A DNA stretch of 64,000 bases from Calothrix sp. NIES-4105 (lineage in GTDB: Bacteria; Cyanobacteriota; Cyanobacteriia; Cyanobacteriales; Nostocaceae): positions 2,235,470-2,299,469 of the forward strand of contig NZ_AP018290.1 in the NCBI RefSeq assembly GCF_002368415.1, in the 5' to 3' direction. A program made the position numbers and the translations under genes. Shown here piece after piece: positions 1-64,000 of this stretch. The notes beneath the pieces are model-generated. The model was not told the DNA's origin. It did no database searches and worked only from the letters and a program-made list of their open reading frames with translations. How positions within the stretch are numbered: the stretch's first letter is position 1; every line of letters starts with the position of its first letter.

Positions 1-1
1 A

Positions 2-316
2 CAGGCAGTTCCAGAAAAGGCGCCATGTAAAAAAGAATCACTATGGGTAACTTTCACAACGACATTTGTAACGATATTTTTAGCTGAGATAGGCGATAAA
101 ACTCAGTTATCAACACTGTTAATGAGTGCCGAGTCCCACTCACCATTAGTAGTATTTCTAGGTTCAGCAGCAGCATTAATCACTACAAGCTTACTAGGTG
201 TACTGTTAGGTAGTTGGATGGCAAGCAAGTTTTCACCCAAAACAGTCGAAAAATCAGCAGGAGTAATGTTAATGCTTATCTCCGTGATGTTATTCTGGGA
301 TGTTTTCATAGGTTAA
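2..316 (+). CDS. UPF0016/GDT1-type membrane protein, first half-exporter (5' partial)
   Basis: The frame is open from the window edge, so the N-terminus is missing. About 104 residues remain. The family signature AEIGDKTQLST lies at about residues 31-41, inside the first visible membrane segment; a second hydrophobic stretch and a C-terminal helix follow. UPF0016 proteins (yeast Gdt1, human TMEM165, Synechocystis Mnx) move Mn2+ or Ca2+ through two copies of the E-x-G-D-K-[ST] motif. Here each gene carries one copy and the next gene, 25 nt downstream, carries the other, so the two products probably form a heterodimer. This matches the split 'hemi' manganese exchangers (Hmx1/Hmx2) described in Anabaena. 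The family call is firm; the substrate is inferred. Confidence 0.85.
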   Translation, partial: QAVPEKAPCKKESLWVTFTTTFVTIFLAEIGDKTQLSTLLMSAESHSPLVVFLGSAAALITTSLLGVLLGSWMASKFSPKTVEKSAGVMLMLISVMLFWDVFIG

Positions 317-341
317 CCTTTACCTTTACCCCTTATAAATT

Positions 342-647
342 ATGAACTGGCATCTTTTAGGAATAAGCTTTATTACAGTCTTTTTATCAGAGTTAGGCGA
401 CAAAAGTCAGCTAGCAGCAATTGCATTATCAGGACGCTGCCAATCTCCGCGCGCTGTATTCTTCGGTACTGCCGCAGCACTACTATTAACAAGTTTACTA
501 GGCGCCTTAGCAGGAGGTGCAGTTGCAGAAGTGTTACCAACAAGATTACTAAAAGGTATTGCAGCAGTAGGATTTGCGGTTCTTGCAGTGCGTCTACTGT
601 TTTTTAATAATCAAGAAGCTGATGAGTCACAGGAAGAAACAGTTTAA
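342..647 (+). CDS. UPF0016/GDT1-type membrane protein, second half-exporter
   Basis: A 101-residue protein with three hydrophobic helices and the signature SELGDKSQLAA at about residues 16-26. It has one UPF0016 repeat, half the length of a complete two-repeat exporter. It starts 25 nt after the first half gene ends, so co-transcription is likely. The acidic tail (residues 90-101) is probably cytoplasmic. Likely role: with its partner, exports manganese from the cytoplasm or loads it into the thylakoid lumen, protecting against Mn excess. That role follows the Synechocystis Mnx and Anabaena Hmx precedents and is not shown here. Confidence 0.88.
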   Translation: MNWHLLGISFITVFLSELGDKSQLAAIALSGRCQSPRAVFFGTAAALLLTSLLGALAGGAVAEVLPTRLLKGIAAVGFAVLAVRLLFFNNQEADESQEETV

Positions 648-774
648 CAGTAAGGTGCGTGAAAACACTTTAATATTTCATTTCATTGATTTAGAATTGA
701 TGCTCTAAATATACAATAGTAAAGACTGTACATGTACAGTCTCTACATTATGTAATCTTTAATTTTGCTAGGTA

Positions 775-1269
775 TTAAACAGACTTTTGGCGCCAACACC
801 ATCCAAATATCAAGCCAATAGCTGTCAACTTGAATGCTTCAAAACTCCAGTACAATCCGTGTAGCATATTCATGGATACTGGGAATTCAGATGCTGAGTC
901 AAATAAATTTAGGTCTATGCCTGTAGCACACATTTGTGGAGTTAAGAAATATGTAAATGCGAGGGCTATACTTAAGAGCGTCACAGCTAAAGCAGCTACA
1001 CCACCATACCAGCGTAGTTGAGTTTTTGATAAAGCGAGAATGCTAGTTAAGACTGCGGCAGCAGATAATAATTCAATGCGGTTAAAATTCCAGAAGATTG
1101 AATAACCTGCGGTAGCAAAACTATCGAGGGTCATCATCCCAGAAAAGTACATGCTAGGCATAATTACCCAGTCGAGGAGAAGACTAGCACTAAACCAGAA
1201 GCCCAGAATTAGAGTCAAAACTGTGTGCCAAACTGGGCGTTTTAATTCAACGTTAGAAATAGCATTCAT
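775..1269 (-). CDS. Conserved cyanobacterial four-helix membrane protein
   Basis: A 164-residue protein with four predicted membrane helices (about residues 15-37, 63-82, 90-112 and 135-157). Short charged loops and an acidic first loop separate them. I recognise no catalytic motif. It resembles uncharacterised small cyanobacterial membrane proteins that keep an N-terminal tryptophan-rich helix (GFWFSASLLLDW). It stands alone on the minus strand; its stop is about 130 nt from the UPF0016 pair, which converges on it. Function unknown. Confidence 0.7.
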   Translation of the reverse strand: MNAISNVELKRPVWHTVLTLILGFWFSASLLLDWVIMPSMYFSGMMTLDSFATAGYSIFWNFNRIELLSAAAVLTSILALSKTQLRWYGGVAALAVTLLSIALAFTYFLTPQMCATGIDLNLFDSASEFPVSMNMLHGLYWSFEAFKLTAIGLIFGWCWRQKSV

Positions 1270-1568
1270 GGAATAATTGCCTGTATATATATTTATAGTT
1301 TGTACCTAAAAAAGTTGTTTTGACAACAGATAGCAATTATCCTTTACAAAACGGTCAATTTTTTATAAGTATTTAAGCTTAGTTTGGTTCTGAAACCCTT
1401 TGTACATATAAGATTAGGTCTGACTAAGAATTATTAAGCTCAAACGGTTGATTAATGTTACGTATTGGGATTAAATCTCAGATTTTTAAGGCGCGATTGG
1501 TATAATATAACGTCAGTTAATTACGCTTATAAATGGCGCCTGTGTAATAAATATGTTCGGAAGGATTA
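1270..1568. other. Intergenic stretch between membrane protein and P450
   Basis: AT-rich spacer holding the promoter side of the minus-strand membrane protein and the 3' side of the P450 gene. A plus-strand frame beginning at 1465 runs into the P450 3' end, has no coding character and is not called. I see no clear hairpin or repeat. Confidence 0.4.
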
Positions 1569-2921
1569 TTACCCGCGCGCGTGTATAGTCATTGGTAAGC
1601 CGTTTTTAGGGCGGGTGTTAAAATTGAAGAAAGGCTGCAATTCATAATCGAATGGTACTGTTAACTTAAAACGCTGTAAAATCATAGCAATATTAATCCG
1701 CATTTGCATCATAGCGAATGCATTACCGATACAAATACGAGAACCTCCAGAAAAAGGAAGATAAGCAAACTTAGGAATATTATCTTTATACTGATGAAAT
1801 CTATCGGGATTAAAGCGTAATGGTTCGGGGAAGTAATCGCTACGACGATGTAGTGTCCAAGGTGCAATTAAAACTAAACTATTTTTGGGGATAGTGTACT
1901 CATTAATAACAACGTTTTCAGTTGCTTGTCTGGAAACAACTGCTGTGACAGGCAATAATCGCATTGATTCTTTTAAGACCATTTCGAGATACGGCATTTG
2001 ATTTAAATCTGAGATTGTTATTGGTTTTTCTCCAACTTGATTAATTTCATCCAATAAGCGCGCTTCGACTTCTGGATGTTGAGAGATAAGATAGAATGTA
2101 AATGCGAGGGAATGTGCAGTTACTTCGTAACCCGCTGCAAATAAATTTAGTACTTCGTTTCTAACTTGCTTATCTGTTAATAAACCCGTTGTATCACTTG
2201 CCTGTGCTTTAATGAGCATTGATAGTACATCACCATAATCTTCGCCTGATCGGCGCCGCTTTACTATTATTGAACTAACATGGTTATCGATAAGAGTAAA
2301 TAACCGTTTCATCTCCAAGTTACTTTTAATTGGTACCCAACTTGGTACAGGAAAAGAACTTATACGTTGGGAGAATAATTCAATAAAGCCAATAATTGCT
2401 TGACCTATTTGATTATCTCGTAAATCTTGACCGAAAAAAGCTTTAGTTGTGATACCCAAAGTTAAATCCATCATTGCTGTTGGAATATCAATAACTTCTC
2501 CAGTTCGCCACTGCGAAATCATTGCTGTTGTATAATCAGTCATAATGCTTGCATATGCATCGAAACGCTGTGCATTGAATGCAGGACTAATAATAGAACG
2601 TAAAACCTGCCATAACTCACCATCGCTAGTGAATAAATTTTCTCCAAAAATGCCTTTTGCCGTGTATTTTACAGTAAAAGGCTTTTGAAACTTCTTTGTT
2701 TGTTTAAGTAAAACTTGCTGCGCTAAATCTGGATGATTAACAAAATAGGCTGAACCGAGCAAACCTAAAGGAATGCGGAGAAAATCACCTTGCTGGGCTA
2801 AATTTTCAAGGTACCCCAGTATATCTTGACTCATCGCACTTCTGTGATTGCGATATTTGGTTATTGTTGGAATTGTAGCAGTAGGAATAGTTTGACGCAT
2901 AATTATAATAGTAAAATCCAA
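1569..2921 (-). CDS. Cytochrome P450 (CYP110-like)
   Basis: A 450-residue cytochrome P450, a heme-thiolate monooxygenase. The heme-binding loop FSGGSRICIG puts the axial cysteine at about residue 397. The K-helix ExxR is seen as KESMRL, and the I-helix oxygen-activation segment as AGYEVTAHS. The full-length family size and lack of a fused reductase mean it needs a separate ferredoxin system. CYP110 enzymes in filamentous cyanobacteria oxidise fatty acids or terpenes; the substrate here is unknown. An alternative start is Met8 (2900). It is the last gene of a minus-strand run, 79 nt after the BMP gene, with a dispersed hairpin repeat between them. Confidence 0.93.
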   Translation of the reverse strand: MDFTIIIMRQTIPTATIPTITKYRNHRSAMSQDILGYLENLAQQGDFLRIPLGLLGSAYFVNHPDLAQQVLLKQTKKFQKPFTVKYTAKGIFGENLFTSDGELWQVLRSIISPAFNAQRFDAYASIMTDYTTAMISQWRTGEVIDIPTAMMDLTLGITTKAFFGQDLRDNQIGQAIIGFIELFSQRISSFPVPSWVPIKSNLEMKRLFTLIDNHVSSIIVKRRRSGEDYGDVLSMLIKAQASDTTGLLTDKQVRNEVLNLFAAGYEVTAHSLAFTFYLISQHPEVEARLLDEINQVGEKPITISDLNQMPYLEMVLKESMRLLPVTAVVSRQATENVVINEYTIPKNSLVLIAPWTLHRRSDYFPEPLRFNPDRFHQYKDNIPKFAYLPFSGGSRICIGNAFAMMQMRINIAMILQRFKLTVPFDYELQPFFNFNTRPKNGLPMTIHARG

Positions 2922-2941
2922 AATTAAAAATCCTAACTCCT

Positions 2942-3003
2942 GTACGGGCGGGTTTATCTATATCCTGCTAATAGAGAAAACTTGGGTGAACCCGCCCCGA
3001 CTA
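2942..3003. repeat. R1 dispersed hairpin repeat, copy 1
   Basis: An imperfect inverted repeat of about 60 nt whose arms are CGGGCGGGTT and AACCCGCCC around an AT-rich centre containing TATCTATAT. Related copies lie at 42023-42085, 53962-54096 (two), 55689-55745 and 58736-58836. The TAG stop of the BMP gene falls at this element's edge. Confidence 0.85.
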
Positions 3004-4146
3004 ACTTTTTTTGGGTATTGTTCCTTCAACACCTTCAACGTACCAGTCCATTTCTAATTGTGCCTTATCATCGAGGTTTTTACCTTTTGAAACTCGCACG
3101 ATTCCATTTTGGTCTTTGATTGGACCCTCGAAAGGATGGGCAATTCCTTGAATTATTTCATTACGCTTTTGATTAACTAAATTTTGTATATCTAAAGGAA
3201 TTACTGCGTTCATCGGTGATATATCAACCATTCCTTGTGCTATACCGTACCAAGTATTCTCTGGTTTCCATGTTTTATCAATTACAGCTGTAGCTTTCTC
3301 GGTATAAAATTTACCCCATTGACTAATCGCTGACGTTAGATGTGCTTTTGGTGCAAACTTACTCATGTCGGTGTTATAGCCAAATGCGTAAATTCCCTTT
3401 TCCTCTGCGAATTGAAGTATTGCTGCTGAGTCGGTGTGCTGTGCTAATATATCAGCCCCATCCTTGACTGCATATGCAGCAGCTTCGCGTTCTTTTGTTG
3501 GGTCGTCCTGAGTTTGCGTCCATACTACCCGTACTTTGGCTTTTGGGTTTGTCAATCTTACACCAGTAGTAAATGCATTGATTCCTCGAATAACTTCTGG
3601 TATTGGATAGGCGCCAATAAAACCAATAATATTCGATTTAGTCATCTTACCAGCAATCATCCCAGTTAAATATCGCGATTCTTCAAAGCGACCTAAATAA
3701 GTCCCAACATTTGCCGCGCGTTTATATCCAGCGCAGTGTTCAAAAGCAACTTGAGGAAAATCTTGGGCTACTTTAATTGTAGGGTTCATATAGCCAAACG
3801 AAGTTGTAAAAATCAACTCATGACCATCAGTTGCTAATTGTCGAATTACTTTCTCAGCATCCACATCAACATTTACATTTTCAACAAGAGTCGTTTTTAC
3901 TTTCTCCTTAAGATTTGCCTCCATTTCTCTACGTCCTAAATCATGTGCGTAAGTCCAACCCATATCACCAACTGGTTCAATATAAACAAACCCGACCTTT
4001 AAGGGTTGATTAAGAGAAACTGGTGAAGCTTGGACTGTTGGTTTAATCGCAGCAGTATTCTTTCTACCACCACAACTAGTCAATGTTATCCCAGCACCCG
4101 TTAAAGCTGTATATTTTATCAACTCGATAAACTTTCGACGTTCCAT
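3001..4146 (-). CDS. BMP-family ABC transporter substrate-binding lipoprotein
   Basis: A 381-residue binding protein of the Bmp/PnrA (Med) family, which feeds ABC importers for nucleosides or related compounds. The start at 4146 (MERRKFIEL) is preferred over the upstream ATG at 4203. It gives a basic N-terminus, a hydrophobic helix and a lipobox LTSCGG with the lipid-modified Cys at about residue 25. The periplasmic domain begins near LKVGFVYIEPVGDMGW, typical of the family. No permease or ATPase gene is next to it. It lies 63 nt downstream of the TauE-like gene and shares its direction with the formamidase-like gene, suggesting a nitrogen-compound uptake and breakdown string. The ligand is not predictable. 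Confidence 0.88.
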   Translation of the reverse strand: MERRKFIELIKYTALTGAGITLTSCGGRKNTAAIKPTVQASPVSLNQPLKVGFVYIEPVGDMGWTYAHDLGRREMEANLKEKVKTTLVENVNVDVDAEKVIRQLATDGHELIFTTSFGYMNPTIKVAQDFPQVAFEHCAGYKRAANVGTYLGRFEESRYLTGMIAGKMTKSNIIGFIGAYPIPEVIRGINAFTTGVRLTNPKAKVRVVWTQTQDDPTKEREAAAYAVKDGADILAQHTDSAAILQFAEEKGIYAFGYNTDMSKFAPKAHLTSAISQWGKFYTEKATAVIDKTWKPENTWYGIAQGMVDISPMNAVIPLDIQNLVNQKRNEIIQGIAHPFEGPIKDQNGIVRVSKGKNLDDKAQLEMDWYVEGVEGTIPKKS

Positions 4147-4209
4147 ATTAACAAGCAAAAAATATAAATGTTTTTGCTTGATTGTAGCTTTTATAGTCAG
4201 CAATCACCT

Positions 4210-4989
4210 TTACATGCGCTCATATGCCTGCCAAGCTTGCCAGAATATATATATAGATAAAACAGCGAGCAGTGTGCGAAATGCTAAACTGACAATATGG
4301 TCGGGTAACTTTGGCAAAAAACGAGTACTAATCTGGGCGCCTATCAATCCACCGATTCCTAATATCAATCCTTCTACCCACAAAACATTACCTTTAGCTG
4401 CATGTCCAATAGTCGCAGAAATAGCGGTAATCATTATCACGCCTAAACTTGTTTGAATTGCGACTTTGATAGTTTCCCCTATTAACAAAATTTGTAGCGG
4501 CACCATAATCACACCACCACCAACGCCAAATAACCCTGCCAATACTCCTGCGGTTCCTCCTGTAAAGATTCTCGCCAGAACTGGATTGAATGTATTGCCT
4601 GGATTATTAGCTTTACGATTGGTAAGTCTTTTACGTAATTGTACTAAAAAAATATTAAGTAAAAGTAATAATCCAAACGCAAACAATAAAATATATTGAG
4701 GTATACGTGTAGCCAGTTCTACTCCCAATAGTGTAGTAATAACCGCAGGCAACCCTAAATATATAACGCGCTTAAAGCTTAAATAGCCCATGCGCCAATT
4801 TTGAATACTTCCACTTATGGCGGTAATAACAATAGAAAAACTGCTAGTAGCAACAGCTTGAAGCGGCGTATATCCTAATGCTACTTGCAAAGGTACCAAA
4901 ACAGTACCGCCACCAATACCCAAAAATCCGGCGAGAATTCCAGATATAAAACCACCAGCAGCTAGTAATAATAATTTTGATGTAACCAT
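4210..4989 (-). CDS. TauE/SafE-family membrane permease
   Basis: A 259-residue polytopic protein of the TauE/SafE (DUF81) family with about eight membrane helices in two homologous halves. Each half carries a glycine-rich family stretch: GFLGIGGGTVLVPL near residues 21-34 and GLFGVGGGVIMVPL near 152-165. Members export sulfite, sulfoacetate or other organic anions. It starts 22 nt after the formamidase-like stop, so the two genes are very likely co-transcribed, and formate or another small acid product is a possible substrate. That link rests only on proximity. Confidence 0.88.
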   Translation of the reverse strand: MVTSKLLLLAAGGFISGILAGFLGIGGGTVLVPLQVALGYTPLQAVATSSFSIVITAISGSIQNWRMGYLSFKRVIYLGLPAVITTLLGVELATRIPQYILLFAFGLLLLLNIFLVQLRKRLTNRKANNPGNTFNPVLARIFTGGTAGVLAGLFGVGGGVIMVPLQILLIGETIKVAIQTSLGVIMITAISATIGHAAKGNVLWVEGLILGIGGLIGAQISTRFLPKLPDHIVSLAFRTLLAVLSIYIFWQAWQAYERM

Positions 4990-5011
4990 ATATTAAGCGT
5001 GGATGTTACCG

Positions 5012-5974
5012 TTACAATACATTTCTCGGCAAAATAGACTTAGGCAGCATCCCATGTACACCCTTTTGTGGGCTATTAACCACTTGGCTAATCCTAAAAT
5101 TTACAGCCAAACTACACAAGACATAAGCATCTTCGGCTGATATACCAACAAAGCGTTCGATAAAATCAATCATATTTGAGACTGCATTTTCCAAAGCTTC
5201 ATCAAGGGTATTGCCAAAACCCATCGTTATAATATCAGTTGGTGTTTCAGCGATTGGCGCCGACAAATGCAAATCTTTACGCACCTTGAGCTTAACAGTA
5301 CCATTCATTGAAGTTTCAATTGCCGTGACATTGACTTCCCCATCACCTTGTGCAGAGTGACCATCACCGATAGAGAATAAGGCGCCGGGTACAAACACAG
5401 GTAAAAAGATTTTGGCGCCAGCTTGAAGTTCTCGATTATCGATATTACCACCATAATATCCGGGTGGAATCGAAGAACGGTGTTCATCAGCAGTCGCCAC
5501 ACCCAAAATGCCAAAAAAAGCCGTTATAGGTATTTTAATACCCGACCCCTTCGGAAACTCCGCAATATTATTATCCAAATCCAAATCAATAAACCGCAGC
5601 GCAGGCTGTGTAAACTTTTGTGGCAAGGCGCCCCATCCACTGCGAATAGCATTAAAACCAACAGGTAAACGCGGAGAAATAGAGTGTAACTCAACCTCTA
5701 AAACATCTCCAGGTTCAGCACCATTTACATAAATAGGACCAGTCAGCAAATGTGGACCACCTGCAATTTTACGGGATAGCGCCAAATTTTGACAAATATC
5801 TACAAATTCAGGAGTCAGAAACGCTGGTGGCGCCTTATCATACACATAAAACCCACTATAAGTTTCAACATCTACCGTATCTCCAGAATCAACCATAAGC
5901 GCAGGTGGCAGTAAATGCGAAAAACCACCTAAATGCACCGTTTCCTTTGTAGCCTTTAAAATATGATGAACCAT
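5012..5974 (-). CDS. Acetamidase/formamidase family protein
   Basis: A 320-residue member of the FmdA/AmdA family, which hydrolyses formamide or short amides to an acid and ammonia. Visible signatures are GPHLLTGP at residues 73-80, PGDVLEVEL at about 88-96, and the metal-site segment GDGHSAQGDGE near residues 198-208. Length agrees with short cyanobacterial members. It is the first gene of the minus-strand run amidase, TauE-like, BMP, P450, so its promoter should lie in 5975-6060. The exact amide substrate is unknown. Confidence 0.9.
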   Translation of the reverse strand: MVHHILKATKETVHLGGFSHLLPPALMVDSGDTVDVETYSGFYVYDKAPPAFLTPEFVDICQNLALSRKIAGGPHLLTGPIYVNGAEPGDVLEVELHSISPRLPVGFNAIRSGWGALPQKFTQPALRFIDLDLDNNIAEFPKGSGIKIPITAFFGILGVATADEHRSSIPPGYYGGNIDNRELQAGAKIFLPVFVPGALFSIGDGHSAQGDGEVNVTAIETSMNGTVKLKVRKDLHLSAPIAETPTDIITMGFGNTLDEALENAVSNMIDFIERFVGISAEDAYVLCSLAVNFRISQVVNSPQKGVHGMLPKSILPRNVL

Positions 5975-6269
5975 TTAGACGATGAGATATTTTGTATATA
6001 TTCTGACATAACAGGCGCTGTTATCAAGAAGTTCAAGTATATATCATTAGGGACTTCCAAAAATTTGATTCTCCGTCTTGTGGAATCCCATCCTTGCCCA
6101 TTCCTTTCAAATGGGGGGCAGGGATGCGAATGCCACAAGAAAATTTTGTGTTTAGACTAATAATATAGTACTTGTAATGGTACAAATTGTTTTACTAAGA
6201 CATAAAATAATATTCATCTAATCAGACATACAAAAAAATTATCTGAGCTTAATATTCAAATAATTAATA
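5975..6269. other. Intergenic region with one large imperfect hairpin
   Basis: Holds the upstream region of the formamidase-like gene and a decayed palindromic element at 6077-6139 (outer arms CTTGTGG/CCACAAG, inner arms CATCC..GCCCA and TGGGG..GGGATG). The rest is AT-rich with no credible gene. Confidence 0.5.
6077..6139. repeat. Imperfect inverted repeat, about 63 nt
   Basis: Arms CTTGTGG and CCACAAG enclose a second, mismatched GC-rich stem around ATTCCTTTCAAAT. It resembles the small hairpin elements scattered through cyanobacterial genomes. No further copy was recognised here. Confidence 0.6.
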
Positions 6270-6274
6270 GTAAC

Positions 6275-6328
6275 TTGTGTATTTTTTCTACCTCAAATAT
6301 AATAATAAAAGAGAGGGTTGCCCCTCTC
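6275..6328 (+). promoter_or_regulatory. Promoter and 5'-end hairpin of the 6367 small gene
   Basis: TTGTGT (6275-6280) and TATAAT (6298-6303) are separated by exactly 17 nt, a good sigma-70-type promoter. Transcription would begin near 6310, so the hairpin GAGAGGG/CCCTCTC (6311-6328) would sit at the extreme 5' end of the mRNA, a position known to protect transcripts from decay. Promoter placement is inferred from spacing. Confidence 0.6.
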
Positions 6329-6353
6329 TATTTGTGTAGTTTAAAAGTAATTA

Positions 6354-6364
6354 AGGAGGTGACT
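6354..6364 (+). promoter_or_regulatory. Near-perfect Shine-Dalgarno site
   Basis: AAGGAGGTGA ends a few bases before the ATG at 6367. It pairs almost completely with the 3' end of 16S rRNA. Such an extended site is rare in this window and fixes the start of the 62-residue gene. Confidence 0.8.
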
Positions 6365-6366
6365 AA

Positions 6367-6555
6367 ATGTCTGACAACGGTAATGGCAATGGCCGTCGAA
6401 CATTGTTTGACCCATTGTTAACACTAATACGTCTTTTTCATGATAAGTGGAAGATGAATAATGCGTTAACGGGGAATACAACAATTGTCGATGGTCAGAA
6501 AGCCAGGGAAGAGCTAGAAGACAAGCTTGACCCTACCGATGAAACAGACAACTAA
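6367..6555 (+). CDS. Small conserved-looking hydrophilic protein, 62 aa
   Basis: The start is fixed by the strong ribosome site just upstream. The protein has a glycine/asparagine-rich start (SDNGNGNGRR), a short amphipathic helix (about residues 15-32, FDPLLTLIRLFHDKW), and an acidic tail rich in D and E. No signal peptide, membrane helix or known domain is visible. A sigma-70-type promoter, a 5' hairpin and a 3' hairpin frame a monocistronic, probably abundant transcript. Function unknown; a small regulatory or structural role fits the layout but is a guess. Confidence 0.7.
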   Translation: MSDNGNGNGRRTLFDPLLTLIRLFHDKWKMNNALTGNTTIVDGQKAREELEDKLDPTDETDN

Positions 6556-6569
6556 TCATTAATTAGTTG

Positions 6570-6601
6570 GATAGCCTAAGCAGCGCTTTGCTTGGGCTAT
6601 C
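6570..6601 (+). terminator. 3' hairpin after the 62-aa gene
   Basis: A stem of about 12 bp (GATAGCC..AAGC paired with GCTT..GGCTATC). The following bases are AT-rich but lack a clean T run, so it may be a weak terminator or a transcript-end stabiliser. Confidence 0.6.
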
Positions 6602-6630
6602 TATATATTAACATTTACAATTTGTATTAT

Positions 6631-6948
6631 ATGTCAAATATTAATAGTTGTTTTATTACGCCTGCACACATCTTCTTGGTAAAGAAACGTGAAAACTGGG
6701 AATTTGTTCATGGTGAGGTTTTTTGGAACCCTCTAAATTTACCCGACCTCTCTATAGAAGACACTTTTTCTATGTATGGCACTTCTTTAGTGAAGGTGGC
6801 TGCAAAATTACTGCAACTCAACAATGGTAAGCCCGGTTACTATTTAGCCAATATTGCAGACAAAAAATATTATTACTGCGGTGAAAACCTCGAGGATATC
6901 CGGGCAAAATTAAGAGAACTAGGGATTGGTAAGCTTGAACCACATTGA
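6631..6948 (+). CDS. Hypothetical protein, 105 aa
   Basis: The ATG at 6631 (MSNINSCFITPAHIF) is preferred over the one at 6592, which lies in the preceding gene's 3' hairpin. The protein looks like a compact alpha/beta domain: beta-rich first half, a central helix (SLVKVAAKLLQL), then a YYLANIADKKYYYCGENLEDI strand-and-turn region. No family recognised. It follows the small 62-residue gene and may be read by weak readthrough. Confidence 0.55.
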   Translation: MSNINSCFITPAHIFLVKKRENWEFVHGEVFWNPLNLPDLSIEDTFSMYGTSLVKVAAKLLQLNNGKPGYYLANIADKKYYYCGENLEDIRAKLRELGIGKLEPH

Positions 6949-7041
6949 TTTTTTAGTAGCATCACGTTCTCCAACAATTAAATCGCCGCCTACATAAAGA
7001 ATCAAATTAGTTTTATTAGTCACCAGTTACTATAATCATAG

Positions 7042-7668
7042 TTAAGGCGCCTCTACAGAATGAAATATAATTTTTCCTTCAGATTGCCGAAATTCGATAT
7101 TGAATTTATCAAATACAACTTCACGACCGAGTAATAGTTGAGCTGCACCTGTATCAGTTTGTAACCATGCTACGGGTGCAACAAATTGTTTATTATTAAT
7201 AGTCATTTCAATATCGCGCAGAACAAACTCGACTTTTCCACCAATAGTTTCTGCTATCAGTTTAGACTCAGAATCAGCCAGAGCATATCCCAACTCTTCA
7301 CCAGTTTCAAATGGAATTAAGCTAAGTTCGGCGCCGCTATCTACCAACATAACAGCATTCATTACTTTATCACGATGCTGGAGCCGTACTTCATAATTTG
7401 GCTGCCAATCATGACGCACTACTGCACGAAAGCGAATAGGTAGTATTTGAACTGAACCTGCAGAACGAGGTACAAAATAAATGACAAACTTCTGTCCTGA
7501 AGCCTCCGCTATATCTAGAGCTTCTCGCAAATTTTCACTATGGGCAATGATACCATTAGCGTTATAGGCAATGTACTGATTTTTGTAAAAATCTATTAAC
7601 ATCCGTCGGTTCCTATTTAACCATGCGAGTATTTCTTGAGTTTCTTCTTGCGAATGTGTTGTGTCCAT
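7042..7668 (-). CDS. Retropepsin-like aspartic protease domain protein
   Basis: A 208-residue protein in two parts. Residues 20-70 (around AYNANGIIAHSENLREAL) resemble the short DUF5678-type domain. Residues 95-205 resemble a single-chain retropepsin fold. The catalytic-type motif MLVDSGAELSLIP places the aspartate at about residue 110, and a second hydrophobic-Gly element LLLGREVVFDKF occurs near residue 180. Such proteins act as dimeric aspartyl proteases; activity here is inferred from the DSGA motif. No signal peptide, so probably cytoplasmic. It lies downstream of the first TPR-CHAT gene in the same direction, about 90 nt away. Confidence 0.8.
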   Translation of the reverse strand: MDTTHSQEETQEILAWLNRNRRMLIDFYKNQYIAYNANGIIAHSENLREALDIAEASGQKFVIYFVPRSAGSVQILPIRFRAVVRHDWQPNYEVRLQHRDKVMNAVMLVDSGAELSLIPFETGEELGYALADSESKLIAETIGGKVEFVLRDIEMTINNKQFVAPVAWLQTDTGAAQLLLGREVVFDKFNIEFRQSEGKIIFHSVEAP

Positions 7669-7757
7669 AATATATAAAGTTAGGCGCGAGTTTGTTTGTT
7701 GTTATATTTATTTTAAGAGGCACCGTTATTAACAATCTCTAACCTTTGTCATTCTAC

Positions 7758-10301
7758 TTACGACTCGCCAATTAAAGTAAAGGCAGCCCAGTACAATGGT
7801 TCGGGTTTCTCCTTCATTGTCATTAGCATTGCTTGACGTAAAGCAGAAGCTTTGTCAGGATTTTGTTGAAGAGTTTGGTAGAAGTATTTCATCAGTTTAG
7901 AAGTTTCGACATCTCGCACAGCCCACAGAGAAACTACAACACTCTCAACTCCTGCGGAAATAAAGGAACGAGACAGTCCAATCACTCCATCTCCAGAAAT
8001 TCTTCCTTCTCCGGTTTGGCAAGCACTGAGGACAACGAGTTCAGCCTGAAGGCGGAGATTTATAATTTCGCTGGCACTGAGCAAACCATCATCAGAAGGC
8101 GATGGAGCAAGGGCAATAGCTCCTGGCACTCCCAATCCCTCCATAGAACCTATATTACTTTGACTCCCATACTCCAGCAATCCATGTGTTGCCAGATGCA
8201 CTAGCCTTGCAGTGGGCATTTTTTTGAGGATGTTGGCTTTAGTTGCAGAGTCGCGAACTATTGCAGTGGTGTTCAACAGTTTAGCAATATTAAGAGCTTC
8301 CTGTTCTGCCTCTGGTAATTCTGGTAATTGTTGCAGTGGCTGTCCTGGCTGTAAAAATATTTTAGGCATGATGGGGTTGCCTACAATTAATGCGGATGAT
8401 TGAAGATTATTGATTTGGGAATTTCCCTCTGCTTCTCTTTTCCTTCTTCTTGCTTTTAAAGTATGGGTCAACTGTAGCACCTGAATTGAGGGCGCCGTCA
8501 GGATAGTGTGCTTTTCGATCAAGTATTTGCCATCTTCGTCTTGCAAGGCTGGAAAGGAAACTAAAAACAAAGATTCTTGGGGTATAAAGATAACACGAGC
8601 ATTCGGATCGGCGGGCAAGAGGTCGGCGATTGGCTCGATCAGGAATTGATGAAGTATCTGCCTGTAGTCCTGGCTTCTTGTGGATTTTGTTGGATTATTT
8701 GTATGCTTTAGCTGACGAATTGCCTGCGTCAGCGGTCCGCAGTTAGCAGTGAGGTTAAATATAAGGCAACGGGAAATTCTGACAGCATCTGTGAATGTTC
8801 CACCTTTTTGCCATAGGGGTTTGAGGTTCACACGCCGAAATGCTACTTTACCTGTGGGTTGCACTACCCAAATGAATAGTTCCTCCTCTCTGGCTCGTTG
8901 CTTACCACGGGACTTAAAGTTTCGATCTGGAACAAAAGTATACTCTACTAATGTGGCGTTTTGTTGTTGGGCGATTTGACGAATTTTCGCAATATTGGGC
9001 GATGAATTAGCTTCGGGGAGAGATGTAATAGATGATACAGATGCGTGCTTATTGTCTTCCTCATATATGCGTCTAGACAGTAATTCGGCAAATGCACGGG
9101 CACGTCCCTGTTCTGAGGCTTCTAGGGCTGCTTCCGGTTTTTTAGCGGCAATTAGGATTTCTTGCAGTAAGTTGTAGGTGTAAACTTGAGTATCAAAAAT
9201 GGAAACTTTGTAAGTGTCACTGAGTCCGGGACGGAGATTATCGAGGAGTTTGACAGCCGCGCGCAGTTGTGATTCAGCTTCTTTTAGTTTACCTGCACGA
9301 TACAAGGCTTGCCCTAAGTTATTCAGTGCCAATCCGGAGGCTGCTGGATCGCCAAGAGCGCGCGCGATTGCCAAAGCTTGTTTTTGATACTTAATTGCCT
9401 GTGGGTAGTTGCGAGCATCTACATAAACTATTCCTAAGCTACCAAGGGCTTCACCTTCTCGTTGGCGCTCACCTGCTGAAGAAGCAATTTCTAACGCTTG
9501 TTTATAAGCATCAATGGCTTTAGTGCGTCCCCCTAAAGACAGATAAGTAGAACCTAAATTAATCAAGGCGCCAGCTTGTGCAGAACGGTTATTAATTACT
9601 TGGGCAATCGCTAAACTTTGTTTGTGTGCTGCGATTCCATCTTGATATTTGCCCAAGTCCGTGTAAACTTTCCCCAGGTTTCCTAAAGCAATGCCTTCTC
9701 CCTCACGGTCTTTAGTTTGCTGGGCAATTTTCAAACTCTGCTGATAGGCAATTGTAGCGTTGTCATAGTCACCTAAAACTGAAAAGGTATTTCCCAAGTT
9801 GAGAAGAACTTTTCCTAAAAGCGAGCGCTCGCCAATTCCTCGCAAGATTTTTCCGGCTTGTCTATGCAACTCAATAGCTTTGCTATAATTGCCCACTGCT
9901 CTGTAAGCAATACCAAGATTTCCCAATGCTTGAGCCTCAAGCCGACGGTCTTTTATAAACTGGGCAATGGGTAAAAATGATTCTAATGTAGTAATAGCTT
10001 CTCGATATCGCTGAGAATAAATATAGGCAGCTCCTAAGCTTGCCAAAGCTGTGCCTTCTCCTTGACGCTCGTGGAGTTGCTGATAAATACGTCTTGCCTC
10101 TTGCCAAGAGAGTATAGCCGCTTGTAGTTGCCCAGCTTGGTATTGCTGATTTCCTTGTTGTATTAATTGGTCTGCTTTTGAGCGGTTACTCTGAGTTTGT
10201 ACTGTCGTCGTGGTTGGCAGTGCGATCGCACTTGTAGAAAAGCTGAACGAGGAAACCAGCAAAACGGCTAGTGTTGTTAAATAGACTTTCAGCGGTCGCA
10301 T
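7758..10301 (-). CDS. TPR-CHAT protein 1 (caspase-like, exported)
   Basis: An 847-residue protein. Residues 1-28 look like a signal peptide (hydrophobic core, then SAIALP). About seven to eight tetratricopeptide repeats span residues 40-350 (repeated ALGNLGxxY pattern). A CHAT domain (Caspase HetF Associated with TPRs) fills the C-terminus. The catalytic dyad is visible: His at about 706 in LATHG and Cys at about 761 in LSACQTGEG, so the peptidase should be active. The CHAT family includes the caspase-like HetF and Csx29 proteases. Export would place it in the periplasm or outside. It follows exoprotein 1 in the same direction across 244 nt. Confidence 0.92.
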   Translation of the reverse strand: MRPLKVYLTTLAVLLVSSFSFSTSAIALPTTTTVQTQSNRSKADQLIQQGNQQYQAGQLQAAILSWQEARRIYQQLHERQGEGTALASLGAAYIYSQRYREAITTLESFLPIAQFIKDRRLEAQALGNLGIAYRAVGNYSKAIELHRQAGKILRGIGERSLLGKVLLNLGNTFSVLGDYDNATIAYQQSLKIAQQTKDREGEGIALGNLGKVYTDLGKYQDGIAAHKQSLAIAQVINNRSAQAGALINLGSTYLSLGGRTKAIDAYKQALEIASSAGERQREGEALGSLGIVYVDARNYPQAIKYQKQALAIARALGDPAASGLALNNLGQALYRAGKLKEAESQLRAAVKLLDNLRPGLSDTYKVSIFDTQVYTYNLLQEILIAAKKPEAALEASEQGRARAFAELLSRRIYEEDNKHASVSSITSLPEANSSPNIAKIRQIAQQQNATLVEYTFVPDRNFKSRGKQRAREEELFIWVVQPTGKVAFRRVNLKPLWQKGGTFTDAVRISRCLIFNLTANCGPLTQAIRQLKHTNNPTKSTRSQDYRQILHQFLIEPIADLLPADPNARVIFIPQESLFLVSFPALQDEDGKYLIEKHTILTAPSIQVLQLTHTLKARRRKREAEGNSQINNLQSSALIVGNPIMPKIFLQPGQPLQQLPELPEAEQEALNIAKLLNTTAIVRDSATKANILKKMPTARLVHLATHGLLEYGSQSNIGSMEGLGVPGAIALAPSPSDDGLLSASEIINLRLQAELVVLSACQTGEGRISGDGVIGLSRSFISAGVESVVVSLWAVRDVETSKLMKYFYQTLQQNPDKASALRQAMLMTMKEKPEPLYWAAFTLIGES

Positions 10302-10545
10302 GGGTTTTAAAAGTATTGTTTTTCGGAGTTACCGCATTAATGCTGAGGGGTAGATGTGTTTTGTAGCATAGGCATCTCGCCTGTGCAGTAATGTATTTTT
10401 TTACCACAGAGACACAGAGTACACAGAGAGGGGAGTAAGAGGAATAAACCACAAAGACACAAAGGGCACAAAGGAAGAATTATTAAGATGTAACCTACCA
10501 AAATTAATGACACAGACTACTATGTTGAGAACTGTCCAACTTCAA
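10302..10545. repeat. R3 and R8 repeats between CHAT 1 and exoprotein 1
   Basis: Contains an R3 palindrome at 10366-10386 (GCATAGG..CTCGCCTGTGC) and an R8 array at 10402-10478 built of ACCACAGAGACACAGAG-type units. Both recur elsewhere in the window. No gene seen. Confidence 0.7.
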
Positions 10546-12246
10546 TTATTTGCTTTGATTTGCATTGGTAGTTTCACCCAAAAGTTGCAGAATTTGTTTC
10601 TCATCGTCCGTCGTATTACAAGGATTGTTAGCAGCAGCACCAGGACTTAAAGCTCCCTTTTTAGAGCGATCTACTATTTTGCTATTAGTTGACCTAGCAG
10701 CAATGGCAACGTTATTCGGTAAATTGCAGGCAAAAGTATTTGTTCGTGTATTTAGTTGCAGTTTAGCTGTCTGCTGTTCAATTTGAAACAGAGGGCTGTT
10801 ATTGCCACTGATACCGCTATCAAGCAACCGTGTTGGGAAGATTTGAGTAACTGGCGCCAAGGGTCGATCTATAACTGGGCTATAAATACTTGGACTGTCA
10901 AGAGCTGGCGGGAAGGGTGGATCTACAACTGGACTCGGCGGCAAGGGTATATCTACAACTGCGGTAGGAACTATATCCCTGTCACACGCACTACCGCAAG
11001 TGGGATACTCCACCACTGGCGCCTTAAAGGTAATGTTGTCGCCCGAAGGAATAAAGTATGTACCATTTGTTAGCGCATAACCATTAATCGTGGAGTCTTG
11101 AGTGACAAAGATTTGTGAAGCATTCGCAACTGTTCCCTGTTCTCTAGAGTCACCACCAATCTTTACTGTACCACCGCTTACCTGACCAGAAGCGTCGATA
11201 TTGGCATCAATAAGATTTACGTTATCGCCTAGTAAATTGACATTTCCGCCTGTTCTACCAGATACATTGACTTGATTAGAAACAACCACAGTCCCAGGCG
11301 TGTTTGGAATTGTTATACCGGAACCTGTCAGCTTTACCACCTCATTTTCAACCGTAACACCCGTTGCCTCACTGATGTTGCCTCCTGTCAGCAATTGAGG
11401 CAATGACAAAGGCGTAAACGGCTGTTGATTAATTGCTGCTTTTGTTTCTATAGGTAACTCCAAACTCAGCAAACTGCCTGTGGAACTAATGCGGACTAAT
11501 TTTTCTTGTGGTACGGCGCCAATGGTAATATTTCCAGAGGGTGCTGAAAGTGTACCTGTGTTGATAACAGTTCCCCCTAGCAAGGTTAAGCTCTGCCCTG
11601 ATTCAACGGCTAAATCTCCAGCGTTGAAGATTGTTCCTGATTGAGTAAATACGAAGGCATTGGGAGTTCCTACTAAACTAGCGTAGTCATTTGTACCCAG
11701 TGCATTGAACCATTTATCACCCAACCCAATACCATTAGCTGTTGTTGCCGTAAACGCCGCAGGCACATTCAAGCTGGCGCCTTGACCAAACACAATTCCT
11801 GCGGGATTTATCAAATACAGGTTAGAATTACCACCAGTAACTTGAATTAGCCCGTTGATAACAGAAGCATCGCCACCAGTCACTCGACCGAAAATGTTCT
11901 GAATTGATGGGTTAGATAAGAAGTTAGCAACTTGACCTTGCTCGACTCCGAATTTCTCAAAGCTGTGAAAGAGGTTTGCTCCAGCTTGAGTGCCACCTGT
12001 GATGTTGATGGTGTTGCCACTTTGATTGACGATAGTGTTGGTATCATTGGCGCCAGGTGTTATTTGGGCTTGTGCCGAAGTTTTTAATCCGTCTATAAAA
12101 ATACATGTGGCAAACAAAATTGTGATGCAAGCTTTACCTCCAACAAAATTCGCCCCGCACTTGTGGGGAGTAAGCGGGGAGAAAGCAAGATTATTCTTAA
12201 TGTGGATTAATAATAAATTAGCAAAATTAATTACTTTTGCTGCCAT
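10546..12246 (-). CDS. Two-partner-secretion exoprotein 1 (filamentous hemagglutinin N-terminal domain)
   Basis: A 566-residue secreted protein. It has a long N-terminal region with a hydrophobic segment ending in SAQAQITPG (cleavage near residue 60). A TPS secretion domain follows at about residues 62-200, with signature elements NITGGTQAGANLFHSF and LINPAGIVFG. A beta-helix-like region continues, and the tail has proline-rich PLPPSP repeats (about 425-475). TPS exoproteins cross the outer membrane through a TpsB pore; none is encoded in the window. It is much shorter than classical hemagglutinins. The start lies in a 463-nt region shared with the divergent CHAT 2 gene. Confidence 0.9.
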   Translation of the reverse strand: MAAKVINFANLLLIHIKNNLAFSPLTPHKCGANFVGGKACITILFATCIFIDGLKTSAQAQITPGANDTNTIVNQSGNTINITGGTQAGANLFHSFEKFGVEQGQVANFLSNPSIQNIFGRVTGGDASVINGLIQVTGGNSNLYLINPAGIVFGQGASLNVPAAFTATTANGIGLGDKWFNALGTNDYASLVGTPNAFVFTQSGTIFNAGDLAVESGQSLTLLGGTVINTGTLSAPSGNITIGAVPQEKLVRISSTGSLLSLELPIETKAAINQQPFTPLSLPQLLTGGNISEATGVTVENEVVKLTGSGITIPNTPGTVVVSNQVNVSGRTGGNVNLLGDNVNLIDANIDASGQVSGGTVKIGGDSREQGTVANASQIFVTQDSTINGYALTNGTYFIPSGDNITFKAPVVEYPTCGSACDRDIVPTAVVDIPLPPSPVVDPPFPPALDSPSIYSPVIDRPLAPVTQIFPTRLLDSGISGNNSPLFQIEQQTAKLQLNTRTNTFACNLPNNVAIAARSTNSKIVDRSKKGALSPGAAANNPCNTTDDEKQILQLLGETTNANQSK

Positions 12247-12709
12247 ACTTTAGTATAATTACTTAAATAGTTAGGTGTTAACTTTATCATATACTCTACA
12301 CTCTATAATGCTATTTTCTCCAGCAAGAATAATTAAAAGTTACATTTTATACGTTGTATCCAGAAACTGTTGAAAAAATACTTGTACCGAGGTAACGCAG
12401 TATATGCGGGATATAAAGAATAAAGTGCCGCTCGATACTTTTTATAGTTAAAAATATTGTAGGTAAAGAGAATACGTTATACTTTGTGCGAAAAGAGTGA
12501 AAGTTATGTTGAATACAAGTGTAAATCAATACAAGGTTAACGAAAGTCTTTGCGTAACAATTACTACGGGCGCTAAAGTGATGGTTGTGCTTATAGGTTA
12601 ATTTCGAGCATTGGGGGCACTATTCGCAGTCCTAAAATTTTTCATTCTCCAGCTACTTATGGTGCTAAAAATCTGCCATTGAACATTAGTTTAACAATAT
12701 AGCGAAAAT
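12247..12709. promoter_or_regulatory. Shared divergent promoter region of the two exoprotein/CHAT pairs
   Basis: 463 nt between exoprotein 1 (minus) and TPR-CHAT 2 (plus). A TATACT box lies close to the minus-strand start, and TATAAT occurs at about 12305-12310 on the plus strand. I found no defined operator. Short frames here are not credible genes. The region is AT-rich to about 12540, then mixed. Confidence 0.4.
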
Positions 12710-15337
12710 ATGATAGATAAAACCGATGGATTTTGGCGGATTAAACGTAAAATTAAGCAGTTGCGGGCAACAGTGCAACGCCGTGCTAGCGTAATTATAA
12801 TTGTGGGGCTGTTTTTGGTGACGGCAATTTTACCTAGCGCTGCCCAAATGGTTGCACAAAACTCGCAGGTTTCAGGTTTGCCCAATAGGAAAAATGCGGT
12901 ATCAAAAGGCGAAGCGTTGTACGAAGCCCAACAGTTTGGTGATGCTGTTAAGATTTTGCAACAACAGAATACAATCTATGCTGCAAACGGTGATAAATTA
13001 CAACAAGCGATGACGTTGAGTAATTTGTCCTTAGCTTATCAAGAATTGGGACAGTGGACAGAAGCACAAGAGGCGATTGCTCAAAGTCTGAAGTTATTAC
13101 AGAATTTAAACAACTCAAAACAGCGCGCTGAAATTTTAGCTCAAACTCTGGATGTTCATGGGCGCCTACAATTAGCTAGAGGACAAGCGGAAACTGCACT
13201 TGCAAGTTGGCAACAAGCCGCTGATATATATACGCAAATAGATTATAAAGATAAATTTATTCGGAATCGCATTAACTCAGCCCAAGCTTTACAAATTTTG
13301 GGACTTTACCCTCAAGCTAAAAAGATTCTTGCTTCTGTTCAACAAAGTCTTAGAAGCTCAAAAGACTCACTGTTGAAAGCTACAGGTTTACGTAGTCTTG
13401 GTGATGTGCTACGAGTAGTTGGTGATTTAGATGAATCTCGTTTAGTTTTGAAGCAAAGTCTGGAAGTGGCTTCATCTTTGGGAGCAAATCAAGAAAAAAC
13501 TGAAGCTCTACTTAGTTTAGCTAATACAGCCCGCGCGCAAGGAGATCAAGCTGCCTTAGATTTTTATCAACAGGCTGCTGCTGTATCTGTTTCCCCTAGC
13601 ACGCGCGTACAGTTATTATTGAATCAATTTAGCTTTCTTGTAGAAACAAAGCAATGGAACGCTGCGGTTGGGTTGGCGCCCAACATTGAGTCAGAAATTA
13701 ACAAGTTGCATAAGAGCCGAATGGCAGTTTATGCAAGAATTAACTTTGCCCAGATAAGAGCGAAAGTAAAACAAAATTATAAAAAAGACACGAACTCATG
13801 GCTAAATATTGCCCAACTTTTAGCAAAAGCCGTTGAACAGGCAGAAAGTTTAGAAGACAAGCGAGCACAATCTTATGCTAAAGGTACTCTTGGTTGGGTA
13901 TACGAACAAACGGGACAATTCACAGATGCTAAGAACCTGACGGACAAAGCTTTATTTATAGCACAGAGTATTCAAGCGTCAGATATTAGTTATCAGTGGC
14001 AATGGCAGTTAGGACGTTTACTAAAAACTAAAGGAGACACAAAGCTTGCAATTCCCTACTATGAACAAGCTATTAAAACCCTTCAGTCATTACGTAGCGA
14101 TTTAGTTGCCACCAATCTAGAAATTCAGTTTTCCTTCCGGGAAAATGTAGAACCTGTGTATCGTGAGTTAGTTGAATTGCTGTTACAGCCGCCCCTTGGT
14201 ACTGAACTACCACAAGACAATCTTAAACAGGCTCGTTTTGTAATTGAATCTCTACAACTGGCAGAACTAGATAACTTTTTTCGGCAAGCTTGTTTAACTG
14301 CTAAGGTAGAAATTGACCGAGTTGCCGAACAAGACCAGACGGCAGCAGTCATCTATCCAATTATTTTACAAGACCGTTTAGAGGTTATTCTCAAGTTGCC
14401 TGGGCAAAACAACTTCAAGCACTACGCTACTAATATAGCCAAGCAAGAAGTCGAAAGCACCCTCGAACAATTGCGTGAAAATATCCCTCAACCCCATACA
14501 CTGCGAATGGTTCAATCTTTGTCTAGGCGGGTGTATGATTGGTTAATTCGACCTGCTGAGAGAGATTTAGCTGAAAATAAAATAAAAACCTTGGTGTTTG
14601 TTTTGGATGGTGCATTGCGGAATGTGCCGATGGCATCGCTTTATGATGGCAAAGATTATCTTGTATCTAAGTATGCGATTGCTCTATCTCCCGGTTTACA
14701 GCTATTCGACCCCAAACCCTTACCCAGAAAAGAATTACAGGCGCTAACAGCCGGATTGACTCAGGCACGTTTAGGATTTCCGGCATTACCCAACGTGGAA
14801 CGCGAGTTAAAAGAGATTAAGTCACAAGTAGGAACCTCTGTGCTGCTCAATCAGCAGTTTACCTCGCAAGCGCTGGAAAAACAGATGAAATCGTTGCCTT
14901 TTAAGGTAGTTCACTTAGCAACCCACGGGCAGTTTAGTTCTAATCTTGGCAAGACGTTTATTGTCGCATGGGATAAGCAGATCAAGGTGAACGAGTTGAG
15001 TAATTTTCTGTTTCTTAGAAAGTCAAATAGTAAAGAAGCAGTCGAATTACTAGTCCTGAGTGCCTGTCAAACAGCAAGTGGAGACAACCGAGCGGCTTTA
15101 GGATTAGCTGGGGTAGCTGTTCGCGCAGGCGCCCGCAGTACCCTTGCTTCATTGTGGAACGTAGATGATGAGTCTACCTCTATTTTAATGAGCCAGTTTT
15201 ACCAAGAATTAGCGAAAACACCCAATATAAGCAAAGCTCTTGCCCTTCGTCACGCTCAACTAGCTTTGTTGCAAAATCCTCAATACCAGCGTCCAAGGTT
15301 CTGGGCGCCTTACGTACTTGTGGGGAATTGGTTGTAG
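12710..15337 (+). CDS. TPR-CHAT protein 2 (caspase-like, exported)
   Basis: An 875-residue protein. An N-terminal basic stretch and hydrophobic helix (about residues 25-48, VIIIVGLFLVTAILPSAAQ) look like a signal peptide or anchor. TPR-like helical pairs cover about 60-480. The C-terminal CHAT domain keeps the dyad: His at about 739 in LATHG and Cys at about 786 in LSACQTASG. Same architecture as TPR-CHAT 1 but clearly diverged, so an old paralogue. It is followed at 169 nt by exoprotein 2 on the same strand, mirroring the exoprotein 1/CHAT 1 pair. Probable extracytoplasmic cysteine peptidase; substrates unknown. Confidence 0.92.
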   Translation: MIDKTDGFWRIKRKIKQLRATVQRRASVIIIVGLFLVTAILPSAAQMVAQNSQVSGLPNRKNAVSKGEALYEAQQFGDAVKILQQQNTIYAANGDKLQQAMTLSNLSLAYQELGQWTEAQEAIAQSLKLLQNLNNSKQRAEILAQTLDVHGRLQLARGQAETALASWQQAADIYTQIDYKDKFIRNRINSAQALQILGLYPQAKKILASVQQSLRSSKDSLLKATGLRSLGDVLRVVGDLDESRLVLKQSLEVASSLGANQEKTEALLSLANTARAQGDQAALDFYQQAAAVSVSPSTRVQLLLNQFSFLVETKQWNAAVGLAPNIESEINKLHKSRMAVYARINFAQIRAKVKQNYKKDTNSWLNIAQLLAKAVEQAESLEDKRAQSYAKGTLGWVYEQTGQFTDAKNLTDKALFIAQSIQASDISYQWQWQLGRLLKTKGDTKLAIPYYEQAIKTLQSLRSDLVATNLEIQFSFRENVEPVYRELVELLLQPPLGTELPQDNLKQARFVIESLQLAELDNFFRQACLTAKVEIDRVAEQDQTAAVIYPIILQDRLEVILKLPGQNNFKHYATNIAKQEVESTLEQLRENIPQPHTLRMVQSLSRRVYDWLIRPAERDLAENKIKTLVFVLDGALRNVPMASLYDGKDYLVSKYAIALSPGLQLFDPKPLPRKELQALTAGLTQARLGFPALPNVERELKEIKSQVGTSVLLNQQFTSQALEKQMKSLPFKVVHLATHGQFSSNLGKTFIVAWDKQIKVNELSNFLFLRKSNSKEAVELLVLSACQTASGDNRAALGLAGVAVRAGARSTLASLWNVDDESTSILMSQFYQELAKTPNISKALALRHAQLALLQNPQYQRPRFWAPYVLVGNWL

Positions 15338-15350
15338 TAATTTTGTTAAT

Positions 15351-15439
15351 AACCTCTCCCCCAACCCCTCTCCTTTTAGGAGAGGGGAGTATGTGTACTC
15401 TCCCCCTTCCCTTGTAGGGAAGGGGGTTGGGGGGTTAGG
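15351..15439. repeat. R7 dispersed palindromic repeat
   Basis: Two adjacent GC-rich hairpins: CCCCTCTCC/GGAGAGGGG and CCCCCTTCCC/GGGAAGGGGG, ending in GGTTGGGGGGTTAG. This type of element is common in cyanobacterial intergenic DNA. It separates TPR-CHAT 2 from exoprotein 2. Confidence 0.8.
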
Positions 15440-15505
15440 TTTGCCACTAAATTGAAAATAGTATCAACAGTAATTTTCCGGATACTAAATAACAAATTGG
15501 TATAA

Positions 15506-18500
15506 TTGACGAAAATAATTAAAAAGTTTATCAAGCAATTTGCTGTATGCTGTAGCTGCATGAACTACTGCTTTTTTCGATGTCTACTTTCAATGTCTAC
15601 TATGATCTGCTTCGCTGTGTTGCAGACATTAGCCTTGTTTACAAATTTTGCTGGCGCCCAAATTACTCCAGACGAAACCCTACCAGTTAGTTCCAGCGTA
15701 CAACTAGAGGGGAAAACTTTCAATATCACTGGGGGAATGCGAGTGGGAAACAACTTGCTCCATAGCTTTGCTGAGTTTTCTGTGCCTAATGGCGCCACCG
15801 CTTTCTTTGATGCCACTGTGTTTGATGACGCTACAAAAATACAAAACATTATTAGTCGCGTAACTGGTAAGTCGGTATCAAATATTGATGGGCTAATTAA
15901 GGCATCGGGTACAGCTAACCTATTTTTGATTAATCCGTCGGGGATTGTATTTGGATCCAATGCTTCGTTGAATATTGGCGGCTCATTTGTGGCAAGTACG
16001 GCAAGTAGCGTGAAGTTTGCTGATGGTGAAGAATATAGCGCTACTGACCCACAAGTACAACCATTACTGTCTGTAAGTGTTCCCGTTGGTTTGCAATATG
16101 GGCAAAATCCAGCCAGTATCGTTAATGAAGCTGTTAATTTACAGGTGCAACCTGGTAAAACTTTGGCTCTACTACCAGCAAGATCACAAATTTTCCCTGA
16201 TAATACCCTACCTAGCAATTCCACCGTTCGGTCAGATTTACAAACGAGTGTAATTGAGGGAGGGACTCGAGTCGGAAGTAATTTGTTTCACAGCTTTGAG
16301 TCTTTTTCCCTACCCACGTTTAATAGTGCTTACTTCAACAACGCTGTTGATATCAAAAATATAATTGCTAGGGTAACAGGTTCTTCTCCTTATAATATTA
16401 ATGGTTCTCTCCAGACTAACGGTACAGCAAACCTTTTTCTGATTAATCCAAACGGAATTATTTTTGGTAATTATGCCAGTTTAAATGTCGGAGGTTCATT
16501 TGTTGCCACAACTGCTAATGCGATTCAATTTGGTAATCAAGGTTTTTTCAGTGCCTCTGTTCCCAATAATCCTCTACCGTTGACAGTTGATCCTTCTGCT
16601 TTTCTCTTCAATCAAATCGCTACTTATCCGATTCAAAATTACTCAGCAGCACCAATTATAGGATTCTCTCCATCAAAGAATTATATTTCCACTGGTCTAC
16701 ATGTTCCAGATGGTCAGAGCTTGTTGCTCTTGGGTGGCAATATCAACATGGATGGTGGAGGACTAAATGCCTTTGGTGGTCGAGTTGAGTTAGGAGGATT
16801 GGCAGGAGCGGGGACAGTAGGGTTAAATACAGGCAACAATCTAAGTTTGATTTTTTATGATACTGTGCAACGAGCTTCGGTATCACTTACTAATGAAGCT
16901 TCGGTTTATGTAGGTGCTGCTACTGGTAGCGGCAGTATTGCAATTAATGCTCAAAACTTAAATGTTTCTAATCAAAGTAAACTTTACGCTGGAATAAACG
17001 AAGGTTTGGAACCAATTGCCACTACTGCTGGAAATATTACGCTTGATGCGACTGGAGCAATTGAAGTCAATGGCGCCTCTTATATATTTAACTATGTGGA
17101 AGATGGAGCATTAGGTAATGGCGGCAATATTACTATCAAGAGTAGAGCGCTTTCGTTAGGCAATGATTCTCAAATAGGTACCGTTACTTATGGAAACAGA
17201 AATGCAGGCAGTGTATTGGTACAAGCTTCTGACTCCGTTTCTTTAAGAGGTACGCAAACTGCTATCAAGAGCAACGTCGGTTCGCGTGGCACTGCATTGA
17301 GTATTTTATGGAACAAACCGCCTGTGGGCAACAGTGGTGACATTACTATCTTTGCCAAATCTGTGTCCTTGGATGACGGTGCCCAATTAAGTACTGTTAC
17401 CTTTGGGCGGGGGAATGCTGGAAATGTACTCGTACAAGCTTCTGAATCTGTCTCTCTAAGCGACCCTGGCACTGCCATTTTTAGCAGTGTAGGTTTTCCA
17501 CCTTCAACAAGGGCTGTAGGCAAAAGTGGCAATATTATAATTACTGATAAATCCCTTGCTGTAGGCAATAGTGGCAATATTGCAATTTCTGCTAAATCCC
17601 TCGGTTTAACGAATGGCGCTCAAATTATTGCTAGTAGCTTTGCTCAAGGAAATGCTGGTAGCGTCAGAGTACAGGTGGATGACTCTGTTTCCCTCATCGG
17701 CGGTCCAATGACGGTACCAACAGTTACTGACCCTCCCTTTTTTGGTAGCTCACCAACACTGAAGGAACTGAGTGGGAGGTATATTAATGGCGTTCTTAAT
17801 GCTGCTAGTACTGGGATTTTTAGTACTGTAGAATCTGAAGCTTTAGGAAATGCTGGCGATATCGAGATTACTGCGCGCGCTCTTGAATTGAGCGACGGTG
17901 CCTTGATACAATCTATGACTCGCGGTCAAGGAAATGCTGGAAATATTCGAGTCGATGCTTTAGATATTGTTAATATCTTTGGGTTTTCTCAAAAAGGAGG
18001 ATTTTCTAGTGGACTGCTTAGTTCTACAGAAGAAGCCAATGGGCAAGGGGGTGATATTACAGTTAATACTAATGCTTTGCGCCTATCAGATGGTGCAGTT
18101 TTTAGTGCCAGAACTTTGAGCAAAAGTCGTGGAGGTAATATTAATATTGGCGCCAACACCGTTGACCTGAGTGGTGGTGGACAACTCCTGACTAGTGCCT
18201 TCAGCAGTGGGAATGCGGGTGATATCACTGTTAATGGCAATGACAAGGTAACTATATTTGGCAGCGACCCAACATATACATCGAGGCTATCTCAATTTGG
18301 TTCAAAGATAGTCGATAATGAAAGTTCTAATAGTGGTTTGTTTGCGCGCGTTACTGGCGATCAAACAGCTAATGCAGGCAAACTAAAGGTTATTACTGGC
18401 GACCTCACTCTTAGACAGGGAACCCTCACAACAGAGACTAAATCGGGAGAAGGTGGGGATATCACTCTGAATATCAGGAACATATTACAACTTCGTAACA

Positions 18501-19150
18501 ATAGCAATATTACAACCACTGCAGGTACTGCTGGGCAAGGTGGAAATGGAGGTAACATAGATATTAATGCTCCGTCGGGTTTTATTGTAGCCAGTAATGA
18601 AAATAATGACATCACCGCCAATGCTTTCACAGGAAGTGGTGGCAATGTCACTATCAATGCATATGGCATCTTCGGCATTGAATTTCAAAAAGAACAAACC
18701 TCAAAAAGTGATATCACTGCCAGTTCCAAATTTGGTATAAACGGCAACGTACAAATTAATACACCCAACGTTAGCCCCAAAAATGGCTTAGTCAGCTTGC
18801 CAACAGTACCAGTCGATACTAAAATAGCCTCTGGTTGTACTGCTGTTACAAGTCAGGAGCAAAGTAGCTTTGTAGTAACTGGACGTGGTGGTTTACCACT
18901 TAATCCTAGAGAAGCTTTCAACAGCAATGATACAGTTCGAGTTGATTGGGTGACTCTTAACCCAAGTAGTGACAATCGAGATGTGGAAAATATTTCCACT
19001 CATTCTACTACTACGCCTTCACAAATTGTTGAAGCTACAGGGTGGCTGATAAATACCAAAGGCGAGGTATTACTTACAGCCAACCCGCCAAATTCCACTC
19101 CGCACACTTCCAGCGTGGCGCCAACTACCTGCCAAGCTCCAGAATACTAA
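15506..19150 (+). CDS. Two-partner-secretion exoprotein 2 with two tandem TPS domains
   Basis: A 1214-residue secreted protein. A signal peptide ends near residue 51 (NFAGAQITPD). Two TPS secretion domains follow in tandem: one at about 52-200 (FNITGGMRVGNNLLHSF, LINPSGIVFGSNASLN) and one at about 230-390 (EGGTRVGSNLFHSF, LINPNGIIFGNYASLN). A long right-handed beta-helix is predicted from about 410-1110 by repeated GNAGxI/GNxGNI units and alternating hydrophobics. The C-terminal part (GWLINTKGEVLLTANPP) is typical of cyanobacterial exoproteins. Usual TPS proteins have one secretion domain. Met19 (15560) is an alternative start. It pairs with TPR-CHAT 2 upstream and converges on DUF928. Confidence 0.92.
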   Translation: MTKIIKKFIKQFAVCCSCMNYCFFRCLLSMSTMICFAVLQTLALFTNFAGAQITPDETLPVSSSVQLEGKTFNITGGMRVGNNLLHSFAEFSVPNGATAFFDATVFDDATKIQNIISRVTGKSVSNIDGLIKASGTANLFLINPSGIVFGSNASLNIGGSFVASTASSVKFADGEEYSATDPQVQPLLSVSVPVGLQYGQNPASIVNEAVNLQVQPGKTLALLPARSQIFPDNTLPSNSTVRSDLQTSVIEGGTRVGSNLFHSFESFSLPTFNSAYFNNAVDIKNIIARVTGSSPYNINGSLQTNGTANLFLINPNGIIFGNYASLNVGGSFVATTANAIQFGNQGFFSASVPNNPLPLTVDPSAFLFNQIATYPIQNYSAAPIIGFSPSKNYISTGLHVPDGQSLLLLGGNINMDGGGLNAFGGRVELGGLAGAGTVGLNTGNNLSLIFYDTVQRASVSLTNEASVYVGAATGSGSIAINAQNLNVSNQSKLYAGINEGLEPIATTAGNITLDATGAIEVNGASYIFNYVEDGALGNGGNITIKSRALSLGNDSQIGTVTYGNRNAGSVLVQASDSVSLRGTQTAIKSNVGSRGTALSILWNKPPVGNSGDITIFAKSVSLDDGAQLSTVTFGRGNAGNVLVQASESVSLSDPGTAIFSSVGFPPSTRAVGKSGNIIITDKSLAVGNSGNIAISAKSLGLTNGAQIIASSFAQGNAGSVRVQVDDSVSLIGGPMTVPTVTDPPFFGSSPTLKELSGRYINGVLNAASTGIFSTVESEALGNAGDIEITARALELSDGALIQSMTRGQGNAGNIRVDALDIVNIFGFSQKGGFSSGLLSSTEEANGQGGDITVNTNALRLSDGAVFSARTLSKSRGGNINIGANTVDLSGGGQLLTSAFSSGNAGDITVNGNDKVTIFGSDPTYTSRLSQFGSKIVDNESSNSGLFARVTGDQTANAGKLKVITGDLTLRQGTLTTETKSGEGGDITLNIRNILQLRNNSNITTTAGTAGQGGNGGNIDINAPSGFIVASNENNDITANAFTGSGGNVTINAYGIFGIEFQKEQTSKSDITASSKFGINGNVQINTPNVSPKNGLVSLPTVPVDTKIASGCTAVTSQEQSSFVVTGRGGLPLNPREAFNSNDTVRVDWVTLNPSSDNRDVENISTHSTTTPSQIVEATGWLINTKGEVLLTANPPNSTPHTSSVAPTTCQAPEY

Positions 19151-19539
19151 TTCTCTTGTGGAACAGGCGTCTCGCCTGTACAGCAATATATTTTTCTTGA
19201 CCACAAAGACACAGAGACACAGAGGAAAGAAAAATAAACCACGCTCGTCACAAAGAACACAAAGAAAGAACTATTAAGATATAACCTAATACTTGATTAA
19301 AATCCCCCCAACCCCCCGCGTGGAAGGGGGGCTAAGAGTTGATTTACAAACTAAACATCAAGTCAGTGTAGGTTGGGTGTAGCGGCAGCGTAACCCAACA
19401 TTATTTGTTTAGAGTTGGGTTCCGCAAAGCCTTCACCCAACCTACGTTATAGGTAATTAATATTTACTTCATAAATGACCTTTAAAAGCCGCTCTTTTCC
19501 CCCCTTCCACGCGGGGGGTCAGGGGGGATCGATAATTAA
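19151..19539. repeat. Repeat cluster with nested inverted repeats
   Basis: 389 nt without a gene. In order: an R3 palindrome (19163-19182), R8 units (19200-19270), a left arm rich in CCCCCC/GGAAGGGGGG (19302-19338), a nested R6 inverted repeat GTAGGTTGGGTG..CACCCAACCTAC (19368-19445) with its own inner ACCCAAC/GTTGGGT stem, and the complementary right arm (19494-19529). The GC-rich arms match over about 36 nt. Confidence 0.8.
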
Positions 19540-20340
19540 TTATTGTGATAGTTTACAGCAATCAACTATCGGTTCTGCGGCAATATTTTGCAAGCCTACA
19601 GACCCCAACAAACTAGCCCAGTCGCTGGTTAAGGACGCATCCTGTGGTTTTATGCGGCGTTCCTTAGCTAGAGTGGTCAACGCTTCATACCAAACACCAT
19701 TATCAGCATAAAGCGCAACTTGCTGCTGTGGTGTTGCTTTGTCTAACTCACTTTGAACAATAGAGTTAAGTGGCTGAAGTTGTACGTCCCCTTCTACAGA
19801 AGTCAAAAATTCATTGTCCTGCTGGCAGTAAATGTTGAAATACCAGCGATACTGCTTACCAATTTTTAGTGGCTCTGATGTGGATGGCAGTTCAACGCCT
19901 ACTACTCCTGGTGTTCCTGTTAAAGGAGTTTTGTAGATAGTCTGGTTGTTTTCATCTTCTAGCACTAACTTTGCGTAGGTAGAGCCAGACTTATAAGGAA
20001 CATAAAACCAAAAGGTGGGACGTATTTGGGTCGTTAATCCTAAAACTAATTGTGTAGAATATTCAGGCGCCAAGGCTGTAAGTACCTTTTCTCTGGACTG
20101 CGTGTTCTGTGTATTTACATTCATACAACCGCGACTTCCACCTGCTTTACGCTGACTTGGGGCGCCGATATTTGGCGGTGGCGGGGGTGTCTTGAAAATC
20201 AGTGGTTTTTGAGATTGTTGCCTGAGATTGAAAGTTGGGCGTGGTGTCGAATTTGTTGGTTTAGCAAGCTGTGCTTGTACTGGCGTGCAGGTAACAAGTG
20301 CGAATGCAATCACTAAGAAAAGTCCAATATACTTAGTCAT
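19540..20340 (-). CDS. DUF928 family secreted protein
   Basis: A 266-residue protein. A signal peptide spans residues 1-23 (ending PVQAQ), then a proline-rich linker (TPPPPPNIG, about 50-58). A conserved DUF928 domain starts near RGCMNVN and includes TFWFYVPY, PLKIGKQYRWYFNIYC and a C-terminal helical part. DUF928 is found almost only in cyanobacteria, often near CHAT, CHASE2 and hemagglutinin-like genes; its function is unknown. It follows the CHAT-CHASE2 gene by 142 nt on the same strand and is probably the last gene of the sigma-like/DUF1822/CHASE2 operon. Confidence 0.88.
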   Translation of the reverse strand: MTKYIGLFLVIAFALVTCTPVQAQLAKPTNSTPRPTFNLRQQSQKPLIFKTPPPPPNIGAPSQRKAGGSRGCMNVNTQNTQSREKVLTALAPEYSTQLVLGLTTQIRPTFWFYVPYKSGSTYAKLVLEDENNQTIYKTPLTGTPGVVGVELPSTSEPLKIGKQYRWYFNIYCQQDNEFLTSVEGDVQLQPLNSIVQSELDKATPQQQVALYADNGVWYEALTTLAKERRIKPQDASLTSDWASLLGSVGLQNIAAEPIVDCCKLSQ

Positions 20341-20482
20341 GACTCAAAATATAATATGCTGCTGTTTTTTGATTACCACTACCACACCTACTAAAAACCT
20401 GATAAAAGCTGGTAATAACTTATAAAATCATTACCGCGCTTCAGTTACGGAACCACGGTGACTGTTCCTAAATTCGTAACCT

Positions 20483-22837
20483 TCATTTCTTCTCGTTCAA
20501 GTGGGACTTGAGTTTCAGTAGAGTTGCCCCTGTACCAATTAAAGCAAATACCGATGGAACAAGTTGTACCCAACACCCTTGTATTAATAAGTAATAACAA
20601 ACTCCGTATAAACTCAGAAGCGCCACTCCAGACACCAATCCCAACTGGGTTGACCGGAAACGCCAAGCAATTGTTCCTCCAATAAAAGCCCAACTCCAAA
20701 CCCAAAAAACTGCGCTCCAAAAAGGCAAAACCCACAACAAAGGTCGCCCATCCAAAACTGCACTAAGCATCTGACTCACCATCTGAGCATGAACAATCAC
20801 TCCTGGCATTTCGTTACCATAGGGAGTAAGAAAATTATTACTTGCACTGTCAGCAGTAACGCCAATCAAAATAATCCGATTCTTAACTATATCGGGGTTG
20901 ACTTTACCCCTTAGCACATCTTTTAAACTGACTTGCTCGGCAACTTCTGTTGGAGAAGCAGAGGAACGGTAATTAAGTAATATTTGATACCCATTATCAT
21001 CAAATTGTTGATAGGCGCCCATGTGCGAGCGCAACTGCCGAAAAACAACATTGCCCAGTTGCAATCCTTGTTGGGTGTACCTAACTTTAATGCCTAGAGA
21101 CTGTAAATAATGGAATGCTAACTGAGCGCTAAGGGCGTAGGGTGTGGTACAAGGAGATGTGGAACTTGGTTCCATTGCAATTAAATGGCGCCGCACAATG
21201 CCACCTGGGTCAACTACAAAATCACCAAACCCTTGGCGTTCTTTGGGAATTTCTTTTGGCGGTGCAATACCGACTTTTCGGTTCGCTTCACTAGCTTCGC
21301 AAATGGCAAAGAAGCGATCGCTTTGCTGCAAATAAGTTGCTAATTCTGGATATTTGGCATCTACAGGAAAATCCCGATAGATATCTAGACCAATGACTCG
21401 CGGTTTATAAGACTCAAGTTTCTCCAAAAGGCGCCCCAATGCCAGATCAGATAGCGAACCCTTTCTCTGCTGTTGTTCTGGCAGTTGAAAATCGTTTTCG
21501 GTGACGGTAACTACCAAAATTCGATTATCTTTTTTTTCAGTTGGTCGTAGCCGCATTAAATGGTCGAAAGCTTGTAATTCCCATGCTTGTAACAACCCCA
21601 GTGTAAACGCCCCCATTACTAAGCTTGTTACTATAAAACTAATAATCAAAACCGTTTTGAAATGAACTTTGGGTTGGGAGTTTCTTAGGCGAATGGGTTG
21701 GCGATTACGCTTAATTTTACCTTGCAACTCTTTCCAAGTTAGCGACACCTCAGCAGAGTTCTGGCAAATTACAGGTAACCAGCTGGCGCCAGGAAACTCG
21801 CTTTCCAAACCTTGTAATTGTTCTCGTGCTTCTCGTACTGCTAAATAAAATGATTTTCCATTAGCAAATCCCCTCAAAAAGCGTTTTAAAAATTCTTGCG
21901 CTACTTTATCTGGTACAGGTTCTCGCATGACAATTATTTGGGGAATATGCAAATCATCAAGTTGCTGTGCTAGTCCCAACCCATCACAAGAATTAAAAAT
22001 TGCTAGTTGTAAACCATTAGCAATAGCTTTTTTAAGCGCGTTTCTTAACTGGGTAATCGTTAAACTCTCAGTTGAGTTAATGTAGATATTACCTGTTTCT
22101 CCATCTGTACTCGAACTATGTCCTGCAAAAAAGAATATATCCCATCCCTGTTCATCCCAAAGCAGTTCATTTAATTGCTGACGCTTTGGTTCGACTATAA
22201 ATACTGTTTCTACTCCTGGTAAACTAGATAATAATTTTCTATCTTCGTTAATATCAATACCTGTACTATCTCCTAAAATAGCTAGTATTCTAATGGCTTG
22301 TGTTAAACTTTTTTTTTGAAGTCCTGCTTCAAATTCAATCGGACTTAGAGCGACTTCTGCTTGAGTATAATCTCGAAAAAAACGCCAAATATGCCAAGGC
22401 AATCTTCTAAGATAAATATTTTCGGTTGAAATAATCACGCGAATTTCATCATTATAAGCCAACCGCATTCGCAGTTGACGGTCAATATTACGAAAATCTT
22501 CGGCATCTAACCAATTATCGATTTGATTTTGTAACTCTTCACATACCTGATAAAACTCCGCATCCGAAACATGAGTTACATCGGCATTATCAATGATGAT
22601 ATATTCATCATCGAACTGGGAATTACGCAAACCAATATTAATCGCACGAGCTTCATAAATTAAATCGTATAGCAATTGCCAACGACGGTAAAGGTCGATA
22701 ATATTAGGAGCAGCAGGTAAACTTCCTTGAAATTGTCTCCAGTTGGAGTCATTCTCATCCTGTAGCTGAACACTAACATGAGGAAATCCATCCTGCAAAG
22801 TACCTTTTCCTAAGTTTAAGACAACGAGTTTACTCAT
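20483..22837 (-). CDS. CHAT-CHASE2 membrane protein
   Basis: Start chosen at 22837 (MSKLVVLNLG), 784 residues. It overlaps the upstream DUF1822 gene by 8 nt, implying coupled translation. Order: N-terminal CHAT domain with candidate dyad His240 (FFFAGHSSS) and Cys284 (FNSCDG); a membrane helix at about 395-420; an extracytoplasmic CHASE2 sensor at about 420-690 (starting near LQAWELQAFDHLMRLRP); and three C-terminal membrane helices (about 695-775). CHASE2 usually drives a kinase or cyclase; no such output domain follows here, so the cytoplasmic CHAT peptidase may be the output. The signal is unknown. Confidence 0.9.
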   Translation of the reverse strand: MSKLVVLNLGKGTLQDGFPHVSVQLQDENDSNWRQFQGSLPAAPNIIDLYRRWQLLYDLIYEARAINIGLRNSQFDDEYIIIDNADVTHVSDAEFYQVCEELQNQIDNWLDAEDFRNIDRQLRMRLAYNDEIRVIISTENIYLRRLPWHIWRFFRDYTQAEVALSPIEFEAGLQKKSLTQAIRILAILGDSTGIDINEDRKLLSSLPGVETVFIVEPKRQQLNELLWDEQGWDIFFFAGHSSSTDGETGNIYINSTESLTITQLRNALKKAIANGLQLAIFNSCDGLGLAQQLDDLHIPQIIVMREPVPDKVAQEFLKRFLRGFANGKSFYLAVREAREQLQGLESEFPGASWLPVICQNSAEVSLTWKELQGKIKRNRQPIRLRNSQPKVHFKTVLIISFIVTSLVMGAFTLGLLQAWELQAFDHLMRLRPTEKKDNRILVVTVTENDFQLPEQQQRKGSLSDLALGRLLEKLESYKPRVIGLDIYRDFPVDAKYPELATYLQQSDRFFAICEASEANRKVGIAPPKEIPKERQGFGDFVVDPGGIVRRHLIAMEPSSTSPCTTPYALSAQLAFHYLQSLGIKVRYTQQGLQLGNVVFRQLRSHMGAYQQFDDNGYQILLNYRSSASPTEVAEQVSLKDVLRGKVNPDIVKNRIILIGVTADSASNNFLTPYGNEMPGVIVHAQMVSQMLSAVLDGRPLLWVLPFWSAVFWVWSWAFIGGTIAWRFRSTQLGLVSGVALLSLYGVCYYLLIQGCWVQLVPSVFALIGTGATLLKLKSHLNEKK

Positions 22838-24080
22838 GTTGAGAAGAATCAAGTGGTTGAATCGAGAAGTATTCTGTAATACTGAAATTATCAAGAGCTA
22901 CTTGAATGCTAAAACCTTTTCCGCTTGGGCAAATAAATCTTTTTAGCTGAATAAAATTATCTTGACTGCGAGATTCTAATGTTTGAAGAACTGTCCCAAA
23001 GTCAGAAAGTAAACTTAATTTAATCTTTGATGGTAGAAAATCTTCTCCATTCGCTGGATGCAACTGAACGCGAATACCAACTTTCTGTTGTTCCTCTTGG
23101 CTTAAACCAAGTAACAAAGCTACACATTGATTACCAAGTTGCATTCCCAAATCAATTAACTTTACCCTTTCAGCAGCGGCGCCTGTAATATGAACTTCAC
23201 GCTGTCTAAAAGCAAAAGCTATGTTTTGAGATTCGGAATTGATAACTGTATTGATAGACTCCCACCCGACTTCAAATATATTTCGCAACCAATTGCTTAA
23301 GTTTACTACTGATTTAGGGTTTTCGTTCAACTGAGCTATACGTCGCTGGTATAACTGTTGGCGCCATTGATGATTATCTATTAATGATGCCCATTTCTCA
23401 AAAGGCAAGTTATGCTGTCTTGGAGAAATCGATGGATTGCCTAAAAGTTGTAATAATACTTGAGCTTCAGTTTCAGATAAAGTAGATAATTGTGGGATTT
23501 GAGAACGCACATCAATTTCCTGAATGACCTGCATCAAAGTCAGGTTTTCTGTTAAATGCTCTACTGGCATTAAATAACTACGATTTTGGTTACTTGCTTT
23601 ACATTTAAGTTGACGATGAGTAGTAAAACCACGAACGCTCATCCAACACTCCGAATCATCTATTCCCAGATTTACTTGCACCGCTAAATAATAATCACCC
23701 GCAAAGCTAGGAATATCTACCCACTCTTGAGGTACGCACAACTCTTCTAAATAGCTTGTCTCGCTAGGAATTAATACAATTCGTTTCTCACCTAGTCCAA
23801 TTGTCGCACCATTAACCACTTCCCAAATATTGTGTAAACTATCGGAGTTAGGTATTTGGGGTTGAGGTGTAGATTCTTCAGAAAGCCACTCTTCAATAAA
23901 ATTTAAGAAAGTATGCACAACAATGTGGTTTAGATAAGCATTATAACGTGAAAGTGTATTAGAATGACGTTGAGCTTGCTCCCAGGCTTGGTGTTTTTCC
24001 ATCGCTGAAATCTGTAGCCACAATCGGTTGGGATGCGCTTTTTCTAACTCATTCAAACAATGCATAATTAAGTACCTCAT
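22830..24080 (-). CDS. DUF1822 family protein
   Basis: 416 residues from the ATG at 24080. That ATG shares one base with the upstream stop (TAATG), favouring this start over the ATG at 24101. The central region has family features: VVNGATIGLGEKRIVLIPSE, a SFAGDYYLAVQVN strand pair and WMSVRGFTTHRQLK. DUF1822 proteins are cyanobacterial, of unknown function, and commonly lie beside sigma-like and CHASE2 genes. No signal peptide or membrane helix, so probably cytoplasmic. Overlap at both ends ties it tightly into the three-gene operon. Confidence 0.88.
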   Translation of the reverse strand: MRYLIMHCLNELEKAHPNRLWLQISAMEKHQAWEQAQRHSNTLSRYNAYLNHIVVHTFLNFIEEWLSEESTPQPQIPNSDSLHNIWEVVNGATIGLGEKRIVLIPSETSYLEELCVPQEWVDIPSFAGDYYLAVQVNLGIDDSECWMSVRGFTTHRQLKCKASNQNRSYLMPVEHLTENLTLMQVIQEIDVRSQIPQLSTLSETEAQVLLQLLGNPSISPRQHNLPFEKWASLIDNHQWRQQLYQRRIAQLNENPKSVVNLSNWLRNIFEVGWESINTVINSESQNIAFAFRQREVHITGAAAERVKLIDLGMQLGNQCVALLLGLSQEEQQKVGIRVQLHPANGEDFLPSKIKLSLLSDFGTVLQTLESRSQDNFIQLKRFICPSGKGFSIQVALDNFSITEYFSIQPLDSSQHE

Positions 24081-25687
24081 TATTTCGATGGTAGTTGCCA
24101 AACTTTTAATGATTCTTCTAATACTGGTTGTAATGCTTCCAAGTATGTTTGAGACGAAATTTTTAAATTATTACAAGCCGATTTTATAATTTGTTTACAC
24201 GTATTAGATAACCATACATTTAAATATTGAATGATAATACAATCTATTTCTTTGATTAAATAATGTTCTAACTGAGCTTTAGCATTATCGGTAATCAATG
24301 CTAAATCTAGTTCAGTTATTTGGAGTTGATGAGCAATATCTTTTTGATGCATCTTTTGTCCATAACACAATCGCAACGCCTCTTTTTCTAGTTGTTCGAG
24401 TTTATTAACAGCCTCAACTAAAGCAATATTAATTAAATCGGAATAAACCGGAGACTGATAACTAGTAACTAGCCATCCAGTTACATATTGAGCTACCCAC
24501 TCCGATGGCTGACTTAGTTGAGATAAACTTTTTATAAGTTTCAACTCAATAGTTTTCAATCGAGCCGCAATCGCTCCCTGAGTAAGCTTAAAATTATTTG
24601 CTATCTGTGTCTGATTAAGTTCAAATCCATAATAAAGTAATAATATTTTTTGTTGGTTTAGTTTTAGAGAATACAACTGCTGCATCAATGCGGCTTCAGC
24701 TTTATTTACTAAACTTGTATCTTTAGTAGAACTACTTAAACCTACTTCAAAAACCTCTTGATATGGAGATTCAAACTCACGACCATCATCTTGCAGCGCT
24801 TCTAAAGAAAAGCTAGATGCAATTGATTTTGGGTAATTATATAGTGCTGCAATACAAACTTGTATCCACACTTTTAATTGTTCAACTGTAATGTTTCCAC
24901 CAGCAGCTACTTCATGAGGGGCGCCCGAAAGCAACTTTTCAGTATTATAGTAATTAACCACCTCCATTAAGTCTGTCTCCGAAGGTTCCGGATACTTCTT
25001 ACCTTTTTTTACAGCAGGGTTTTGAAGCTGGTTCATTTGATAAACTTGTTTAAAATATTTGCGTGCAAACAAAAATTTAGAAATTTCTAGTTCGCTTCTG
25101 CCATCCCGAAATAGTGCTTCTTTTAGCTCTTTATCGCTTTTATGTATAAATAACCGCCATGTTGAAAACTTACCAATAGAGGTCTTGTCTTTAACAGTAT
25201 TGATGAGAATTTTAGTAATATAGGTATCTAACAAAGAGTTGACATTATTATATTGAACTAAAACATTTTTAAATTTATCGCGGTCATAAATGAGGCATCG
25301 AGCCAAAAATATCAATTCTTCCCAAGATTGAGAATTCTCGGCTTTCCAGACATTAAGCGCAGCATAGTAGCAACTTTCCTCACAGTAAACAGCCAAGTGT
25401 TCCCATGCCTTTTGCACTCGGTTGTTTGGTTCCCAGTTTTCTTGAGGTGGTAGGTCATAAACAGCCATATCTATCCAAAACTGCACCAATTCCCTGATAT
25501 TATCCTTCTGGTTAGACAAAAATATAAACTTCTCATGCCTGCTTTTATATAACTCAATATTGCGTTGCAAATAAACTTCAGGTTTCCATCGAATTGCTAA
25601 ATTAACATTGCTATTCCCTAAATCCATATATTGATAAAATTTTTCTAGAGTTCCCCTGTAGGGAAGTTTGAGTAAGTAGTTGAGCAT
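24080..25687 (-). CDS. Sigma-70-like protein with two region-4-type HTH segments
   Basis: Start at 25687 (MLNYLLKLPYRG): GGAGGT lies 4-5 nt before this ATG, whereas the ATG at 25747 has no site. 535 residues. No clear region 2 or 3 is visible. Two segments resemble sigma region 4 helix-turn-helix units: about 340-385 (LNQQKILLLYYGFELNQTQI) and about 430-475 (LEKEALRLCYGQKMHQKDI). The N-terminal 300 residues are helical and unassigned. It begins the operon with DUF1822, CHAT-CHASE2 and perhaps DUF928, so it may be a dedicated transcription or partner-binding factor. True sigma activity is uncertain. Confidence 0.75.
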   Translation of the reverse strand: MLNYLLKLPYRGTLEKFYQYMDLGNSNVNLAIRWKPEVYLQRNIELYKSRHEKFIFLSNQKDNIRELVQFWIDMAVYDLPPQENWEPNNRVQKAWEHLAVYCEESCYYAALNVWKAENSQSWEELIFLARCLIYDRDKFKNVLVQYNNVNSLLDTYITKILINTVKDKTSIGKFSTWRLFIHKSDKELKEALFRDGRSELEISKFLFARKYFKQVYQMNQLQNPAVKKGKKYPEPSETDLMEVVNYYNTEKLLSGAPHEVAAGGNITVEQLKVWIQVCIAALYNYPKSIASSFSLEALQDDGREFESPYQEVFEVGLSSSTKDTSLVNKAEAALMQQLYSLKLNQQKILLLYYGFELNQTQIANNFKLTQGAIAARLKTIELKLIKSLSQLSQPSEWVAQYVTGWLVTSYQSPVYSDLINIALVEAVNKLEQLEKEALRLCYGQKMHQKDIAHQLQITELDLALITDNAKAQLEHYLIKEIDCIIIQYLNVWLSNTCKQIIKSACNNLKISSQTYLEALQPVLEESLKVWQLPSK

Positions 25688-26248
25688 ACTGACCTCCGTC
25701 ATGCGCGCGTATGGATATAATAAATCTACCTGTAAAATAGATAACATGACTTTTCATACTAAGGAAACTCTAGAGTTTGTGTAGTGTAAACTACATTTAG
25801 TCAGTCAGGAACACTTACGTGAAAAGCCATAGTGATTAACTTTCCCCATAAAAGTTTCATCTTACATACTTAATAGGTTTGCTACTAGTCGTTTTATTAA
25901 GATTTCATTTAAAATAATTTCTCTACCGCTACATAAAATAAATTGTTACATAGGATAGGCGTTGATGCCATCTAGAATTTTTAAACATGCTTTGGTGCCG
26001 TTGTCAACAAACGAAAATATATGTAATTACTCCCTTCACGCTCAAAAAATACCCAATGAACGAACCGCTGCATGACGCTGCATTACGCTAAGGAAGAAAA
26101 ATTTATAGGTAATCTTCTAGCAGGAAGGGAGTAGCTCCGAAGGGGTAGAATCTTTCTTTTCTTTCTTTGTGCCCTTTGTGCCCTTTGTGGTTCGTTACAT
26201 AGGTTTAGTATGTGTTGGGTTCCGCAAAGCCTCCGCCCAACCTACGCT
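25688..26248. other. Intergenic region upstream of the sigma-like gene and downstream of ureG
   Basis: 561 nt. Near 25688-25950 is the AT-rich promoter side of the sigma-like operon. An inverted pair ACTCCCTTC (about 26030) and GAAGGGAGT (about 26123) brackets roughly 100 nt with no open gene. R8 units (26155-26200) and an R6 copy (26213-26245) follow and abut the ureG stop. Confidence 0.6.
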
Positions 26249-26848
26249 CTAACTATCTCTTACATGCAACGACACAAACTTAATCACATCACTTAACCCA
26301 TCCTGAACTTTCAAATTAGTAAAAACAAAAGGTTTATCACCGCGCATTTTCTTAGCATCACGTTCCATCACATTTAGATCGGCGCCAACATAAGGTGCCA
26401 AATCCGTTTTATTAATTACCAGCAAATCAGATTTAGTAATACCTGGCCCACCTTTGCGGGGAATTTTATCACCAGCGGCAACATCAATAACATAAATAGT
26501 TAAATCAACTAATTCCGGACTAAAGGTAGCAGCTAAATTATCTCCACCACTTTCCAAAAATACTAAATGTAAATTTTCAAAGCGTGTTTCTAACTGTTCG
26601 ATAGCAGCTAAATTCATCGAAGCATCTTCACGAATAGCGGTGTGAGGACATCCACCAGTTTCCACACCTAGAATACGGTCTTTTGACAGTGCTTGCGAGC
26701 GAACTAAAAACTGCGCGTCTTCCTGGGTATATATATCGTTTGTTACCACAGCCAAATTATACTCGTCACGCATTGCCTTACACAGCGCATCGACTAACGC
26801 TGTTTTCCCTGAACCAACTGGCCCTGCAACCCCAACTCGAAAAGTCAT
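26249..26848 (-). CDS. ureG: Urease accessory GTPase UreG
   Basis: A 199-residue GTPase that powers nickel delivery to apo-urease. Visible are the P-loop GPVGSGKT (residues 9-16), the nickel-binding CPH motif in [29 protein letters not shown], and the guanine-specificity segment NKTD. Length is normal. It lies 14 nt after ureF in a ureE-ureF-ureG operon. Structural ureABC and ureD are not in the window, and dispersed urease genes are common in cyanobacteria. Confidence 0.97.
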
Positions 26849-26862
26849 ATATATATAGTAAG

Positions 26863-27546
26863 CTAGCTTCTAAATAATCTTGTATATAATGTCTCATGCT
26901 GCATACTCGCGAGTGATACACCCCAGCTGCAACAACTCAAGTCATCATCTTCTAACTTTAGTACAGACTCAACCGCACTCGTCAATAATGGCTGTAAATT
27001 TAGTAATAGTTGCTGACCTGTAGTTTGTCCCAGAGGAATTAGTTTAACTCCAGCAGTTACTAAGTTACTTACCCAGCTATGTAAATATCCAAGTAAGGCT
27101 GCTTTAATATCTATATGCCAATATGCTGTAGCAATACCAAACGCTACCGCATAATTACATCTGGCGCCAACTTTGTCACTAATTATCTTAATATCTGGCT
27201 GAAGCTTTTCGAGTAATTGAATTAACGACCGTCCCATTTGCAAACTACTGTTGCGTAACTCTTCAGTTTCTCGCACTGCTGTTAACCACATATTCCAGCG
27301 TGCAAGTGCTTCAAAATCAAGATTTTGCAATGCTTTATATACACGTACTATCACTGCTGCTTCTAAACGAATGGCGCCATATTCTAATTCAGCAGTTAGC
27401 CAATGCGTGAGAGTATCATGGCATGTAATTACATTATGTTCTATCAGCGTTTCCAAACCTTCCGAATAACTATATGCACCGACAGGTAAAGCTGGACTAG
27501 CAAGCTGTAAAAGCCAAAGAAGATTAGTACTAGTGATGGTGTCCAT
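26863..27546 (-). CDS. ureF: Urease accessory protein UreF
   Basis: The ATG at 27546 ([10 protein letters not shown]) is chosen over the GTG at 27552. About 227 residues, all helical. Family marks are [20 protein letters not shown] near the N-terminus and the conserved EGLE. UreF works with UreD and UreG as the chaperone complex that loads nickel into urease. The start overlaps the ureE 3' end by 17 nt, so translation is probably coupled. Confidence 0.95.
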
Positions 27547-27964
27547 AAGCACCAGTTTCGGGATGAAATGTAGAAATTTCAGCTTTTACGTGTAATCCCA
27601 AGTGTTCAAGCATTGATTGTAAAACACTATCCGGCGCCAATCGTAAATAATGAGGTGTAATTTCGACTGGTACGTGACGATTACCTAAATGATAAGCCGC
27701 GCGGAGTAAATCAAACTCATTGTGTGCGGTAACTGTAATTACAGGTTCAGGTTTTGCAATAATCCGAACAAGTGTTTCATTTTCATCAACTAAAATATCA
27801 TTATTCTGTAATACAGTTCCGCGCGGTAAACGCAAAAACAAAGTCTTACCATCTTCAGTCTCAAAACGATGACGACTGCGAGTACGCTCGGATGCTGTCA
27901 GCGCTAGCGTTAGAGTTACTACCGCATCTGGGTTTGGTGGTAGGCGCCGGGTAACTGTTAACAT
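27530..27964 (-). CDS. ureE: Urease nickel metallochaperone UreE
   Basis: A 144-residue two-domain protein that hands nickel to the UreDFG complex. The N-terminal peptide-binding half includes [18 protein letters not shown]. The C-terminal metal-binding half includes [12 protein letters not shown], and a short histidine tail (GAYGHHH) ends it. The tail is modest compared with His-rich bacterial UreE. First gene of the ureEFG operon, divergent from the DUF3598 gene. Confidence 0.95.
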
Positions 27965-27989
27965 TTTTTACAATATGCGAGGTCTAAAT

Positions 27990-28775
27990 ATGATTATTAC
28001 AGATTTGCAAGAGAAAAACTGGGATAATTTTTTTGCAAACCATTTGCAGGATTGGCAGGGTGTTTGCACAAAATATTCACCTCAAGGTGAAATGTTTGAA
28101 TACTTTGAAAGCTTAAGAAGTTTTCGTGGTAATCAAGAAAAAACTCAGGTAATTCAAAACAACGAGTATAAATACCCTGATGGTAGAATAGTCGAGAAAA
28201 CATGGCAAATCAACAAACAGCAAGATAATTTAGCTGATGGTCTATGTCACGTAGCAATTCCAGCAATGCGGACTTTGTTTTTTGAGCAAGGCGCCGCTGT
28301 ATGGTTTAAAAAGGAACTTGAAGTAGGGGTTAATTTCGCTGTTGAATTATTGTTGAAAGTAGAAAATGGTCGTAATAGTGTAACAACTCATTACGATGGT
28401 GAGGGCAATTTAATCAGAGCAACATGTATCCGGGAAGACATTAATGGTTCGCAGATTCAACATTGGACAGATGAAATGAATCTACTCCCAAAAAGAGATT
28501 TTAGTGGTAATTGGCAAGGCACTTCAATAACAATGTTACCAGATTTACAGGTTTCAGATTCTGTAAAAAGACAGTTACACTTTCCCATAGAAGGTAATAA
28601 AAATTTCTTTTTTCCTAGTGGGATTTCGGTAAGTTGTCCTAGTCGAATAGCTCTTGGTACCAAGTTTACTATCGTTGCGAATCTAGTAACAGCATTGCAC
28701 TTACAACAACTTGCGGTTAACTATGATGATAATGGCGCCTTCACTGATGTGAAGTTGGAATTATTCTCGCTGTAG
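27990..28775 (+). CDS. DUF3598 family protein
   Basis: About 261 residues from the ATG at 27990 (MIITDLQEKNW); an upstream ATG at 27975 is possible. The N-terminal motif NWDNFFANHLQDWQG followed by KYSPQG is characteristic of DUF3598. That cyanobacterial family has two calycin-like beta-barrel halves and is thought to bind small hydrophobic ligands or pigments. No signal peptide. Divergent from ureE with a 25-nt gap, so the two share a compact promoter region. Confidence 0.8.
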   Translation: MIITDLQEKNWDNFFANHLQDWQGVCTKYSPQGEMFEYFESLRSFRGNQEKTQVIQNNEYKYPDGRIVEKTWQINKQQDNLADGLCHVAIPAMRTLFFEQGAAVWFKKELEVGVNFAVELLLKVENGRNSVTTHYDGEGNLIRATCIREDINGSQIQHWTDEMNLLPKRDFSGNWQGTSITMLPDLQVSDSVKRQLHFPIEGNKNFFFPSGISVSCPSRIALGTKFTIVANLVTALHLQQLAVNYDDNGAFTDVKLELFSL

Positions 28776-29036
28776 TCTATCTAATTGCTTTTGTGGTTCA
28801 AAGAGAAATTTTTTAACCACAAAGGACACAAAGTAGACGAAGGTAAGAGCCATTTTACAGAAACATACCCACTTAGACAGGGGTACTTCAGCAAAGCCAA
28901 CGTATATAATTTTTTTGTGAATATAGAAATTGTACACGGAATTTTGTCAAGTCTGTTTAATAAAACGTTATAGAGTCTAACCGCCTATTAACGTAGATGA
29001 GTTTATCTTAGAAGCAGTAATAGTACTAATATTTTT
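28776..29036. other. Spacer with an R8 copy
   Basis: AT-rich spacer before the FAD monooxygenase. A short R8 copy (ACCACAAAGGACACAAAG) lies at about 28815-28836. No gene or terminator recognised. Confidence 0.5.
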
Positions 29037-30134
29037 ATGCTTTCAACACAAACAAGAATTGGAATAGTCGGTGGTGGTACTACTGGGCTGTATCTGACTA
29101 TATTATTGAAAAGCCGTGGTTTTGACGTTTCTCTATTTGAACGGGCGCCGAAACCAAGAGTAGATGGATGTGGTATTTTGATGATTGCTAGTGGATTGCA
29201 AGCTTTGTCACTATATGACACAGAACTTAGTAATGAAATTATTCAAGCAGGAATAAAAGTTAGTAGATACGAGTTTTGCAACCTCAAAGGTGACATAGCA
29301 TTTTCCAACTCAGCAGCAGAAACAGAAGCAGCAACTGGTTTTCCTGCTGTTGTCGTGCATCGAGAAGATATCGCAAAAGCATTACTGCGACGTATAAATC
29401 TTGAAAACTTATACTTTGACCATAGTTTAGAATCTGTAGAGTCAAACAATGACAAAGTAACAGCAAAATTTCGTAACGGTCAATCTTGGGAAGGAGACTT
29501 ATTAATTGGTACAGATGGATTAAATTCCAAAGTGCGGAGTTTCGTAGAACCAGAGATTCAACCATCTTATCTTGGAGACATTGTATGGCGAGGAATTATG
29601 CCGAACAACCATACTTTCTCAGAAGGAGACTTTGTAGTATATATGCGCGCGCATGGAGTTTACGCTAACGCATTTAACATCGGTCAAAACCGCTGTCACT
29701 GGGGATTTTTCATTGAACGCGAACAAGCAGAAGACGAAAAGGGACTACCCGCACCACAAAATACTCAAATACCACCAGAAGAATTCGCAAAACTCCCCGA
29801 TGTCATGCGTCAAACCATTGAAATGACACCTCAAGAAAATATAGTTTGTCGCTACTCCTACGATATTAATCCAATGCAGCGAATAGTTGCAGACCGAGTA
29901 ATAATATTAGGAGACGCAGCACACGCAAAAAGTCCATCCAGAGCGCAAGGAATGAGTAGCGGACTCGAAGATGCTGTAGTATTTGCAAACTACTTAACAT
30001 CATCAGCTACAGTTGACGAAGCATTAGCAACATTTGAAAAAGAACGTTTGCCAATCATACACGAATTACAGCTAACTAGCCGCGAAATGAGCCAAAAAAC
30101 AGGACGAACTAAAAAACTTCAAACTGTTAAATAA
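29037..30134 (+). CDS. FAD-dependent monooxygenase (PHBH-type)
   Basis: A 365-residue class A flavoprotein monooxygenase. The N-terminal Rossmann motif GIVGGGTTGLYL (residues 9-20) binds the FAD ADP moiety. The DG motif GTDGLNSKVR lies near residue 158. The GD motif ILGDAAHAKSP, near residue 290, binds the FAD ribose. Members hydroxylate aromatic or polyketide-like substrates using NAD(P)H and oxygen. The substrate is unknown; no biosynthetic cluster surrounds it. Confidence 0.92.
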   Translation: MLSTQTRIGIVGGGTTGLYLTILLKSRGFDVSLFERAPKPRVDGCGILMIASGLQALSLYDTELSNEIIQAGIKVSRYEFCNLKGDIAFSNSAAETEAATGFPAVVVHREDIAKALLRRINLENLYFDHSLESVESNNDKVTAKFRNGQSWEGDLLIGTDGLNSKVRSFVEPEIQPSYLGDIVWRGIMPNNHTFSEGDFVVYMRAHGVYANAFNIGQNRCHWGFFIEREQAEDEKGLPAPQNTQIPPEEFAKLPDVMRQTIEMTPQENIVCRYSYDINPMQRIVADRVIILGDAAHAKSPSRAQGMSSGLEDAVVFANYLTSSATVDEALATFEKERLPIIHELQLTSREMSQKTGRTKKLQTVK

Positions 30135-30146
30135 TAAGTTATATAT

Positions 30147-30170
30147 GGGACGGCTGGTGACAGCCATCCC
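30147..30170 (+). terminator. Hairpin after the FAD monooxygenase
   Basis: GGGA.GGCTG paired with CAGCC.TCCC around a GTGA loop, 12 nt after the stop. No T run follows, so it may be a processing or stabilising hairpin and not a classical terminator. Confidence 0.5.
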
Positions 30171-30275
30171 ACAAGATTATTACAAAATTATTCTATGTAA
30201 ATTCCATTGAGAAAGGCGCCAGTCGGCGTTATCTGTCATAATAGATTTGAAATCCTTATAAGTATTACAAATCAT

Positions 30276-30380
30276 ATGAAAGCATATGAATTTCCTACTC
30301 AACTAACCGCTGAAGGCAAAATTGAACTACCAGATAATATTTTGCACTGCTTGTCACAAAATCAACAACTTAAATATTAA
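30276..30380 (+). pseudogene. Truncated antitoxin-like stub
   Basis: 34 codons, MKAYEFPTQLTAEGKIELPD then a stop after NQQLKY. It resembles the N-terminus of small cyanobacterial antitoxins (pattern YEFPxxxTxxGxxELP) that normally run to 70-80 residues. No toxin gene follows. Probably a relic of a toxin-antitoxin pair. Confidence 0.5.
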
Positions 30381-30530
30381 ATTCTAGATTTCGCTTGTCA
30401 TCAACGTTTTGCTGCTTATTAAACTGTTTTATTTGATAAATACTATAGTATCATTTAGTAAAGTATGAATACATTAAATAATGAAAAGTATTTGTGAAGT
30501 GTTTGTGTAGTCAATTAAGAACCAAAAGAA

Positions 30531-30550
30531 GGACAGGCGAGATGCCTATC
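30531..30550. repeat. R3 palindrome
   Basis: GACAGGCGAGATGCCTATC, a member of the CAGGCGAGACGCCTG family. It holds the stop codon of the frameshifted acetyltransferase on the minus strand. Confidence 0.7.
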
Positions 30551-31092
30551 CTACGGAATTGGATTTAAAATTGTTAAAAAGTTTGTACTCGACTGTGTGA
30601 AGGGTGTTGCCGCTTAAGTTTTGTTTGTCATATGAGTTAACAATTATCCCGCCCAAGCGTTCGGGAATCCTGCGACTTGGGTAATTATCTCTATCTACAG
30701 GGTAGATAAGATAGTCAAAATCAAGGTTTTGCTCTGCCCAGTCCTTTAATGCGCGAATTGTTTCAATTCCGTAACAATTGCCATGTGCGGATTTTTTTAG
30801 CCAAATTCCAAGTTCCGGTGTTTTCGTATTTACGTTGTGGATTCCAGTGCAGCCTAAAAACTCTTGTGTATCTTTTTTTTATAATTACTAGCTGTAGATT
30901 TGAGCCTTGGTTTAACCCCTTTACAGACTCATTTATGAACGATTCTGTCTCAAATACGTCGTTTGCAGGTCGAGGCATCATGTAAGTGGTTATTTCTGTC
31001 GTGAATTCTTTGAATATCTCGCTCTTATACTGCATAGCTATTGGTTTAAGCAAAAGTCTATCAGTATAAATTTCTATTTCTAAAAGGTTCAT
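30546..31092 (-). pseudogene. GNAT acetyltransferase interrupted by a frameshift
   Basis: The first about 74 residues (TDRLLLKPIAMQYKSEIF ... NLQLVIIKK) match the start of a RimJ/RimL-type acetyltransferase. Frame is lost at an 8-base A run on the coding strand (plus-strand T run 30873-30880). Dropping one base restores a continuous frame (DTQEFLGCTGIHN ... ELGIWLKKSAHGNCYGIETI ... RIPERLGG) down to a stop at 30546-30548. Together they give a normal-length enzyme of about 180 residues with the usual strand-helix acetyl-CoA site. It could be a recent pseudogene, slippage-controlled expression or a sequencing error. Confidence 0.8.
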
Positions 31093-31226
31093 ACTTATAT
31101 TTATTTTTATAGTGAGTTTTGATTTTAACTTTATTTATATAGCTAATAATACTGATAAAAATTATAAACGCTTTTTACAACACGAGTATTCTCAGTATGA
31201 TAGATAACAAAATCTCATACAAAAGT

Positions 31227-31251
31227 CATCCTATCTTTAGGATGATTTTTT
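31227..31251 (+). terminator. Rho-independent terminator-like hairpin
   Basis: CATCCTA / TAGGATG with a 4-nt loop, followed by ATTTTTT. A clear plus-strand terminator shape with no obvious intact plus-strand gene just upstream, so it may belong to lost or noncoding transcription. Confidence 0.6.
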
Positions 31252-31381
31252 GAAAATTACGCTATGATTTATCTAAAGTTTTGTTAAGATACCCCTAAGA
31301 GCAAATTTTTAACGGAATTCAATGCTCAGGGTGTGGAGGAATAAATACTACCAGTTCACTAACACGATTGAGGATAAAACG

Positions 31382-31519
31382 ATGGACAGCTATATTTTCT
31401 TCGATAATGCCCTCCGAATTTTCGTCAATGCCTTTTTGGCTTCTGCAATACTGCTTATGGCAGCTTCTGGTATTGGTTTAGCTGTAATTGAATCGATAGA
31501 GAAGGCTAGTGACCGTTAA
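31382..31519 (+). CDS. Small single-helix membrane protein, 45 aa
   Basis: Start at 31382 (MDSYIFFDNALRIF), with GAGGA 8 nt upstream; the ATG at 31322 lacks a site. One membrane helix at about residues 13-37, followed by a short charged tail (ESIEKASDR). No family recognised. Its size recalls small photosynthetic or cytochrome-complex subunits, but no sequence match is evident and none is claimed. Confidence 0.55.
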   Translation: MDSYIFFDNALRIFVNAFLASAILLMAASGIGLAVIESIEKASDR

Positions 31520-31753
31520 GTAATATCAGTAGATTCAAGAAAAGGGCATTCTCATCCCCACTTTTGATTTATTCTATCTTAACAACAGTACACATGTACA
31601 TTTAATTGTGTTTGAATTGTTGCTTGCTAGTGTTCACCAGCAGAGACACTGAGAATACTAAATGTGAAAGTCTGATTTTGCAACTAGGTTTTATAAAACC
31701 TTTAGGGTGCAATAAGCAATACGATGAGCGACTAACGAACCCAGCAAGCAACG

Positions 31754-32178
31754 ATGGGCTTTGATAAAACACTTTTCGCACTCGTTCAAAGTCAAGTTAC
31801 AGAGGCATTCCGTCCAGAGTACAACTTTTGCAGTAATAACCTTGGCAGCAACTGCTTGTGACGGTTATCTACAGATGACGAAGCGCACGGGTTTGTAGTT
31901 AGCGCTATCTAAAATGAATCCTAACGGCGAAGCTTTCCCCATCAATAATACCCAAGGGTACTGCGCCCTTGCCGCAGGCAGGGTGTTGAGTAATTTTTAT
32001 GAAGTGATATATAGGATATTTAATAAACTGCATTTGCTGTAGCTACCGATCTAGTGCTAGCAAACGGGTATGTTACAGAAATTGAACAAAGTTTTCCAGA
32101 TGATTTATATCAAAGCCTGAATATATTAGACGAAACCGCCACAAAGATTGTAAAAGTCATGATAATTAAGAATCGGAC
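31754..32178 (+). pseudogene. Degenerate upstream copy of the TerB-like gene
   Basis: The pieces align with the intact gene at 32343. The start MGFDKTLF aligns with MGLFDKVL; after a shift of frame, FAVITLAATACDGYL aligns with FAAITLSAIASDGYL; and AVATDLVLANGYVTEIEQ through ATKIVKVMIIKNR aligns with AVATDLILVDGVLAQEEK through ATQIVEVMLIKNR. The middle about 60 residues are missing or replaced by unrelated sequence (about 31900-32035). Clearly a decayed tandem duplicate. Confidence 0.8.
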
Positions 32179-32342
32179 GAGCGGAAATTTACCCATACTT
32201 AACCGAGGGTGTTAGTTTTTACTGAATATAGGGAATACTGAGATTACCAGAAAAGAGACATTGCACAAGTTACGATGCCTACCATCCATATAACAAGTGT
32301 AATGTCATCTTGAAATATTTCCAACAAAAGGATAACACTAAA

Positions 32343-32786
32343 ATGGGTTTATTTGACAAAGTACTCGGTAATAATACGGTAAAAGAACTGATGACTCCGG
32401 CAGAAGCTTTTGCCGCTATTACTTTGTCTGCAATTGCGTCTGATGGATATCTTTCTGAAGATGAAACACGGGCAATTTCGACAGCGTTGTCTCGAATGAA
32501 GTTATACCGCAGCTACTCAAACGACGTGATGCAGCGGATGTTTGACAAGCTTTTGGGTATTTTACGTCATGAAGGAATAAACGGTTTGTTCGACACTGCG
32601 AAAGAGTCTTTACCTTATGATATGCGGGAGTCAGCATTTGCCGTTGCTACCGATTTGATTTTGGTCGATGGAGTCCTCGCTCAAGAAGAAAAAGAGTTTT
32701 TAAACGACTTGTACCTAGCTTTGAATTTAGACAGCGAAGTTGCAACTCAAATTGTTGAGGTCATGTTAATCAAAAATCGCGGCTAA
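32343..32786 (+). CDS. TerB-like (tellurite resistance domain) protein
   Basis: Start at 32343 (MGLFDKVLGN) after AAGGA; an upstream ATG at 32310 adds only low-complexity residues. 147 residues, all helical. Acidic, metal-binding-type motifs occur at about 33-40 (SDGYLSED) and in VDGVLAQEEKEF near 107-118. TerB domains bind divalent metal and occur in stress-response and membrane-associated complexes. No ter operon partners are nearby. A degenerate copy lies just upstream. Confidence 0.8.
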   Translation: MGLFDKVLGNNTVKELMTPAEAFAAITLSAIASDGYLSEDETRAISTALSRMKLYRSYSNDVMQRMFDKLLGILRHEGINGLFDTAKESLPYDMRESAFAVATDLILVDGVLAQEEKEFLNDLYLALNLDSEVATQIVEVMLIKNRG

Positions 32787-32796
32787 TGGCAACGCT

Positions 32797-32867
32797 GGCA
32801 ACGGATTAGAACGGATGTAACAGATGATATAGATAATTTATCCGTTACATCCGTTACATCCGTTGCC
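32797..32867. repeat. R2 inverted repeat
   Basis: GGCAACGGATT..AACGGATGTAAC against ATCCGTTACATCCGTTGCC, forming a hairpin of about 70 nt after the TerB-like gene. Further copies are at 38720-38822 and, as one arm, 48265-48294. Confidence 0.85.
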
Positions 32868-33150
32868 AATATTTGCTTTCTTTGAAGAATTTGTTTATAA
32901 ATGTTTCTTGGTAAACATTTTTAACGGAAAAATAGTAACTATGAACTTTCCAGTATACATAAGTCAAAAAATCTACCATTATCCTACGTTTAGAACACGG
33001 CGCCATACTTTGACAAATTAAAGTAAGAATGTTAACCTCTACACTTCCTATATTAAGTAAAAAAATATAGGATTTAAGGACTTTTATCCCTGCGTTATTC
33101 ACTAACGCTGGAATATAAAAAAACGAACCTTTGAAATAAATCTAAGTAAG
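32868..33150. other. Spacer upstream of murF
   Basis: AT-rich, with no credible frame. It must carry the murF promoter; no unambiguous -35/-10 pair was identified. Confidence 0.4.
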
Positions 33151-34524
33151 ATGTCCTGTTCTGCTTCCCTCACTCAGCTAATTGAAGCTACTGGCGCCAA
33201 GCCGTCAAATGTACTGAATACAGCATTAGATAATATATGTATAGGTATACAAACAGACACTAGATTGATTCAGCCGGGTGAAGTATTTGTAGCTTTGCGC
33301 GGTGAAAAATTTGATGGACATAATTTTGTATCTATGGCAATTGAAAAAGGCGCTATAGCAGCAATTGTTGATTTTGAATATCAAAATTTAGAATTGCCTG
33401 TACTCCAAGTAAAAAATACATTAACAGCGTACCAAAATATCGCGCGTTGGTGGCGAGATAGTCTTGATATTCCAGTGATTGGGGTAACTGGTTCTGTAGG
33501 TAAAACTACTACTAAAGAGTTAATAGCTGCTGTTTTAGCTACACAAGGTAAGGTTCACAAAACACATGCGAACTTTAATAATGAAATTGGTGTACCAAAG
33601 ACTTTATTGTCCGTTGGCAAGGAAGACGATTTTGCTGTAATTGAAATGGCAATGCGTGGGATGGGGCAAATTGCTGATTTAACGCATATCGCGCGTCCTA
33701 CAATTGGAGTGATAACTAACGTCGGAACCGCGCATATTGAGTTACTAGGTTCAGAAGAAGCAATTGCCCAAGCCAAATGCGAGTTATTAGCCGAAATGCC
33801 TGATAACGGTGTAGCTATTCTCAACCACGATAACCCCTTGTTAATGGAAATGGCTGCAAAAGTTTGGCAGGGTGAAGTTATTACCTATGGATTATCGGGT
33901 GGTGATATCCAAGGCAAGCTTATTGATAACCATATAATCGAAGTTGCAGGAATGCGATTACCTTTACCCCTTGCAGGGCGCCATAATGCGACTAATTACT
34001 TAGCCGCTTTAGCTGTAGCGAAAGTGCTTGATATTAACTGGTCTTCATTACAATCAGGTGTAGAAGTGCATATGCCTTCTGGACGTTCGCAACAATTTAC
34101 GTTACCCAACGATGTGGTAATTTTGGATGAAACCTATAATGCGGCGCCGGAAGCAATGTTAGCAGCATTGAATTTACTCGCAGAAACACCAGGTAAACGT
34201 CACATTGCTGTATTAGGCGCTATGAAAGAATTAGGCGAACGTTCACAGCAGTTGCATCAGCACGTTGGAGAGATGGTAAAAAATCTAAAATTAGATGCGC
34301 TGCTCGTATTAGTTGATGGACAAGATGCTGAGACAATAGTTAAGAGTGCAGAAGGAATTCCATCTGAATGTTTTACTTGTCATGCTGAAATGGTCGCGCG
34401 GTTAAAGTCGTATGTAAAAGCTGGTGACCGTTTACTATTCAAAGCTGCACATTCGGTAGGGTTAGAAAAAGTAGTCAACCAGTTGCGCGTCGAATGTAGC
34501 ATAGGTGTCTCGCCTGTGCTGTAG
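33151..34524 (+). CDS. murF: UDP-N-acetylmuramoyl-tripeptide--D-Ala-D-Ala ligase
   Basis: A 457-residue Mur ligase that adds D-Ala-D-Ala to UDP-MurNAc-tripeptide, the last cytoplasmic step of peptidoglycan precursor synthesis. The N-terminal UDP-binding domain has TDTRLIQPGEVFVALRG. The ATP-binding loop is GSVGKTTTKE (114-123). HANFNNEIGVP and NVGTAHIE are family signatures, and the C-terminal domain begins near ILDETYNAAPEAM. The last residues (IGVSPVL) and the stop lie inside an R3 palindrome, so the natural C-terminus appears replaced. It is otherwise complete. Confidence 0.96.
   Translation: MSCSASLTQLIEATGAKPSNVLNTALDNICIGIQTDTRLIQPGEVFVALRGEKFDGHNFVSMAIEKGAIAAIVDFEYQNLELPVLQVKNTLTAYQNIARWWRDSLDIPVIGVTGSVGKTTTKELIAAVLATQGKVHKTHANFNNEIGVPKTLLSVGKEDDFAVIEMAMRGMGQIADLTHIARPTIGVITNVGTAHIELLGSEEAIAQAKCELLAEMPDNGVAILNHDNPLLMEMAAKVWQGEVITYGLSGGDIQGKLIDNHIIEVAGMRLPLPLAGRHNATNYLAALAVAKVLDINWSSLQSGVEVHMPSGRSQQFTLPNDVVILDETYNAAPEAMLAALNLLAETPGKRHIAVLGAMKELGERSQQLHQHVGEMVKNLKLDALLVLVDGQDAETIVKSAEGIPSECFTCHAEMVARLKSYVKAGDRLLFKAAHSVGLEKVVNQLRVECSIGVSPVL
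34498..34523. repeat. R3 palindrome at the murF 3' end
   Basis: GCATAGGTGTCTCGCCTGTGC overlaps the last murF codons and supplies its TAG. Same family as at 10366, 19163, 30531, 35613, 57086 and 63885. Confidence 0.75.
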
Positions 34525-34592
34525 TCAGGCAAGATACAGTAAGCATAAAGGCTATTTTATATACGCTAAAATACGCAGGCAAATAGTAATAG

Positions 34593-34616
34593 TAAGGTGG
34601 GCACTGCCCACCCTAC
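34593..34616. repeat. R5 palindrome
   Basis: AAGGTGGGCACTGCCCACCC; a second copy is at 61333-61355 (GGTGGGCAGTGCCCACC). A short perfect-stem dispersed repeat. Confidence 0.7.
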
Positions 34617-34756
34617 GGAGATTACAGACAGTCACAACAATATTACGATTCTGTTATGGAATAACGGCGCCTTAGTTGCAGTAAGAGCGATAACTCACGT
34701 TCCTTGAAGTGGCAACTTATAATAAAATAATTGAACTAAGAGTGAAATCAAAAATT

Positions 34757-35482
34757 ATGCTTAGTGACCCAGAGAAAATTGCGTTACCAAGCACAAAAGA
34801 ATTACCTTGTTCAGATGATACGCCTGTGGATAACGAAGACCAGAATTTTTTGCCCAATGTTCTATTGTTTTTACTTAACTCAATTTGGGCATCTCGGATG
34901 GATTGGTTCTTCGGCGTAGATATGGGAATTTATCATACAACAGGTGTTAGTCCGAGGGTGCCTGTAGTGCCCGATGGATTTCTTAGTTTAGGAGTTCCGC
35001 GCAAAAAAGACGGAGAATCTCGCAGAAGCTATGGAGTTTGGGAAGAAAATGAAGTAGTACCGATTTTTGCGTTAGAGGTAGTATCTCACACACCAGGCAA
35101 TGAATACGACCAGAAGCGTGATATCTACGCTAAACTTGGCGTGCTTTACTATATAATTTATAACCCTCTACATTGGTATCGTGACCAACATCAACCGTTT
35201 GAAGTGTATAAGCTGGTAGACAAATCATATCAATTGCAAATTGGTGAACCTTATTGGATGCCAGAAGTCGGTTTGGGTATAGGAAGATATCGAGGTATAT
35301 TTGCTGGTATCTCACAAGAATTATTGTGTTGGTACTCAGAAGCAGGAAACCGTTATTTAACAGCAGATGAGAATGCGTTTTATCAGCAACAGCGCGCGGA
35401 ACAGGAACGACAACGCGCGGAAAGGCTAGCAGAGTATTTGCGTTCTATTGGTATTGACCCCGATAATTTACCAAGTAACTAA
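34757..35482 (+). CDS. Uma2-family PD-(D/E)XK nuclease-like protein, copy 1
   Basis: The ATG at 34757 (MLSDPEKIALP) is preferred over a GTG at 34709. 241 residues. The core has VVPDGFLSLG (acidic residue), FALEVVSHTPGNEYDQKRDIY (E and K of the nuclease-like site) and GVLYYIIYNP. The C-terminus has a coiled coil with repeats of RAEQERQ. Uma2/DUF820 proteins are hugely expanded in cyanobacteria; biological role unknown. Two other Uma2 genes are in this window. Confidence 0.88.
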   Translation: MLSDPEKIALPSTKELPCSDDTPVDNEDQNFLPNVLLFLLNSIWASRMDWFFGVDMGIYHTTGVSPRVPVVPDGFLSLGVPRKKDGESRRSYGVWEENEVVPIFALEVVSHTPGNEYDQKRDIYAKLGVLYYIIYNPLHWYRDQHQPFEVYKLVDKSYQLQIGEPYWMPEVGLGIGRYRGIFAGISQELLCWYSEAGNRYLTADENAFYQQQRAEQERQRAERLAEYLRSIGIDPDNLPSN

Positions 35483-35648
35483 TTGGCGCCTGTGGTCAGG
35501 TGCGTGAAAGCAGTTAAATTTTTCTCCAATCGTGAAGATTGTAATGGCTTTCACACACCCTACTCTTGCTCTGTGTCAAGAGTGTCTCTGTGGTAAAAAA
35601 TAAATATGGTGACTGCACAGGCGAGGACGCCCGTGCCACAAAAGATAA
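35483..35648. other. Spacer with imperfect palindrome and R3 copy
   Basis: An inverted pair GTGCGTGAAAGC..GCTTTCACACAC lies at 35501-35562, and an R3 copy (CACAGGCGAGGACGCCCGTG) at about 35613-35640. It separates convergent Uma2 and clpC. Confidence 0.6.
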
Positions 35649-35682
35649 AAAAAGGGCACGGCGGTGCCGCACCCTTATTTAA
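35649..35682 (-). terminator. Terminator of clpC
   Basis: On the minus strand, an AAGGG..CCCTT stem with a GC-rich, partly mismatched interior is followed by six T. It lies about 15-45 nt after the clpC stop. Confidence 0.7.
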
Positions 35683-35696
35683 GTTGAGGTTACAAT

Positions 35697-38150
35697 TTAG
35701 CCAACGTTAGCTAATAGCAACTCAGGTTTTTCTGATTTTCTAACTCGTACTTGACCGTCGTCATCAACGTCAACTACTGCTGTGTCTCCATCAACAACTT
35801 GACCTGAAAGCATTGCCTCAGCTAAAGAGTCTTCTAACAGACGCATAATTGCTCGACGTAACGGTCTGGCGCCATAGCTTGGGTCATAACCTTCTTGTAC
35901 CACGCGGTCTTTGAAGCGCTCGGTGACTTCGAGGGTAATACCTTTTTCAAGTAGGCGTACAGAAACATCTTTGAGCATAATCTCAGCGATGTCCTTAACT
36001 TCGTCTTTCTTGAGTTGGGTAAAGACAATAATGTCGTCAAGACGGTTGAGGAACTCTGGACGGAAAAATGCTTTGAGTTCTTCGTTGACCAAGTTCTTGA
36101 TGCGGTTGTAGCTCGCTTCGGCTGCATCCTCGAACTGGAACCCTAAACCACCACCACCTTTTTCGATGACTTTGGAACCAATATTCGATGTCAAGATAAT
36201 TAAAGTGTTCTTGAAGTCCACTTTTCTACCTTTAGCATCGGTAAGGTGTCCGTCATCGAGCAATTGCAGCAACATATTGAATACATCGGGGTGCGCTTTC
36301 TCAATTTCGTCGAATAGCACCACTGTGTATGGTTTACGGCGAATTGCTTCGGTAAGTTGTCCGCCTTCATCGTAGCCTACATAACCTGGAGGCGAACCGA
36401 TGAGCTTGGAAACGGTGTGACGTTCCATGTACTCGGACATATCGAGACGAATCATCGCATCTTCGGCGCCGAAGAAATATGCTGCCAAAGATTTTGCTAA
36501 CTCGGTCTTACCTACACCAGTTGGACCTGAGAAGATAAAGCTGGCAATTGGTCGATTTGGATTTTTCAAACCAACGCGCGCACGTCGAATAGCACGAGAT
36601 ACTGCGGTAACAGCTTGCTCTTGTCCAATTAAACGCTGGTGCAGTGTGTCTTCGAGGTGCAACAGCATTTCAGACTCAGACTCTGTAAGCTTATTGACAG
36701 GGACACCAGTCCACGAAGCGACAATTTGTGCAATGTCTTCTTCGTCAACGGTGGGGTTGCCAATAAAGCCGTTTTCTTCAGCTTTGAGTTTTTCTTCTAG
36801 CTCAAGCTCTTTGTCGCGCAGTGTTCCTGCTTTGTCAAAGTCTTGAACACGAACAGATTGTTCCTTATCTTTACTGACTAATAATAATTCGCGTTTAATT
36901 TCACGACTTGCAGCATTTTGTGAGTTCCGCAAACGCACGCGCGAACCAGCTTCGTCAATTAAGTCGATAGCTTTGTCAGGTAAGAAACGGTCGGAAATAT
37001 ATCTATCAGATAATGTAGCGGCAGCTTGTAGGGCTTCATCAGAGATGGTAACGCGGTGATGCTGCTCGTAAACCGAGCGCAAACCATATAATATCTCGAT
37101 GGTTTCTTGTACTGAAGGTTCACCAACCATAATCGGCTGGAATCTTCGCTCTAATGCTGCATCGCGCTCGATGTGCTTACGGTACTCATCGAGGGTTGTG
37201 GCGCCTAAACACTGTAGCTCGCCACGTGCTAACGCTGGTTTGAGAATGTTGGCAGCATCCATGCCACCCTCAATTCCACCGGCGCCAACCAAAGTGTGAA
37301 TTTCATCAATCACGAGGATAATATTTCCGGCGGTGCGGATTTCCTCCATGATTTTCTTAAGACGCTCTTCAAAGTCGCCACGGAAGCGTGTACCAGCAAC
37401 AACTGAACCCATATCAAGGCTAACAACCTGCTTGTCCATTAAAATATCAGGAACATCTTGGTTGATAATACGCTGCGCCAAACCTTCAGCGATAGCTGTT
37501 TTACCAACACCAGGCTCACCTATTAATACAGGATTGTTTTTAGTACGACGACCGAGAATTTGAACGGTACGCTCGATTTCTTTTTCACGACCAACAACTG
37601 GGTCAAGCTTGCCTTGTTGCGCTAGCTTGGTTAAGTTCTTACCAAATTCTTCAATAGTAAGATTCTGCTGATTGCGACGCGGACCGTTACTACTAGCACC
37701 CGGAGCTACTGCTACTTCTTCACCCAAACGGCGAATTACAGCAGTGCGGACTTCTTTAAGGTCAATACCCAGATTTTGTAGTACTTTGGCTGCAACACCT
37801 TCGCCTGCGTCAGTTAAACCTAAGAGTAAATGTTCAGTGCTAATGTAATTGTTGCCTAATGTACGTGCTTCTTTAAAAGCTTGCTCAAATAAACTTTTAA
37901 CTTTAGGGGTAAAAGGAATTTCTGGTGGTACGAACCCAGAACCTCGACCAATAATTTTCTCGACTTCGCGACGCGCATCTTTGAGGGTAACGCCCATGTC
38001 ACTCAGCACTTTGGCGGCAACACCGTTTCCTTCTCCAATTAGCCCGAGGAGAATTTGCTCAGTGCCTACAAAATTGTGCCCCAGGCGGCGTGCTTCCTCC
38101 TGAGCTAACATGATTACCCGAATGGCTTGGGAAGTGAAGTGTTCAAACAT
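35697..38150 (-). CDS. clpC: ATP-dependent Clp protease ATPase subunit ClpC
   Basis: An 817-residue HSP100 unfoldase that feeds the ClpP/ClpR protease. Order: double Clp N domain (1-150); AAA+ domain 1 with Walker A GEPGVGKT (211-218); a middle domain with a UVR-type helix ([17 protein letters not shown]); AAA+ domain 2 with GPTGVGKT; and a C-terminal D2-small domain. The ClpP-docking LGF loop is visible as GGLGFQFED. In cyanobacteria ClpC is essential and abundant. It is monocistronic with a terminator downstream. An upstream GGGAGG lies about 13 nt before the ATG, unusually far. Confidence 0.98.
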
Positions 38151-38438
38151 AAGCGGGTTATTGCCTCCCTTGCTGGAACGACATCAGGTGATAATGAATC
38201 TCACCCTCAGTTTAAGTTGTTTGTACTTTCTTAAAGATAATGTATCTTTATTTTAAGCACTATGACAGTAGTGAGAGCCGTATGCTTAAAGTTGTATTAG
38301 CCCCCTACTATCAGTGCTGAGTAAAAAGTGCGCTCGTGCTGAGTATTTGTTTAGGTATATTTATTTAGTTATGAGTTATTACTTAAGACTGTGTACTCAG
38401 CACGAGCGCACGAGCGCACTTTCAACTTTTTAGTGATT
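38151..38438. other. Divergent region clpC/DUF3288 with R4 inverted repeats
   Basis: Contains the clpC promoter side and an inverted repeat of R4 type: GTGCGCTCGTGCTGAGTA (38312-38346) against TACTCAGCACGAGCGCAC (38393-38421). The arms could form a long cruciform. Confidence 0.65.
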
Positions 38439-38720
38439 ATGACAAAAGACCAGCAACATCCCCAATATAATCGCGACCGCCCTGTGATTGAAAGTTTGCT
38501 TAAAAGCGAACCTTCTGATCTTAACTTAGCAGAATTAGCGCGTTTGCGGGTACGTTATAAAGGTTTTCCTGGCGCCCGCGATTGTCAAGCTCATTTAGAT
38601 ACAATTTTGCAAAAATGGAATTTAACAGAAGAACAGTTATTTGAACGTACCCGCCTCATACATGATGCAGGTGGTATATATAAGAGTCGCGGTAAACGTG
38701 AAGAACAAGATTGGAATTAG
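38439..38720 (+). CDS. DUF3288 family protein
   Basis: The ATG at 38439 (MTKDQQHPQYNRDR) gives 93 residues; an upstream ATG at 38391 lies within an R4 repeat and is rejected. The sequence KDQQHPQYNRDRPVIESLL and the later LAELARLRVRYKGFPGARD are typical of the cyanobacterial DUF3288 family of unknown function. Small, soluble, helical. Its TAG abuts an R2 repeat. Confidence 0.85.
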   Translation: MTKDQQHPQYNRDRPVIESLLKSEPSDLNLAELARLRVRYKGFPGARDCQAHLDTILQKWNLTEEQLFERTRLIHDAGGIYKSRGKREEQDWN

Positions 38721-38822
38721 GCAACGGATTATGAACGGATGTAACGGATGGGTAATTTTAAATCACTATGCTCTGACTATATTTAATTTTCAACGAATAA
38801 ATCATCCGTTACATGTGTTGCA
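38720..38822. repeat. R2 inverted repeat between convergent genes
   Basis: GGCAACGGATTATGAACGGA and related arm on the left, ATCCGTTACATGTGTTGC on the right. The right arm supplies the stop and last residues (LQHM) of the CadD-like gene. Confidence 0.8.
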
Positions 38823-39450
38823 AGCTTCCACTATCTACCAAAATATAAATTCCTAAGCCAATTAACACGATTGGCGCCAATATATGTCCATACTTACTAA
38901 AAATATGTGTAATTCCACGATGACGAGTTAAAAAGTACCCTAAATAACACCATACACCGATCAAAATGTAAAAAACTGCCAGAGTTATAAGCAGTTGTTG
39001 AAAATTAGTACTTGCAAATAAAGGCACATATACACTGATATTATCACCGCCGTTAGCAAAGGTAACAGCGGCAACATTGTAAATTTGAGGCGCCAGTAGG
39101 TTATTAAATATAGTATTGCCTTGATTTGTAGTTACTGGTACAGCTTGAATTTGGTCATTATCATTTTCTTTAGTTTTTACTAGTTTTAATAGTTGGTAAA
39201 TACCGATAATGATTGGTAAAAATCCTAACAAACCAATTAAGGAACGTTTAATCACTAAACCACTAAAGAAACCTGGTAAACTAGCGAGAATTATTACAGT
39301 AAAGCCTAAGTATTGTCCAATAATAATATGACGCTTACGAAAGTTAGCGTTTACTTGTGCGAAAAATAACGTCAAAATGATTATATCGTCAAGATTTGTT
39401 GCGGAAAAAGCAGCACAAGCAGATGCAACTGCACCTAAAAATTGGTTCAT
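38809..39450 (-). CDS. CadD-like cadmium resistance/export permease
   Basis: A 213-residue membrane protein with about five to six helices. Family marks are ATNLDDIIILTLFF near residue 18 and FANGGDNISVYVP near 132, the paired D/N motifs of the CadD family. These proteins confer cadmium tolerance or act in divalent cation export. No regulator lies beside it. The C-terminus (SLQHM) and stop come from an R2 repeat arm. Confidence 0.85.
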   Translation of the reverse strand: MNQFLGAVASACAAFSATNLDDIIILTLFFAQVNANFRKRHIIIGQYLGFTVIILASLPGFFSGLVIKRSLIGLLGFLPIIIGIYQLLKLVKTKENDNDQIQAVPVTTNQGNTIFNNLLAPQIYNVAAVTFANGGDNISVYVPLFASTNFQQLLITLAVFYILIGVWCYLGYFLTRHRGITHIFSKYGHILAPIVLIGLGIYILVDSGSLQHM

Positions 39451-39496
39451 TTTGATGCGTAATATTTATTTAATGGCTAGATAATATAATCAATTA

Positions 39497-41023
39497 TTAG
39501 CGATTTTGTTGTACTTTATCTGTTTTCTCTCCATCTACTGTTAAATTTTTAAGTTTATAATTTTGTGGTAAATTTGCTGATTCAGTGTTTTGCTTCAAAA
39601 CGCGCGTTAAGCGGTTTATAGCTTGTTTTCGCTCTTTGGCTTCTTTTGTTTCAGGAACTTGTGAAAATTCTGCAACTGGGAAAATTTGATTTTGTGTCGA
39701 AGCACTAAATGTTGCAGTTGGTGTTGATACTGGTGCAGATGGAACAGGTAGTACTTGATTTCGTTTCATCATATCAAGGGTTTGCGCGACTTGGACTTGC
39801 TGTTCTATCTGTTGAGTAGAAGAAACTAAGCTACTTAAACCATTGACAAGCTGTCGAAGATTAGTACGGAATTTTGGATCTCCTGTTAACTCATCAAGGT
39901 CAGAAGTTATTTTTTGAGTGTTTTCAAATGTTACCCTGGCTGAATCTAATGTTTGCTGAAGAACGACAGCGTTTTTAGGGTCGGTGAGAGTTTTAGTTGC
40001 ATCACGTAAATTTGCTGATGCTAATGCTGCGTTTGCTGAAAGAGTTTCAAAGTTTTTAATTAGTTCACCTTGAGTTAAGCGGTTGATAGCTGGTGAAAGT
40101 CCACTAGCAGCTACACGCAGTTGGTTACTGCTTGCAGAAATGTTATTGAGGGTGGAAACTAGAGAAGAACGGTTTGAAGTGACAAGACTATCGAGGTTGC
40201 CAAGTAACCTGTTAGCTTGAGTTGCTGTAGAACGCAGTTCGGTTGCTGTAGAACCAAATTGACCAACTGTAGAGTTTAATTGATTTGCAGTATTACCAAA
40301 TTTAGTGAGAGTTCTATCAGCAGTTGCACTCAGTTGTGCGGTCGAAACGCTAACTTGATTTGCCGCACGTTGTACGGAACTAGTTACACCAGAAGTCGCA
40401 TTAAGTTGGTATTGCGCGGTTTTACCTAATGAGTTTAAAGTTTTACTGAGTTCAGAAACGTTAACAGCAGCTACTGCTCCTTGTTCGAGTGTACGGTTTA
40501 GATTTGTATAAAACTTTTCGTTAGTAAATCTATCTGCTAACTCATAGGTCGAACGCAACACTTGATCAACGTTAACGCCAATTTCACCCTTTAAACGCGC
40601 GTTATTACAAACAACTTGTTTATTGTCGCAATTTTTGTCTAGCGGTTTGCCAGCAATGGCGCCTTCAGGTATTCTGGACAAAGGTGTAATATCAATAAGG
40701 CTTTCGGCAATTAAACCGCTTTGATTCGCTTCAACCTTAACATCGCGCGGGATAACTAAGTCACTTTGAGAAATCTCAAGTTCAACCTCAACATTATTGG
40801 GGCCAGGTCGAATAGCAGCAATTCTACCTACCTTAACACCGCGAAAGCGAACGGGGGCGCCTTTTTGCATTCCACCAGCGTTAGTAAAATCAACAAAGAT
40901 TTTATAGTTACTTTGAGTGGCATTAAAACGATTGAGCCATAGAAAAATTAGCCCAAATACACCAAGTCCAGCTAGGAATAATAATCCTACGGTACCTTCT
41001 CGGACTGTACGCAATGAACGCAT
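39497..41023 (-). CDS. MlaD/MCE-domain lipid-transport protein
   Basis: A 508-residue protein. An N-terminal helix (about 11-30) anchors it in the inner membrane. The MCE domain spans about 38-115 (YKIFVDFTNAGGMQKGAPVR, then GVKVGRIAAIRPGPNNVEVEL). A long helical, serine/threonine-rich coiled-coil needle follows (about 140-415), then a low-complexity proline/serine segment. Cyanobacterial homologues, like chloroplast TGD2, bind phospholipid for transfer across the envelope. It lies downstream of the MlaF-like ATPase on the same strand; the permease (MlaE/TGD1-like) is not in the window. Confidence 0.9.
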   Translation of the reverse strand: MRSLRTVREGTVGLLFLAGLGVFGLIFLWLNRFNATQSNYKIFVDFTNAGGMQKGAPVRFRGVKVGRIAAIRPGPNNVEVELEISQSDLVIPRDVKVEANQSGLIAESLIDITPLSRIPEGAIAGKPLDKNCDNKQVVCNNARLKGEIGVNVDQVLRSTYELADRFTNEKFYTNLNRTLEQGAVAAVNVSELSKTLNSLGKTAQYQLNATSGVTSSVQRAANQVSVSTAQLSATADRTLTKFGNTANQLNSTVGQFGSTATELRSTATQANRLLGNLDSLVTSNRSSLVSTLNNISASSNQLRVAASGLSPAINRLTQGELIKNFETLSANAALASANLRDATKTLTDPKNAVVLQQTLDSARVTFENTQKITSDLDELTGDPKFRTNLRQLVNGLSSLVSSTQQIEQQVQVAQTLDMMKRNQVLPVPSAPVSTPTATFSASTQNQIFPVAEFSQVPETKEAKERKQAINRLTRVLKQNTESANLPQNYKLKNLTVDGEKTDKVQQNR

Positions 41024-41044
41024 CTTTATTTCCTCTCTTTTTAG

Positions 41045-41215
41045 TTTAGTAATGAGTGCTGAGTAATGAGTGCTGAGTAATGAGTGCTGAGTAATGAGTG
41101 CTGAGTGCTGAGTGTTGAGTGCTGAGTGCTGAGTGGGTACATAGATTTGATTTATAATTCCTAACTCCTAACTCCTAACTCCTAACTCTTCCTTACTCAG
41201 CACTCAGCACTGAAT
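41045..41215. repeat. R4 tandem and inverted repeat block between MlaF- and MlaD-like genes
   Basis: About nine tandem units of AGTGCTGAGT or variants (AATGAGTGCTGAGT) at 41051-41132, then CTAACTCCTAACTC units (about 41158-41187), then ACTCAGCACTCAGCACT (41196-41212), the inverse of the first block. Similar blocks lie at 38312-38421 and 50965-51147. Confidence 0.88.
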
Positions 41216-41998
41216 TTATCCCACAACATGAATTGGTCCAGCAATACTGCCACTCAAAAATTGTCGAATTAATGGATTGGATGTAGTGTCCATATCGCTT
41301 ACATGTCCTTGCCATTGCACCCGACCTTGGTAAAGAAATACAAGTTTATCAGCTGTGCGGCGTATTGTACTATCTTGGTGGGTAACAATAGCATAAGTAC
41401 TACAGACTCCTTGGGTACACTGCAATTGGCGAATCAAATCTTCGATAACGGTTGAAGCGATAGGGTCTAAGCCAGCTGTAGGTTCATCATATAACAAAAC
41501 TTCAGGCCTCTCTTGAGGATTATCAGGGTTAGAAATAATCGCACGGGCAAAACTTGCACGTTTGCGCATCCCTCCCGAAAGTTCCGATGGATATTTATCT
41601 CCACTTCCTCCCAAACCAACCATCTCTAACTTCTCATGTACTATATCTTGAATTCGCTTTCTGGATAACTTAGAGTGTTGATACAACAAAAAACCAACGT
41701 TTTCCTCCACAGACAGCGAGTCAAACAATGCAGCTTGTTGAAACACCATGCTAATTCCCACTGGGTCAGCACCATCCTCGATTAAACCCTTTCTTCGCAC
41801 TCCATGTACATAAATCTCTCCACTATCAGGTGCAGTTAACCCCGCAATTACCCGTAAAATAGTTGATTTACCAGTTCCTGATGGACCAATTATTCCCAGT
41901 GCTTCACCTCGATAAATTGTTAAATCGATGTTATCTAATACTTTATTATTACCGAATGCCTTGGAAACACCTTTAAGTTCTATTAATGGTTCAGTCAT
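41216..41998 (-). CDS. MlaF-like ABC transporter ATP-binding protein
   Basis: A 260-residue ABC ATPase. Walker A GPSGTGKST (about 38-46), Q-loop in MVFQQAALFDSLSVEENVGF, signature LSGGMRKRASFARA, Walker B LLYDEPTAGLDP and H-loop VTHQDSTIRRTADK. The LSGGMRKR form is typical of MlaF/TGD3, the lipid-transport branch. It precedes the MlaD-like gene, consistent with a shared phospholipid transporter of the cell envelope. Confidence 0.93.
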   Translation of the reverse strand: MTEPLIELKGVSKAFGNNKVLDNIDLTIYRGEALGIIGPSGTGKSTILRVIAGLTAPDSGEIYVHGVRRKGLIEDGADPVGISMVFQQAALFDSLSVEENVGFLLYQHSKLSRKRIQDIVHEKLEMVGLGGSGDKYPSELSGGMRKRASFARAIISNPDNPQERPEVLLYDEPTAGLDPIASTVIEDLIRQLQCTQGVCSTYAIVTHQDSTIRRTADKLVFLYQGRVQWQGHVSDMDTTSNPLIRQFLSGSIAGPIHVVG

Positions 41999-42022
41999 AA
42001 TTAAATTTTAACTATTAACTAC

Positions 42023-42085
42023 TGTACGGGCGGGTTTATCTATATGCTGGTAATATAGAAAATCTAGGTGAACCCGCCCCGACTA
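42023..42085. repeat. R1 dispersed hairpin repeat, copy 2
   Basis: GTACGGGCGGGTTTATCTAT on the left and GTGAACCCGCCCCGAC on the right, nearly identical to copy 1. It lies between the divergent MlaF-like and CrtISO-like starts and contains a misleading GTG. Confidence 0.88.
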
Positions 42086-42094
42086 ATTTTTAAA

Positions 42095-43609
42095 ATGTTT
42101 AATTTTGATGTCATAGTTATTGGTAGCGGTATCGGTGGGTTAACAGCAGGTAGTTTACTCGCGCGTTACGGTAAGCGTGTAGTTGTATGTGAGAGTCATA
42201 CAATTGCTGGTGGTGCTGCACATAGTTTTAGACGACATGGTTTTGAATTTGATTCTGGCCCCTCATTTTATTGTGGTCTTACAGGCGCCAATAGTCTCAA
42301 TCCTGTAAAACAAGTACTAGATATTTTAGGCGAATCATTGGACGCTGTGCGATATGACCCATTAGGACACTACCACTTTCCTGAGAATAGCATTCCTATT
42401 TATAGCGATCATTCGCTTTATCTACAATCTGTATCTAAAGTTACACCCCAAGGAGCAATCGAACTTAAACATTTTATCGATAGAATGCTTCCGCTATACG
42501 AAGCTATGAAAGGAATTCCGACTATAGCTTTACGTACAGACTGGCAGATGATTCCTATCTTACTGAAAAATTATTTACCTTCACTACTGAAAATGTTACC
42601 TAATCTGCTAACTGTACAAAGTTCAGTAGGTAATGTAATGGACGCAACAGTTAAAGACCCTTGGGTGCGGCGCCTAATTGACTTAGAATGCTTCTTATTA
42701 TCAGGATTAAAAGCGCATGGCACAATAGCACCCGAAGTAGCATTTATGTTGGGAGAACGTGAGCGCGCGGGTGTTGAATATCCAGTGGGTGGAAGTGGAG
42801 CAATTATTGGGGCATTAGTACGCGGTTTGGAACGTTGGGGTGGCACGCTCCGTTTAGGGTGCCACGTTGAGCAAATTTTAGTTGAGTCGGGAAAAGCTGT
42901 TGGAGTCAAGTTAAAAAATAATGAGATAATACAGGCGCCTATCGTTATATCGAACGCGACAGTTTGGGATACTTATACGAAATTATTGAGTGCAGACGAC
43001 TTACCTGCATCTTATCGTCAAACAGCTTTACAAACTCCTGCCGTCGAAAGCTTCATGCATTTACATTTAGGTATAAAAGCTTCGGGTTTAGAAAACTTAA
43101 CAGGACACCATGTAGTACTTCATGACTCTAAGCTTGATATAACCGTCCCAGGAAACACCTGTATGATATCAATTCCGAGTGTATGGGATGCGAGCTTGGC
43201 GCCAATTGAACATCATGTAGTTCATGCGTACACATTAGAACCATATGCAGGATGGGAAAGAAATGAAGGATACGAAGCGAAGAAAGTTGTCAAAGCACAG
43301 ACATTATATAGAGCGTTAGAACGAGTCATACCCAATATACGAGAACGTATAGTCTTAGAACTTATTGGAACTCCTTTAACACACGCACATTATCTAAGAA
43401 GATATCAGGGAACATATGGTCCAGCCATCGAAGCAACAAAAGGAATGTTTTCTGGCGCCAATACACCCATCAAAGGATTATATCGTGTTGGTGACAGTAC
43501 AATGCCTGGAATTGGAGTGCCTGCAGTAGCAGCTTCTGGAATATTATGCGCGAATACCCTGGTAACTCCTCAAAAAACAATGGAATTATTAACAACTTCC
43601 AAAATATAA
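42095..43609 (+). CDS. CrtISO/phytoene-desaturase-like FAD oxidoreductase
   Basis: Start at 42095 (MFNFDVIVIGSG), 504 residues; the GTG at 42068 lies in the R1 repeat. The N-terminal dinucleotide fold IVIGSGIGGLTAGSLLARYG is followed by ESHTIAGGAAHSF. The C-terminal FAD motif GLYRVGDSTMPGIGVPAVAASG is typical of carotenoid isomerase and desaturase enzymes. It may isomerise or oxidise a carotenoid or related polyprenoid. No other carotenoid gene lies nearby, so the substrate is open. Confidence 0.88.
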   Translation: MFNFDVIVIGSGIGGLTAGSLLARYGKRVVVCESHTIAGGAAHSFRRHGFEFDSGPSFYCGLTGANSLNPVKQVLDILGESLDAVRYDPLGHYHFPENSIPIYSDHSLYLQSVSKVTPQGAIELKHFIDRMLPLYEAMKGIPTIALRTDWQMIPILLKNYLPSLLKMLPNLLTVQSSVGNVMDATVKDPWVRRLIDLECFLLSGLKAHGTIAPEVAFMLGERERAGVEYPVGGSGAIIGALVRGLERWGGTLRLGCHVEQILVESGKAVGVKLKNNEIIQAPIVISNATVWDTYTKLLSADDLPASYRQTALQTPAVESFMHLHLGIKASGLENLTGHHVVLHDSKLDITVPGNTCMISIPSVWDASLAPIEHHVVHAYTLEPYAGWERNEGYEAKKVVKAQTLYRALERVIPNIRERIVLELIGTPLTHAHYLRRYQGTYGPAIEATKGMFSGANTPIKGLYRVGDSTMPGIGVPAVAASGILCANTLVTPQKTMELLTTSKI

Positions 43610-43610
43610 C

Positions 43611-43675
43611 TTTCTTCCTTTCTTTCTTCCTTCGTGTCCTTTGTGTCCTTTGTGTCCTTTGTGGTTCATTACATA
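43611..43675. repeat. R8 repeat array
   Basis: CTTTGTGTC units repeated about four times, ending CTTTGTGGTTCATTACATAA. It closes the CrtISO-like gene 3' side. Related arrays are at 10402, 19200, 26155, 28815 and 57135. Confidence 0.8.
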
Positions 43676-43720
43676 AGCTTAATTTTTCATCGACACGAAG
43701 GAGTTCATTTTAATTAAGAT

Positions 43721-44326
43721 TCAAGCTTTAGAGTTATTAAGTGTAATATCATCTTTTTTTAACTTAACCTTATTATATAAATCCTGCATTGCGATTTGAA
43801 AAACAACAGAATTTAAAGTCACGGTTTCATCTTCTTGATCATATTCACGAAAAGACCAGTTTTTCCTACCTGTTTTATGGTAATGCTCAACGTAAATCCG
43901 AGTTGGGTCAATTAATAAATACTCTTGAAAGGTCTTAATCGTGCGGTATGCTTCAAACTTAACCTCTTTGTCATATGCTTGAGTTGATTTCGATAGCACT
44001 TCTAGAATGATTTGAGCATTAGTAATAATATCAGTACGCTGATTATAGTACTCAGGTTCTCCAGCTATTACCATCACATCTGGATACGTATTAATCCGCA
44101 TCTTAGGTATCCATAGTTTAACGTCATTGATATAAACTCTATAGTCTTGCTTTTTAAAAGCGAAATTGAACTCGGCACCAAAATTCACAGCAATCTGGTT
44201 ATGATTAGTACTACCACCTGCCATAGGAATAATTTGCCCATCTACATATTGACTTTTACTGTCTGCCGCATCCTCTAACTCAAGATATTCCTCAAACGTA
44301 TAAAATCGTTTTTGGGTAATTAACAT
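43721..44326 (-). CDS. Uma2-family PD-(D/E)XK nuclease-like protein, copy 2
   Basis: 201 residues. Family features are YTFEEYLELEDAADSKSQYV, then INTYPDVMVIAG, ILEVLSKSTQAYDKEVKFEAY and FQEYLLIDPT, giving the D, E and K of the nuclease-like core. Full length. It stands alone on the minus strand. Diverged from the other two Uma2 proteins here. Confidence 0.9.
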   Translation of the reverse strand: MLITQKRFYTFEEYLELEDAADSKSQYVDGQIIPMAGGSTNHNQIAVNFGAEFNFAFKKQDYRVYINDVKLWIPKMRINTYPDVMVIAGEPEYYNQRTDIITNAQIILEVLSKSTQAYDKEVKFEAYRTIKTFQEYLLIDPTRIYVEHYHKTGRKNWSFREYDQEDETVTLNSVVFQIAMQDLYNKVKLKKDDITLNNSKA

Positions 44327-44440
44327 AGTGTTGTAGCAAATGCTTACGCTTAAATTATATAAAAAATTCTGAAAACCCTGCTTATTCGTGAATTTGCGCT
44401 CTGACCAAGGTTGAAACTAGTATAAGGCGCCCGACGTTGA

Positions 44441-44468
44441 TTTTTTTGTGCGCCAATGGCGCACAAAA
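44441..44468. other. Long perfect-stem palindrome
   Basis: TTTTGTGCGCCA / TGGCGCACAAAA with a 1-2 nt centre, just after the stop of the Rpn-like gene. On the minus strand it is followed by A, not T, so it is not a normal terminator for that gene. Confidence 0.6.
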
Positions 44469-44481
44469 TTTGTAGTACAGT

Positions 44482-45396
44482 CTAACTAAATCTATCTAAC
44501 AATTCTTCGCGCGATAACTGTGATAATTGCAGCACTAAAGGAGCAAACTCTTCTGGCGATAGTAGAATTATAGGCCTCATAATCAAGCTTAGTTCATTAT
44601 CAACGGCGCCAAACCTGACTTTGAGTAGATTTTCGACAATCGCACGACGTTCTGCTTGTATTCCTTCTTGTATTCCTTCTTGCTGTCCTACAAGCTTAAC
44701 TTCGGCTAATTTTTGTTCGTAAAGAGGTGATAGCTGCATAATTAATCTCCTTTCGTCTTTATCCTTTTTTATATCGTCTCGAAATTCTAAGGTCGTTTTT
44801 AAGCTTAATAGTAGCTCAATTGCTTTTTTCCGGAGCGTATTGCTTTCTGGCAGTGCTTCCAGTTCCCTAACTGCTTGCTCTCTTACTCTACCTCTTCCCA
44901 TAATTCGTAACCAAAGTGTATCTGGAGTGCGAGGTAGTTGATGGATAGCAATAACTGCGCTTTTCTGGACATCACCAAGAAAGTAAACCCCTAGACCCCA
45001 CTGCTCATCGATAGTTGAATTTAATCCGTTTGTAATGGCTTTCGAGACAGTTGGTGATAAAATCCATAGACGCGGCAATTCTCCTTCGCGAACACGAGTC
45101 TTGCTTCCTCGTTCGATATCCGCAAACAAGGTAAATAGTTTACCTATACAACTACGAATTTCGGAACGAGTCGCTGCGTTTCTAAATGGTTCGATTAATG
45201 CAGGTTGTAATGCTAGGCGCCCTAATATCCCTATTTGCATTATATCTTGCGGTGGTTGTTGCGAAGAAGGTAGAAAGTAAACGTCTATTTCTCTGATTTC
45301 TGCTGGTACTTTGCGACTTGTTTCAACTTTTCCCAAAGGTCGTAACAATTCGTTAAGATAATTTTTGGAAAACTCGTCGTATGGAAATTTGGTCAT
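44482..45396 (-). CDS. Rpn/DUF4351-type PD-(D/E)XK family protein
   Basis: A 304-residue cyanobacterial protein beginning FPYDEFSKNYLNELLRPLG. A degenerate nuclease-like N-terminal half has EIDVYFLPSSQQ and a RLWILSP strand. A helical tail follows with tandem QEGIQEGIQAE and a closing DUF4351-like region (LLKVRFGAVDNEL ... LSREELLDRF). Similar genes are numerous and mobile in filamentous cyanobacteria; some are called putative transposases or flagellar assembly proteins without evidence. Function unknown. Confidence 0.75.
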   Translation of the reverse strand: MTKFPYDEFSKNYLNELLRPLGKVETSRKVPAEIREIDVYFLPSSQQPPQDIMQIGILGRLALQPALIEPFRNAATRSEIRSCIGKLFTLFADIERGSKTRVREGELPRLWILSPTVSKAITNGLNSTIDEQWGLGVYFLGDVQKSAVIAIHQLPRTPDTLWLRIMGRGRVREQAVRELEALPESNTLRKKAIELLLSLKTTLEFRDDIKKDKDERRLIMQLSPLYEQKLAEVKLVGQQEGIQEGIQAERRAIVENLLKVRFGAVDNELSLIMRPIILLSPEEFAPLVLQLSQLSREELLDRFS

Positions 45397-45630
45397 TAGT
45401 TTATTTATACTGCACCTGTATGCAATAATAGCTTTGGGTAATTTATGAGGTAATGGTTTTTGCGATATCTTTAAATCTCTCTAATATTTCCATTACATAA
45501 GAAATGCCAAATTTGAATTGATGTTGCACAATTAGAAAATCATAGATATTTACAACGTTTTGCCAAATGTCTTATTCTAAGACTTTAGATTTCATCGCAA
45601 GACTGATAATAACTCTTAAAATCTGATAGT

Positions 45631-47790
45631 ATGTTGACTTATCCCAATTTAGAGCAAGCGCTAAAACATCACTTCGGTTATGACAATTTTCGCCCTGGAC
45701 AGCGAGAGATTATCGAAGGCGCCTTACAAAATCGGGATTTATTGGTGATAATGCCTACAGGTGGTGGAAAATCATTATGTTTTCAGCTACCTGCTTTGAT
45801 GCGAACGGGGTTAACGGTAGTAGTGTCACCGTTGATAGCGTTGATGCAAGACCAAGTGGAAGCACTGCAAAAGAATGGAATTAATGCAACATTTCTTAAT
45901 AGTAGTTTAAATTCACATCAAGCACGGTTACGTGAACAAGCTATACTCAATGGTAAAGTAAGATTGCTTTATGTGGCGCCAGAACGGTTGATGAGTGAAA
46001 GGTTTTTACCGTTTTTGGATTTAGTACAGCATCAAATTGGAATTTCGAGTTTTGCTATTGATGAAGCACATTGTGTGTCAGAGTGGGGACATGATTTTCG
46101 TCCAGAATATCGGCAATTAAAATCACTACGTCAAAGATATCCAAATGTTCCTGTAGTTGCTTTAACCGCTACAGCTACCGAACGAGTACGTTCAGATATT
46201 ATTGAGCAATTGGGATTAAAGAAACCAAGTATATATATTACCAGTTTTAACCGCGAAAATTTATATTATGAAGTTCGTACCAGAACCAAAAACGCTTACG
46301 CACAAATTTTAGAGATGATTCGTGAAAGTGACGGTTCGACAATTATCTACTGTCTGACTCGCAAGCAGGTAGACGAACTAACTTTTCAACTTCAACATAG
46401 CAAAATATCTGTTTTACCTTACCATGCTGGTTTATCTGATGAAGAACGCAGCAGTAACCAAACTCGTTTTATTCGTGATGATGTACGTGTGATAGTCGCG
46501 ACAATTGCTTTTGGGATGGGTATCAATAAACCTGATGTGCGGTTGGTAGTTCATTATAACTTACCTCGGAACTTAGAAAGTTATTATCAAGAGTCTGGAC
46601 GCGCGGGGAGAGATGGGGAGTCATCGAGGTGTACTTTATTTTTCAACGTTGGTGATATAAAGACGATTGAATGGAGTATCGCACAGAAAACTGACGAACA
46701 AGAACAAAAAATCGCGCGTCAACAGTTACGGCAAGTAATAGACTACGCTGAAACTAATATATGTCGTCGTACAGTTCAACTTGGTTACTTTGGTGAACGC
46801 TTTGCAGGGAACTGCGGTGGATGTGATAACTGTCGTAACCCTCAACCAACTCAAGACTGGACGTTGGAAGCAATGAAGTTTCTATCGTGTGTCGCGCGTT
46901 CTAAAGAGAAATTTGGCATGACGCACGTTATAGATATACTACGCGGCGCCAAAACAGAGAAGATAAAGTTGTATGAACACGATAAACTTTCGACATACGG
47001 TATCGGTAAAGATAAAACAGTAAACGAATGGAGAACGCTAGCACGTTCCTTATTACAGCAAGGTTTTCTCGAACAAACTACCGATGGTTACTCTGTTCTC
47101 AAGCTGAATGCACAGAGTTGGGAAATTATGCGGCGCCAGCGTACAGTATTTATAGTAGTACCCGCAGCCCAAAAAGTCGCTGTACAAGAAATAAGTGGTA
47201 ATAATGTAGAAATAGAACTACTATTTCAGAGATTACGTTCATTGCGTAAAAAGTTAGCAGATGCTCAAGGTGTGGCGCCGTATGTTATCTTTGCTGATTC
47301 TACCTTAAAATTAATGGCACAATCACGACCGCAAACCAAAGAAGCATTTAGCAAACTTTCAGGTGTGGGCAATCATAAATTAGCAGAATACGGTAGTCAG
47401 TTCGTCAACGAAATTTGTGCATACTGTCGAGAAAATAATTTAGCATCAGAAAAACAAGAAATTACCCCTATTGCGAATAATGCAGCAACAAGCACTGAAA
47501 TAATGAGCTTGCAATTACATCAAGAAGGTTTAAGTATTAATGAAATAGCCAAAAAACGTAACTTAAAACCTTCTACAGTTATGCGTCATCTTATTGATTT
47601 AATGGATAAAAATCATGATATAGACATAAATTTATTAGTACCAGTACAAAAACAGCAAGTTATCTGGAAAGTTTTAAATACGCTTGGAGATATTTCACTA
47701 ACCCCAGTTAAAGAATATTTAGGTAGCGATTATAGTTTTGAAGAAATAAGATTAGTTAAAAGCAGATGGAAAAGGAAAAACAGAAAATAG
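45631..47790 (+). CDS. recQ: ATP-dependent DNA helicase RecQ
   Basis: A 719-residue 3'-5' helicase for recombination and fork repair. Walker [13 protein letters not shown] is near residue 45, with DEAH box [15 protein letters not shown] and motif [12 protein letters not shown]. The zinc-binding RQC region carries [14 protein letters not shown] and [12 protein letters not shown] is at about 525-600, and a C-terminal HTH domain ([20 protein letters not shown]) is typical of longer RecQ. The 3' end overlaps the acetyltransferase gene by 25 nt. Confidence 0.96.
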
Positions 47791-48305
47791 AGTTTTCAGT
47801 TCGTTTAGCTCGACCTGAAGATGCTACTCAAATACATTATGTTCACGTTGACTCAGTACGTCAACTTTGTGCAGGAGACTATACAAAGGAACAAATAGAA
47901 GCTTGGGTTGGACATCTGAACCCCGAAAAGCTTCGTCAATACATGATAAATGGCGCCGAGGATGAAGTATTATATATTGCTGAGAATAAGAATAATTTAA
48001 TAATAGGTTTTTCGTCTTTTGATAAAAATGGGGATATAAACGCTATTTACGTTCATCCTGAGTATATACGTAAAAGAGTTGGGAAGCAGCTACTTAACGC
48101 CGTTGAAATGGAAGCAATAGCTTACAATTATAGAAAGTTACAAATTTCAGCTTCTATAACTGCTATTCCTTTTTACAAAGCAAATAATTATAAATTCCTG
48201 AAGTACTCATCGCATACCTTGCGCTCTGGTGTGGTAATACCATGCGCTTTAATGGAGAAGACTTTGGCAACGGATTTAACGGATGTAACGGATAAGTTTT
48301 TATAA
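47766..48305 (+). CDS. GNAT family N-acetyltransferase
   Basis: 179 residues, starting inside recQ in another frame, so translation is likely coupled. It has the GNAT core: an N-terminal [15 protein letters not shown] strand-helix, the acetyl-CoA pyrophosphate loop [18 protein letters not shown] (R-x-x-G-x variant) and a final [15 protein letters not shown]. The substrate is unknown. The last about 13 residues ([13 protein letters not shown]) are read from an R2 repeat arm and appear to be acquired. Confidence 0.88.
48265..48294. repeat. R2 single arm inside a coding 3' end
   Basis: GGCAACGGATTTAACGGATG and the following TAACGGAT form the clean R2 arm, translated in frame as the acetyltransferase C-terminus. 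No inverted partner arm follows. Confidence 0.75.
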
Positions 48306-48342
48306 ATGAATGAGGTTAATTAAATATTAAATTTTTTATATG

Positions 48343-48371
48343 TAAAAACCCGGTTGTGTTTAAACCGGGTT
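48343..48371 (-). terminator. Minus-strand terminator after the 58-aa gene
   Basis: AACCCGGTT / AACCGGGTT with a 7-nt loop, followed on the minus strand by TTTTT. It may also stop plus-strand readthrough from recQ. Confidence 0.75.
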
Positions 48372-48419
48372 ATGTATCGATTTGAACTAGCTGTGTATTT
48401 AGGGAAAAAAATATTTAAG

Positions 48420-48596
48420 CTAACCTTCAGTAAGGAAAGTAGGTACTTCTTCACTTGGCGCCTGTGATAATGTTTCTTGCTGTGCTTTATTAATTTGCTT
48501 GTCTCTATCAGTCAGCAATATTGACAGTAGCTTTGGCAATGCAATACAAATAGTCGCACAGAAGAGCGTTAGGAGTAAACCGTCTGTTAAATTCAA
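48420..48596 (-). CDS. Small single-helix membrane protein, 58 aa (TTG start)
   Basis: A TTG start at 48596 with GGGAGAAGG just upstream. The N-terminus LNLTDGLLLTLFCATICIAL matches the start of the next minus-strand gene (MNLTDTILLTLVSTITCLVL), which fixes the start. One membrane helix (about 7-29), then a polar cytoplasmic tail ending VPTFLTEG. A terminator follows. No family recognised; a paralogue pair with 48796-49050. Confidence 0.65.
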   Translation of the reverse strand: MNLTDGLLLTLFCATICIALPKLLSILLTDRDKQINKAQQETLSQAPSEEVPTFLTEG

Positions 48597-48748
48597 AGCC
48601 TTCTCCCTTTGTTTTAATAATGGGTCTATCTATTAAGTGTGCAGTATATTAACTAATATGTGATCAACTGAATGTTTGGAATTTCTTCTAATAATCATAA
48701 GCTGAAATTAATATAAAGTTTTGTAAATAAGATTAGAGCAAGATATTG

Positions 48749-48784
48749 AAAAGGGAGATGCTGACCATTGTAGGCAATCTCCCC
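48749..48784 (-). terminator. Minus-strand terminator after the 84-aa gene
   Basis: GGGAGATTGC / GCATCTCCC stem followed on the minus strand by TTTT. It ends 12 nt after the stop of the 84-residue gene. Confidence 0.7.
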
Positions 48785-48795
48785 ATCAAGTTGTT

Positions 48796-49050
48796 CTAAT
48801 GTGGAGAACATCTCTCGCAGAACTGCGGGCTGAATTTACATGATGGAGTGGTTTTCAAGGTATAGCTGGCACAAAATGGAAAACTAGTAACTTTTGGCTT
48901 ATGTTTATGTTTTTCTTTTTGAAGAACAATAACGTGATTTTGTTTTCTGGATTGATTACCAAGCGCCAAAATCATTGAAACCATTCGTGGTAACACAAGG
49001 CAGGTAATTGTACTTACTAAAGTCAGTAATATGGTGTCTGTTAAATTCAT
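48796..49050 (-). CDS. Small single-helix membrane protein, 84 aa
   Basis: Start at 49050 (MNLTDTILLTLV), with AGAGGT 9 nt upstream. One membrane helix at about 6-30, then a basic tail rich in K and H (KEKHKHKPK) and a cysteine-containing C-terminus (FCERCSPH). The N-terminal 30 residues are homologous to the 58-residue neighbour, while the tails differ completely. Function unknown. Both genes carry their own terminator, so each is likely a separate small transcript. Confidence 0.6.
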   Translation of the reverse strand: MNLTDTILLTLVSTITCLVLPRMVSMILALGNQSRKQNHVIVLQKEKHKHKPKVTSFPFCASYTLKTTPSCKFSPQFCERCSPH

Positions 49051-49449
49051 GTCTGGTTTACCTCTTAATGAATCGTAGTAGGCTGTGTACCTTAAGATTT
49101 TAGGTTTTAGACCTTGGACTAAAAGCAATCCAAAGCCTAAAATTCAAAATCTAAAATAGATGTGCGCTGCGGTTGTTCAGAGGGCAAAAACCCGTGTCGT
49201 TTAATCAACGGGTTTGAAGCATCACTGTTTGCTTATATAAGCCTAACATAACATAGAGTTAACTCAATAGATGAATGAGTTCTGGTATGAATGAATAAAT
49301 GCCAAACAGTTGTGTCTTTTTGAGTAGGTTATGTTTACTTTGATGCGGAATATGCTGGAAACAGTATTAGTTCAGTTTTTAGGTAGTTATAGGGTGAGTT
49401 GGTTATGGTAAAAACATATATGACGCAAATTTCTTAGAGTACTATACGA
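49051..49449. other. Spacer with a minus-strand terminator
   Basis: Contains the promoter side of the 84-residue gene and a hairpin AAACCCGT/ACGGGTTT at 49188-49215, followed on the minus strand by TTTTT. No intact minus-strand gene is found upstream of that hairpin, so it may end an unrecognised small RNA. Confidence 0.45.
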
Positions 49450-50465
49450 AGCGAGAGCGCGACGACTGCAAAGCATTTGCTTGATTATTCAGATGTTGAG
49501 ACGCTGCCAGAAATATGGTACGAAGTAGCAAAGCGATATTCTGATGTAATGGCAGTTAATGACCCTCATGCCAAACCAAGAAGTTGTTTTAACTTACACG
49601 CAATTAAATCAAAAAATTCAGTGTTTTGCGGCTGGTTTACAGGCGTTGGGAGTGGCGCCAGGTGATAGAAGTGAACGAGCAGAGTTGTTTATTATTCAAA
49701 ACAGTGGTAGCACTGGTCTAGTACTGGAGAACTTAAAAACTGCGAACTTAATGCACCAAGTTAATTCGTTGGGGGCAGTAGTGGCGCCACAAGTTGGACA
49801 CATCATATTAAGTATTTTGCCGACGTGGCACAGTTACGAGCGCAGTTGCGAATATTATCTGTTGTCACAGGGATGTACGCAGATTTACACAAATTTGCGT
49901 TCAGCAAAGGCAATTGATAGCGAAGGCGTGCGAAAGATACCATTGTATTAACCTATATCGACCAAATTATGCTGGTTGGACAAGTAAAGCGCTGTTTGGG
50001 CGCCTTAATCGTTCCTCTCACTTTTTACGTATGTGGAAAAACAACGTAAAATCTAACCCTCCTGATTGGCGGGTGACGAGAGGTAAGAGTCGGGTTGGGC
50101 GCTTCAGTATCCTGCAAGGGGAGAGTTTTTCAACATAGCGTGAAAAATCAGAATCGTTCCTAATGTTGAAGCGCTTGAAAAATGGGCAGAAACGCAGAAT
50201 TTAAAACTATGTATACAAAGAGACAATGTTACACTGTCAGGCAGCCAAGAAATAAATTTGGAGAGTAAAATAATCCTGGATTTATTTCCGCAAGAACTTA
50301 ACCGAAAAATGCAGAATCGTCCCGGATACCGTCCGGACGACCGTATAGGAGCATTTTAGGTTAATTCTAGAGCCGTTTTCAATTGAAAACGGTTTAATGA
50401 CACAAACATTGAAGGTAAGCGGCACGTTGTAATGGAACGCCCCAAGCGATACTATTAACAACATG
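49450..50465 (+). pseudogene. Decayed long-chain acyl-ACP/acyl-CoA synthetase
   Basis: Recognisable pieces in changing frames: DYSDVETLPEIWYEVAKRYS, EVVLTYTQLNQKIQCFAAGL, STGLVLENLKT, NLMHQVNSLGAVVAPQVG, LPTWHSYERSCEYYLLSQGC, then NVEALEKWAETQNLKLC, NRPGYRPDDRIGAF and EPFSIENGLMTQTLK. Order matches cyanobacterial Aas (AMP-forming). Large internal deletions (including the AMP-binding loop region), frameshifts and stops remove function. An intact copy would be expected elsewhere. Confidence 0.88.
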
Positions 50466-50515
50466 TTCGCCCCTGCCTCCACAACAGTTAACTAACGAGT
50501 GAACGTGAAAACATT

Positions 50516-50962
50516 ATGGATGTCTCCAAGCAACTACTATTAAAGCGTGCTGTCAACGTCAAAGCGGTTGTTACCCCGCTTTGGAAAGAAGAAGTACAGC
50601 AGCAACTTCAAGGTCAAATTATCCAAATAGACCAACAGCTACAACAACTCGATGTTCAAGGACAGCGGGCAATAGCAGAAATTCAAAAACAAGGTTTACA
50701 ACCACCCGGTCCTCAAACCTTACAGCAGATAGACAATATCCAAGCGCAGGTGAATGAGAAAAAAAGTGAACTGCTAGAACAAAAGAACCAAAGCTTGCAA
50801 AATCTCCAACAAGTTCAGCTATTGGAACTTGACCAAGAAGTAAATCAATTCCAAATGGAAGGTTTCTTCCGCGTCGAACCAGGGGATAACTTAATTAGTA
50901 AGTTACAAGTCGAAGTAGTCATCCGTGATGGAGTCGTCGAAGAAATTCGCGGAGACATCTAA
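50516..50962 (+). CDS. YlqD family protein
   Basis: A 148-residue protein. A strand-rich start (LLLKRAVNVKAVVTPLWKEE) leads into a long glutamine-rich coiled coil (about 27-110), then a beta-type end (FFRVEPGDNLISKLQVEVV). This matches YlqD, a widespread protein of unknown function. Soluble. An R4 repeat block follows immediately. Confidence 0.85.
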   Translation: MDVSKQLLLKRAVNVKAVVTPLWKEEVQQQLQGQIIQIDQQLQQLDVQGQRAIAEIQKQGLQPPGPQTLQQIDNIQAQVNEKKSELLEQKNQSLQNLQQVQLLELDQEVNQFQMEGFFRVEPGDNLISKLQVEVVIRDGVVEEIRGDI

Positions 50963-50964
50963 AA

Positions 50965-51147
50965 AAGTTATGAGTGCTGAGTGCGCTCGTGCTGAGTGCT
51001 GAGTAGAGTTAGAAGTTAGGAGTTAAGAGTTAGGAGTTAAGAGTTAGAAATTAATACTCAGCATTCAGTACTCTCCTCAGCACTCAGCACTTTCTACTCA
51101 GCACTCTCCTCAGCACTCTCCTCAGCACTCAGCACTTTCTACTCAGC
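50965..51147. repeat. R4 repeat block between YlqD and a secreted protein
   Basis: Units of AGTGCTGAGT and GTGCGCTCGTGCTGAG, then AGAGTTAGGAGTTA units, then several ACTCAGCACT/CTCTCCTCAGC units in inverse orientation. The last unit supplies the TAG stop of the following minus-strand gene. Confidence 0.88.
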
Positions 51148-51627
51148 ACTTTCTTGGTTTCGTTTTCCGACCCATACTATTTGCCACATGGGAGGTGAGG
51201 TAGCGAGTATAGTGCGTCCAAAGCTGCTGAGTTCGACACGGTAGCGAACTGCATCGCGAGAGTTTTTAACTAAATCTTTTTGAGTAATTGTTACTAAAGC
51301 TTGATTGGGTTGAGGGTAAGCAACCTCGACTTTTCGAGGTTTACGCTCAATTCCATTTGTATCAAATGCTTCCATTGCTAGCGATGCTGGGTCTGTACCT
51401 TGGAGCGCGGATTTTATACTTTCTAAAGGTATCGTTTTATATTTCGCGCGTTCGGGGTTAGCTGCAATGTCAGCAGCTTCTATTGCCACAGGAGGTTGTT
51501 GCGCTTGCACGTTCTGATTTGTATAAACCAGTGTGGATGAATTAGAACTGTTAAAAATAACGCTAGCGCTGATAGTGGCAAAGATACTTAGTATCAAAAT
51601 AAAAGCGATCTTTGGCTTTGCCGACAT
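51139..51627 (-). CDS. Hypothetical exported protein, 162 aa
   Basis: An N-terminal helix (residues 6-25) acts as a signal anchor or signal peptide. A short linker leads to a domain with YKTIPLESIKSALQGTDP and a beta-sheet pair (VEVAYPQPNQALVTITQ, RYRVELSSFG). No named family recognised. The last residues (ESAE) and the stop derive from an R4 repeat. Confidence 0.65.
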   Translation of the reverse strand: MSAKPKIAFILILSIFATISASVIFNSSNSSTLVYTNQNVQAQQPPVAIEAADIAANPERAKYKTIPLESIKSALQGTDPASLAMEAFDTNGIERKPRKVEVAYPQPNQALVTITQKDLVKNSRDAVRYRVELSSFGRTILATSPPMWQIVWVGKRNQESAE

Positions 51628-51865
51628 AACAAAACGTTGTGTGAGAAGGTTTAATTATCAACTTTGCATTTTAAGTCTATATACGGTGTTTCCTCCTATA
51701 ATCTGATAACTTTATGTATAAATCACACTTTGGAGAGAGGGGTAAGGTAGTTGCTTACAAAATTTATAGACACAAATATCATACAGATGGTTCCTCGCAC
51801 GCTTTGAAGAGCTACAATTCGATTTGGCACAATCTATAATTTATCGATTAACCTAACCACACAAG

Positions 51866-53167
51866 ATGAGCATTTACGAAGTATTCATGCCCGCGCTTAG
51901 TTCCACCATGACCGAAGGCAAAATAGTCTCTTGGGCAAAATCACCCGGTGACAAAGTGGAAAAAGGCGAAACTGTGGTGGTCGTCGAGTCTGATAAAGCC
52001 GATATGGATGTAGAATCCTTTTACGAAGGATACCTTGCCCATATCATAGTTCAAGCTGGTGATTCGGCGCCTGTTGGAGAAGCGATTGCTTATATTGTTG
52101 AAACCGAAGCAGAAATAGCCACCGCTTCATCACAAGCAAAATCAACTTCTGAAGCTGTTGTACAACCAGTTGCTGCGATGTCGGGTGCCAGTACAACCGC
52201 AACACCAACAACAGCAAACTCTAATGGCTCAAACCATCGCTCTGGTCGAGTTGTAGCTTCACCGCGCGCAAAGAAATTAGCAAAAGAGCTAAAAGTTGAG
52301 TTAGATAAAATAACTGCTGGTAGTGGTCCGTTTGGTCGTATTGTTGCTGCTGATATAGAAGCTCTTGCTGGCAAAGTCTCAACCACTACAACTCCTGTCG
52401 TTGCTCCAGTCGTTGCTCCACCTGAAACACCAGTTAATATACCAGCACCTGTTGCAAAACCAGCACCCACTCCTACACCAGTTTCAGTAGTGCCAGGAAC
52501 AACAACACCATTTAACACGTTGCAAAATGCTGTTAACCGGAGTATGGTTGCTAGCTTGGCAGTTCCTGTTTTCCGTGTTGGCTATACTATCACCACTGAC
52601 GCTCTCGACAAACTCTACAAACAGCTTAAATCTAAAGGTGTAACAATGAGCGCGCTGCTAGCGAAAGCTGTAGCGGTAACACTACAAAAACATCCTTTAT
52701 TAAATGCGAGTTATTCAGATCAGGGAATTGTGCATCACTCTGGCATTAATATAGCTGTTGCAGTTGCGATGGACGATGGTGGACTAATTACACCAGTACT
52801 GCAAAACGCTGATCAACTTGATATTTATTCGCTCTCACGTAACTGGAAGTCACTCGTAGACCGTGCGCGCGCGAAACAACTTCAACCAGAAGAATACAGT
52901 ACTGGCACTTTTACAATTTCCAATTTAGGAATGTTTGGTGTTGATACATTCGATGCCATCTTACCACCAGGACAAGGTTCAATACTCGCAATCGGCGCCT
53001 CACGTCCTCAAGTTGTAGCAACCCCTGATGGTATGTTCGGTGTAAAACAGCAAATGCAAGTTAATATTACCTGCGACCACCGTATTATATATGGCGCCCA
53101 TGCAGCTGCCTTCTTAAAAGACTTGGCATCGTGCATTGAAACCAATACACAATCGTTGACTATGTAA
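51866..53167 (+). CDS. pdhC: Pyruvate dehydrogenase E2 (dihydrolipoyl acetyltransferase)
   Basis: A 433-residue E2 core of pyruvate dehydrogenase, making acetyl-CoA. One lipoyl domain with the modified lysine at about Lys44 (ESDKADMDV); an alanine/proline-rich linker; the E3/E1-binding domain (ASPRAKKLAKELKVEL, about 135-175); a second proline-rich linker; and the catalytic domain from about 215. The catalytic histidine lies in CDHRIIYGA (about His405), the Tyr-for-Asp variant also found in plastid E2. Complete, with no neighbouring E1 or E3 gene. Confidence 0.96.
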   Translation: MSIYEVFMPALSSTMTEGKIVSWAKSPGDKVEKGETVVVVESDKADMDVESFYEGYLAHIIVQAGDSAPVGEAIAYIVETEAEIATASSQAKSTSEAVVQPVAAMSGASTTATPTTANSNGSNHRSGRVVASPRAKKLAKELKVELDKITAGSGPFGRIVAADIEALAGKVSTTTTPVVAPVVAPPETPVNIPAPVAKPAPTPTPVSVVPGTTTPFNTLQNAVNRSMVASLAVPVFRVGYTITTDALDKLYKQLKSKGVTMSALLAKAVAVTLQKHPLLNASYSDQGIVHHSGINIAVAVAMDDGGLITPVLQNADQLDIYSLSRNWKSLVDRARAKQLQPEEYSTGTFTISNLGMFGVDTFDAILPPGQGSILAIGASRPQVVATPDGMFGVKQQMQVNITCDHRIIYGAHAAAFLKDLASCIETNTQSLTM

Positions 53168-53246
53168 TATTACTTAACATAGCACTAAATTTTATTTTCA
53201 AAGCTCGGTTTCTAGTGAAATCGAGCTTATTATTTTATATAGATTA

Positions 53247-53366
53247 AAAATTCGCTACCAAATTATCACCGACCGTCATCGCGGCGCCTTGTCATGTATA
53301 TCATCACCAGGAATGGGCGCCGAATTTATTATCGAAATACCAATTCAACAAAACGATACAGTTTAA
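53247..53366 (+). pseudogene. Histidine-kinase C-terminal fragment
   Basis: About 39 codons reading IRYQIITDRHRGALSCISSP and on through GMGAEFIIEIPI to a stop. It matches the G2-box end of a sensor histidine kinase ATPase domain (pattern GxGxxFxIxIP). No upstream kinase remains; the fragment sits between E2 and DUF4178. Confidence 0.65.
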
Positions 53367-53950
53367 TCGCGGTACACAGTTCTACCATCACCAGGTAATA
53401 TTGTTAGCGACCGAGGACTGATTTTTTCTCCAACGGAAACTTCAATATCTCCATCCCAAACTTCTATTGATAAAACTTGTCCATCTGCGCTTTCATAGTC
53501 AAAATATTGACATTTTTCTGCTGTCCGTTTCATTGTTAAACCAGTACGTGTCATCCTAGCTTGACCAGAATCTATACACGTATATGTTTCTCCTGCAAAG
53601 TTTAGTTCAGGTGGTGGGTTACTTACATCAAGTTGGTTTGTTGGTTGAAGTAACGCGACTTCAACACGGTCATCTTCTTCGACAGATAACCAAGCTATTT
53701 TATCTTTGTCTTGTAATAAATATTCATACCAGTAATAGGCGCCTACTTGGTAAGTCAATCTACCTTCAACTACCCAATCTATAGCCATATGCTGGACAAT
53801 ATCACCAATTTCTAAGTCAAATATAGTGCGGTTTATTGGCGCCAGCGTTTTAGTAGATGTGGTTGGTTTTAAAAGTTTTAATATTTGTTGACGCTGTGTA
53901 TAAATAATAGCTGCACTCACCGCGATGATTCCTAACCAAATATATAACAT
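53363..53950 (-). CDS. DUF4178 family protein
   Basis: 195 residues. One N-terminal membrane helix (about 2-18), then the DUF4178 beta-domain with FDLEIGDIVQHMAIDWVVEG, YYWYEYLLQD and AWLSVEEDDRVEVALL. DUF4178 genes often lie beside spermidine-synthase-like and DUF350 genes in envelope-stress or ion-related clusters; here the next upstream minus-strand gene is spermidine-synthase-like. Function unknown. Confidence 0.85.
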   Translation of the reverse strand: MLYIWLGIIAVSAAIIYTQRQQILKLLKPTTSTKTLAPINRTIFDLEIGDIVQHMAIDWVVEGRLTYQVGAYYWYEYLLQDKDKIAWLSVEEDDRVEVALLQPTNQLDVSNPPPELNFAGETYTCIDSGQARMTRTGLTMKRTAEKCQYFDYESADGQVLSIEVWDGDIEVSVGEKISPRSLTILPGDGRTVYRD

Positions 53951-53961
53951 TCTTTAACTCC

Positions 53962-54096
53962 TGTACGGGCGGGTTGATCTATATCATGGTAAATAATGAA
54001 AAATTTAGGTGAACCCGCATAAAGGCGCCGACTGTACGGGCGGGTTAATCTATATCATCGTAAATAATCAAAAATTTAGGTGAACCCGCCCCTACG
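53962..54096. repeat. R1 repeat, two tandem copies
   Basis: Two R1 units in direct order, each with GTACGGGCGGGTT at the left and TAGGTGAACCCGC at the right, split by a GGCGCC-containing joint. The right end supplies the TAG of the spermidine-synthase-like gene. Confidence 0.88.
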
Positions 54097-55660
54097 GTAT
54101 ATTCCTAATTCTTGATTCCTGCATCTGGTAGCGAACGATAACAGGACGGGTAAGACGATTAATTTCAGTGTTCCCTAGTTGAATATCTTTAGGTAACTCA
54201 AATATATGTTGTAATAGCGCTGTAGTTAGATATCGAGTTGGAACTTCAAGCTGTAGCTTTGTTGTATCTATATTATTACGTGACGCTAAAACAAAACCCC
54301 AAGGGCCAAACGAGGGTACATCGGCAACATAAGGATGTACGGTAAGTCCTGCATGGGCAATTGTCGCAGTTATGCAGCTAATGACTTTTGGTGTGAAAAA
54401 TGAGCTTGATGCTTGGGTAACAAGAACACCATTTTCAGCAAGGCGCCCCATTAATCTTCTATAAAATCCATCAGAATAAAGTTTAGCTAAACTATCATGA
54501 TCGGGGTCAGGGAAATCGGCAATAATGACATCGAATATATCAGGTAATTTAGGCGCCTGTACAAATGCATCAGCGTTAATGACTTGAACACGGGGGTCTT
54601 TGAGTGAGTTCGCATTAACTTGAGCTAATTGAGGGTAACGAGTAGCTAATTTGACTATTGTCGGGTCAAGTTCAATAAGAACTACACGCTTTATACCTTG
54701 CCATTTCAATACTTCCCGCACAGCCATTCCATCACCAGCGCCTAATACGAGTACTTTTTTAGGGTTTGGAACAGCGCTCATTGCTGGATGGACTAGTGCT
54801 TCGTGATAGCGGTACTCATCGACAGTAGAAAATTGTAAATCACCATCGAGAAATAAGCGCAGGTCTTTACCTTGACGTGTTAAAACAATACGTTGGTAAG
54901 TTGATTGCACTCGCTTGATGATTGGCGCATTATATAAATTATTTTCGAGCTTGTTGCCTATTGGTATGGAAACTGGCGCCGATACTAGTAGAACGATTCC
55001 TAAAATTAATCCTACGTATCCCCAACGACGCATTGATGGAAAATACTGTCCTATGGCAAACACCATTAGAGCAGGAAAGGCGCCTAACACAAACGCAGTT
55101 GGAAACATGCTTAACAAGGGGAGTAAAAGTAAGGGGAATGCTAGCGACCCCAACAAACCACCCAAATAGTCAAGTGCCAGTACTCCAGAAATAGCATCGC
55201 GCACACCATCTGCTATCTCAAGCAACCGCGCGAGAATTGGCACTTCTAACCCTGCTAATATTCCTAGTAAAATAGTGGTGAGAAATAAAGCTTGCCAAAT
55301 TACAGCACTGTCTGCGACGAACAGCGCAAATAATGCCATTGGTAATAAGGCAGTTAGAGGTGCTATTGCAAGTTCGATTTTGATAAAGGTAGATAGCATT
55401 TCGCGTTGTAATGCGCGTCCCTGTTCTTTTGGCGCAATGAACCTGCTTAAGTATGAACCGATACCCATTGCTGCAAGGAATCCTCCAATGGCGATACCGT
55501 ATGCGAGCGCTTGGTTACCCATTAGGTAGCTTGCTAGGTTGCCTAGTAGTAGTTCTACGGCTAGTCCTGTTCCGGATGATACTGCTGCTGCTAACAGTAA
55601 TATTCGTCGTTGTGCTTTGTTTATATGTAAACTGTGTTGACTTTCTTCTTCGGCGCCCAT
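54092..55660 (-). CDS. Membrane-anchored spermidine-synthase-like protein
   Basis: A 522-residue protein. The N-terminal half has about seven membrane helices (25-245). The C-terminal half is an aminopropyltransferase-like Rossmann domain with VLVLGAGDGMAVREVLK (about 303-319), LIELDPTIVKLAT and IIADFPDPDHDSLAKLYS. Soluble spermidine synthases lack the membrane half, so this is the fused type. Likely transfers aminopropyl groups or acts on a related substrate at the membrane. It sits between DUF4178 and a small exported protein, probably one operon. Confidence 0.88.
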   Translation of the reverse strand: MGAEEESQHSLHINKAQRRILLLAAAVSSGTGLAVELLLGNLASYLMGNQALAYGIAIGGFLAAMGIGSYLSRFIAPKEQGRALQREMLSTFIKIELAIAPLTALLPMALFALFVADSAVIWQALFLTTILLGILAGLEVPILARLLEIADGVRDAISGVLALDYLGGLLGSLAFPLLLLPLLSMFPTAFVLGAFPALMVFAIGQYFPSMRRWGYVGLILGIVLLVSAPVSIPIGNKLENNLYNAPIIKRVQSTYQRIVLTRQGKDLRLFLDGDLQFSTVDEYRYHEALVHPAMSAVPNPKKVLVLGAGDGMAVREVLKWQGIKRVVLIELDPTIVKLATRYPQLAQVNANSLKDPRVQVINADAFVQAPKLPDIFDVIIADFPDPDHDSLAKLYSDGFYRRLMGRLAENGVLVTQASSSFFTPKVISCITATIAHAGLTVHPYVADVPSFGPWGFVLASRNNIDTTKLQLEVPTRYLTTALLQHIFELPKDIQLGNTEINRLTRPVIVRYQMQESRIRNIP

Positions 55661-55688
55661 ATTTTTTTATTAATCGAACGTTTTTGAG

Positions 55689-55745
55689 GGGGCGGGTTTA
55701 GGGGATTTTGCGTAAGGGTTTATATTTTTGGTTAACCCGCCCCTA
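55689..55745. repeat. R1 repeat, variant copy
   Basis: GGGGGCGGGTTTAG at the left and GGTTAACCCGCCCCTA at the right around a different AT-rich centre. It separates the spermidine-synthase-like gene from the small exported gene and supplies the latter's TAG. Confidence 0.8.
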
Positions 55746-55979
55746 CTTGCCGCTTCCTGGTCCACCGCCTTGGAAACCTTCGTAACTGCTACGGCTGGTT
55801 GATGTGTAAATCCATACGCCTTGGGAATTATATCTTCCTGATGGATTTGTGCCTTCGCGCGGCGAATAATTTGATTGCTGTTCTTGACGCAATACTAATG
55901 CGCTGGAGTCGGTGACGCTGGCGTAAATTGTTGAGGCTGCAATTAAGACAGTTCCGGCAGATAAAATTTTGGTAATCAT
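55743..55979 (-). CDS. Small exported glycine/serine-rich protein, 78 aa
   Basis: The ATG at 55979 (MITKILSAGT) is preferred over a TTG at 55997. A signal peptide (residues 1-20) precedes a short polar mature part with SGRYNSQGVWIYTSTSRSSY and a GGGPGSGK tail. No family recognised. It starts 34 nt after the membrane protein at 56013, so the four genes from 57002 down to 53363 likely form one transcript. Confidence 0.6.
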   Translation of the reverse strand: MITKILSAGTVLIAASTIYASVTDSSALVLRQEQQSNYSPREGTNPSGRYNSQGVWIYTSTSRSSYEGFQGGGPGSGK

Positions 55980-56012
55980 AGTTTTATTAATTGTCAATTA
56001 ACAGCTAATTCT

Positions 56013-57002
56013 TTATTGTTTTCGCGCATAAATTACATCAGTAGGTAAAAGAGTACGGGCACCATCACGAACTATTAGTTTTGTTCGGTCTACAGGTGCA
56101 TCAGGATAAACATCTACGTGAAAACCGTAGGAACCACGTTCAGACATTACAAAGAATTTATCGAGTTTTACTACAGCTTTGATAAAACTGCCATCTTTGG
56201 TTTTGCGCTTAACATTAACAACGGTAGATTCACAGTATATTTGTTCGCCATAGCTGTCATTAATAACTAGCGTAACTTCAAATTGTGGAGGCGCCGTTTC
56301 GTCAGCTTCAACTTCAACCCGAACACGCACTAAACGCTTTTCACCTCCCAATATTGCACGTCCAGTAGGGTCACTGTCGTTAATTTGTTCAAATATCGCG
56401 CGCTTACCGCTTTTACGAGCAGCGTACATAGTTGCCAAAGATAACGGACAGGAAAAAATTATTCCTAACCACAAATATCCAGTATCGATAATTCCATTGC
56501 TGACAGTGACTTGAAACGATACAGGTTGATTTAAATCTTTTCCTTCTGTAGTTCCATAATCAAGCACTGCCAGCGCAATAGTCAAAGTCTCATCTTGCTT
56601 GGCACGTACATCTAACCCACCAAGAGTATCTTGTTCATCCCAATTTCCGGACTCTCCGTCTTCATACCAAGTACCAGTTTCTCTCCATGCTTCCTTAGTA
56701 CCCGACGCTATCACTTTTCCAGCTTTATCTAGCAATTGAATTTCAAACGCTACCCACTCATTCGCGTTTATTCGTGCTTCAGCATCAACACGCATGGCGC
56801 CGAGTGTGTGTGGTTTTAATTCTATAGGTTTAAGCTTTGCAGGCTCATCATCTTGAACCGTCACTTTTTCATCTAACAGCGTTCGCTGCCACAAAGGTGA
56901 CATAATTAACGTGACAAAAATTAATATGAATCCACTAAAGGCGCCCCAAGCCCACCGATCAATAAAACGGCTTGTACGCTTCGTTGTTATAGCCACTTGC
57001 AT
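56013..57002 (-). CDS. Two-helix membrane protein of the DUF4178 cluster
   Basis: Start at 57002 (MQVAITTKRTSR), 329 residues; an earlier ATG at 57077 is possible. Helix 1 at about 19-42 and helix 2 near 175-195 (GYLWLGIIFSCPLSLATMYA). A beta-rich domain lies between them (EWVAFEIQLLDKAGKVIASG) and another after (PQFEVTLVINDSYGEQ). No named family recognised. First gene of the four-gene minus-strand set. Confidence 0.7.
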   Translation of the reverse strand: MQVAITTKRTSRFIDRWAWGAFSGFILIFVTLIMSPLWQRTLLDEKVTVQDDEPAKLKPIELKPHTLGAMRVDAEARINANEWVAFEIQLLDKAGKVIASGTKEAWRETGTWYEDGESGNWDEQDTLGGLDVRAKQDETLTIALAVLDYGTTEGKDLNQPVSFQVTVSNGIIDTGYLWLGIIFSCPLSLATMYAARKSGKRAIFEQINDSDPTGRAILGGEKRLVRVRVEVEADETAPPQFEVTLVINDSYGEQIYCESTVVNVKRKTKDGSFIKAVVKLDKFFVMSERGSYGFHVDVYPDAPVDRTKLIVRDGARTLLPTDVIYARKQ

Positions 57003-57399
57003 TGTAATTGTATAAATTAAAAAAGCGTGATAATCACTCCATATTAGCCTTAGCTTTTTAAAAATGTCGAAAAGCACACAACATGTGGTACAGGCTTCCT
57101 AGCCTGTGCAGTCATAAGTACACGTACATATATTTACCACAGAGACTCGACGGGCACAGAGAAGAAGTAAGAGAAAGTTTATACAATGGTGCCTACAACT
57201 CCCAACAAAGCCAATTAATAGAATGTCGTTACATGCCATCAACAAAAGAGCGTATGTTCCGTAAGAAGTCATTAAAAGACAAAGCGTTAAAATAAATAGC
57301 TGTATTAAGGGACATTTTCATCGCTTCAATCAGCAACGCAGTCAGCTAGAATATAGTTAATTATAAGTATATTTCCTGAATGTGAAGTAAACAGACCAA
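57003..57399. other. Spacer with R3 and R8 copies
   Basis: R3 variant at 57086-57111 (TACAGGCTTCCTAGCCTGTG) and an R8 piece at 57135-57165. A 70-codon plus-strand frame (57083-57295) is built largely from these repeats and is not called a gene. Confidence 0.6.
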
Positions 57400-57726
57400 A
57401 TGACTTTTACAGAATTAAAATCTCAATTACTCTCGTTAACACCAGCAGAAAAAGCTGAGGTCATTCAAATATTATCGCAAAGTTTGGCTAACACTTGGCA
57501 AGGAATTAACAAAACTCCTGGTGTTATGGGTGGTGACGCTTGTATTAGACAAACTCGTATTCCTGTATGGTTACTAGTGAGTTATCGGCGTTTAGGTTTA
57601 AGTGAAGCCAAAATTTTAGATAATTATCCAACTTTATCAGCTGTTGACTTAGCAAATGCTTGGTCTTATGCTCAGATACACGCTAACGAGATTGAAGCAG
57701 CAATTACAAAGCATAACGAAGCATAA
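57400..57726 (+). CDS. DUF433 antitoxin
   Basis: 108 residues. An N-terminal helical part (LLSLTPAEKAEVIQILSQSL) is followed by the DUF433 winged-helix signature GVMGGDACIRQTRIPVWLLV (about 45-64) and AKILDNYPTLSAVDLANAW. Typical antitoxin of a DUF433/DUF5615 pair. It binds its own promoter and the toxin that starts 3 nt later. Confidence 0.92.
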   Translation: MTFTELKSQLLSLTPAEKAEVIQILSQSLANTWQGINKTPGVMGGDACIRQTRIPVWLLVSYRRLGLSEAKILDNYPTLSAVDLANAWSYAQIHANEIEAAITKHNEA

Positions 57727-57729
57727 TTA

Positions 57730-58062
57730 ATGGCACGTTTATACGCAGACGAGCAGTTTCCAAGGGAAACTGTTCTTATACTCAGGACTTTGGGGCACGA
57801 TGTTCTAACAGTTCAAGAAGCAGGTAAGGCAAACCAAGGTATTCCTGATGACGAAGTTGTTGCATTTGCGGCAAGTATTCAGCGTGCTGTCGTAACACTT
57901 AATAGATATGATTTTATTAAACTGCACGCGAAGCAAGCAGACCATGCTGGCATAATTGTGTGTACTGAAAATCAAGACTTTTCCATGTTAGCGACACGAA
58001 TTAATGAAGCAATTTCTTCTTTTGAATCATTAACAGGACAACTTATTCGAGTATACAAATAG
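57730..58062 (+). CDS. DUF5615 PIN-like toxin
   Basis: 110 residues with the PIN-like acidic residues: ADEQFPRETV (D7), IPDDEVVAFA and VVTLNRYDFIKL. DUF5615 proteins are compact PIN-fold ribonuclease-like toxins paired with DUF433 antitoxins. Complete. It converges on the truncated Ro gene, 25 nt away. Confidence 0.92.
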   Translation: MARLYADEQFPRETVLILRTLGHDVLTVQEAGKANQGIPDDEVVAFAASIQRAVVTLNRYDFIKLHAKQADHAGIIVCTENQDFSMLATRINEAISSFESLTGQLIRVYK

Positions 58063-58087
58063 TTACAATGGATAGAAGTTGATTTCT

Positions 58088-58381
58088 CTAACCTCCATCA
58101 GAAGCATATACAATTTCTGAAGCTACACGTTTTGGATTTTCGGCAATGGCTTTAAATAAGGTATCAACAAAATCATTGGTTAATTCGTGTTTGCCTGCAT
58201 AATAAGTATTTTGTGATGTACCAATTAACAAGCAGCGACGTAATACTTGCCACAAGTCAGCTTTGAACATGTAACCACCAGAACGTCCCTGAATCATTTC
58301 TGCTTCGCGTCTGGGGATTGCTTGAGATTGTGGAGTATTTTGATTTTTATTATTTTGGTTTAGAAAAAATTTATATGTCAT
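58088..58381 (-). pseudogene. Truncated Ro60-like TROVE protein (N-terminal 97 aa)
   Basis: Start at 58381 (MTYKFFLNQ), with GGAGGT 6 nt upstream. Residues 18-97 match the start of the TROVE domain of Ro ribonucleoproteins (SQAIPRREAEMIQGRSGGYM, ADLWQVLRRCLLIGTSQNTY, ASEIVYASDGG). An intact Ro is about 500 residues or more; here a stop follows SDGG and the rest is gone. Ro/Rsr binds misfolded RNAs and Y RNAs. The two tRNA-like RNAs just upstream on the same strand support the identification. A DUF433/DUF5615 pair occupies the truncation side. Confidence 0.8.
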
Positions 58382-58420
58382 TTCTACCTCCGCGACTCCC
58401 GTTAGGGTTATGTAATAAAA

Positions 58421-58544
58421 TTGACAGGACGAGAATTGCACTCGTATATCCAGACGATTAAGGGGGGATTCGTTGGAAAGCGATAACCCTAAGTCTTCGT
58501 CCCGTGAGGGCAAAATTGGCGCTTTACTGTTAAGCTACCTGCCA
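58421..58544 (-). ncRNA. tRNA-like RNA A, candidate Y RNA
   Basis: 124 nt on the minus strand. A 7-bp acceptor-like stem TGGCAGG/CCTGTCA pairs in full with one G-U. Then TA, a D-arm GCTT..AAGC, a T-arm stem ACGAG/CTCGT around a 7-nt loop TGCAATT, and a single unpaired A after the acceptor. In place of a normal anticodon arm is a long insert containing GCCCTCACGGGACGAA and AGGGTTATCG. The 3' end is 40 nt before the Ro fragment start. Bacterial Y RNAs (YrlA type) are known tRNA mimics next to Ro genes; the Y identity is inferred from position and fold. Confidence 0.6.
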
Positions 58545-58575
58545 GTGGTTATATATACATTTAGATGTATATAAG

Positions 58576-58700
58576 GTGGTGGAGCAAGATTTGAACTTGC
58601 GACCTCGCGAACCTAAATCGATAACCCTCATTTATTCGTCCCGTTAGGGCAATAAGTCAAACAAGGATATTACGCGCTCTACCTACTGAGCTACCCGCCA
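58576..58700 (-). ncRNA. tRNA-like RNA B, candidate Y RNA
   Basis: 125 nt on the minus strand, upstream of RNA A. Acceptor-like TGGCGGG/TCCACCA (six of seven pairs), TA, D-arm GCTC..GAGC with AGTAGGTA loop, variable-like AGGTC, and T-arm GCAAG/CTTGC around the canonical loop TTCAAAT. The central insert of about 60 nt carries GCCCTAACGGGACGAA and AGGGTTATCG, shared with RNA A. A tRNA search might report it as an odd or pseudo tRNA; the insert is too short for a group I intron. Confidence 0.6.
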
Positions 58701-59125
58701 CATGATTTTTAGGTTTTTGATTACGGTTGGGGGAGACGGGCGGGTTTACTAGTCTTTGCGTTATGTTGTGGGATGTTTGTTAACCCGCCCTTACTAGTCT
58801 TTGCGTTATGTTGTGGGATGTTTGTTAACCCGCCCTTACTATGTGTTTTTGGTTGGTTCATTGTTTGTTTTCTTTGACTGTGTTGTTTTCTATGAGTCTA
58901 AAGTAAACCCTACTTCTTCCCCTAGGCTAGTTTTATATTTAAAGTGTATAAAGCTTTTGCTGTAAGGATTTAAAACCTAGGGGAAACGGTTTCCTTCAGG
59001 GATTCCCCTAACTTTTGATGTTACACGACTTGGGTTTGCTCAAAATAGTAGAAATAAAAAAAGAGACAGTTCGTGATTATTGTCCCACAAGTGTTATATA
59101 GTTTTCATGGTGTTATTTATGTAAA
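58701..59125. other. Spacer with R1 pieces and a long inverted repeat
   Basis: R1 pieces at about 58736-58836 (CGGGCGGGTTTACTAG, then two GGTTAACCCGCCC-like ends with a repeated 50-nt unit beginning TAGTCTTTGCG). An inverted pair CCCCTAGGCTAGTTTTA and TAAAACCTAGGGG lies at about 58919-58983, followed by GGAAACGGTTTCC. No gene found. Confidence 0.6.
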
Positions 59126-59601
59126 TCAGCTACCTAAGAAATATTGCAGTTGAATTTAGATATTTGTACTTGGCCCTGCGACTAATACAGCAGATTCGCC
59201 AAATTTTGGTGGTCCAGTGCGAATTACAGGTTGTTAGAAAAGCCAAAGCCTTCTGTTGGGATGCCAAGGACATTTCGGTTGAGGGCACCATCATTATTAG
59301 TGTCATGAATTACTGCAATGGCATAGTTACCTGGTTTCAAGTTGGGAAAGGTAACTGTTTGAGGTGTTGCAGCAATTTTGGTACATTGAGCCAAGCTCGC
59401 GCGCTTGCCGTTATCTGGAAAACCTTTGCTAGTAGAAAAGACAGTTAAACAAACTTGTCCTTTCTGACTTTTGAATCCGTCAACACGAACGGTTAGTTTA
59501 CCATTAAAGCTGGCGCCGACTTGGTGAGGCATTAGTACCAAATTTGTAATAGCGCTTAAAACTAGAATGACTACCTTAAACTTGGGCTTCATTATTTTCA
59601 C
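59126..59601 (-). pseudogene. DUF2141 secreted protein with frameshift and nonsense change
   Basis: The open frame gives 125 residues: a signal peptide (1-30), then the DUF2141 fold with GKLTVRVDGFKSQKGQVCLT and YAIAVIHDTNNDGALNRN. It ends early at 59224 after GFGFSNN. One added base after FSNN restores the expected family tail (PVIRTGPPKFGESAVLVAGP), which then hits TAA where a CAA (Gln) fits, followed by IQLQYF to 59126. Two lesions in the last 35 codons indicate decay, though the first 120 residues may still be made. Confidence 0.75.
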
Positions 59602-59865
59602 GTGTTAGAAATCAAAATAAATTATTCATAAATTATCTATGAGAGTACTTAGAAAGTTATGTATTATTCAATACATAGTATACATTGCTTGTTTTATGAA
59701 ATTACCATATAGCATAAATACTAAAAACTGGTTACAACTTTACTTTTAAATTGCGTGAAAGAGTAATATCCTCCCATACAACTGAACAATTAACCTTGAT
59801 GCTCTAGGCCATTCAGGTTACTTCTAATCAATTTTTGATAAAAGCACAGTAGTTGAATAAAATAT

Positions 59866-60291
59866 TTATTTAGACAAATCTTCTATTTGTAGGTTTGGAA
59901 TTTGGGAAAAGTCTTTATGATTCCGTGTAGCTATTATTGCATTTTGAGTTAGAGCAATTGATGCTATCCGCAAATCTTTTTCGATCTTATTTTTTCCTAA
60001 TTCCTTAGAGCTTTTCCTTAACAAGTCGTAACAATCCTCAGCATTTTTATCAAAATTTAAGACAGTTATTACCTTGATAAAAGTAGTAGTTTCCCAGAGC
60101 TTAGTGTAAAGTAGAGTCAGATTTTTTGCTTGGACTGGGTTATTCAATCTCCCAACCCAACCGTTAAATAGTTCTTGAACAGTCACCACTGTAATAGCTA
60201 CATCTTTATAATGCTTGTCAACAGCAGCAATTATTGCTTTATTACCAGCTAAAAACAGTGATGCGTGGTCGGTATCAAGAATCCATGTCAT
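59866..60291 (-). CDS. VapC-like PIN-domain toxin
   Basis: 141 residues with PIN acidic residues in LDTDHASLFL (D6), VVTVQELFNGW (E about 40) and EKDLRIASIALT (D about 106). A ribonuclease toxin of the VapBC type. Its ATG overlaps the antitoxin stop (ATGA, 60288-60291), the usual arrangement. Confidence 0.9.
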   Translation of the reverse strand: MTWILDTDHASLFLAGNKAIIAAVDKHYKDVAITVVTVQELFNGWVGRLNNPVQAKNLTLLYTKLWETTTFIKVITVLNFDKNAEDCYDLLRKSSKELGKNKIEKDLRIASIALTQNAIIATRNHKDFSQIPNLQIEDLSK

Positions 60292-60584
60292 ATTTTATCC
60301 AAACCTCTCTCTGCTCTAATTTCTTCCATAATTTCCATAAAATCTGGGTCGTCCTGAAAAATTCCAGCAAATTTCATTAAAGGATTTTCTGGAGTAACTG
60401 GTTGTATTGGTGCAGGGATTTGAATTATTTCTGCCTGTGCTAGACGCTGCTTTAATAGCTTTTGAACTTTTTCTACAGCACCTTGTTTAGTCTCATCACT
60501 GATTTGGCAATCAGGGACTTCTAAGATGGTGGCTGTAGTGAAGCCATCGTCTCTACTTTCCAATAAAATATTCCAATTATCCAC
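60288..60584 (-). CDS. Antitoxin partner of the PIN toxin
   Basis: 98 residues. The N-terminal part resembles a HicB-like or short alpha/beta antitoxin (ILLESRDDGFTTATILEVPD), with a proline-rich linker and an acidic C-terminal helix (DPDFMEIMEEIRAERGLD) that probably blocks the toxin. It overlaps the toxin by 4 nt. Family placement is by position and general form. Confidence 0.8.
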   Translation of the reverse strand: MDNWNILLESRDDGFTTATILEVPDCQISDETKQGAVEKVQKLLKQRLAQAEIIQIPAPIQPVTPENPLMKFAGIFQDDPDFMEIMEEIRAERGLDKI

Positions 60585-61021
60585 TTTTCTTTACCTGGCG
60601 AGTGTTAAATAAGTTTTGTATTTCTAATTATATCTATGTTTTTCGGAATTTGACTGCCGTTTTTTATTAAATAGGATACATTCGCTTTTGTATATCACTG
60701 TTAATTATATTGCAATGCACGATAGGAAAGTTGATTATAAATTATTAAAAATAAAACTAGTAGTATAGAAGCTTTTACGTATCTAGTATTATTTTACCGC
60801 TGACTATTATAGTTTTTGTAAGAATAATTGGAATTGATTTGGGTTTACTTCTATTTATTTATATTGCAAAAAGCTATTTTCTATTACACGGTCGAACAAC
60901 AATCTTAATTACAGCTTTTACGGTAATACCTTGAATTATTAGTGACTATCTCACTCAGGTTGATTGGGTTAAAATTACCTTCGACCTAACCCTCGCTTTA
61001 TATTTGACTCAAATAATCTTG
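60585..61021. other. Intergenic region, nothing recognised
   Basis: 437 nt, AT-rich, no credible frame, repeat or hairpin seen. A toxin for the antitoxin-like gene at 61022 would be expected on its low-coordinate side, but no remnant was recognised. Confidence 0.4.
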
Positions 61022-61243
61022 TTACTTAAGACATTCCCAATCCTCTTCTTCAATCATAGGGCTTACTAGATCACCCAAGGTTCTACCTTTACCTGCAATT
61101 GAAGCAGGGGGAACTCGGCGCCTTACTTGTGGTGTATTATCCTCCAAAATTGTTACAATCACACGGGCAGAAGACACTTGTGGCTCATCCGTTAGCCATC
61201 TAACTTGACCGTCTTCAAAAATAGCTTCGTAACTTTTCAGCAT
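61022..61243 (-). CDS. Orphan antitoxin-like protein, 73 aa
   Basis: Starts MLKSYEAIFEDGQVRWL, a pattern of short cyanobacterial antitoxins (YEAI-x-E-x-GQV-x-WL), continues ARVIVTILED and ends in an acidic helix (LVSPMIEEEDWECL). No toxin follows. It could be a lone antitoxin left after toxin loss, or a small regulator. Confidence 0.65.
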   Translation of the reverse strand: MLKSYEAIFEDGQVRWLTDEPQVSSARVIVTILEDNTPQVRRRVPPASIAGKGRTLGDLVSPMIEEEDWECLK

Positions 61244-61332
61244 CGTTTTCTTCCTGATTTGAATAAATTTACTTTAAATAATATACTCAACTTTTAATAG
61301 TATAATGCAATCAATACAACTGTTTCGGTCGT

Positions 61333-61355
61333 ATGGTGGGCAGTGCCCACCTTAC
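61333..61355. repeat. R5 palindrome
   Basis: GGTGGGCAGTGCCCACC, second copy of the element at 34593. It lies in the spacer 61244-61509, otherwise featureless. Confidence 0.7.
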
Positions 61356-61509
61356 AGATACTTAAATTTTTAAGCGCAAACGCAGGCTACGCCAACAAAA
61401 ATAATTTAGGATTCCTATAGTCGTAACTGTAATAAAAGACTTTTAGAAAACGCCACTTACCCAATATCTTGTATCTTAGAAATATCAATAAGCATTTGGT
61501 AGGTGTACG

Positions 61510-62043
61510 ATGACGACTCTGCTACCGCATCGCTGGACTGTTGATGATTATCATCGCATTGTTGCATCTGGAGTTTTAGCAGAATACAGGTGCGAACTAA
61601 TCCGAGGAAAAATAGTTGATATGGCGCCTGAAGGGCCAGGACATGCACATAGGTGTGAAACATCTGCTCGTTACTTAGAGCGATTATTTGGTAAAGGTTG
61701 GTGGGCACGTCAAGGTAAACCAATCACGCTATCAGACTCAGAGCCAGAACCTGATATTGCTATTGTGAGAGAGCGAGATTATAGCCAGCAGCATCCCAAA
61801 AGCGAAGATATCTGTTTAATTGTAGAATATGCTTTTAGCACCCAGGCTAAGGACACAGGTGTTAAACGGGATGTTTACGCCGAGCATGGTATTCCTGATT
61901 ACATCGTAGCCGACCTCAAAAGCTCTAAGGTAATTGATTATTCCAATCCTGTAAATAGTGTTTACACTTCGGAACAAACTTTTTACAGTGGCTTAATCCA
62001 AATCCCCCAAATTCAAGTGGATGTTCAAAGGTTGCTTTCTTAA
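61510..62043 (+). CDS. Uma2-family PD-(D/E)XK nuclease-like protein, copy 3
   Basis: 177 residues. WTVDDYHRIVASGVLAEYRC, then EPEPDIAIVRERDYS, ICLIVEYAFSTQAKDTGVKR and YAEHGIPDYIVADL give the D, E and K core. The usual EVSxxT is replaced by EYAFST. The stop is followed within 22 nt by the ICMT-like gene, so the two may be co-transcribed. Confidence 0.9.
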   Translation: MTTLLPHRWTVDDYHRIVASGVLAEYRCELIRGKIVDMAPEGPGHAHRCETSARYLERLFGKGWWARQGKPITLSDSEPEPDIAIVRERDYSQQHPKSEDICLIVEYAFSTQAKDTGVKRDVYAEHGIPDYIVADLKSSKVIDYSNPVNSVYTSEQTFYSGLIQIPQIQVDVQRLLS

Positions 62044-62064
62044 TTGGTTACACTTACTTCAAAG

Positions 62065-62637
62065 ATGAATACAAATGTTTTAGCTTACCTTTTAATTGCT
62101 TGTTACTTCGTTATTGAGCGTTTGTTAAGGAAAGGAGAGCAAGCTCTTAGTTTACAGCCCGGTCAATCAGACCGTGGAAGTTCACGTTTAATTTGGGCTA
62201 CTGGGTTATTTAATCTTTTTATAATACTTATTGCTCCTGTTCTCAATTTCTATCGTATTGGGAACTGGGAAAATAATTACTTAAGTTGGTTTGGGCTAGC
62301 TTTGATGATAATTGGTCTTATAATCAGGTTCTGGGCTGCCAAAACACTCGGTAAGCTTTATACACGAACATTGCAAATTCTAGAAGACCATCACATGGTT
62401 AATCAAGGTCTTTATAGTATCATCCGACATCCTGGCTACTTGGGCACATTTATTATGGATATAGGAGCAGGGTTTGCTGTCAGCAATTGGTTTGTGCTTA
62501 TAATCATTTTGCTGACAGGATTAACCGTGCGAGTTTATCGAGTAAAGGTAGAAGAGGAGATGCTAGAAGCTTCGCTTGGAGAACAATACAAAACATACTG
62601 CGAAACAACTTGGCGGTTGATTCCATTTATTTATTAA
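62065..62637 (+). CDS. ICMT/PEMT-like membrane methyltransferase
   Basis: The ATG at 62065 (MNTNVLAYLL) is preferred over a TTG at 62044. 190 residues with about five membrane helices. The C-terminal signature is GLYSIIRHPGYLGTFIM, then EEEMLEASLGEQYKTYCETT, as in the isoprenylcysteine carboxyl methyltransferase and phospholipid methyltransferase families. The substrate in cyanobacteria is unknown, as prenylated CaaX proteins are not expected. Confidence 0.87.
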   Translation: MNTNVLAYLLIACYFVIERLLRKGEQALSLQPGQSDRGSSRLIWATGLFNLFIILIAPVLNFYRIGNWENNYLSWFGLALMIIGLIIRFWAAKTLGKLYTRTLQILEDHHMVNQGLYSIIRHPGYLGTFIMDIGAGFAVSNWFVLIIILLTGLTVRVYRVKVEEEMLEASLGEQYKTYCETTWRLIPFIY

Positions 62638-62700
62638 CCTAAGTTGTAGTTACTAACTTAAGGGCGTTAGGTCATAGGGCACAACCTTCTCCTGTTGATC

Positions 62701-63114
62701 TCAATCATTGCGAGCAACTAACACATGAACAGGTTCTGTTGCGCTCAGGTTCCGGGGTTGATGAGGAACACCAGGAGGAGTAAAAATGAAATCCCCAGCT
62801 TCACACACTCGGCATTGCCTGAGTCCCTCCCCATAAAGGATTTCGACTCTACCATTAAGCAGATAAATTGCTGTTTCATGCTCTGGATGATACTGTGGTT
62901 CGGCAATTCCACCAGGGGGAATAATCGTTAGATACATTGCAATTCCCTTGGCACCTGTTGTAGCACAAATACCAACAAAATTGGTTAAGTGTGGTTTTGA
63001 GAGCGTTTCTGGATCAGGACAGACAATTATTAGCTCGCTTGGCTTTTGAGCAAATTGCCCATAGGAATCAGGATGATTGGATACTATTTTTTCTGTCATG
63101 ATGGATTGCTGCAT
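62701..63114 (-). CDS. Cupin-domain protein
   Basis: 137 residues, one cupin barrel. Motif 1 is PPGGIAEPQYHPEHETAIYLLNG region (His and Glu ligands in HPEHE), motif 2 GDFIFTPPGVPHQPRN. Probably metal-binding. Met6 is an alternative start. The enzymatic or sensory role is not predictable. It stands alone on the minus strand. Confidence 0.88.
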   Translation of the reverse strand: MQQSIMTEKIVSNHPDSYGQFAQKPSELIIVCPDPETLSKPHLTNFVGICATTGAKGIAMYLTIIPPGGIAEPQYHPEHETAIYLLNGRVEILYGEGLRQCRVCEAGDFIFTPPGVPHQPRNLSATEPVHVLVARND

Positions 63115-63460
63115 GTAATAGTGATTTATTTGCTTTTCCTCCTTTCTTAATAGACGTGCGAAAAAATCAACTTATGCATTCTTTTTAATCGACAGGCACC
63201 ACTTCACCCACTATTAACCAGCAAGTTCCAATTCGCTACGAAAGTTGGCACAGTGCAACAGATGGGAGAAAATAGTACATCAGTTGTAGTAATAAAAGAA
63301 TTTATAAAGGTTCTAGCGGATAAGCAGGAAATTTCTAGAGAAAAAGTTAAGGGCGCATGAGGTGCAATTTTCGCGCTTATAAAACTTTAGCTAACGGGCG
63401 CCTCCAATAACTCAAGAATAAAACGCTTAAATCTGGTGTTATTGCTTCGTACCCGCACAA
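63115..63460. other. Intergenic region with a short unassigned frame
   Basis: 346 nt. A plus-strand frame 63253-63360 reads VQQMGENSTSVVVIKEFIKV from a GTG and ends at KGA. It has no homologue I recognise and may be a gene remnant. A GGCGCC lies at about 63400. Nothing else seen. Confidence 0.3.
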
Positions 63461-63847
63461 TTACACTTCAATTTTGTAATTGAGTTGATGCTCATCTCCA
63501 GGCAAGCCTCGAAAACCCCAATTGTGCTTAGGGTTTTCAAAAATCGTTATTTCTAAATCTTGTGTTGAAATTCCAAGTGGCTGTACTCGCTCAAATAATA
63601 AACGAATTAATTGCTTTTTTGCTTCGATGCTGCGACCCTCAATCATACTAATTTCAATGATGGTGTATCGCTCTGTGCGTCTTATTGGGTAAAAAAAATC
63701 TGAAGGGTCGAGGGGAAAAAATCGATGCGCGCGTTTATCGGGTGGGTATTGAAGTGCTTCCGTTACACACGAATTGACGATATCAGAAAGTGTTGGTTTG
63801 ATTAGGTCTAGATGTTCTTTTAGTCCGTATATTTTAACTTGCACCAT
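63461..63847 (-). CDS. Tautomerase-family protein
   Basis: 128 residues. The protein starts MVQVKIYGLK (no catalytic Pro2 in the usual position after Met). It has an acidic-helix/strand body (RYTIIEISMIEGRSIEAKK) and a C-terminal HNWGFRGLPGDE, as in the longer tautomerase-like family. Lacking Pro1, classical tautomerase chemistry is doubtful. It stands alone. Confidence 0.8.
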   Translation of the reverse strand: MVQVKIYGLKEHLDLIKPTLSDIVNSCVTEALQYPPDKRAHRFFPLDPSDFFYPIRRTERYTIIEISMIEGRSIEAKKQLIRLLFERVQPLGISTQDLEITIFENPKHNWGFRGLPGDEHQLNYKIEV

Positions 63848-63884
63848 GATTGTATGTGTTTGGGAAGACGCTTATAAGAAGGTA

Positions 63885-63939
63885 GCACAGGCGAGACGCC
63901 TGTGCCACAAGAACAAGAACAAGAACAAGAACAAGAAGC
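63885..63939. repeat. R3 palindrome followed by hexamer tandem repeat
   Basis: R3 unit AGCACAGGCGAGACGCCTGTG (63885-63905), then about five copies of ACAAGA/AAGAAC at 63908-63939. Simple-sequence expansion; not coding. Confidence 0.8.
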
Positions 63940-64000
63940 TTTTAGCGGACTTGTTTGAGGTTATCGGCTTGATTTGTGAACATGTCGGTAATTAAATTAA

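Follow-up and report, generated by a model that had tools for sequence, protein, structure and literature searches.

The window, a stretch of 64,000 nucleotides from Calothrix sp. NIES-4105, carries two tRNA-like RNAs upstream of a shortened rsr gene. Read on the minus strand from 58700 to 58088, the locus consists of RNA1, a 32-nt spacer, RNA2, a 39-nt leader and an open frame of 97 codons, the gene starting 39 nt past the end of RNA2. The features are listed below in window coordinates, with the evidence for each. R1 is a covariance model built from 37 class A RNAs; A1 and A2 are alignments of class A and class B RNAs.

58577..58700 (-): RNA1, class A candidate Y RNA in tRNA order, 124 nt (R1, 106.3 bits; alignment A1)
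58694-58700 and 58577-58583 (-): acceptor strands of RNA1 (alignment A1)
58676-58691 and 58584-58600 (-): D-arm and T-arm of RNA1 (alignment A1)
58624..58668 (-): inserted hairpin of RNA1 (minimum-energy fold of RNA1; pair counts in relatives)
58658-58668 and 58624-58634 (-): strands of the Ro-type helix of RNA1, with the apical hairpin CCC-UAAC-GGG at 58640-58649
58608..58620 (-): anticodon-like stem-loop CGA-UUUAGGU-UCG of RNA1, triplet UAG (sequence; loop statistics in relatives)
58421..58544 (-): RNA2, class B candidate Y RNA in tRNA order, 123-124 nt, with the helix strands in the opposite order (Rfam tRNA, 40.8 bits; R1, 46.7 bits; A2 pair counts)
58388..58407 (-): rsr leader, with a CCC-UAAC-GGG hairpin at 58398-58407 and the ribosome binding site GGAGG at 58388-58392 (sequence)
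58088..58381 (-): rsr remnant, N-terminus of Rsr, 97 codons and stop (93% identity to the Rsr of L003)
58069..58093 (no strand): apparent deletion junction, about 1.9 kb of Calothrix PCC 7716 sequence absent (blastn against L004)

Two RNAs on one strand upstream of a Ro gene fragment had been predicted from the letters of this DNA, and both were confirmed on the minus strand, at 58700-58577 and at 58544-58422 plus one base. The 7-bp acceptor-like stem ascribed to each is present, but that of RNA1 contains a single C-A mismatch, at a place where relative L002 has a standard pair. The insert was thought to replace the anticodon arm. This was incorrect: class A RNAs such as RNA1 keep a 7-nt anticodon-like loop, and the insert lies on the 5' side of the arm. 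RNA2 matches the Rfam tRNA model with 40.8 bits, above the gathering score of 29, with a 64-nt insert in its anticodon arm; RNA1 is not among the Rfam matches. No tRNA was called by ARAGORN within the window, and no Rfam intron match was found in the window region.

Folding each RNA alone, as had been suggested, returned the inserted hairpin of RNA1 but otherwise gave no support: the folding energies of RNA1 and RNA2 are unremarkable against shuffles (z of 0.39 and -1.48), and RNA2, folded from the single sequence, is not tRNA-like at minimum energy. As folding energy alone gives no support, the evidence for the RNAs was taken from relatives. RNA1 is 93-96% and RNA2 89% identical to the counterparts in L002, L003 and L004; the leader is 68-81% identical, and the spacer alignment is too poor to judge (13-14 of 32 bases). 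The counterparts lie ahead of an intact rsr and score 108.3-109.5 and 44.4-50.8 bits with R1, against 106.3 and 46.7 in the window. This likeness would reflect conservation before the deletion described below, not necessarily afterwards.

The 97 residues had been assigned to the N-terminus of Ro60/Rsr, which was borne out by 93% identity over 96 residues to the N-terminal end of Rsr (536 residues) from Calothrix PCC 7103 (L003), with the refinement that the gene is a deletion remnant. On its own, the fragment gives a weak NCBIfam Rsr match (E 3e-4), no TROVE match in Pfam and only weak matches in the PDB (best E 0.13, with Deinococcus Rsr). A complete rsr is absent from the window, 97 codons being left. 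In a blastn comparison of the window with Calothrix PCC 7716 (L004), the match ends at rsr codon 96 or 97 and is picked up again about 1.9 kb further along L004, at a DUF433-DUF5615 gene pair that lies downstream of rsr there as well. A deletion would be the simplest account of the short rsr.

The DUF433-DUF5615 pair (57400-58062) is convergent with the rsr remnant. We take it to be an antitoxin-toxin-like arrangement. On a Bosea plasmid (L128), TROVE is likewise followed by a DUF433 gene. On the other side of the locus, upstream of RNA1, a 45-bp direct repeat is present in two adjacent copies (58746-58841).

A second rsr of this genome (C1:6684632-6691473) has three RNA units upstream and is interrupted near codon 177 by about 5.2 kb with opposite-strand frames for group II intron reverse transcriptases. 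Within this insertion (L117 2660-7895, G000:C1:6685159-6690394), one reverse transcriptase frame is apparently split by the other. A whole-genome search (E up to 0.001) found no third copy. Since the rsr of the window is a remnant, the sole other rsr is split and no further copy was found, the strain probably makes no intact Rsr. With both copies broken, the window locus is most likely a relic, its RNAs still looking nearly intact.

Related RNAs upstream of rsr

Matches to R1 lie upstream of rsr in at least 76 of 80 related loci, which places the RNAs beside a Ro60/Rsr gene, as Y RNAs are in the broad sense of the term; in the window, that gene is a remnant. No upstream match was present among the matches listed for L061, L064, L075 and L081; by eye, two of these four loci contain an apparent 3' half of a unit, and in one the upstream sequence is limited to 170 nt. 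The R1 scan of the loci gave at least 300 matches, ordinary tRNAs included (up to 42.2 bits in L119; 53.6 bits at L021 756-826). A second finder, which applies no pairing criterion, located 173 units in 72 of the 80 loci, with between one and seven at each; some anchors sit in the wrong place, and it missed all units of L002, L003, L004 and L044, where the T-arm letters or the core do not fit.

The rsr frame is uninterrupted over at least 529 codons in 73 of the 80 related loci, runs off the contig end in three and is interrupted in four. The genes tested from three relatives (L003, L009 and L079) all encode the TROVE and Ro60 vWA domains, and the one relative's Rsr that was compared with the PDB gave Ro60 and Rsr as best matches over nearly its full length. 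In L016, L017 and L022, from different genera, rsr is interrupted at the same place (codons 253/254-260) by about 0.8 kb. An opposite-strand frame in the L022 insertion resembles an HNH endonuclease by eye; the insertions of L022 and L017 gave no Rfam match, introns included.

The distribution was then surveyed in 194 genomes of the phylum, with 18 candidates scored per genome. A specific match was defined as at least 62 bits with R1 over more than 100 nt, a threshold set after ordinary tRNAs had been seen reaching 61 bits. Among the matches listed, such matches occur in at least 19 of the 26 genomes with TROVE and in none of the 168 without (Fisher p 7e-21, from the matches listed), the other seven TROVE genomes having none among those listed. 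By coordinates, 18 of the 19 lie upstream of TROVE within about 2 kb; the match in G044 is about 3 kb downstream. G109, which has no TROVE match, contains a 164-nt R1 match of 56.7 bits, below the threshold. Such RNAs are also carried by the Firmicutes loci L078 and L079, and three of them precede a full-length TROVE gene on plasmid pAQ7 of the laboratory strain Picosynechococcus PCC 7002. Homologues placed beside intact TROVE genes, as the original prediction called for, therefore exist, with full-length rsr neighbours in many cyanobacteria and in two Firmicutes loci, and the lack of a TROVE association elsewhere that would have spoken against it failed to materialise, specific matches being confined to TROVE genomes among the matches listed.

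A third type of RNA was noticed just downstream of rsr in several loci (L051 5655-5764, L037 5647-5754, L035 5622-5727 and others). It has a GGCGGG/CCCGCC closing stem, the same Ro-type core and a T-arm; no D-arm is apparent by eye.

In Salmonella, rsr and rtcB form an operon. This arrangement is not general here: RtcB is present in all 22 genomes tested, and by coordinates it lies within 3 kb of TROVE in G041 only, a genome without a specific R1 match among the matches listed.

Structure and register of the RNAs

Covariation was counted in alignment A1, which holds the window RNA and 36 of 43 dereplicated class A units, and in A2, which holds the window RNA and 15 of 22 class B units. In A1, 96.4% of the cells are paired and 23 of the 30 pairs show changes on both sides, the counts for the acceptor and T stems being biased in both alignments, since the finder behind them favoured pairing in these helices. 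None of 500 shuffles reaches the observed values, and slid controls pair to at most 53.4%. The compensatory changes that had been sought in homologues are thus present. Most of the signal comes from the acceptor, D and T arms and the apical hairpin; the Ro-type helix shows changes on both sides in three of seven pairs, as it is too conserved to covary much. In A2, 88.0% of the cells are paired and 14 of 34 pairs changed on both sides, with 73.7% and two of ten for the Ro helix, and the count of pair types is not above that of shuffles (258 of 500 reach it). The strands of this helix occur in reverse order compared with class A, so that the Ro module itself is permuted in class B. Overall, covariation supports the predicted apical hairpin along with the three tRNA-like arms (acceptor, D and T); its support for the Ro-type helix is weaker. 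The arms follow the cloverleaf order of tRNA, and a GNRA tetraloop caps the apical hairpin in 92 of 130 class A units.

At a fixed place after GGTTATC, 66 of the 130 distinct class A units form a 3-bp stem with a 7-nt loop; loops of 5, 6, 8 and 9 nt are found there in 2, 6, 3 and 1 units. The 66 loops have U33 in 64 cases and a purine at position 37 in 64. Across the 64 loops with U33, 20 triplets occur at positions 34-36, including one that would read a stop codon. In the remaining 64 class A units there is no anticodon-like loop at the fixed place, and only four of 40 class B units have one. The 5-bp anticodon stem and uninterrupted 7-nt loop of tRNA are not formed, as the Ro-type hairpin interrupts them. 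Thus, from the 5' end, the predicted order of the family is acceptor strand, D-arm, Ro-type hairpin, in many units an anticodon-like stem-loop, T-arm and 3' acceptor strand. Classification of the units by nearest tRNA D-arm gave a mixed, low-resolution picture in which Leu-type units are clearest.

According to passages of PMC8394870 and PMC11472068, both ends of YrlA lie in the Ro stem, and the RNA can be superposed on tRNA only once it is circularly permuted. With pairing-free anchors, the acceptor stem pairs 7/7 within the unit in 143 of 173 units. Among 48 pairs of neighbours with acceptors differing at three or more positions, 7/7 pairing across units was found in only three, and in two of these (L025 and L052) the anchor of the first unit is evidently misplaced. 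In this test the pairing-free finder repeated the earlier result without its picking bias. No YrlA match at the gathering score was obtained in the window or in 16 loci, and none over the cut-off in the genome of the window. In L051, L045 and L125, matches of 31.0-37.7 bits (cut-off 69) all, four of four, begin halfway through one unit and end halfway through its neighbour, as they should if each form is a circular permutation of the other. In the covariance searches proposed at the outset, RNA2 thus exceeded the tRNA score, and the YrlA matches straddled two units below their cut-off.

The ends of the RNAs were placed in the acceptor stem on the basis of the within-unit pairing, the GNRA tetraloops and the straddling YrlA matches. 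By this sequence evidence, the ends would lie in the acceptor stem and not in the Ro stem, and the RNAs would have the order of tRNA, as the unpermuted counterpart of YrlA. Bacterial Y RNAs known to mimic tRNA beside rsr had been expected to agree in gene order and fold; the gene order agrees, but the fold is this unpermuted one. Tandem arrays offer a simple route between the permuted and unpermuted forms, either direction being possible.

Like YrlA (RF02553; structure 6CU1), the RNAs are encoded beside rsr, contain a tRNA-like module of D-arm, T-arm and acceptor-like stem and, in model alignments, share a Ro-binding-type stem with similar conserved letters. They differ in their predicted ends, which the sequence register and the tetraloops place in the acceptor stem where YrlA ends in the Ro stem, in closing the Ro hairpin with a tetraloop, in often keeping an anticodon-like loop and in scoring below the YrlA cut-off. 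They share with tRNA (RF00005) the acceptor, D and T arms in order, and some units exceed the tRNA score, but about 50 nt or more are inserted in the anticodon arm. The Deinococcus radiodurans system likewise combines Rsr with a Y RNA (RF01053) that has tRNA-like parts; its model gave a single weak match, in L078 (35.4 bits, cut-off 80). In the Rsr-Y RNA-PNPase machine of D. radiodurans, the function of the Y RNA is described as tethering and gating.

Promoter sites and leader hairpins

In many relatives, the array promoter reads TTGACA, 13 nt and ATACTACATT, that is, a -35 box followed 17 nt on by a TACATT-like -10 box within the operator. The layout is the same in Anabaena trcR, where the motif ATACTACACTTGTATTAC contains the -10 box TACACT; TrcR also represses trn and rtcB in that organism (passages of PMC10272220). 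Exact copies of the TrcR-type 8-mer, ATACTACA or TGTAGTAT, occur in the 1500 nt ahead of rsr at 43 of 72 loci, not all of them promoter-like, against a shuffled mean of 1.8 loci and maximum of six, and 5 of 75 downstream. With the -35 box at fixed spacing (TTGAC[AG]-N13-ATACTACA), the pattern is found in 24 of 72 upstream and 0 of 75 downstream regions; a different spacing gave no match in the genome of the window or in the 72 loci. In this genome, a TrcR-type site lies ahead of the second rsr array and of one of two rtcB loci, and none was found ahead of the window array.

These sites resemble those described in passages of PMC10272220 for the Anabaena trn operon, which likewise has tandem tRNA-like genes, a -10 box overlapping a ATACTACA/TGTAGTAT operator and rtcB in the same regulon, but consists of ordinary tRNAs; neither TROVE nor Ro60 occurs in the passages of that source that were searched. 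The sites suggest that TrcR controls the arrays, which would place them under translation-stress control in many relatives. In a cyanobacterial co-culture, transcripts of TROVE and of RtcB increased jointly (PMC11423583), and a TROVE transcript was strongly up after erythromycin (PMC6424891). Both observations fit stress induction.

Just ahead of the ribosome binding site, 58 of 80 rsr leaders contain a GCCY-N3..5-RGGC hairpin that resembles the apical hairpin of the RNAs. The leader hairpins of the window and of L002, L003 and L004 fall outside this pattern. The leader hairpin is a possible site of autoregulation by Rsr.

Readings of the locus

The observed anatomy, covariation, rsr linkage, pairing register, anticodon-like loops and, in relatives, operator-like promoter sites are best explained if RNA1 and RNA2 are members of a family of candidate Rsr-partner Y RNAs in tRNA order, a reading to which we assign a probability of about 0.8. 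We infer from it a scheme of co-transcription, processing, Rsr binding, gating and regulation. The array and rsr would be transcribed together, in many lineages from a promoter blocked by the translation-stress repressor TrcR. The tRNA-shaped ends would let RNase P and the tRNA 3'-end enzymes free each RNA, and the inserted hairpin would be the part that Rsr binds. Outside the ring, the tRNA body could gate or tether Rsr, or serve as a tRNA decoy, and the copy of the apical hairpin in the leader may let Rsr control its own synthesis.

The exactly permuted register in which the Rfam YrlA model aligns in L051, L045 and L125 would be accounted for if the arrays were canonical, circularly permuted YrlA in tandem with the register misread, the true ends lying in the apical hairpin and each RNA running from mid-unit to mid-unit. 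The scores are far below the cut-off, however, the acceptor strands pair within the unit and not across where neighbours differ, GNRA tetraloops close the apical hairpin where the ends should be, and single-unit loci exist, all of which makes this very unlikely. It is likewise very unlikely that the RNAs are cis-acting tRNA-like elements of the rsr mRNA leader rather than free RNAs, a reading suggested by their position ahead of rsr on its own strand and by the copy of the apical hairpin in the leader at 58 of the 80 loci. Arrays of as many as seven units, whose tRNA bodies differ and whose acceptor stems are complete, are more in keeping with processed RNAs, a related RNA is also found downstream of rsr in several loci, and the G044 match is about 3 kb downstream of TROVE.

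Also very unlikely is that these are tRNA genes or pseudogenes with an inserted repeat or intron, and that the proximity to rsr is incidental. This would explain why RNA2, like 17 long units, scores above the Rfam tRNA threshold, why CCA is encoded at the 3' end in 26 of 173 units, and why the Leu-type unit of L059 has 23 of 24 nt on the D-arm side in common with tRNA-Leu(UAG) of the window's genome. It does not explain why the phylum scan gave matches only in TROVE genomes, among the matches listed, nor why a single conserved insert with a covarying hairpin is found across many tRNA bodies, and no intron was matched in the window region. The fear that the homologues might be ordinary tRNAs with inserted repeats was thus not realised.

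The reading as Y RNAs in tRNA order is preferred, and the RNAs are judged to be a new form of bacterial Y RNA, unpermuted, for which priority is not claimed. No description of Y RNAs in tRNA order was met in the titles and abstract openings searched. A 2014 study by Chen is said to have reported Y RNAs near Ro60 in over 250 species, possibly including cyanobacteria, and for this reason no first report is claimed.

Tentatively, and with the odds rather against it, Y RNAs in these bacteria may have originated when a Ro-binding hairpin entered the anticodon arm of several different tRNA genes. The permuted YrlA would then have come from tandem arrays through a shift in register, and the varied anticodon loops would be retained because the RNAs, controlled by TrcR, serve as a set of tRNA decoys or sensors for enzymes that cut anticodons or repair tRNAs when translation is stressed. 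If true, an unpermuted, anticodon-bearing bacterial Y RNA would be a plausible link between tRNA genes and permuted YrlA, the tRNA origin of Y RNAs would be testable by end mapping and phylogeny, and the Ro system would be tied to a translation-stress regulon in cyanobacteria.

As a separate observation, a 15-kb region of the same genome (L119, G000:C1:7436000-7451000) contains a large tRNA gene array like the Anabaena trn operon, with a ATACTACACTTGTAATAC site at L119 10566.
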